IMG/VR virus record: IMGVR_UViG_3300046680_000306 | Span: 1-25,443 of that record | Direction: 5' to 3' (one strand) | DNA from: a virus | Length of the DNA stretch: 25,443 bases | Shown: positions 1 to 25,443 of the stretch, piece after piece | Layout: the number at the start of each line of letters is the position of its first letter | Numbering within the stretch: the stretch's first letter is position 1 | Notes under the pieces: generated by a model | Database searches by the model: none | The model's input: only the letters and a program-made list of their open reading frames with translations | What the model was told of the DNA's origin: nothing | Position numbers and translations under genes: made by a program

Positions 1-846
1 GCGTATTGCAAGGTGAATGGCGAGTTTAACCGCGTGCCGAACTTCTGCCACCTGACGCGGTCCGATACCAAAGCGCCGCTTGGTTACGTCTCCGAAAGCA
101 ACTTTAAGCCGGTTCAACCCGCCGAGGTTCTTTCGTGGTTCCAGCGCTATGTGTCGGTGGACGACCGTTTCCAGCTTTCATGCGCCGGATCGTTGCGCGG
201 CGGCGGCCGGATTTGGGCGACCGCGACCTATAACGGTCCGATCACCGTTGCCGGCTCTGAGCACACCGCGCACCTGTTGATGACGACCGGCTTTGACGGT
301 TCCCTCGCGACTTGGAACCAAGGGAGCATGACGCGCACGGTTTGCAATAACACGCTAATGGCAAGCCTCGCCGACAAACGCGCCCAGGTCCGCACGACGC
401 ATAGCCAACGGTTTGTTGCGGCGAACGTCGCGAAGGAGCTCGCGGGCTTGGCTAAATCGTTCGACGTCTACAAGGCGATGGGCGACGCAATGGCGACCGT
501 GGAACTCGCGGGAGCCGACATCAGCCGGTTTTTCAAATCGGTACTCGATATTCCGTTTGAGACGCCGGCAGCGGACATATCCACGCGCAAACTTAATCAG
601 TTTGACGCCTTGCGTTCGGCTTACTCCGCGACCGTTGCCGAAGGAACCGAGCGCAATACGGCATGGTGCGCGCTCAACGCCGTGACCCGTTATGTGGATC
701 ACGTTCGCAGCGTGCAGGAGACGGAAGCGACCGTCACCAACTCGCGGCTCGCGTCCGGGCAATTCGGGAGCGGCGCCGATCTCAAGGCAACCGCGTGGAA
801 CCTGATCCTGCCCATGATCAAGGACCGCGTCGCCATCGCGGCGTGA
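1..846 (+). CDS. DUF932 family phage/plasmid protein, 5'-truncated
   Basis: The C-terminal part of a DUF932 (phage/plasmid-like) protein. The frame is open to the first base of the window; the first possible start inside it is a GTG at 13, but the family has a further N-terminal stretch of some tens of residues before the PNFCHLTRSDTKAPLG segment seen here, so the gene almost certainly begins upstream. Typical family features are the 'LGYVSESNFKPVQPAEVLSWF' type segment (split here), the beta-rich GRIWATATY segment and a conserved C-NNTL run. Biochemical function of the family is unsettled; it is common on phages and plasmids. It heads a rightward cluster with three small genes and a terminator downstream. 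Confident on family, not on function. Confidence 0.8.
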   Translation, partial: AYCKVNGEFNRVPNFCHLTRSDTKAPLGYVSESNFKPVQPAEVLSWFQRYVSVDDRFQLSCAGSLRGGGRIWATATYNGPITVAGSEHTAHLLMTTGFDGSLATWNQGSMTRTVCNNTLMASLADKRAQVRTTHSQRFVAANVAKELAGLAKSFDVYKAMGDAMATVELAGADISRFFKSVLDIPFETPAADISTRKLNQFDALRSAYSATVAEGTERNTAWCALNAVTRYVDHVRSVQETEATVTNSRLASGQFGSGADLKATAWNLILPMIKDRVAIAA

Positions 847-938
847 GGCGATCCAGCCCGGGCGGCGCAGCGCAAGCGCCGCCCCAACGGGATCACCCCG
901 GCGCCCATGACAGGCGCAACACGCAAGGAGCAACTTCG

Positions 939-1265
939 ATGCGAATAGACTTCGACACCAACACGCCGGTCAGCAACGCGGCCGTTGTCGCGATGAAAGA
1001 CCGCGCGCGCGAGCGCCACGCGGCCAAACTCGCCGACACGATCCCGCCGATTGAACCGCCACCGTCCGTACTCCTGGCGCAGCCGCGCGCGCACCGCGTT
1101 GTCGCGTGGAGGCATGATGGCGGGATCGACAACACGCAACTCGCGACGCTTGAGCTTGCCCGCGAATTTGCCGCCCGCTGCCATTGGGCGATCTACTGGA
1201 AAACCATGATTATGTGCGGCCGCGAAATGGTCGCCCGCGCGCTGATAGAGGAGCCGAGGCAATGA
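939..1265 (+). CDS. hypothetical phage protein, 108 aa
   Basis: A 108-residue protein I do not recognise. The ATG at 939 is preceded by AAGGAG at 925-930, a good ribosome binding site about eight bases away, which decides this start over an upstream in-frame start at 663 inside the DUF932 gene. The N-terminal half is Arg/Ala-rich with a Pro patch (IPPIEPPP), the C-terminal half is predicted helical (LATLELAREFAARCHWAIYW) with two Cys. No signal peptide or membrane segment is evident. The stop overlaps the next start (ATGA at 1262-1265), so translation is probably coupled. Function unknown. Confidence 0.6.
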   Translation: MRIDFDTNTPVSNAAVVAMKDRARERHAAKLADTIPPIEPPPSVLLAQPRAHRVVAWRHDGGIDNTQLATLELAREFAARCHWAIYWKTMIMCGREMVARALIEEPRQ

Positions 1266-1510
1266 AGAAATATCGGACGATTGACGACGCCGAGGGCGAC
1301 TATCGCAAGCAACGCGCGACCGAGCGCATCCCCGGCACCATCGAAGTTAGCGTGGCCGACTATCGCCGGCAGCGCAAGGCATACGAGGCAATGCTTGAAG
1401 CGCTTCTCTGCATGACAATCACGCTGCGCTATGAATTGCTCGACACGGAAGGCAAAGCGGCGTGGAACAAAGCAAACGCCGCCATCAAACTCGCGGAGGG
1501 CGACACATGA
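1262..1510 (+). CDS. hypothetical small phage protein, 82 aa
   Basis: An 82-residue, charged, helical protein starting MKKYRTIDDAEGDYRKQRA. The start at 1262 overlaps the preceding stop by four bases, which is the normal pattern in this cluster; the longer in-frame extension back to 1184 would overlap the previous gene by 82 bases and is not preferred. Two similar segments (DYRKQRATERI near residue 13 and DYRRQRKAYEAM near residue 39) suggest a helical repeat. No catalytic motif visible. Its stop overlaps the next gene by four bases. Function unknown. Confidence 0.5.
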   Translation: MKKYRTIDDAEGDYRKQRATERIPGTIEVSVADYRRQRKAYEAMLEALLCMTITLRYELLDTEGKAAWNKANAAIKLAEGDT

Positions 1511-1659
1511 CCGACGCCCAATATCGCGACCAGCAGGACGGACTGATCCGCGAGCTATTGACCATCCTGATTGTGGTACTCGGCGCCAACGTGCACGAGT
1601 TGCCGCGAGACGTTAGGGACCGCGCTGATCGCTTAATCGAGAGAGCTAGGCAACTGTAG
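1507..1659 (+). CDS. hypothetical small phage protein, 50 aa
   Basis: A 50-residue protein whose ATG at 1507 overlaps the preceding stop by four bases. Residues about 12-24 (LIRELLTILIVVLG) are hydrophobic, followed by a charged Arg-rich helix ending in IERARQL. This could be an amphipathic helix or a weak membrane anchor; the hydrophobic run is too short for a confident membrane segment. It is the last gene before the terminator at 1812-1850. Function unknown. Confidence 0.45.
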   Translation: MTDAQYRDQQDGLIRELLTILIVVLGANVHELPRDVRDRADRLIERARQL

Positions 1660-1811
1660 GCCCTAACGCTCAAACTCAATGGGCGGCCCGCGCTGATTGA
1701 CTGCGCCCCTATTGGCAACGCAACGATGGGGCGATATGTCGATGGAATGCGTTTGCTGGAGCATCGGCATAGGTTCTCGGCCTAAAGAGCCGGTAGTGAC
1801 CGCAAACGACA

Positions 1812-1850
1812 GGGCCCGGAAGGCTGTCAACCTCCGGGCCCGCTTTTATT
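1812..1850 (+). terminator. intrinsic terminator of the first rightward cluster
   Basis: A perfect 9-bp G+C-rich stem (GGGCCCGGA at 1812-1820 with TCCGGGCCC at 1833-1841) with a 12-base loop, followed by GCTTTTATTT. This is a canonical Rho-independent terminator for rightward transcription, placed between the convergent gene clusters. Read leftward the hairpin is not followed by a T run, so it is not obviously bidirectional. The rest of 1660-1916 holds a weaker hairpin at 1861-1881 and no convincing gene. Confidence 0.85.
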
Positions 1851-1916
1851 TCAGCCTACCCACGGACGCGATTGCGCCGTGACCTAGCTCGACAATATCC
1901 GCGACCGATCGGCAAT

Positions 1917-2390
1917 TCAAGAATGCGGTTGCCGGCTCCAACGCGCGCGCGCGGCTTTGCGTGCGAACCTGGCGCGCTGTTTTGCCGAAAGCATTGCGTT
2001 GCGAGCGTTGGCGCCGGCGCGACCGAGCACGGTAAACACATTTTCGCGCGGTTTCGTGCTCGCCGGCCGCGCATTTTTCTTTCTAGTTTGGGCTTTATCG
2101 CTCTCGATTAGCCGCTCGCGTACCTTGGCTAGTGCGTCCCGATCCTCGAGTAACAACAGCTTGAGGCCAAGCGCGCCGAGCGCAGCGCCGAGGCTCATCT
2201 TTCCGAGCGCCCGCATGTTGCCTTGCGGCTTGGGTCCGAGCACATGCGACGAATAACCCGGCCAGAACCCGCACAGATCATCGAATGTTTCCATCGAAAT
2301 CCCGAGGCTATCGATGCGCGCGCGCAATGCCGCGTGGAGCTCGCCGTAGTCTCGAATGATCGCGAGGCCGATGGGCTCCTCGGCGCTCAA
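1917..2390 (-). CDS. phage regulator-like protein, HTH type
   Basis: A 157-residue protein of a type common in Rhizobiales prophages (from memory, not a search): an N-terminal segment GLAIIRDYGELHAALRARID, a helix-turn-helix-like stretch (SMETFDDLCGFWPGYSSHVL, about residues 31-50), then a Gly/Leu-rich helix (SLGAALGALGLKLLLLED) and a basic tail ending in KAARARWSRQ. It is probably a small DNA-binding regulator, but no direct evidence of targets exists. Last gene of the leftward early operon; its start overlaps the stop of the preceding gene by four bases. Confidence 0.5.
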   Translation of the reverse strand: MSAEEPIGLAIIRDYGELHAALRARIDSLGISMETFDDLCGFWPGYSSHVLGPKPQGNMRALGKMSLGAALGALGLKLLLLEDRDALAKVRERLIESDKAQTRKKNARPASTKPRENVFTVLGRAGANARNAMLSAKQRARFARKAARARWSRQPHS

Positions 2391-3001
2391 AATTCCACGC
2401 CCTCCGCGGAATTTGAGAACTCGGTGGCCGGCTCAAGATCCATCCGCTTTTCTTCCAGCGTGTCGTAATTCGGCGAGGGATCCGGCTCATCGTGCCGGCG
2501 CCCGTACTGCCGGCGAAGATCGTCGTCGGTAGGCGGTTTCCAAGGCTTAACCGGCGGCCGACCGCGCGGTGTTTGCGTGATCCCGTAGTTCGGTCCGTAC
2601 CGCGTTTGCATTTGCTTGAGCGTCGCGCGGTGTTCCTTCGCCGTCACAAGGCGCGGCGGCGCCGGCTTCCATTGCGGATCGGGCTTGAACGTCTCATCGA
2701 AATGCTGCGGAAACTTCGCCGGCACCGTCATTTCCTCGGAGCGATCCGGCGCGTTGTCGATCATTTTTTGCATCACAACCGGCACTTGGCCGACGTGACG
2801 CGCAAAATACTCCCGCCATTCCTGCCATTCCTGGCTTGGATTGAGCCGATCGAATTTGATTGTGGGCAATTTACCGGATGGGTTTGTGCGCTGGACGAAA
2901 ACTTTCGATCTCCGGAAAAAGAGCATCGCCGTCCGGATCGGCGCTTTCATTTCCGCTTCCGTTAGCGGTCGATCGTATTCCGGGATTTTCTTCGTGACCA
3001 T
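2387..3001 (-). CDS. hypothetical phage protein, 204 aa
   Basis: A 204-residue protein I do not recognise. The ATG at 3001 has a good upstream ribosome site (GAAGGA about seven bases before it), so the 131-base overlap with the 3' end of the replication-like gene upstream appears genuine; later in-frame ATGs exist near 2950 and 2926. The N-terminal third is basic and hydrophobic (RTAMLFFRRSKVFVQRTNP), the centre contains EWQEWREYFARHVGQVP, and the C-terminal half is rich in Pro, Arg, Asp and Lys and probably disordered. It lies in the leftward replication operon; a replication-accessory role is only a guess. Confidence 0.5.
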   Translation of the reverse strand: MVTKKIPEYDRPLTEAEMKAPIRTAMLFFRRSKVFVQRTNPSGKLPTIKFDRLNPSQEWQEWREYFARHVGQVPVVMQKMIDNAPDRSEEMTVPAKFPQHFDETFKPDPQWKPAPPRLVTAKEHRATLKQMQTRYGPNYGITQTPRGRPPVKPWKPPTDDDLRRQYGRRHDEPDPSPNYDTLEEKRMDLEPATEFSNSAEGVEF

Positions 3002-3557
3002 TGCGCTTCCTTCGCTCTAGTTCCACCTCGTATTCGCGCGTTTTGCGCTCGAGCTCGCGTCCTTCCGCCGTCATCGGTGGATCAGCGGTTTGCGGTGGTT
3101 TTGAATTGCGGCGTAGCCAGCCGGTGAACGTCAGGGACCAGTCGGCTTTGCGAGCGACCGCGCGATTGCGGTTTGCCGTTGACCATTCGACCATCTGGCC
3201 GGCCGCTTCGCTGACTTGCGATCTGGACAGCCCTAGCGATTGGCCAAGGTCGAAGTGGCTATCCGATGGAGTGAAATCGGCAGGGCAGAACGTGCCGCGC
3301 GAATTAGTGAGCGCTCTTTCTTTCTTACTTTCTAAGTTAACTTCTTTCTTAGAAGAAAGAGCGTTCACTCCGTCACGCACGTCACGCGTGACACCGTGAC
3401 TGTCACGCTCGACAGCGTTACGCGCTCTATGATTTTGCTGACGTATTCGATTTTGTTCCCTAATTGTTGCCGCCCGCTCATTCTCCTCGACTTCAAGCAG
3501 CCGAAGGATCTGCGCATCGGTCAAACCGGCGGCCCGCATGGTCGCAATCCGCGTCAT
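2871..3557 (-). CDS. phage replisome-organizer/O-like replication protein
   Basis: A 228-residue protein with the layout of phage replication-initiation or helicase-loader-type proteins: a helical N-terminal part (residues 1-50, ending in a basic EQNRIRQQNHRARN), a low-complexity linker (about 52-90, with VTRDVRDG and SSKKEVNLESKKER), then a C-terminal domain (about 95-165) ending in KADWSLTFTGWLRRN, which resembles the 'DW..T...W.R' ending of such proteins. Its linker-coding DNA contains a long inverted repeat and GTCACG repeats, as in lambda O, whose gene holds the phage origin. Start at 3557; the second Met (3539) is an alternative. Its last 131 bases overlap the next gene. Family assignment is from pattern memory only. 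Confidence 0.5.
   Translation of the reverse strand: MTRIATMRAAGLTDAQILRLLEVEENERAATIREQNRIRQQNHRARNAVERDSHGVTRDVRDGVNALSSKKEVNLESKKERALTNSRGTFCPADFTPSDSHFDLGQSLGLSRSQVSEAAGQMVEWSTANRNRAVARKADWSLTFTGWLRRNSKPPQTADPPMTAEGRELERKTREYEVELERRKRNGHEENPGIRSTANGSGNESADPDGDALFPEIESFRPAHKPIR
3307..3408. other. candidate phage replication origin: inverted repeat plus iteron-like repeats
   Basis: Inside the replication-like gene an A+T-rich stretch is framed by a 16-bp inverted repeat with one mismatch (3307-3322 and 3353-3368), containing a second inverted pair (TCTAAG 3331-3336, CTTAGA 3348-3353). Immediately beside it GTCACGC occurs three times (3372-3378, 3381-3387, 3402-3408), with the inverted form GCGTGAC at 3386-3392 and GTGAC at 3396-3400. 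Repeats next to an A+T-rich region within an initiator gene are the plan of the lambda origin; origin function here is inference. The repeats also encode the repeated peptide VTRD/VRDG, so a coding explanation is possible. Confidence 0.35.
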
Positions 3558-3609
3558 GTGACCGCCCCGCGCAGGAGCCCGGCACGCAATACCTCGCCGG
3601 TTCCCGCGT

Positions 3610-3981
3610 TCATGCAGCTTTACCTTTCAGGAGTTGCCACGCTTCGAGAATGCGGATTGCGGCATCGAGCCCGACCGCTTCCGCAGCGAACCCGCCAGCC
3701 GCGTTGACGGCTAGTCGCCACCCGATTTGATCGTCCGTTGACGTCCGGCCCGGCGCCTTGAGCTCGAGAGAATAGAACTTTCCTTTGTGCAAAAATAACA
3801 GGTCCGCGACGCCGTTGCGCATTCCAAGACCTTTCAGGATGGCGGCTTGGATACGCGGCATCTTGGCGCCGTTAGGCGTGTGCCAGTATTCGACACCCGG
3901 CACCTTCCTGATTTTCAGGTGCGCGAGAACCGCCTTTTGGATTTCGTCCTCAGGCCGCTTACGACGTGGGCGCACTCGCAT
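3610..3981 (-). CDS. VRR-NUC domain nuclease (PD-(D/E)XK fold)
   Basis: A 123-residue VRR-NUC domain protein, a compact nuclease type found in phages and related to Holliday-junction resolvases. Visible motifs: EDEIQKAVLAHL at the N-terminus, YWHTPNG, then GVADLLF (Asp about 60), SLELKAPG (Glu about 73 and Lys about 75) and a following Gln about 85, matching D...ExK plus Q. I chose the ATG at 3981 because AGAGG lies six bases before it; an ATG at 3999 gives a six-residue extension. It overlaps the upstream gene by 23 bases. Likely role: processing branched DNA during phage replication or recombination. Confidence 0.8.
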   Translation of the reverse strand: MRVRPRRKRPEDEIQKAVLAHLKIRKVPGVEYWHTPNGAKMPRIQAAILKGLGMRNGVADLLFLHKGKFYSLELKAPGRTSTDDQIGWRLAVNAAGGFAAEAVGLDAAIRILEAWQLLKGKAA

Positions 3982-4297
3982 GGCTGGCCTCTGCCGCATC
4001 GCCGAGCGGTGTCCCTCGAAGTTGGCCTAGCGCGAGTTGATACGCTTCCGTCGCATTCTCCAATGTTTCCGTGAGTTTTTCACGCCTCCGCGCCTCATCG
4101 AAGGCTTTCATATCGAAGCCCTTTTCGCGCATTTCCTCGCGGAGCTCTTTGCGCTCACGGGCGATCTCGGAGCGCTGTTCGTCAAACTGATCGTGAGACA
4201 GTTTGTAGGCTTTGAGCGCCGTTGCGTCAGTCTTACTGACGTTTGAGTTGTGCCCGATCTTGGGCGTTTCGTCCGGTTGCTTCCGCCGTCGTGGCAT
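3959..4297 (-). CDS. GapR-like (DUF2312-type) coiled-coil protein
   Basis: A 112-residue protein. The N-terminus carries KIGHNS, a tag common in proteins of Rhizobiales and their phages. The centre is a charged helix (DQFDEQRSEIARERKELREEM) followed by EKGFDMKAFDEARRREK, which resembles the 'ANGFDVKA' part of GapR, an alphaproteobacterial protein that binds overtwisted A+T-rich DNA. The rest differs, so the relationship may be distant. AGGAGG lies five bases before the ATG. Position between the Cro-like gene and the nuclease and replication genes fits a DNA-associated role in replication, which remains inference. Confidence 0.45.
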   Translation of the reverse strand: MPRRRKQPDETPKIGHNSNVSKTDATALKAYKLSHDQFDEQRSEIARERKELREEMREKGFDMKAFDEARRREKLTETLENATEAYQLALGQLRGTPLGDAAEASHASAPTS

Positions 4298-4353
4298 AGT
4301 CCCTCCTGGCGCCGAGGCGCGGTTGAACGCAATACGCGCAGTTATGGCGAAGG

Positions 4354-4602
4354 TTATTCGGCAGCTTGAAGTTTGATGGGCTTGATCCGAGGAGGCAGCG
4401 CCCTCTGCTTCCAGAGCTCAGGCGGCGCGGTAACGCCGTGGGCTTTGAGCCGCCGTTTAAGCGCAGCGTGGTAATCCGGGGGGAACCCGCGCTCTCGCCA
4501 ATTCCAAACGGCCTTAATATCGAGGCCGCAGAAATTCGCGAAGCCGGTTAGGCCCCCGAAGTGATCGATTATTGCATTAACGCTATTGAGTTGCTTCGCC
4601 AT
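4354..4602 (-). CDS. Cro/YdaS-like HTH regulator
   Basis: An 82-residue Cro-type DNA-binding protein. Residues 9-45 read as a helix-turn-helix: AIIDHFGGLTGFANFCGLD followed by KAVWNWRERGFPPDYHAAL, with the 'W..RG.P..' pattern of YdaS/Cro-like phage regulators. It is the first gene of the leftward operon, divergent from the CI-like repressor. The predicted promoter (4611-4639) has its -10 only about nine bases before the ATG and there is no ribosome binding site, so the mRNA may be leaderless. Expected role: repress the repressor side and allow lytic growth. Confidence 0.7.
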   Translation of the reverse strand: MAKQLNSVNAIIDHFGGLTGFANFCGLDIKAVWNWRERGFPPDYHAALKRRLKAHGVTAPPELWKQRALPPRIKPIKLQAAE

Positions 4603-4610
4603 TTGTGCGC

Positions 4611-4639
4611 AGTATCCACATGATGTGAATGGATGGCAA
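4611..4639 (-). promoter_or_regulatory. leftward early promoter for the Cro-like operon
   Basis: On the minus strand TTGCCA (4639-4634, 5/6 to the -35 consensus), a 17-base spacer, then GATACT (4616-4611, 4/6 to the -10). The spacer contains the palindrome CACAT-G-ATGTG at 4617-4627, well placed for a repressor operator. The predicted start point is only a few bases from the ATG at 4602. Confidence 0.6.
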
Positions 4640-4668
4640 GGGGGTATGGAGACTTAATATGTGGATAG
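4612..4668. promoter_or_regulatory. inverted GTGGATA sites between cI and cro: operators or DnaA boxes
   Basis: GTATCCACA at 4612-4620 and TGTGGATAG at 4660-4668 are inverted copies, each matching 8 of 9 bases of the DnaA box TTATCCACA. The first covers the -10 of the leftward promoter and the second follows the possible -10 (TAATAT, 4655-4660) of the rightward repressor promoter. Either they are the switch operators bound by the CI/Cro-like proteins, or host DnaA binds here; the arrangement on promoters favours operators. Confidence 0.5.
4633..4660 (+). promoter_or_regulatory. possible rightward promoter for the CI-like repressor
   Basis: TAATAT at 4655-4660 is a fair -10; the best -35 sixteen bases upstream is ATGGCA (4633-4638, 4/6). 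It would share its -35 region with the leftward promoter and start near 4667, on top of the TGTGGATAG site, leaving a leader of about 34 bases to the ATG at 4701. Confidence 0.3.
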
Positions 4669-4700
4669 CCACCGAGCGCCGCGTCTGGCAAAATCCACGA

Positions 4701-5048
4701 ATGGAAGATAAGTTTCCGAGATCGCGATCTCAGGAAGATATTGGCCGGCGCCTCAAACTAACCCGCGAGGCGCTAGGTTACAGCCAAGCGTTCATCGCAA
4801 AGCTGACAGGGGTCGCTACAACGACTTGGAATAATTACGAAAAAGGCATCCGCCGCCCATCCGCCGACGAGGTTTTTAAGATCGTTGACCGGCTACATTT
4901 GCCGATCGGATGGATCTACGACGGCGACACTTCGCAAATGCCGGGCCCGCTGCTTGAGACGATCTATTCTAAGCACCGCGAGGGCGAACCAGGCTCACCA
5001 CATTCTCGGCAACAGTCTCGACATCCTCGCCGGCCATCCCGTCACTAA
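4701..5048 (+). CDS. CI-like XRE-family repressor
   Basis: A 115-residue XRE-type helix-turn-helix protein. Residues about 10-65 form the domain: SQEDIGRRLKLTREALGYSQ, AFIAKLTGVATTTWNNYEKG, then RRPSADEVFKIVDRLHLPIGWIYDGD. There is no C-terminal peptidase domain, so it would not be cleaved like lambda CI. Start chosen at 4701 because upstream in-frame ATGs at 4629 and 4659 lie in the promoter/operator region; no clear ribosome site precedes any of them. The last 24 residues (Arg, Ser and His-rich) are read over an antisense gene and look non-conserved. Divergent from the Cro-like gene, it should be the prophage repressor. Confidence 0.75.
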   Translation: MEDKFPRSRSQEDIGRRLKLTREALGYSQAFIAKLTGVATTTWNNYEKGIRRPSADEVFKIVDRLHLPIGWIYDGDTSQMPGPLLETIYSKHREGEPGSPHSRQQSRHPRRPSRH

Positions 5049-5181
5049 TAAGCTGCCTGGTGGCGTCAAGGATCCGCAAGGCTAGGTGCGGGTTTTCGGG
5101 TAATCCCGCTGCAATTTGATAGGCTTGCAATCTGATTTTGGTCCGCACGTTGGAGCGGAACCCTGTCTCTTTCGCGCCCAT
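4969..5181 (-). CDS. hypothetical small protein antisense to the 3' end of cI
   Basis: A 70-residue helical protein (from the ATG at 5181; a TTG at 5211 in the same frame gives 80 residues). The sequence GLPENPHLALRILDATRQLIS followed by DGMAGEDVETVAENVVSLV looks like a real amphipathic helical protein, better than the Arg/Ser-rich opposite frame. A good minus-strand promoter lies at 5217-5245. Its 3' end overlaps the CI-like gene tail to tail by 80 bases, so its transcript is antisense to the repressor mRNA. Function unknown. Confidence 0.5.
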   Translation of the reverse strand: MGAKETGFRSNVRTKIRLQAYQIAAGLPENPHLALRILDATRQLISDGMAGEDVETVAENVVSLVRPRGA

Positions 5182-5216
5182 TTTGCTAGTCGCATCCTCC
5201 GTGTTTTGCAATCGTT

Positions 5217-5245
5217 TCTATATCCACCGATAGAAGGACTGTCAC
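5217..5245 (-). promoter_or_regulatory. leftward promoter for the cI-antisense gene
   Basis: On the minus strand GTGACA (5245-5240, 5/6 to -35), a 17-base spacer, then TATAGA (5222-5217, 4/6 to -10). A GTGGATA-type site (5220-5228) overlaps the -10 and the end of the spacer, suggesting control by the same regulator as the cI/cro promoters. Confidence 0.55.
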
Positions 5246-5319
5246 CAGAAAAGGTAAAAACAGCGGAAAATTCACCGTCTGTGGATAAGCCTGTTGACAC
5301 GTTCACACGGCGTGGATAG
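5220..5319. promoter_or_regulatory. second cluster of GTGGATA operator/DnaA-like sites
   Basis: Three related sites: ATATCCACC at 5220-5228, TGTGGATAA at 5280-5288 (an exact DnaA box, TTATCCACA on the other strand) and CGTGGATAG at 5311-5319. They lie in the divergent intergenic region between the leftward 70-residue gene and the rightward operon, on or beside both predicted promoters. They repeat the motif seen between the CI-like and Cro-like genes. Confidence 0.5.
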
Positions 5320-5322
5320 CGT
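5294..5322 (+). promoter_or_regulatory. possible rightward promoter of the recombination/integration operon
   Basis: TTGACA at 5294-5299 is an exact -35; no good -10 follows at the usual spacing (TAGCGT at 5317-5322, or GATAGC two bases earlier), and this spot is covered by the CGTGGATAG site at 5311-5319. It is the only plausible promoter before the operon that starts at 5347; a relaxed -10 or activator dependence is possible. Confidence 0.35.
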
Positions 5323-5346
5323 CGGCCTTCCAAATCAGGAGGGCCT

Positions 5347-5760
5347 ATGACCACCATCATCGCCGGCGACGTCTGCGGCAACACCTGTTTGGGCTACCAG
5401 CCGGGCGACAACACTCCCGACTATTTTGGACTGTTCGGCCCCGTGTTCGGCGAATTGACCGGACACTTTGAGCTCGACATCGGCGCGACCGCGTACGCGC
5501 TGACAATCAACGGTCACACGCTGACATTCGGGCTGCACGATCCGCACTATTCGATGAGCTTCACCAACCCGTTGCTGAGCTCATTCGCGCCCGGCGCATT
5601 CGAGTTTGTGGCCGTCGGCACCAATGCGTTCGGCATCGCGTCTGCCGAGACTGAGTTTCTTTGCCCTGTTCCTGGCGTTCCAGAGCCGGCGACGTGGCTG
5701 TTGCTGCTGGCTGGCATGGGAATTTTCGCAGCATTTCACAACAAACGGAGGCTCGCATGA
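5347..5760 (+). CDS. phage protein with PEP-CTERM sorting signal, no signal peptide
   Basis: A 137-residue protein ending in a textbook PEP-CTERM tail: VPEPATW (about residues 112-118), a hydrophobic helix LLLLAGMGIFAAF, then a basic end HNKRRLA. In bacteria such tails direct exosortase-dependent sorting of exported proteins. The body is beta-rich (GELTGHFELDIGATAYALTI, NGHTLTFGLHDP) with an N-terminal CGNTC. Unusually there is no N-terminal signal peptide: the start at 5347 follows AGGAGGG (5337-5343), and a TAG at 5317 closes the frame upstream. First gene of the rightward operon; overlaps the next by four bases. It could be membrane-anchored by the tail alone. Tail assignment firm, role unknown. 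Confidence 0.75.
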   Translation: MTTIIAGDVCGNTCLGYQPGDNTPDYFGLFGPVFGELTGHFELDIGATAYALTINGHTLTFGLHDPHYSMSFTNPLLSSFAPGAFEFVAVGTNAFGIASAETEFLCPVPGVPEPATWLLLLAGMGIFAAFHNKRRLA

Positions 5761-6098
5761 GCGAACAGACAAACGCATTGCCGCGCCATCTTAGGCAGGC
5801 GCCGAGTTTTGTAACGGAGCCGATCGTAACCAATGAGCCGGGAGTTGCCGCCGACATGCAGCGTGTCGAGCAGGACATCAAAGAGGCTTTCAAGCGCGCG
5901 GCACCAGCACCAGCGACGGGGAACAAGGAAACAAAAACGCCGCTACAAAGGATCGCCGCCGACATCAAATTGTTGGTTCACGATCACGGCGAGGACTTCG
6001 GCGAAAAACTTGAGAAGCAAAAGGGCACAGACGTCACAATGGCAAAGGCGCTGCAACTATGGGCGGACGCGGAAATAAAAACGCCGAAAGCGGACTAA
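5757..6098 (+). CDS. hypothetical phage protein, 113 aa
   Basis: A 113-residue soluble, helical protein with no recognised domain. GGAGG (5747-5751) lies five bases before the ATG at 5757, and the four-base overlap with the preceding stop indicates coupling; a longer frame from 5661 is a shadow of the PEP-CTERM gene. Middle segment DMQRVEQDIKEAFKRAAPAP, then LQRIAADIKLLVHDHGEDFG, which looks like two amphipathic helices. Function unknown. Confidence 0.55.
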   Translation: MSEQTNALPRHLRQAPSFVTEPIVTNEPGVAADMQRVEQDIKEAFKRAAPAPATGNKETKTPLQRIAADIKLLVHDHGEDFGEKLEKQKGTDVTMAKALQLWADAEIKTPKAD

Positions 6099-6175
6099 GC
6101 CGCTTGGATCTCCTGGCCGCCGGCTTGTTGCTGATCGTCCTGTTGGGCGTTCTAGCTTGGGCATGGACACACTGA
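6059..6175 (+). CDS. small single-span membrane protein, 38 aa
   Basis: A 38-residue open frame beginning MGGRGNKNAESGLSRLD, followed by one clear membrane span (LLAAGLLLIVLLGVLAWAW, about residues 18-36). It overlaps the end of the previous gene by 40 bases and ends one base before the next ATG, so it fits the tightly packed operon. No strong ribosome site is seen, so coupled translation would be needed. It could be a small phage membrane effector; no function can be assigned. Confidence 0.4.
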   Translation: MGGRGNKNAESGLSRLDLLAAGLLLIVLLGVLAWAWTH

Positions 6176-6176
6176 A

Positions 6177-6341
6177 ATGAGCCTAAACGACACCGAGCTA
6201 CAGGACTTGCGCGCGCGGCTCGAGCGCACACACAACGACATCACAGAATTGTTGAACGATCTCGACCGATACATCAACGATCGGCGCAAGGAGCGATTGG
6301 CTAAGGCCGAGGGCCGGCTAACTCTTGTGGAGAAGGCGTGA
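6177..6341 (+). CDS. small coiled-coil protein, 54 aa
   Basis: A 54-residue, highly charged helical protein starting MSLNDTELQDLRARLERTHN, with heptad-like Leu spacing through LNDLDRYINDRRKERLAKAE, suggesting a coiled coil. The ATG at 6177 follows the previous stop by one base, and its TGA overlaps the GTG of the following gene (6338-6341). Function unknown. Confidence 0.5.
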   Translation: MSLNDTELQDLRARLERTHNDITELLNDLDRYINDRRKERLAKAEGRLTLVEKA

Positions 6342-6544
6342 GCGGACGATCGCCTGAGTTATTCTGCATTCGAGGACACGCTCTCACCGGCGGAAATGTG
6401 CGGACCTACAACTACGACGATCGGATCCTTCGCGTTTGCATCGCGTGCGCCACATTACGAAACAGGAGCAGACCCCATGAAAGCCACCGGCATGTGGCGA
6501 TTTCTAGCAATGAGAAGCGGCTTCGAATGTTGGGAGTGGGATAA
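6338..6544 (+). CDS. small zinc-ribbon-like protein, possibly truncated
   Basis: A 68-residue frame starting at a GTG that overlaps the preceding stop (GTGA). Residues 10-38 have the pattern C-x2-GH ... N ... R-x-C-x2-C (CIRGHALTGGN, then RVCIACATLRN), like the zinc-ribbon phage proteins and the finger found near HNH enzymes. From about residue 47 the frame runs over the HNH gene that starts at 6477, and its composition stops looking coding. The gene may have been overrun at its 3' end by insertion of the HNH gene. Confidence 0.45.
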   Translation: MSGRSPELFCIRGHALTGGNVRTYNYDDRILRVCIACATLRNRSRPHESHRHVAISSNEKRLRMLGVG

Positions 6545-6920
6545 ATATAAAAACGAGGACGGTTACGGCCTCACAAAGCTAGACGGAAAGACCACCCTCG
6601 CACATCGCGTAGCTTTTATTTTGATACGAGGCCAGATCCCATCAGGAATGAACGTCTGCCACCATTGCGATAATCGCGCGTGCTGCAATCCTGGCCACTT
6701 GTTTCTTGGTACACCGCGCGAAAATTACCTCGATGCGAAAGCGAAGGATCGCCATTCTCGCGGTATCAGAAACGGTGTGGCGAAACTAACAGACGACGCA
6801 ATCAGAGAGATTAGAGCAAGCAAAAAGACACAATGGGAATTAGCTGATCAGTTTGACGTGTGGCAAAGCGCTATTTGTGCAATCAAACAACGAAAGCTAT
6901 GGGCGCATGTTCAAGATTGA
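6477..6920 (+). CDS. HNH homing endonuclease
   Basis: A 147-residue HNH_3-type endonuclease. Residues 18-45 (CWEWDKYKNEDGYG ... AHRVAF) and the core CHHCDNRACCNPGHLFLGT (61-79) supply His63, Asn71 and His74 of the HNH site with Cys ligands. A C-terminal segment (KLTDDAIREIRAS ... FDVWQSAICAIKQRKLW, 103-142) is a helix-turn-helix of the kind that gives such enzymes specificity. Start at 6477 follows AGGAG; the longer frame from 6396 is not preferred. It sits as a freestanding insertion between a small zinc-ribbon gene and the RecE-like gene, overlapping both. Probably a selfish homing element. Confidence 0.85.
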   Translation: MKATGMWRFLAMRSGFECWEWDKYKNEDGYGLTKLDGKTTLAHRVAFILIRGQIPSGMNVCHHCDNRACCNPGHLFLGTPRENYLDAKAKDRHSRGIRNGVAKLTDDAIREIRASKKTQWELADQFDVWQSAICAIKQRKLWAHVQD

Positions 6921-7818
6921 TAAGCCAGGAATTTACCCCGACATTTCCGCCGCGGACTACCACAATGATCCGTGCCCCGCGCCGTCGTTTAGTCAATCAC
7001 TCGGGAAGATTTTGCTCGAAAATTCCGCGCTACATGCGTGGTACGCGCACCCGCGATTAAATCCGGACTGGCAACCCCAGGATCCGACAAAGTTTGATCT
7101 CGGCAATATCGCGCATAAACTGTTGCTTGGTCGCGGCAAAGACATCGAAATCCTGCCGGCCGAATTTACTGACTGGCGCACTGACAAAGCGAAGAAGATC
7201 CGCGCCGAGGCGTTGCAGCAAGGCCGCCACGCTGTTCTCGGCAAACACTCCGCCCTCGCCGATCGAATGGTTGCCGCCGCGCGCGAGCAACTCGCATTGA
7301 TGCCGCCGCCGGCGTGCAATCTATTCGGCCCGCTCTCCGGTCAAGGCGAGGTTTGCGTTGTCTGGAAAGAGGGCGACATTTGGCTGCGCCAGCTTATCGA
7401 TTGGCTATCCGGCGACGGCGTAATTTTCGCGGACTATAAGACAACCGATATGTCGGTCGCGCCGCACGCGCTTGGGCGTAAGATGCAAAATGATAATTGG
7501 CCGTTGCAGGCAGCGATGGCCGAACGCGGCCTAACCGCCGTCGATGAAATACTCGAGCGCAAATACTTTTTCGTCGCGCAAGAGACATGGCCGCCCTATG
7601 CGCTCACCGTCGCCGAACTCACCGAGGGACACTTAGAACGGGGCCGCGTGCAACTCGAGTACGCGATCAACACTTGGCGCGCTTGCATGAAGCGCAACGT
7701 GTTCCCCGGCTATCCGCGCGCGATCATTGTTCCTGATTATCCCGGTTGGGCTGACGCCGAATGGGAAGATCGCCGGATGCAACTAGACGACCGCAAAATG
7801 ATCACGGAGATTGTTTAA
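6907..7818 (+). CDS. RecE-like PD-(D/E)XK exonuclease
   Basis: A 303-residue RecB/RecE-family nuclease (exodeoxyribonuclease VIII C-terminal-like, DUF3799/PDDEXK_12 type). It opens with GIYPDISAADYHND and PSFSQSLGKILLENSALHAW, typical of the family. Catalytic pattern: GNIAHKLLL (His70), GEVCVVW (Glu148), RQLIDWL (Asp165), FADYKTT (Asp176, Lys178) and a downstream Gln (about 201). It should resect double-stranded DNA 5' to 3' to feed single-strand annealing. The partner ATPase is two genes downstream. Start at 6907 overlaps the HNH gene end by 14 bases and has only a weak ribosome site, possibly because the HNH gene replaced the original upstream sequence. Confidence 0.8.
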   Translation: MFKIDKPGIYPDISAADYHNDPCPAPSFSQSLGKILLENSALHAWYAHPRLNPDWQPQDPTKFDLGNIAHKLLLGRGKDIEILPAEFTDWRTDKAKKIRAEALQQGRHAVLGKHSALADRMVAAAREQLALMPPPACNLFGPLSGQGEVCVVWKEGDIWLRQLIDWLSGDGVIFADYKTTDMSVAPHALGRKMQNDNWPLQAAMAERGLTAVDEILERKYFFVAQETWPPYALTVAELTEGHLERGRVQLEYAINTWRACMKRNVFPGYPRAIIVPDYPGWADAEWEDRRMQLDDRKMITEIV

Positions 7819-8009
7819 TGAGCGGCGTAGCGAGAAGTCATATATCAAAAACCGCACTAACGCGCGACGAAAAAATCAAGTGCATCTACTTTCACGAAAT
7901 CCGCGGCGTGCCGCAAAGTGTGCTCGCCGATATGTTTGACGTTAACCCCGGGCGAGTGGCAGAGGCGATCGCCGAAATCCGCGCGTGGCTTAATGGAAAG
8001 GGACTATGA
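7818..8009 (+). CDS. small HTH protein, 63 aa
   Basis: A 63-residue protein with one helix-turn-helix-like unit: LTRDEKIKCIYFHEIRGVPQ, SVLADMFDVNPGRVAEAIAE, IRAWLNGKGL. The start ATG shares its A with the TAA of the nuclease gene and its stop overlaps the ATPase start by four bases. It resembles sigma-region-4/Hin-type recognition helices; a DNA-binding role in the recombination module is plausible but unproven. Confidence 0.6.
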   Translation: MSGVARSHISKTALTRDEKIKCIYFHEIRGVPQSVLADMFDVNPGRVAEAIAEIRAWLNGKGL

Positions 8010-8995
8010 GCTATTCCTTCCGCCCCGCGCGCCGCAGCGAAGCCAAACCGCTCATCGGATTGTATGGCGAGAGCGGCACTGGCAAGACTTACAGCGCCTT
8101 GTTGCTGGCGCGCGGGTTTGTCGGACCCGCCGGCAAGATCGGAATGATCGAAACCGAGAGCGGCCGCGGCGAGGCGTATGCGGATCTAATCCCTGGCGGG
8201 TACGAGGTTCTGTCAATTCGGGGAGATTTTAGCCCGAAAAATTTTGGGGACGCATTGAGTGCGGCCGAGGAAGCAAAATGCGACGCACTGATTATAGATA
8301 GCGCTTCACATGAATGGAGCGCAGCCGGCGGCGTGTTGAGCATGGCGGCCGACAATCAGGCGAAGGGAATGAAAGGCGTTCTAGTTTGGCAGCAACCCAA
8401 GATGCAGCATCAACGCAACTTCATGCTGCGCTTACTGGCAACACCGATCTCGCTTGTGATCGTCTGTATGCGCGCAAAGTATCCGATGATTGAGATCACG
8501 AAAGACGGTCGCAAAGAATGGACGCGATCGCCGGATCTCGAACCAGACCAGGCGGCGGACATTCTATTTGAAATGTTTCTGCATGGTTGGATTGACCGCG
8601 ATCATAAATTCCACGGCACCAAATATTCGCGCGACGATCTCCGCGCCGTTATCAAAGACAACGAACCGATCAGTTTGGAAACCGGCTCGCAACTTGCAGC
8701 GTGGGCCGGCGGTGCTCCGGTGTCTCAACCACCATCTTCACCGGGGAACGCGGCGCCTCCTCGTTCGGAGCAATCCCGCTCAGATCTCAACGCGGGCGAG
8801 GAGGCGTCGGCCGAGACTGATAGCGAGCGCATCGCGCGGCTTGATAAGGAGCTCGAGGTTGCATCGCGCAAAGGTCTTGCGGCTTTACAAATCAAATGGA
8901 AAGAGATCGGCGCGCCGGATCAGCATGTGCTCGAGACGGCACTCCGCAAGCGACACAAACCGATGGCGCAAGTCGCCGATGAGATACCATTGTGA
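8006..8995 (+). CDS. Sak4-like RecA-fold recombination ATPase
   Basis: A 329-residue phage NTP-binding protein (AAA_24, Sak4-like). Walker A GESGTGKT at 21-28; the acidic IETESGRGE at 47-56; Walker B-like DALIIDS near 93-99 with a nearby SHEW. Residues about 1-215 form the ATPase core; 235-270 are a Ser/Pro-rich linker; the last 55 residues (SERIARLDKELEVASRKGLA) are helical. Sak4-type proteins are single-strand annealing recombinases working with single-strand binding protein and a 5'-3' exonuclease, which fits the RecE-like gene just upstream. The C-terminal extension may bind a partner. Confidence 0.75.
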   Translation: MSYSFRPARRSEAKPLIGLYGESGTGKTYSALLLARGFVGPAGKIGMIETESGRGEAYADLIPGGYEVLSIRGDFSPKNFGDALSAAEEAKCDALIIDSASHEWSAAGGVLSMAADNQAKGMKGVLVWQQPKMQHQRNFMLRLLATPISLVIVCMRAKYPMIEITKDGRKEWTRSPDLEPDQAADILFEMFLHGWIDRDHKFHGTKYSRDDLRAVIKDNEPISLETGSQLAAWAGGAPVSQPPSSPGNAAPPRSEQSRSDLNAGEEASAETDSERIARLDKELEVASRKGLAALQIKWKEIGAPDQHVLETALRKRHKPMAQVADEIPL

Positions 8996-9171
8996 GCCAG
9001 CTATTCCCGATCACGCGCGAGGAGAAGATCGCTTGCCTCAAACGCGAGATCGAACAGCGGCATAAGGTTTACCCGCGGCTCATTTCCAAGGGCGTCATGT
9101 CGATGGACTTCGCCGCCCGCCAGATCGAAGTGATGCAAGACATCCTCGAGGACTACGAGAAGCGGAAATGA
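8992..9171 (+). CDS. small phage protein, 59 aa
   Basis: A 59-residue protein starting at a GTG that overlaps the ATPase stop by four bases: ITREEKIACLKREIEQRHKV, YPRLISKGVMSMDFAARQIE, VMQDILEDYEKRK. This type is a common small partner of phage recombination genes in many temperate phages (from memory), with the conserved 'R..VYP..I..G' core. Function unknown. Its stop overlaps the next start (ATGA). Confidence 0.65.
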   Translation: MSQLFPITREEKIACLKREIEQRHKVYPRLISKGVMSMDFAARQIEVMQDILEDYEKRK

Positions 9172-9347
9172 TCACGATCTCAATGCGACGCGATCAGCGC
9201 GACTGTTTGGTCGATTGCCTCACGCATCTTATACAACAGGCACGCAATCGGATTGAACGGACGGACCAAGCAATCGATAGCGTTGCAAACAAGTTAGCGG
9301 TAAGCCGCCTGATGGAAATTAAGGATCTAATTGGCGGGTTAGAATGA
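9168..9347 (+). CDS. hypothetical small helical protein, 59 aa
   Basis: A 59-residue helical protein (MITISMRRDQRDCLVDCLTH at the start, then QAIDSVANKLAVSRLMEIKD). The start overlaps the preceding stop by four bases, and its own stop overlaps the start of the ribbon-helix-helix gene. No ribosome site of its own is seen, so translation is likely coupled. No family recognised. Confidence 0.5.
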   Translation: MITISMRRDQRDCLVDCLTHLIQQARNRIERTDQAIDSVANKLAVSRLMEIKDLIGGLE

Positions 9348-9622
9348 GCAAGCTAGTCGCTTGGGTTGATCCAGCGCTCAAACGCGAGATCGAACGTATC
9401 GCGAACGCCGAGGGTCGATCGGTGTCAAATTTGTTGAGACGGCATATCGAACGGATTGCGGCCGAGGCTCCGCTTGTGACAGGATCCCCGGCTGACCACG
9501 CAAGGAGCATTACCGATGCGACAAGGCGACTTGTTCAAGACGCCAAGCGCAATCAACTTCGCGTCTGTCATCCAAGCGTATCGGCTCAGCCCAAAATTCC
9601 AGGGGCTCGCAAGAGCAACTAA
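9344..9622 (+). CDS. ribbon-helix-helix DNA-binding protein
   Basis: A 92-residue protein whose first 42 residues fit the ribbon-helix-helix fold: the beta strand KLVAWVDPAL, helix KREIERIANAEG, then RSVSNLLRRHIERIAAE. The C-terminal 40 residues overlap the integrase gene by 107 bases and look less constrained (KRNQLRVCHPSVSAQPKI). It is likely a small transcriptional regulator or an excisionase-like control factor because it lies directly before, and overlaps, the integrase gene; that role is inference. Confidence 0.65.
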   Translation: MSKLVAWVDPALKREIERIANAEGRSVSNLLRRHIERIAAEAPLVTGSPADHARSITDATRRLVQDAKRNQLRVCHPSVSAQPKIPGARKSN

Positions 9623-10418
9623 GACTAGTTACGACTACGCTTTCCGGATTGCAGCGCAGACCGACGCGCTTGGGAATATTTCGGTCAAAGAAATTCGGCC
9701 GGCTTTGGTGCAAGCATTCCTCGACGGCTTTGCCGAACATCCTGCCACGCAGCGCAATGTGCGATCGGCATTCCTGGCGCTCGAGAAGTGGGCGCTTGTG
9801 CGGGATCTCCTGCCGCGATCGATCACGGAGGGCACCGAGGCAATCCGCACGTCCGAGAGTTACGAACCTTGGAGCGACGAGCATATCCGGATCGCCGAGC
9901 TCCACGCGCGTCCGGACCTCGCGCGGCTCATCACTCTAGCCGCCGGCACCGGACAGCGCGGGAGTGATCTTGTCCGAATGCGCTGGACCGATCTCGAGAC
10001 GCACGACGGAGTAGAAGGCATCCGCGTCGTGACGCAAAAGACCAAGCGAACGCTATGGATCGCATTGCCGGCGGAGATCCTGGCGTGGGAACGATCGCTT
10101 AGTTTCATTGCGCCGCGTTTTGATGGCGTGCCGTTCACGCGGTCGCAACTATCAACCGCCTGGAACTACGAGCGTGCGCACAATCCACAACTCGCACCGC
10201 ATAAGGAACTAGGGCTCTCGTTTCATGGGCTCCGCGCGACCGCCGTCATCCGATTGCGCCTGCAAAATATCGAACCGACGCTGATCGCCAACGTGATCGG
10301 CATGAGTGTGCAGATGGTCGAAAACTACAGCAAGAAGGCAAACCAAATCGCCGCCGCCTTGAAGGTCCGCGCGCGAACGGCGCCGGCGCAGATCATACCG
10401 TTGAAGGATAGACGATGA
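9516..10418 (+). CDS. int: tyrosine recombinase / phage integrase
   Basis: A 300-residue tyrosine integrase. The N-terminal core-binding domain (about 15-105, SVIQAYRLSPKFQGLARATK and VRSAFLALEKWAL) is followed by the catalytic domain: Arg148 (GTGQRGSDLVRMRW), Lys175 (VTQKTKR), His237 and Arg240 (SFHGLRATAV) and nucleophile Tyr271 (VENYSKKA). The second conserved His/Trp position, in IGMSVQMVENY, seems to be Met263. AAGGAG (9502-9507) eight bases before the ATG supports the start at 9516 despite the 107-base overlap with the upstream gene. It integrates and, with a helper, excises the prophage. No attP core could be recognised nearby. Confidence 0.9.
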   Translation: MRQGDLFKTPSAINFASVIQAYRLSPKFQGLARATKTSYDYAFRIAAQTDALGNISVKEIRPALVQAFLDGFAEHPATQRNVRSAFLALEKWALVRDLLPRSITEGTEAIRTSESYEPWSDEHIRIAELHARPDLARLITLAAGTGQRGSDLVRMRWTDLETHDGVEGIRVVTQKTKRTLWIALPAEILAWERSLSFIAPRFDGVPFTRSQLSTAWNYERAHNPQLAPHKELGLSFHGLRATAVIRLRLQNIEPTLIANVIGMSVQMVENYSKKANQIAAALKVRARTAPAQIIPLKDRR

Positions 10419-10750
10419 TACACGCAGAGAGCGTTAAGCAATGGGAAGCTGAAACAGAGAGTTATCGCGCCTTAATCAGCCAACTGCGCGCCGAGGTTGC
10501 GCGGCTGAAACGTGACCACATTGGAGCACACCGCGTAAGCATTGACACAATTCGATTGCTAGAGGCCGGGGTCGAGCGCGGCAGTGCCGAAAATGCTCTA
10601 CTGCGCGCCAAGAGCAACGATTATCACAATCAAATTGTAGAACTGCGCGCCGAGGTCGAGCGGCTGAAGGCAGACGTTGATTGCCTAAAGGTAGAGTTAA
10701 AGCAGATGGCCGCTAAGTTGATGGCGCTAGGCGAGCAAGGGAAGGGATAG
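10415..10750 (+). CDS. coiled-coil protein, 111 aa
   Basis: A 111-residue, almost entirely helical coiled-coil protein. Two repeat units are visible: ALISQLRAEVARLKRD near residue 19 and QIVELRAEVERLKADVDCLK near residue 73. The C-terminus ALGEQGKG is repeated exactly in the next protein. The start overlaps the integrase stop by four bases. No function can be assigned beyond probable oligomerisation. Confidence 0.55.
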   Translation: MIHAESVKQWEAETESYRALISQLRAEVARLKRDHIGAHRVSIDTIRLLEAGVERGSAENALLRAKSNDYHNQIVELRAEVERLKADVDCLKVELKQMAAKLMALGEQGKG

Positions 10751-10935
10751 GGAGATGCCGGTGTTAGGGTATCAAAACCTCTACGATGAATATGAAACGC
10801 TGCGCATCGAGGTCGAGCGGTTGCGGCTTGAGATATTGCGGGCCTACTGTCAGAAGGCTTTTCAAAGTCAGTCGTTGTGCGACGACTGTTTTTGTCCCGC
10901 TAGGGCTGCGCTAGGCGAGCAAGGGAAGGGATAGG
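10724..10935 (+). repeat. 28-bp perfect direct repeat marking a local duplication
   Basis: The same 28 bases (starting GCGCTAGGCGAGCAAGG) occur at 10724-10751 and 10908-10935. Each copy encodes the C-terminus LGEQGKG and stop of one gene and runs up to the ribosome site of the next. The coding segment for 'EVERL' is also repeated upstream (about 10650 and 10808). This indicates tandem duplication with later divergence or deletion. Confidence 0.8.
10755..10934 (+). CDS. small Cys-rich protein, truncated paralog of the upstream coiled coil
   Basis: A 59-residue protein: MPVLGYQNLYDEYETLRIEV, then ERLRLEILRAYCQKA, then a Cys cluster LCDDCFCP and the same ALGEQGKG end as the preceding gene. GGAG immediately before the ATG can serve as ribosome site, though it is close. 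The shared EVERL and C-terminal segments show it is a shortened relative of the 111-residue protein. The C-x2-C-x-C group could bind metal. Confidence 0.5.
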   Translation: MPVLGYQNLYDEYETLRIEVERLRLEILRAYCQKAFQSQSLCDDCFCPARAALGEQGKG

Positions 10936-10938
10936 ACG

Positions 10939-11115
10939 ATGAATAATCTATTAGCCGCAATCGTTGCGCGGTTAGTTGCTCTCGGCGTTGGGAAAATGCA
11001 GGCGCAAGATTATGTCAGCCTAGCTCACGCAGTCGGGTATGCAGATGGACGAAACGATTTAGAACGTCCAAAGAACAAGCGCAAAAAAGCCAAGCGGAAA
11101 CCGCGCGCTAAGTGA
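10939..11115 (+). CDS. hypothetical small basic protein, 58 aa
   Basis: A 58-residue protein with a hydrophobic N-terminal helix (NNLLAAIVARLVALGVGK), a middle DYVSLAHAVGYADGRND and a strongly basic Lys/Arg tail (KNKRKKAKRKPRAK). It follows the previous stop by four bases and is the last rightward gene before the convergent late operon. The basic tail suggests nucleic-acid binding. No family recognised. Confidence 0.5.
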   Translation: MNNLLAAIVARLVALGVGKMQAQDYVSLAHAVGYADGRNDLERPKNKRKKAKRKPRAK

Positions 11116-11206
11116 TTGATCTCTAAAGCGTTCAAATCTGATGGGCAAGAATAGGGGTATTCAATAAAATCAATCGCTTATAAAAATTTGAGTTGAGCAG
11201 TTTGGA
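11116..11206. other. A+T-rich convergent intergenic segment
   Basis: Ninety-one bases between the convergent rightward and late leftward operons, clearly more A+T-rich than the surroundings (for example 11160-11192). I see no G+C-rich hairpin with a T tract in either direction, so no intrinsic terminator can be called, and no tRNA-like end that would mark an attachment site. Confidence 0.4.
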
Positions 11207-11593
11207 TCAAGGCGGCGGATAATCAGGAAGCATTCGCTCTCTTGGAGGCTCCTTTGGCCTAGCAAACCTATCGTCGTGGTTTCGCAGCAGGTCGTTAGTA
11301 TCCCGCACCGTAGAATTGATGTTGTCTAATCGCTTGCCATTCTCATCGAGACGGCGCAACACGCCTTGCTGACGTTCGTCAAGGATCAGCACTCGCTCAT
11401 TCAGCACGCGGTCGCTATCGGACAGAGTGTTCAGCTTTGCATCTACCGCCGACTGGCGAATTTCCAAGTTGGTAACGCGCACATCAACTCGCGCACTCCA
11501 AATCAAAGCTGTAGCGGAATAGATTACAAAGGCCACGAACCCTGTCACCCAAGGCGACAGGTTCGCGAGCCACGATTTGACTTCATCAACCAT
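11207..11593 (-). CDS. membrane-anchored coiled-coil protein, possible inner-membrane spanin
   Basis: A 128-residue protein with one N-terminal membrane span (WVTGFVAFVIYSATALIW, about residues 15-32) followed by a long periplasm-type coiled coil (VTNLEIRQSAVDAKLNTLSD, RRLDENGKRLDNINSTVRDT) and a Pro-rich end. This is the plan of inner-membrane spanin subunits (Rz-like) and also of other phage membrane proteins. It is the last gene of the late operon, behind the endolysin and holin-like genes, which supports a lysis role. No outer-membrane lipoprotein partner with a lipobox was found. Confidence 0.45.
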   Translation of the reverse strand: MVDEVKSWLANLSPWVTGFVAFVIYSATALIWSARVDVRVTNLEIRQSAVDAKLNTLSDSDRVLNERVLILDERQQGVLRRLDENGKRLDNINSTVRDTNDLLRNHDDRFARPKEPPRERMLPDYPPP

Positions 11594-11920
11594 CTACGAA
11601 GTTGGCGTTGCGGCCCCGGCCGCAGCCAGCGCGTCCTTCTTTGCATCCAAGGCAGATGCAAGTGCGGTAATTCTGGCGACCGTTGCAGGATCGGCGCCGG
11701 CCTTCAGGTCGTTGATCAGTTTGGTAACCGTCGTGAGGATACCAATGATAACGTCCTCTTGGTCCGTCGTGGCCTTTGCGGCGGCTTCGGCTTGAGTAAG
11801 TGCGTCATCTACAGCGGACATGATGTCTTTCTCTTTCTTTAGGATCTGATTAAGCATATCGACCATTCGATCCAGTTTATGATCGATGTGTTGGAGCAAA
11901 ACCTGTTCTAGATATCCCAT
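11594..11920 (-). CDS. small helical late protein, 108 aa
   Basis: A 108-residue helical protein. The N-terminal third (HIDHKLDRMVDMLNQILKKE) is a charged helix; from residue 34 (MSAVDDALTQAEAAAKATTD) it resembles the short Ala-rich phage proteins with a TTVTKLINDLKAGADPATVA middle and an Ala/Pro/Thr end, found near phage structural and lysis genes. A start at the second Met (11821) is possible; 11920 is chosen because it lies only one base after the stop of the preceding gene. Function unknown. Confidence 0.5.
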   Translation of the reverse strand: MGYLEQVLLQHIDHKLDRMVDMLNQILKKEKDIMSAVDDALTQAEAAAKATTDQEDVIIGILTTVTKLINDLKAGADPATVARITALASALDAKKDALAAAGAATPTS

Positions 11921-11921
11921 A

Positions 11922-12101
11922 TCATCCCCGAATTACCGGGCCAAAGGTCTGCCACCCAAGCAGACCAAACAGTATGAACTCGATCACGCCACCGCCTGCC
12001 AAATGAGAGGCGTATTGACCGCCAAATCCACCGAAGTTTACTCCGCACCATATCAGGACGCAGATCACCCAAATCATCCAGAAAAGCAGACCACGTGTCA
12101 T
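11922..12101 (-). CDS. small two-span membrane protein, 59 aa (holin-like candidate)
   Basis: A 59-residue open frame with AGGAGAGG four bases before its ATG at 12101, one of the best ribosome sites in the region. It has two hydrophobic segments: LLFWMIWVICVLIWCGV (about 5-21) and GVIEFILFGLLGWQTF (about 38-53), separated by a Gly-rich loop. It lies between the holin-like gene and the other late genes, so it is a candidate holin, antiholin or other lysis protein; size and topology alone cannot decide. Confidence 0.55.
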   Translation of the reverse strand: MTRGLLFWMIWVICVLIWCGVNFGGFGGQYASHLAGGGVIEFILFGLLGWQTFGPVIRG

Positions 12102-12110
12102 TTTCCTCTC

Positions 12111-12437
12111 CTACTTCTTGTCGATCACCTGAGTTGGCGGCGACATATTCACATTCTTAACGCTGTCGTCGTTTGCCATATCCTGAATGTCTTTCGGCGC
12201 TTTCTTTGAGGCAACGACTTGCACGCCTTCGATGTTGCTGACCGCCTTGACCTGTGCTGCCTGTCCGGTCAGCACCGCGCCAATGCCGTTCCAAAGGATG
12301 AGGAACAAGCCAGCCGCGGTTGTGATGATGGCGATCGTGTGGGCATCAAGATCAAAGCCGGCGAGATTAGAACCGGCCGCGAACGCGCCGCCGACGATCG
12401 ATCCAATCTGGAATACTTGCGCGGTTGTGAGGTTCAT
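12111..12437 (-). CDS. holin-like membrane protein
   Basis: A 108-residue protein with two hydrophobic segments (about 9-26, FQIGSIVGGAFAAGSNLA, and 34-56, IAIITTAAGLFLILWNGIGA) and a hydrophilic C-terminal tail (ending SPPTQVIDKK). Its ATG overlaps the endolysin stop by four bases. Small membrane proteins next to an endolysin are usually holins, which form inner-membrane lesions that release the endolysin. The second, smaller membrane protein downstream competes for the same role. Confidence 0.55.
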   Translation of the reverse strand: MNLTTAQVFQIGSIVGGAFAAGSNLAGFDLDAHTIAIITTAAGLFLILWNGIGAVLTGQAAQVKAVSNIEGVQVVASKKAPKDIQDMANDDSVKNVNMSPPTQVIDKK

Positions 12438-13537
12438 TTTCCGGCCTTCGTGTTTGCGATGTAGTCGCGAATAACCTTCGCCGCCATTTCGCGTTGCTGA
12501 TCGAGGTTCCAGGGGGGCGCGCCTAGCTTAGTGGCCTCTGCCGCAACCACAGCCGCGGCGCTATCGAGATCAGCCTGTGTGAGGATCAGGTTCGTTATCG
12601 CCTGAGCGGGCGTGATCCCGCCAGCGACCTGTGTCGAAAGGCCGGTGAGGACTTGAGTGATCGCCTGAACCGCAGTCGGGTTGGAGATCAGCGAGCCCAC
12701 GAGGCTCATCAACGCGGGACTGCCTAGGACTATCTGAAGAAGTGCTGGAAAGAGTGCACCCATTGAAGGCACCGTTGCAGTTGGCGGCGGCGTCGGTACA
12801 GGCGTCGGCGCGGGGGTTGGAGAGAGCGGAGGAGGATGGTCCGGCAGCGGCGGGACCGGCGTAGGTGTCGGGGTCGGTTGCGAAGGCTTAGGCGTGGGAG
12901 CCGGCGGCGGCGCGGGCCCGAACGTGATCGAGCTATCAAGCCCGGCCATGTAGCGCAGCATTCCAGCGCAGCCGAGTTGAGGATCCCAAAAGGTAGGATC
13001 CCAATTATGATCTGAAACGTACTTGCCGGCCTGTTGTTCTGATGTTCCCGCCCAAATATACGGGCTGGCAATCCCGCGATCGGCGTATCCCTCGCCGTTC
13101 AGACGCTCCAAAAATGTGAGCGTTCCGCCGGCGCTCCAATCGTCCCACTCATTGATCTTTTGGACGTCAATCAGGGCATCTAGGGCGCCGCGGAAGAACG
13201 CGCCACGCAAAGGCTTATCGGTAGGATGATCTAAGAATGGGCCGCGGTTAGGCGGGACGATCGTGGTTTTGTGGCCGAGCGGTTGACCATTGCCGAGGTA
13301 GGAATTGCAGAGCCCGAGATTGGCATCGTGCTCACGCTGATCGGTGACGGCAACGAGGCCCCAAGGGATCGGCTTGCCGGTGATCTCCTGAACGCCCTTC
13401 GCGATCTCCTGATACTGCGCCTTATGGGCGATCAGGGCCTTGGATACCGTCTCAAACTCCGCGACCTTGTTCGACGCGAACCGCATCGCCGCCCACCGGC
13501 GTTGATTGGCATCGATCAGATGGAGAATGTTCGCCAT
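12434..13537 (-). CDS. endolysin: lysozyme-family domain, Pro-rich linker and hydrophobic C-terminal domain
   Basis: A 367-residue protein. Residues 10-205 match the phage 'lysozyme family protein' type (COG5526-like): WGLVAVTDQREHDAN (Glu in REHD is the likely catalytic acid), NRGPFLDHP, DDWSAGGTLTFLERLNGEGY, GIASPYIWAGTS and PQLGCAGMLRYM. Residues about 209-262 are a Pro/Thr linker (PAPPPAPTPKPSQPTPTPTP). The C-terminal part contains a hydrophobic stretch (FPALLQIVLGSPALMSLVGS) and may bind membrane or be an unusual anchor. It should cleave peptidoglycan at lysis. No signal peptide. The gene precedes the holin-like gene with a four-base overlap. Confidence 0.75.
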   Translation of the reverse strand: MANILHLIDANQRRWAAMRFASNKVAEFETVSKALIAHKAQYQEIAKGVQEITGKPIPWGLVAVTDQREHDANLGLCNSYLGNGQPLGHKTTIVPPNRGPFLDHPTDKPLRGAFFRGALDALIDVQKINEWDDWSAGGTLTFLERLNGEGYADRGIASPYIWAGTSEQQAGKYVSDHNWDPTFWDPQLGCAGMLRYMAGLDSSITFGPAPPPAPTPKPSQPTPTPTPVPPLPDHPPPLSPTPAPTPVPTPPPTATVPSMGALFPALLQIVLGSPALMSLVGSLISNPTAVQAITQVLTGLSTQVAGGITPAQAITNLILTQADLDSAAAVVAAEATKLGAPPWNLDQQREMAAKVIRDYIANTKAGK

Positions 13538-13581
13538 ATCGGGGGGTTATGGGCCGATCCACAACCCGCGCAACGCACTGG

Positions 13582-16074
13582 TTATTGTTGCTTCATCGGT
13601 ATCCCGAAGGCGTTGTTGGCACCGCTCTCGATCGCGTTGAACATATTCCGCAGATAGAACAGGTTCCCGTAGGCCGTGAGGCGGTGAATGGCCTTGGTAT
13701 CGCTCTCTTTCCAGTCTCGTGAGGCGGCAGCGCCGGCGACCTGTTGAAGCTGTTCGATCTTGCCGGCCGTCGGGCCGAGGATCTGATCCATGACCGAGCG
13801 GCCGGCGTAGCGGGAGAGCTCGTGCTTTGAGCCAGCCATCCGATACATATCGACTTGGCCGCGCGTGATCTTACTCGCCATCGCGTTGCCCTCCTCGAGC
13901 CAGCCGAAGATATTGCCGCGGCTCATCGCCTCCTTCACCCAATCGGAGGGATTGTCCGACGTCGGTTGCCCGCCGAGTGTCGAGTTGAGCTTGTAGCTCA
14001 TCATCCCGAGCCCGAGTGAGAACATCATCCCCTGCATTACTTGCGCGTCGTGTCGCTGTAAGTTGGCAACGAGGATCCGTTGCGTCGCGGCGGCCGTGAA
14101 ACTCTTGAATTGCCCAAGCACGGAGAGCAGCGGATTGCTCATCCACAGGGGCTTTTCCTGCCCAGGCGTGACGATCGCGATGTCGGCCTCGCGTGCCACC
14201 GCGCCCTCGAATGCCCGCCGCGCTTCCTTATCGGTCCATTGTCCAGTGTTCGGCAGATGCACACCATCAACGACGTTGCCGCTCTCGGCATATTGGCCGG
14301 CAATCCGTTCGGCGAGATCGCGCGTGATACTGTTTTCACCTAGCGAGGCGACTTGCCGAGCGGTTGCCGTGCCTTCTGTCAGAGCCTTTGCCGCCCTGAA
14401 TATCTCTTGCGAGGCGACCGTTGACGTTGCCGCCTTCCCGAAATCGGTCCAAGGCCCGAGCATGTTGAGGAACTGAAACCGATCGGCGCCGACCTGTAGC
14501 GTGCGCTCGAGCCGGCTTTTCGGATGGAAACTATCCAGCGTATCGGTAAGCGAATGATGGCGCGCGGCGATCTCGCTTTCGACCGCGATCCCCATCGCCC
14601 GGAACTGGCGGAGTGCCTCGCGATTGAACTCGCCCCCGCTCATCAGCGACTTGAGGAACGGCAAATAGGCATCGCCGAACACCGTCCCGAGCCCATAGCG
14701 AAACACCGGGCCGGCTAGATCCGGCAGCGAGGAGACTGTCGCCATGCCCATGCTCGAGAGCACGTTGTAGTTTTTCACCGCGGCTGCAATGCGCGCCGCG
14801 TTGGGCATCGCTTGGCTTGTCCCCTGCCCGTAGACCCCACGGATCCGGTCGCGCACCGCCGCAACGTCGCGCAGTGTGTTGTCGCGCTCTTTGCCTAGCT
14901 TCTCCCGATCCTTCGCGTTCTTAGTCTGATCGATCTTTGCCGCATACTCATCCTCGATCTGCCGAAAAACGTCAGTCATTCGAGTGTCGCCAAACTTCTC
15001 AGCGAGCAGGACGTCGGGCACGATCGTCCGCAAGTGCGCGTTCATCACATGCTCGACGTCGTTCTCGAGGAACTTGTCGGCAACCATTTCATCGGGGATG
15101 TTGAAATCCCGGGACGCGAGCGGACCGCGCGGCGGTTGCGTGGCGCCGGGGTGATAGCCCTCCTGCGGACCACCGCTCGCCATGTCGTAAGGCAAGCGCC
15201 CTTCCGGACTGCCGAGCACATGGTTCGTAATCTCTTGGGCGAGATCGCGCAGCGCCGCATCATCGAGATCGGTGTCTTTCTCGAGGATCCGGCGCACCGC
15301 TGTGTCCACCGCGCTATCTGCCGACGTCGATCGCGCGCCCTTTGGCTTCAATGGCGTAGCTGCCGCCTGTGCCTCGCGCGCCTTGATCGCGGACTTAGCC
15401 TCCGCCGTCGATGATCCTTCCCACTTGCCGATCTGGTCCTCAATCTTGGCCCGCACTTCGTCGTGCTGTTGCTCCGCAATCTGGCGCGCATCCTCGAGGA
15501 GTTCGCGCCGCATATCCGAGCGCGACAGCCGATCCTCTAGGATCCCGAGCCGGCCGCGGTTGGCGCGCTCGGCAAGCTGTGCCTCGCCGGATCGGATCTC
15601 GGTATTGCCGAGGCGCTTGGCGCGCGCGGCGTTGCCGGCCTGTGCGCTGGCAATCAGGCGGCGGAGTTTGGCGACGTCCTCGCGGGCCACCGCAAGCTCG
15701 TCCTCCGCACCCTGCCGCCTGATCGACACCGGGACCGACTGCCCTGCTGCTTCCATATCCTGTGTGATCTTGTCTAGGTCAGCAAGCCTTACCGATCCGG
15801 GCGCCTCATCGCGGAAGATCGCGGCGACATCCTTTACCGTTTTAACGTCGATACCGGCACGATTAAGCGCCTCATCGAGCGCGCCGGCGATCTTGGCGGC
15901 CTCGAGTTGATCGCGCGTGCCAGGAGCAAAGTTGTCTATCCACCAATGCGGTTCGTGGCCGCGCGAACTTTCGTGGATCCAATCTAGGATCTGATCGCGG
16001 CCCGGTGCACCGTGCCCGGTTTCATCGGTTGTCGGGAACGCGCCGGGAAATTCGTTCTGTATCTTTTCGCCCAT
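13582..16074 (-). CDS. internal virion protein gp16-like, C-terminal part (frameshifted gene)
   Basis: An 830-residue frame forming the C-terminal part of a large internal virion (ejection) protein. It is mostly helical: coiled-coil segments (ELAVAREDVAKLRRLIASAQ), then a long Ala/Gly-rich region (KNYNVLSSMGMATVSSLPDL) with hydrophobic helices, as in T7 gp16-type proteins, which enter the cell envelope during genome ejection. The first ATG (16074) has no ribosome site, and its frame continues upstream without stops to 16110. The preceding gene ends over this start and its sequence continues naturally into this frame, so the two are parts of one interrupted gene of about 1,500 codons. Confidence 0.7.
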   Translation of the reverse strand: MGEKIQNEFPGAFPTTDETGHGAPGRDQILDWIHESSRGHEPHWWIDNFAPGTRDQLEAAKIAGALDEALNRAGIDVKTVKDVAAIFRDEAPGSVRLADLDKITQDMEAAGQSVPVSIRRQGAEDELAVAREDVAKLRRLIASAQAGNAARAKRLGNTEIRSGEAQLAERANRGRLGILEDRLSRSDMRRELLEDARQIAEQQHDEVRAKIEDQIGKWEGSSTAEAKSAIKAREAQAAATPLKPKGARSTSADSAVDTAVRRILEKDTDLDDAALRDLAQEITNHVLGSPEGRLPYDMASGGPQEGYHPGATQPPRGPLASRDFNIPDEMVADKFLENDVEHVMNAHLRTIVPDVLLAEKFGDTRMTDVFRQIEDEYAAKIDQTKNAKDREKLGKERDNTLRDVAAVRDRIRGVYGQGTSQAMPNAARIAAAVKNYNVLSSMGMATVSSLPDLAGPVFRYGLGTVFGDAYLPFLKSLMSGGEFNREALRQFRAMGIAVESEIAARHHSLTDTLDSFHPKSRLERTLQVGADRFQFLNMLGPWTDFGKAATSTVASQEIFRAAKALTEGTATARQVASLGENSITRDLAERIAGQYAESGNVVDGVHLPNTGQWTDKEARRAFEGAVAREADIAIVTPGQEKPLWMSNPLLSVLGQFKSFTAAATQRILVANLQRHDAQVMQGMMFSLGLGMMSYKLNSTLGGQPTSDNPSDWVKEAMSRGNIFGWLEEGNAMASKITRGQVDMYRMAGSKHELSRYAGRSVMDQILGPTAGKIEQLQQVAGAAASRDWKESDTKAIHRLTAYGNLFYLRNMFNAIESGANNAFGIPMKQQ

Positions 16075-18029
16075 CTGATCGAAGGCGCGGCCATTGCGAG
16101 CCCGATCCGGTTAACGCCTGCCAATGTACCGCTATCGTCTTTGATCCCACCGTTCGCGACCAGCCAGGAATTGAATGAGGGCGCCTTGGGATACTTGCGC
16201 CGGCCGACTAGCATTTCAGCCGCCATCCGGTTCGTGCCAGTGAGTTGCGACTTGAGCTCCTCGTCCTCGAGATCCTTTAGCTGCGCTTCCGTCATCGGCC
16301 GATCGGCTTTGCGCAGCGCGCGCGCGTCGCGTTCCATGCTATCGAGGCGATCGCGCAGCGCCGGGTCCGTAACCTCTTGGCGCATTGCCCGCACGAAATC
16401 CTCGACTTCGGACATATCCTCCGCGAGAGTGTTAGCCCGCTCCTCGAGGGCGCCGACCCGCGTGCCAGTGCGTTCGACTTCCTTCGCCCGCTCATCGAGC
16501 CGGGCCATCAGGGCGGCGCTGGACTTCTCATTCGTGGCGATCCGATCCTCGTACTTAGCAATCTGTTGCTGCCAGGATCGAAGCTGCGCGTTGGCGAACC
16601 GCAGCTTTTGCTGTTGATCGACCTTCGTCGCCTGATCGCTCTTTAGCCAGGACTGGACGGTGTTAACGAACTCCGGACGGTTCGACGTGATCGCCTGCTT
16701 TTTCCACAGGCGCTGTAGGTAACTGTCCGCCGTCTTTACATCGATGTCCTTCGATAGAAGGCCGGCGTTGATCGCCCGCTCCTTCCAGGGATCGAACACG
16801 TTCTTTCGGTAGAACTGCGCAGCCGCGGCGACTTGCGGGATCTCATGCTGATCCAGATTGCGGAGCGCGCGCGCTACTTCGGTTTTGAATTGCTCGAAAT
16901 TCGGGAGGTTTTCGGGGTTATCCAATAAGCCAAAGCCGGCGCGCATCCGCGGCCACCAAGGGGCTTTCGTCCCTTCAAACCGCATGTCTTTCCATTGTCG
17001 ATCGAGCTCATCGCCCACCGAGACACGCGTCTGATTGATGATGTTCTTAGCGTCGCGCTCGAGCGCCGGGCCCCCACCCAGGACGGTAGGTTCACCCACA
17101 AGGTTCTCTTTGAACCGGAGCGGGATCTCCGCCAGATCGCCCAAGGCGCGCCGGGCAACCACACTTGCCGACGTCAGGATCCGGCTCATCGGATTGGACT
17201 TGTCGAGGAGCCCGCCAATGATCGGGATCTTTTCAATGCCAGCGGGGACGAGCTCTAGCTTGCGGGTATCGGCCGCGGCAGCGCCGGCAGAGGCCGCTAA
17301 GGGAACGCCCGGCTGTTCATCGAGGTTAGCAACTTCCCCGGGCTTGACCTGATCCGGCAGAGCCGGATTGCCGGCGTGCTCGTTCATCGCCTTTCGATCG
17401 GCGTTAATCCCCTTGATTGCCGCTTCCCTCTCCAATGGGGTCATCAAGCGGCTGGCAGCCCCGCCCAGGAGCCCGCCGAGGATGGTAGCCGACCCTACGT
17501 TGAGAGCGCTTTCACTCAACGGGCGCCCTTCCTGCGTGGCATGCAGAATGCTTTCTTGGGCGGCAGACTGTGCAAACGCGGCAACACCGACTTTCGCTAC
17601 CGCCCGCCCGAGTGTCAGCCCCTCCTCGCCAGCCTTTACCGCCATACCTCCGGGCATCGCCATCGTCGGATCCAAGGTGCCGGCAACCATTTCGGCAATC
17701 GTACCAGCCACGCCGGACCCCGCTCGATCGCGTGCGTCCTGTTCACGCTGCTCTATCCGCGCGATGATCGCATAGTCCTCAGTATCGGAGTTTGAGCCGG
17801 CAAATTCATCGGCATGTTGATCGTAATACTTCGTGCCCTTGATGTTATTGAGCGACGAGTGGCCTTCCTGTGCCGGATAGACTTGCCGAGAGAGATACGA
17901 CGCGAGCGACACGACGCTATTTGCGTTGCGGAAGGCAGCACCCCAAGGATCGACAAGCGGTTCCGGCGGCGCTGGCGCCTCCCCGGTCACGCCCCGCATC
18001 AGGGTATTGTCGCTAGGAACGGACGGCAT
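15984..18029 (-). CDS. internal virion protein gp16-like, N-terminal part (frameshifted gene)
   Basis: A 681-residue frame forming the N-terminal part of the large internal virion protein. It begins MPSVPSDNTLMRGVTGEAPA and its ATG overlaps the previous stop (TAATG). Features: a Gly/Ala-rich hydrophobic region (about 100-200, AGTIAEMVAGTLDPTMAMPG and SATILGGLLGGAASRLM) and coiled coils (about 478-580, LRSWQQQIAKYEDRIATNEK). The last 25-30 residues (RWAKRYRTNFPARSRQPMKP) lose the family character, while the -1 frame from about 16095 continues it. No lytic transglycosylase motif was recognised. Confidence 0.7.
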   Translation of the reverse strand: MPSVPSDNTLMRGVTGEAPAPPEPLVDPWGAAFRNANSVVSLASYLSRQVYPAQEGHSSLNNIKGTKYYDQHADEFAGSNSDTEDYAIIARIEQREQDARDRAGSGVAGTIAEMVAGTLDPTMAMPGGMAVKAGEEGLTLGRAVAKVGVAAFAQSAAQESILHATQEGRPLSESALNVGSATILGGLLGGAASRLMTPLEREAAIKGINADRKAMNEHAGNPALPDQVKPGEVANLDEQPGVPLAASAGAAAADTRKLELVPAGIEKIPIIGGLLDKSNPMSRILTSASVVARRALGDLAEIPLRFKENLVGEPTVLGGGPALERDAKNIINQTRVSVGDELDRQWKDMRFEGTKAPWWPRMRAGFGLLDNPENLPNFEQFKTEVARALRNLDQHEIPQVAAAAQFYRKNVFDPWKERAINAGLLSKDIDVKTADSYLQRLWKKQAITSNRPEFVNTVQSWLKSDQATKVDQQQKLRFANAQLRSWQQQIAKYEDRIATNEKSSAALMARLDERAKEVERTGTRVGALEERANTLAEDMSEVEDFVRAMRQEVTDPALRDRLDSMERDARALRKADRPMTEAQLKDLEDEELKSQLTGTNRMAAEMLVGRRKYPKAPSFNSWLVANGGIKDDSGTLAGVNRIGLAMAAPSIRWAKRYRTNFPARSRQPMKPGTVHRAAIRS

Positions 18030-21000
18030 TAGCCTCGCGTCCCTAGATTAGTCGTGACAGGTAAACCGGCCGGCGTAGGGAGAATTGACGTGGGCTTATC
18101 CGTATTGATCACAAACCCGGTGTCGGCACCCTCCGCCCGCAATTGCTGCACACGCTTGCGGTACTGATCGAGGCTCACAAACCCTTTGTCATAGGCCGCC
18201 TGGTGCGGCGTGGGATCGAACGCGATCCGATTGTTGCCGGTCTTTGGATCCCGATAGGCTTCATCCATCCCATTGCGCGTGACGATCACCTGATAGGACG
18301 GCGGCCGGTGCGCGGCGATCTCGGCCTCCGTTTGCTTATCCGGAACCATCGCTTTGACCGTCCAATTGTAGGACGTCTGTGGCCCGAGCGCGGTGTTGAC
18401 CGTTGTCTCGCGCGGCCCGAACGCGCCCTCGAGATCCGCCTCGAGCCCTCCGCGCATCCATTCATGCGAGCCGTTGATCGCCGGATAGAAATCCTCCGGG
18501 CGGTTTTTCATAATGCGCCCGCCGGCAACGTCGCTTGGCTTCCAATCTTTCTGAAGCTGTTGCTGCGCGAGCTCCGCTGCCTTGTCGTGATCCACGCCGT
18601 ACATGCGCAGCGCTTTCAGATTGGCGGTGTATTCGGCGACCATCGTGCCAGCCGCCGGTGCGTCCAATCGACCTTGCGAGAACTCCACAGCAGGAACGAA
18701 CGAGGGAAATTGCCGCTGGAAAAAGTTGCCCATCAGCGTCGTGACGGGATCCTTCACCTTCGCCATTTCCTTATCGACCAGCGTGCCCTGCTCCTCGCGC
18801 GCCTTCGCTTGTGCAGGATCGTCAGCCTTGGAAAGACGTTCCGCAATTTCCTCTGGCGGGAACTCGCCACGCATAGCGTTGAACGCCAGCATCCTCTGTT
18901 GCGTGCCGGTGCCATAGATAGCGGCAAATCCCGGCGAGTTGCCTTGCCATAGCTTATCGAGCGCCGCCATGCCGGCGGCCATGCGCGCGGGATCGCTCGA
19001 CCGGCTCATCGTTTGCAGCGCATTCTTCATTTCAGGCGAGGCCATCGTTGCCTGGAATGTTTCAGGCGATAGGCTTTGCGATGCGGCTTTCAGAAAACCG
19101 TCAGCCTGATCGACCGGACCCGAGATCAATGCGTTGGCAATCACCTTGCCTTCGCCGGCGCCGATGATCGGTGCAGTCTGCGGGATCTGCGGATGAAGCT
19201 GCTTTAACACCTTCATCTTGCCGTCGCGCTCTTTGAGCTCTTGCGCGGCAGCGCCGGGGTTGGTGAAATCGATTTGATTGATCGGCTTGATTTGATGCGC
19301 GAGATCGCCCGCGGTTAGCGGATCCTCTTTCCATCGCTTCTGATTTAGATCGAGTTGCTTGGTAAGCTGATCGAGTGTGCCGCGAGCAATAGGATCGGCG
19401 CCGCTCGCTTTGATGTCCGCGATCTGAGCCCGCAGCGCCGTTACTTGCCCCTCATTCTCGGCTTCGGTAGCCGCTTTGTTTGCGCGCAATGCCGCTTCGA
19501 CTTTGGGCAATAGCTCCGCCGTCTGTCCCGTTGCTTCCGCGGCGTGTGCAAAATCGCCGAGCTCATTCGGCGCGAGTGTGTCGCCTTTCTCAATCGTCTT
19601 AACGATCGTATCGGCCGAGGCTTGCGCCTGTTTTGCGACTTGCGCGCGCATGCTTGTGACCGTCGATTGGAATAGCCGCTGCACCGCGATCGGCTGACTG
19701 GCAATCCGTTCGCCCGGGGCAAAGCCACCGACGCCTTTTGCAAAACTTCCGGATGGACCTACTTGTGGACCTTGCCCGCTGGATAAGCTGACGGCATTCG
19801 CAATCCATGTGCGCGTGCTATCATTAGGTTGCTCGCCGCCTGGCACCGATGTCCATTCTTTAGCCGCAGCCGGCGCAAACGCACGCGACCAAAAATTAGG
19901 ATCGGTCCCGAATTTCTCAACGTCCTTTTCAAGATTGCCCGTCGCGCCTGGAAACCGACTAGCGGGATCTGATTTCTTATAGAGATCCTCCGCCTTGTAA
20001 AACGTGCGAGCGTCCTGCGCCGCCGGCGTAAAACCCGTGACCCCGTAGTTGCGCGCGCTTTCCCTGTATGTCGTTAGCGTCTCCTGCCCGCGACCGGAAG
20101 CGGTCGAGATTTGCCCCGCATGTGGACCGGACGTGTAGACGTAAGGGCGGAAGCGTCCGCTCTCGTAGGGATGCTGTCCCTGAAACTCATCTGTATTAAA
20201 TGTTTGCCCGGAGACTGTCTGATCATAGCCGGTGCGGATTGGTTTCCCGGTTGCCGGATCGATACCAAAGCCATGCCCAACAACTTCGGCATGAGCGATC
20301 ACGTCACTGACTAGCTGTTGTGACTTGCTCAACATTGACGGGATGCCGGGCAACGTACCTTTCGCCGCGGCGTCGAGCATCGCCGTGCCTTCCGCTTCGT
20401 TCGCGCCCTTCGCCCACTGCATGAGCGGGATTAATGTTTTGGTCGCATCCAATTCGGCGACGAGTTTATCATCGTGAAACTGTACGGCTTGCGCCCGCAC
20501 GTCGTTATGTCTGATTTCATTGAATGAGTTTGGCGCGTCCTTTAATCCCTGAATATATTCGGACGTCATCGCACGGTTTTCTTGCGTGCCGGCTTTCTCC
20601 TCCGCCGTCATGCTGGCGAGCGCGCGCATTCCTTCGGTCACGGCCGCATCGCGCTTGTGAATACTCAGCCCTAGCTTCTCTGACCCCTCACCCCAAAACG
20701 CATCTTGCAATGCTTGCTTGGCTTCAGCGCCGTTCTGCTTGGTCTTATACTCGCGGACGACCTGCCCGATCTTGTATTGAACCACGTCCTCATCGCGATT
20801 GGCCTTGAGCTCTTGCTCGATCCGTTCTTTCGGATAGCCAAACCGCGGATCTCCGCCGAGCTCCTTGTAGAGCGCTGCACGATCTTGCGCGAGCCGTTTG
20901 TATTCCGGCGTGTCGATCCCGCCCTCTTGCCGCGCAAGCGCCGTACTCTGTTCGTTGATCGTTGCGAGTTGCGACGTCATTCCCGTGAGCGCGTTCGATC

Positions 21001-21496
21001 GCGTCGTCGCGTCGGTTGACACAAGCGCCGTGCGATAGGCTTGGCTCGCCGCCTCGCTTGCTACCCGCTCCACCGGCCCGCGCAATGCCGGGTCGCTGAC
21101 TTTGCTAGTGACTTCTTTCGTGTATGCGTCGGTCGCCGCTTTGAGGCCAGCCGGATCGTTGGCATGATCTAACCGCGCTTGCGTGATCTTATCTTGGATC
21201 TCAGGCGTTACCTTTGTCAGATACTCATAGCGCGCCGCTCGAGCATAGCCTTGCGACGCTTGCCCGAGGATATAAGGCGCTTTGTCTACGACGTAGTTGC
21301 CCTGATCGTCGGTGCGAACCGCATTGTGTCCGGCCGCTTCCGCCTGTTGTTCCGAGACATTGCCCGCAGCCTCTCCGATCTTGTCGAGATTGTTAGCGAG
21401 CTCCTGATAGGGCGCGGCCACTTCGCCGGGCGAGACGGCCGTGCGCGGCGCCAGGGATATTACATTGCCGCGCGGGACTTGCGGGAGATCAACCAT
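18029..21496 (-). CDS. internal virion protein gp15-like with an embedded lysozyme-like domain
   Basis: A 1,155-residue helical protein in the position of T7 gp15 (internal core/ejection protein), longer than T7 gp15. Residues about 398-500 look like a lysozyme (muramidase, GH104-like) insertion: AHAEVVGHGF (Glu404 a candidate acid), QTFNTDEFQGQHP, STASGRGQETLTTYRE (464-479) and GVTGFTPAAQDAR, resembling 'STAAGRYQ...W......FSP..QD' of phage endolysins. The usual Tyr after Gly-Arg is Gly here. Such virion-borne enzymes open the cell wall for DNA entry. The rest is coiled-coil-rich (EAALRANKAATEAENEGQVT). It ends overlapping the gp16-like start. Confidence 0.65.
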   Translation of the reverse strand: MVDLPQVPRGNVISLAPRTAVSPGEVAAPYQELANNLDKIGEAAGNVSEQQAEAAGHNAVRTDDQGNYVVDKAPYILGQASQGYARAARYEYLTKVTPEIQDKITQARLDHANDPAGLKAATDAYTKEVTSKVSDPALRGPVERVASEAASQAYRTALVSTDATTRSNALTGMTSQLATINEQSTALARQEGGIDTPEYKRLAQDRAALYKELGGDPRFGYPKERIEQELKANRDEDVVQYKIGQVVREYKTKQNGAEAKQALQDAFWGEGSEKLGLSIHKRDAAVTEGMRALASMTAEEKAGTQENRAMTSEYIQGLKDAPNSFNEIRHNDVRAQAVQFHDDKLVAELDATKTLIPLMQWAKGANEAEGTAMLDAAAKGTLPGIPSMLSKSQQLVSDVIAHAEVVGHGFGIDPATGKPIRTGYDQTVSGQTFNTDEFQGQHPYESGRFRPYVYTSGPHAGQISTASGRGQETLTTYRESARNYGVTGFTPAAQDARTFYKAEDLYKKSDPASRFPGATGNLEKDVEKFGTDPNFWSRAFAPAAAKEWTSVPGGEQPNDSTRTWIANAVSLSSGQGPQVGPSGSFAKGVGGFAPGERIASQPIAVQRLFQSTVTSMRAQVAKQAQASADTIVKTIEKGDTLAPNELGDFAHAAEATGQTAELLPKVEAALRANKAATEAENEGQVTALRAQIADIKASGADPIARGTLDQLTKQLDLNQKRWKEDPLTAGDLAHQIKPINQIDFTNPGAAAQELKERDGKMKVLKQLHPQIPQTAPIIGAGEGKVIANALISGPVDQADGFLKAASQSLSPETFQATMASPEMKNALQTMSRSSDPARMAAGMAALDKLWQGNSPGFAAIYGTGTQQRMLAFNAMRGEFPPEEIAERLSKADDPAQAKAREEQGTLVDKEMAKVKDPVTTLMGNFFQRQFPSFVPAVEFSQGRLDAPAAGTMVAEYTANLKALRMYGVDHDKAAELAQQQLQKDWKPSDVAGGRIMKNRPEDFYPAINGSHEWMRGGLEADLEGAFGPRETTVNTALGPQTSYNWTVKAMVPDKQTEAEIAAHRPPSYQVIVTRNGMDEAYRDPKTGNNRIAFDPTPHQAAYDKGFVSLDQYRKRVQQLRAEGADTGFVINTDKPTSILPTPAGLPVTTNLGTRG

Positions 21497-21500
21497 CTAG

Positions 21501-21968
21501 TTACCCGTAACTGCTGAAATTGGTTTTGCTCAGACCGCCGGCGAGCGAAGCGACGGCGCCGAGTTCACCCATCCCCATCGCAAACTTGCCAGCCTTGCGC
21601 AGATAGTCCGCATCGGCCGTTTCCTGATCGGCCTGCGCTTGCAGATTGAGCACGGCGATATTGCGCGAGCGCGTGCCGATATATTCCTCAGTGTCACGCA
21701 CCGCCGCGCCCGTTGGCGACGTCGGATCCGCGTGGGCCGCAGCCCGAATGCTATCGATGCTGGCGAGTGTAGTATCTAGTTTCTCCGTGTCCTGCGCTCC
21801 GGTTTGTGCCGCGGCTAGGCGCCCGTACTGTGCCGATCGCTCGAGCGACGCCGCCTTGTATTCATCAGCCGCCTTCGTTCCCTGCCCCTTCACATAGGAG
21901 CCATAGGCGTTGAGCCCCATCGAGGCGATCGCTCCGCCTGCCGCTATTGGTGCTGCTGCTGCGCCCAT
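21501..21968 (-). CDS. internal virion protein gp14-like
   Basis: A 155-residue protein with a Gly/Ala-rich hydrophobic N-terminus (AAAAPIAAGGAIASMGLNAY), a long helical middle (DEYKAASLERSAQYGRLAAA, IDSIRAAAHADPTSPTGAAV, NIAVLNLQAQADQETADADY) and a second Gly-rich hydrophobic stretch near the end (MGMGELGAVASLAGGLSKT). This composition and the position between tail tubular protein B and the gp15-like gene match T7 gp14-type internal virion proteins (about 196 residues in T7), which insert into the outer envelope during ejection. Two bases separate it from the upstream gene. Confidence 0.7.
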   Translation of the reverse strand: MGAAAAPIAAGGAIASMGLNAYGSYVKGQGTKAADEYKAASLERSAQYGRLAAAQTGAQDTEKLDTTLASIDSIRAAAHADPTSPTGAAVRDTEEYIGTRSRNIAVLNLQAQADQETADADYLRKAGKFAMGMGELGAVASLAGGLSKTNFSSYG

Positions 21969-21970
21969 GT

Positions 21971-24238
21971 TTACACCGTGGCTATTGTCCCGATCTCCGC
22001 TATCAATAGCGGGCCGGGCGTATCTTTGATTAGACAGACGCGCGGATCGTGAGCTCGCCCTTTAGGACGCCACATTTCCGTTTCCTCGCGCAACGGCGGA
22101 GGCTTTGTCGGATCATCATCTTGGTTCCAAGTTGGGATGCGTCGATTGTTCATAATCGTACCGAGCGCCGGTCCCCCTGGACGCAGCTTGCCGGCAAACA
22201 ATCGCGCGAGCAGAAATCCGGTTGAATTCATAAAGTAGACTTCAAAACGCGAGACGCGCCGCGGCGCCATACGTTGACCCACATCTTGACCGGACGGTGC
22301 GATCGGGATCCAAGGCTCGAGCGTTGCGGTCCAAGTCTGCCCGCCAATGAGCGTAATCGCCGTAAGATCCTCGCCGGCATTGAATTGCGGAATGATGAAC
22401 CCGTTCGCATCGATCTGATAGGTGCCCATCATGCGCGTGCCCTGATCCATCAGATCAACGCTGCCACCAGGCAACCACCAGAACGGACCTTTGCCGCCGG
22501 GCGGTAAGAGTGCAGTCGGGACCACGTTCACAAACATTGCGCCATCGAGATAGATCGTATCATCGAGCTTCGACACGACCGGCACCGGCGTAATGTTGTT
22601 GGGCGTGTAGGTTGTCGAGAAGATCACATCAGCGCCTTGCGCGGACAACCATTTGACATTTCCGGGACTGATCCAAGGCAACCACCCGACCGATCCTTTA
22701 ATCTGTCCGCTTTCAATCTCATACTTGCCGACCGCAATCGTGCCGTCTGCATTTAGAATGTAAGCGTAGCGTTCAGGGAACGTGCTCTCCGCCGATGGTC
22801 CCGCGATTGCGAGCGGCCCGGTGAACAAGTGCGTATTCATATCCGCGATGTCGCGGCTCTCATAGGGGCGGCTGTAGGATCCGGTCGCCACGATCGCCAT
22901 CGGCCGAAGATTGCCAGCGTTGATATAAACAATCACTTCCTGAATTGCGCGCGGCTGCACAGCGGATGCGCCGTCGCGGCTTACCAAGTTGAATGCTACG
23001 GATCCTGGCTTGAGCGGATTAGTGACCGAGATCGGGATGTAGTAGATCCCGTTCGTCGTGAAAACAAATTCGTTGCTGTCCGCTCCTGGTTCTACAAAAA
23101 GGATCTGGCCCTTTCCAGGCGCGAGCTCAAACATAGCCGACGTCGGAAGCTGCAATGTATCAATGTGAAGATCAGTCGGGTCACTGATCGCCGACCATGC
23201 AATTCCGTTCGGCACAGACGGAAAATTCGAGAAGATCAAACGGTTCTGATCGACACGCACCGACGCTGGAAAGCCGCGCAGCGTGTTCATCACTTCATCA
23301 TCCCAAATAAAAATCGGTTGGGGCGGGAGTGAGGAAATTGCAGAGAATGTCGTATTGCCGTTCGGACCAACCAAAATGTCGCCGGCGTTGAACGCAGCAA
23401 ATCCGCCGAGCGTTTGCGGCAAAGGTTGAAAGATTAGCAGACCAGGGGTGAAACTTGTAACAACGGCGCGAGCTCCGCTGCTCGAGCCAATGATCACGTC
23501 ACCAACATTAAAACTTCCATTCAGTGCAACCGGATTGACTTCCAGCCCGAGCGCCGGAGCTACTTGAACCGTCGCCGTCGCATGGGCCCCATCAGTAACT
23601 CCTGTAATCAGGAATTGCGCCGTGCCAGCGTAGAGGATGTACGTTCCGATCCACGCCGCCGTCATTCCAATGCTTGAGGAGAATGCCAGGGTGATTATTC
23701 CGCTTGCACCGGACGGCGCCAGCGTGATGTTCTTTGGAGAGATCCGATAGAACGCCGTCCGTTTCTCACCGGATCTGATCGCTTCAAAGTACGGAGTTAC
23801 GGACCAAGTCGAGACTTGCGACACGCCGTCCCACGTCAAGACTTGCGGACGCTGTCCGGGGAATGTGATGTAGACGGACAGCCCCATAATATCGAACACG
23901 ACTTGATTGAACGTCGCGAGGGACCATAGGAACCCGGCTTGCGTGAATACTTGCGCGCCCGCCGCGTTGAAAACTTTCAGCGTGCCAGCGCCGAATGCCA
24001 GATAGAAGATATTCCCCGGCGACATCAGCACTTCGGAAATGCGATCGGCCGTTGGCGGAAGGAATATCGCGCGGCGCCCGGGCCGGTTCTGCACGCCCTT
24101 AGACGCTAGGATCCGCCAGTTTGAACATTGCCGCGTGCCCGCCTTGCGCCGCGGATCGCCGTCATTGCGCTTGATCGACGGATCTAGCTCACCGGCTGAG
24201 AAATCGTTTTGTCCGCCTGCTATTTTCCCGGCTGGCAT
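21971..24238 (-). CDS. tail tubular protein B (gp12-like)
   Basis: A 755-residue tail protein. The N-terminal GQNDFSAGELDPSIKRNDGD, CSNWRILASKGVQNRPGR is the typical opening of podoviral tail tube or hub proteins ('FSAGE..P....D...Y..G...C.N.....G...RPG'). The rest is beta-rich. Length is close to T7 gp12 (794 residues). It forms the tail nozzle with tail tubular protein A. The ribosome site AGGGG lies about six bases before the ATG at 24238. It is separated from tail tubular protein A only by an HNH gene. Confidence 0.75.
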   Translation of the reverse strand: MPAGKIAGGQNDFSAGELDPSIKRNDGDPRRKAGTRQCSNWRILASKGVQNRPGRRAIFLPPTADRISEVLMSPGNIFYLAFGAGTLKVFNAAGAQVFTQAGFLWSLATFNQVVFDIMGLSVYITFPGQRPQVLTWDGVSQVSTWSVTPYFEAIRSGEKRTAFYRISPKNITLAPSGASGIITLAFSSSIGMTAAWIGTYILYAGTAQFLITGVTDGAHATATVQVAPALGLEVNPVALNGSFNVGDVIIGSSSGARAVVTSFTPGLLIFQPLPQTLGGFAAFNAGDILVGPNGNTTFSAISSLPPQPIFIWDDEVMNTLRGFPASVRVDQNRLIFSNFPSVPNGIAWSAISDPTDLHIDTLQLPTSAMFELAPGKGQILFVEPGADSNEFVFTTNGIYYIPISVTNPLKPGSVAFNLVSRDGASAVQPRAIQEVIVYINAGNLRPMAIVATGSYSRPYESRDIADMNTHLFTGPLAIAGPSAESTFPERYAYILNADGTIAVGKYEIESGQIKGSVGWLPWISPGNVKWLSAQGADVIFSTTYTPNNITPVPVVSKLDDTIYLDGAMFVNVVPTALLPPGGKGPFWWLPGGSVDLMDQGTRMMGTYQIDANGFIIPQFNAGEDLTAITLIGGQTWTATLEPWIPIAPSGQDVGQRMAPRRVSRFEVYFMNSTGFLLARLFAGKLRPGGPALGTIMNNRRIPTWNQDDDPTKPPPLREETEMWRPKGRAHDPRVCLIKDTPGPLLIAEIGTIATV

Positions 24239-24240
24239 TG

Positions 24241-24663
24241 TTAGCCCCTGCGGGCGAGAACGTGTCGAAACACGTTCAACACATAATCCTCACCCCAATT
24301 ATGGAGAGCGACATTGATCGAATACAAAATCATTCGGCAATTCGCTTCGGTGTAGTGACTACCCGGAGCCACGCGATCGACGGATGGAGCATTCGGCTTG
24401 TGTCCGCCGCGCTCAAAGTCAAATCGCAAACCAGATAGCTCGCACACTCCCGCTTTCAACCTCGCCTCAAACCATTCGAGCGATAGATCAAACTCAACAC
24501 CCTTGCGCTTCGCCTCATCCTTCACGCCTTGGCGCATCACGCGCGCCCGCATGTCAAACGAGTTTCTATGTCGCCGACGCTTGCGAACATCGCGCGCTCG
24601 CACGCGCGCTGCCCATTCGGGATCGCGCTCCTCGAGTTTAACGATGGGAATATAGGTTCTCAC
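24241..24663 (-). CDS. HNH homing endonuclease between the tail tubular genes
   Basis: A 140-residue HNH-type enzyme: ARVMRQGVKDEAKRKGVEFD, LSLEWFEARLKAGVCELSGL, then NAPSVDRVAPGSHYTEANCR and MILYSINVALHNWGEDYVL. The pattern C-x-LSG-L ... PS-x-DR ... Y-x-x-NCR ... N-x-A is that of HNH endonucleases common in Rhizobiales phages. The GTG at 24663 overlaps the preceding stop by four bases (GTGA), so I prefer it to the GTG at 24687. The HNH gene interrupts two structural genes normally adjacent in T7-like phages, as freestanding homing enzymes do. Confidence 0.75.
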   Translation of the reverse strand: MRTYIPIVKLEERDPEWAARVRARDVRKRRRHRNSFDMRARVMRQGVKDEAKRKGVEFDLSLEWFEARLKAGVCELSGLRFDFERGGHKPNAPSVDRVAPGSHYTEANCRMILYSINVALHNWGEDYVLNVFRHVLARRG

Positions 24664-25355
24664 GCGGGGCTTCCCGTCCCACCCCACCCGGTAGGCACGG
24701 CCGGATACGGGCGGCGAACGCGGCGCGATGCGGAAATGCGATAGTTAAATGGAGCGCGCTTGGGTTGCTCCTGATCGGCGCGCGTGACCGCCTCCTGCAC
24801 AAGCGCCATTCCCTTTTTTTCTTCTATGTCGCTGCGCTGAGGATCTTCATGCAGTCCGGAGTAAATGCCGGCGCGAACGAAATAGTAGAGCGCGGTCGCA
24901 AACGTGCGCGACATGCGTTGGAAATTGTCGGTGGCGTCTCCAAGCGGATCGCTCGAGACGTATTTCATGGTCATCGGGCCCGGCACCACTCCGGGAGGGA
25001 TAGCAATGCCGGGCGCGACGCCCGTCGCGTTGAGCTCGATATGCCCACCGACGATTTGATAGACGACCGGGAGATCGTTGATCCGCACCCAAACGACGTG
25101 AATGCAGTCCGGCGGCTTGTCGTAACGGGTGTCGAACTGATCATCCTCGGGAACGGTAGGCGATGGATTTAGAAGCTGGATCCGCGTGATCGCCTTCCAA
25201 TCGAACTTTTCATACATGTATTCGATTGCGTGCTCATAGGCGTCGCTCGCGGTATTCCACTCATCGGATCCATCGTTCGCCACGTTCACGGTGTTGTCGC
25301 CGCAAAGCGATAGCGCCTGGTTTATCAGCCCCAATTTATCAAGTGGCCAGGTAAT
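24660..25355 (-). CDS. tail tubular protein A (gp11-like), probable ATT start
   Basis: A 231-residue gp11-like tail tubular protein A. Family features: INQALSLCGDN near the N-terminus, DAYEHAIEYMYEKFDWKAIT, PPDCIHVVWVR, YQIVGGHIELN, MTMKYVSSDPLGD and FATALYYFVRAG. No ATG or GTG is available at the right place. A TTG at 25334 lacks a ribosome site, whereas AGGAGGTG (25367-25360) lies five bases ahead of an in-frame ATT at 25355, giving an N-terminus (M/I)TWPLDKLGLINQAL that fits proteins of this kind. The frame stays open to the window edge but has no other normal start. It attaches below the portal in the virion. Confidence 0.75.
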   Translation of the reverse strand: MTWPLDKLGLINQALSLCGDNTVNVANDGSDEWNTASDAYEHAIEYMYEKFDWKAITRIQLLNPSPTVPEDDQFDTRYDKPPDCIHVVWVRINDLPVVYQIVGGHIELNATGVAPGIAIPPGVVPGPMTMKYVSSDPLGDATDNFQRMSRTFATALYYFVRAGIYSGLHEDPQRSDIEEKKGMALVQEAVTRADQEQPKRAPFNYRISASRRVRRPYPAVPTGWGGTGSPA

Positions 25356-25443
25356 TTGACACCTCCTGTTTTGCTCGACGTGTGATCCAAGCGCGACGGA
25401 GGAACTCAGGATTACGCTTCTGACCTTTAAGAGCTCCCGGATG
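25339..25443 (-). CDS. C-terminal end of an upstream late gene, truncated by the window
   Basis: An open frame running in from the window edge and ending TGA at 25339-25341, 34 codons: basic, with PGALKGQKRNPEFLRRAWIT and RRAKQEVSNYLAT. It overlaps the proposed ATT start of the tail tubular gene by 17 bases and carries that gene's ribosome site. The part visible is too short to identify. Confidence 0.4.
   Translation of the reverse strand, partial: HPGALKGQKRNPEFLRRAWITRRAKQEVSNYLAT
25360..25367 (-). promoter_or_regulatory. full-consensus Shine-Dalgarno site deciding an ATT start
   Basis: AGGAGGTG, complementary to eight bases of the 16S rRNA 3' end, sits five bases before ATT at 25355-25353 on the minus strand. 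It is the strongest ribosome site in the late operon and no ATG, GTG or TTG lies within its reach in the tail tubular frame. Confidence 0.65.

Follow-up and report, generated by a model that had tools for sequence, protein, structure and literature searches.

A probable ATT start codon behind a perfect Shine-Dalgarno sequence in the gp11-type tail adaptor gene of a metagenomic phage contig

On the minus strand of the window, a gene at 24660–25355 encodes a T7 gp11-type tail adaptor, i.e., tail tubular protein A; we propose that it is initiated at an ATT codon (25355–25353), a reading to which we give a probability of roughly 60%. The window is the whole stretch of DNA analysed here, a linear fragment of 25,443 bases that makes up the complete IMG/VR record. 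The same probability is given to the explanation as a whole, namely that gp11 would initiate at this ATT following replacement of the DNA upstream of it, depending on a Shine-Dalgarno (SD) sequence and possibly on coupling with an upstream reading frame. The position of the start, taken by itself, appears close to certain from comparison with related phages. Natural AUU starts are few, and they are found mostly in regulatory chromosomal genes.

The gene runs from ATT to TGA and encodes 231 amino acids. The earlier note on this DNA had named its product tail tubular protein A from the sequence alone, and both profile and fold agree that it is a T7 gp11-type tail adaptor. Among the PHROG profiles, it matches phrog_394 (tail protein, E 2e-14), as do all 15 members of the homolog set, and phrog_9239 (tail tubular protein, E 0.003), matched by 11 of the 15, while the gp11 profile matches the solved connector of phage Carin 1 (8CK1 chain E, E 5e-11). 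A structure model built from 15 sequences, an earlier one from 8 sequences having been poor, has a pLDDT of 78, and in fold it agrees with KP32 tail tubular protein A (5MU4) at E 1e-4 and T7 gp11 (7BOX) at E 4e-4, with global TM-scores of only 0.3–0.4. Foldseek searches with this model returned 8CK1, 9EFK, 5MU4, and 7BOX, all at E ≤ 4e-4, which points to a helical bundle plus a beta domain; the “INQAL helix” of the earlier note corresponds to residues 7–17 of the model.

Moving inwards from the right end, the minus strand carries gp11, an endonuclease VII/HNH-like gene (24241–24663; phrog_3322, E 1e-23), the gene for a gp12-type tail tubular protein B (21971–24238; phrog_376, E 2e-24; 89% identical to its counterpart in the relative L001), and internal virion proteins. 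Matches to phrog_376, phrog_418, and phrog_342 downstream of gp11 identify these neighbours as the gp12-type nozzle and internal virion proteins. Fold and gp11–gp12 order are thus the same as for T7 gp11, KP32 tail tubular protein A, and the Carin-1 connector, whose genes are, as far as is known, ordinarily initiated, whereas the window gene has an unusual start codon. The endonuclease gene begins with a GTG that overlaps the gp11 stop codon (GTGA); it has no counterpart between gp11 and gp12 in L001, L002, and L055, and no relatives of it were found in the viral contigs. The Rfam search of the window returned no RNA family, and hence no sign of an intron. The RNA polymerase profile PF00940 had no match in ten contigs, and neither had its control. 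The search of genome contigs for gp11 homologs found none, and one viral contig (L056:1997–2991), unlike all others, has no gp11-like ORF directly upstream of its gp12 homolog, so that the gene may be elsewhere or missing.

Across the gp11 start, the minus strand reads CAAAACAGGAGGTGTCAAATTACCTGGCCACTTGATAAATTGGGGCTGATAAACCAG. The SD sequence AGGAGGTG (25367–25360, minus strand) matches the 16S rRNA tail at all 8 bases and, as the earlier note had seen, it is perfect; it is also unique in the window on both strands. It is followed by TCAA and then by the ATT, a gap of four bases (six from AGGAGG) and not of five as previously counted. Judged from the base composition, this 8-mer would occur by chance at any of five suitable spacings with a probability of ∼1.3e-4. 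The gp11 frame then reads ATT ACC TGG CCA CTT GAT AAA TTG, i.e., (I)TWPLDKL, and it is open to the contig end, with ATG, GTG, and TTG all absent upstream of the TTG at 25334–25332 (minus strand), which encodes Leu8 and is the first conventional start codon in frame. Pairing with the anti-SD reaches −11.6 kcal/mol for the ATT versus −1.5 kcal/mol at best for the TTG, in line with the previous statement that the latter has no ribosome site. The SD at the ATT is stronger than those of all 65 ATG-initiated ORFs scored in the window and its relatives, the best of which reaches −10.8 kcal/mol with most far weaker; the gp11 ATG of L001 has almost no SD (about −1.7 kcal/mol, scored over a slightly different window from the ATT). 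These comparisons, including that with L001, use the energies only, the gap-to-start values being unreliable as the pairing ran to the edge of the scored window. A strong and well-placed SD, the context expected of a natural AUU-initiated gene, precedes the ATT at 25355–25353.

The closest relative, L001, with an 88% identical protein, has an ATG (L001:1313–1315) exactly at the ATT codon (MTWPLDKLGLINQAL; L001 sequence at the start, ATGACTTGGCCCCTCGACAAATTG), which answers the homolog alignment that the earlier note had suggested as a check. Over the whole gene, the window and L001 differ by 80 silent versus 27 amino-acid-changing codons, while the six codons between ATT and TTG (25352–25335, minus strand) hold four silent differences and no replacement. 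Four random changes in those 18 bases would leave TWPLDK intact in ∼0.1% of trials (P about 0.0006–0.0013); the segment has therefore been under protein-level selection since the window phage and L001 diverged, which places the start ahead of it. ATG is the first codon in each of the 14 other complete homologs, and in 13 it coincides with the ATT position or lies one to three codons upstream; in all 14 the ATG is followed by this N-terminal segment, complete or in part, and even the distant ones (41–56% identical in the matched segments) begin with MSFxWPLxK, MAAFEWPLxK, MFEWPVDK, and similar sequences. The ATT, whose base is given as in the contig consensus, thus occupies a conserved start position, aligned with the ATG of L001 and one to three codons from that of 12 others. 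Taken together, the L001 ATG, the silent TWPLDK differences, and the homolog N-termini place the start with high confidence at 25355–25353 rather than at the TTG, as had been supposed. A search with the pattern TWPLDKLG matched L001 only, so there is no second copy with ATT. One homolog (L018:2998) starts with MFDKL, three codons inside the start of the others, and has no WP, so the precise N-terminus can vary.

If the position is accepted, what must be weighed is whether the base is correct. A true G would give an ordinary ATG at the same place, the T having arisen as an error of consensus or assembly close to the end of the contig, and we consider this a serious, although less probable, reading. 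The metagenomic contig, known from a single assembly, ends 89–91 bases beyond the ATT; this location makes a consensus error a serious rival, and an ATG is present in every homolog. Moreover, switches from ATG to AUU are very rare in bacteria, 1 in 61,358 reconstructed AUG starts (PMC5622118), i.e., about as rare as the single-base errors expected per base, which makes an error a fair competitor. On the other hand, the 231-codon frame is otherwise intact and its ratio of silent to replacement differences is normal, so the contig is not generally error-ridden. The SD at the ATT, far above those of the ATG-started relatives, is what would be expected of a real weak start, and it tips the balance towards a genuine ATT. 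Weak start codons tend to have stronger SDs, an inverse relation that Belinky and co-workers call compensation (PMC5622118), and the contrast between L001, whose ATG is preceded by hardly any SD, and the window, whose ATT has the strongest one scored, resembles it; for one gene in one contig, this resemblance is suggestive.

The SD is contained in a second reading frame, present with its 3′ end only (HPGALKGQKRNPEFLRRAWITRRAKQEVSNYLAT; 25443–25339, minus strand), which is in a different phase, has 34 residues in the contig, and runs off its end. This upstream frame stops at TGA (25341–25339), 11 bases past the ATT, with a TAA immediately after (TGATAA); it overlaps gp11 by 17 bases, and TGATAA falls inside gp11 codons 5–7. 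Both stops are created by differences from L001 that leave the gp11 protein unchanged (CTC to CTT, GAC to GAT). Given this arrangement, gp11 could instead start at the TTG by re-initiation after the upstream stop (TGATAAATTG), with the TWPLDK codons no longer translated. Four bases separate the end of the upstream frame from the TTG, as is common in coupling, and the N-termini of the distant homolog L018 and of the solved connector 8CK1_E are nearer to this point. Nonetheless, we judge it improbable: the absence of an SD at the TTG and the purely silent differences of the preceding codons speak against it, and such a start would remove Lys7, which is invariant in 15 of 15 homologs and kept in both solved relatives.

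Upstream of the start codon, the window and L001 have no similarity, and an element shared by the relatives is missing. In 13 of 15 homologs this element, the exact 9-mer GTGCGTTGC, precedes the gp11 ATG by 38–42 bases, measured start to start; it is absent at the expected place in the window, despite 88 upstream bases being present. The similarity to the relatives breaks off right at the start codon, a short way from the contig end, and the conserved element is lacking; the last 88 bases of the contig might therefore be a chimera foreign to the phage, with the SD and ATT context artificial. This is about as improbable as the TTG start, since a random join would be unlikely to put a unique, perfect 8-base SD four bases before a start, and the noncoding DNA upstream of gp11 also varies among the accepted relatives. 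Least probable by far is that gp11 has no separate start and is made as a fusion, through frameshifting or read-through from the upstream frame. Frameshifting can be promoted by a nearby upstream SD-like sequence, and no stop codon closes the gp11 frame before the contig end, but all homologs have a separate ATG-started gene and the gp11-frame codons upstream of the start are not conserved with L001.

Searches with the 34 residues of the upstream frame gave no match in Pfam, PHROGs, NCBIfam, or the PDB, and none that was credible in phages or plasmids; likewise, two degenerate DNA patterns for this frame had no match in the viral contigs. Matches in Caulobacter phages that bear the name “tail tubular protein A” run antisense to that gene and were dismissed as fortuitous. 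The idea that the frame is the NUMOD3 tail of a homing endonuclease was also discarded, with the NUMOD3 model finding nothing and no support from the databases; thus, in these last 34 residues, no endonuclease domain was detected by Pfam, PHROG, NCBIfam, PDB, or NUMOD3 searches. Third-position GC is 44% in the upstream frame, counted over only 34 codons, versus 63–69% for gp11 and gp12, in keeping with a foreign origin.

The 9-mer occurs elsewhere in this phage group, with 33 sites in 11 contigs (one to five per contig), 32 of them on the gp11-sense strand, compared to a single match for the reversed-pattern control. The element stands at L001:1273, L003:2932, L004:2928, L005:2934, L006:2934, L007:2934, L009:2948, L010:2953, L011:2948, L015:2415, L019:170, L055:2261, and L057:2195, as well as one in the window (13570–13578, minus strand), 41 bases before an ATG at 13537; L018 also lacks the element before gp11. 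Several sites are 38–42 bases before an ATG, others are inside genes, and their flanks are not conserved. In L001 (L001:1–1313), gp11 is preceded by a divergently oriented gene, a tail-fibre-like ORF on the other strand, and a perfect inverted repeat of 9 bases, GCAACGCAC...GTGCGTTGC, lies between them. Candidate roles for the element are a late promoter, a leader element, and a one-strand nick site; in phage tf, 14 nicks fall at a site of 9 bases that is present on one strand only (PMC3517423).

For the preferred reading, i.e., initiation at the ATT, the following sequence of events may be envisaged. The DNA just upstream of gp11 would have been replaced in the window lineage, probably when another gene was inserted there, perhaps a mobile endonuclease akin to the one just downstream of gp11, and during this replacement the ATG of the relatives would have turned into ATT. 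As the upstream frame has no database match, the insertion is inferred; the endonuclease gene at the gp11–gp12 junction, absent from L001, L002, and L055, indicates that the region has received at least one insertion. Initiation would now depend on the perfect 8-base SD within the final stretch of the upstream frame, with initiator tRNA placing fMet at the AUU. Since the SD is inside the upstream frame, which stops 11 bases past the ATT, translational coupling is possible: ribosomes finishing that frame would stop 11–14 bases past the ATT and could re-initiate there. In T4-like phages, free-standing homing endonucleases displace existing transcription starts, and their overlapping stop and start codons suggest translational coupling (PMC2988022). 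That a foreign gene inserted before an essential virion gene removed both its ATG and its upstream element, with rescue by AUU, a nested SD, and coupling that would bind the intruder to an essential phage protein, is a tentative proposal, and one that we regard as rather doubtful in its full form.

AUU initiation has few precedents to which gp11 can be compared. Nivinskas and co-workers are said to have described, in 1992, an internal AUU start in T4 gene 26, which would be, as proposed for gp11, AUU initiation in a phage structural gene, with the difference that the T4 codon makes a shorter internal product, while the gp11 ATT would be the sole start. In infC, the gene for IF3, AUU occupies the annotated start position in Escherichia coli and other bacteria (PMC5472188, PMC5559785), as ATT does in gp11; that of infC is conserved and autoregulated by IF3, whereas the gp11 ATT occurs in one phage contig, in a structural gene whose relatives use ATG. 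Because the closest relatives do not have the ATT, no conserved regulatory use is visible. In Staphylococcus aureus cvfC1, reporter output from an AUU preceded by an extended SD is about 10% of that from AUG (PMC13009471). The AUU of cvfC1, like the gp11 ATT, stands behind an unusually long SD, but it is conserved, chromosomal, and measured by ribosome profiling and reporters, while the gp11 ATT is known from sequence alone. The suggestion that the ATT is a low-efficiency start that limits the amount of gp11 is speculative, as a weak codon with a strong SD and an ATG with almost no SD could have a similar net output.

With these reservations, gp11 is a plausible though unproven candidate for the few known natural ATT starts. 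A gene caller restricted to ATG, GTG, and TTG would make the protein seven residues too short and overlook the case. If the reading is true, a virion gene initiated at AUU, with a nearest relative that uses ATG without an SD, would be a clean natural example of compensation between start codon and SD.
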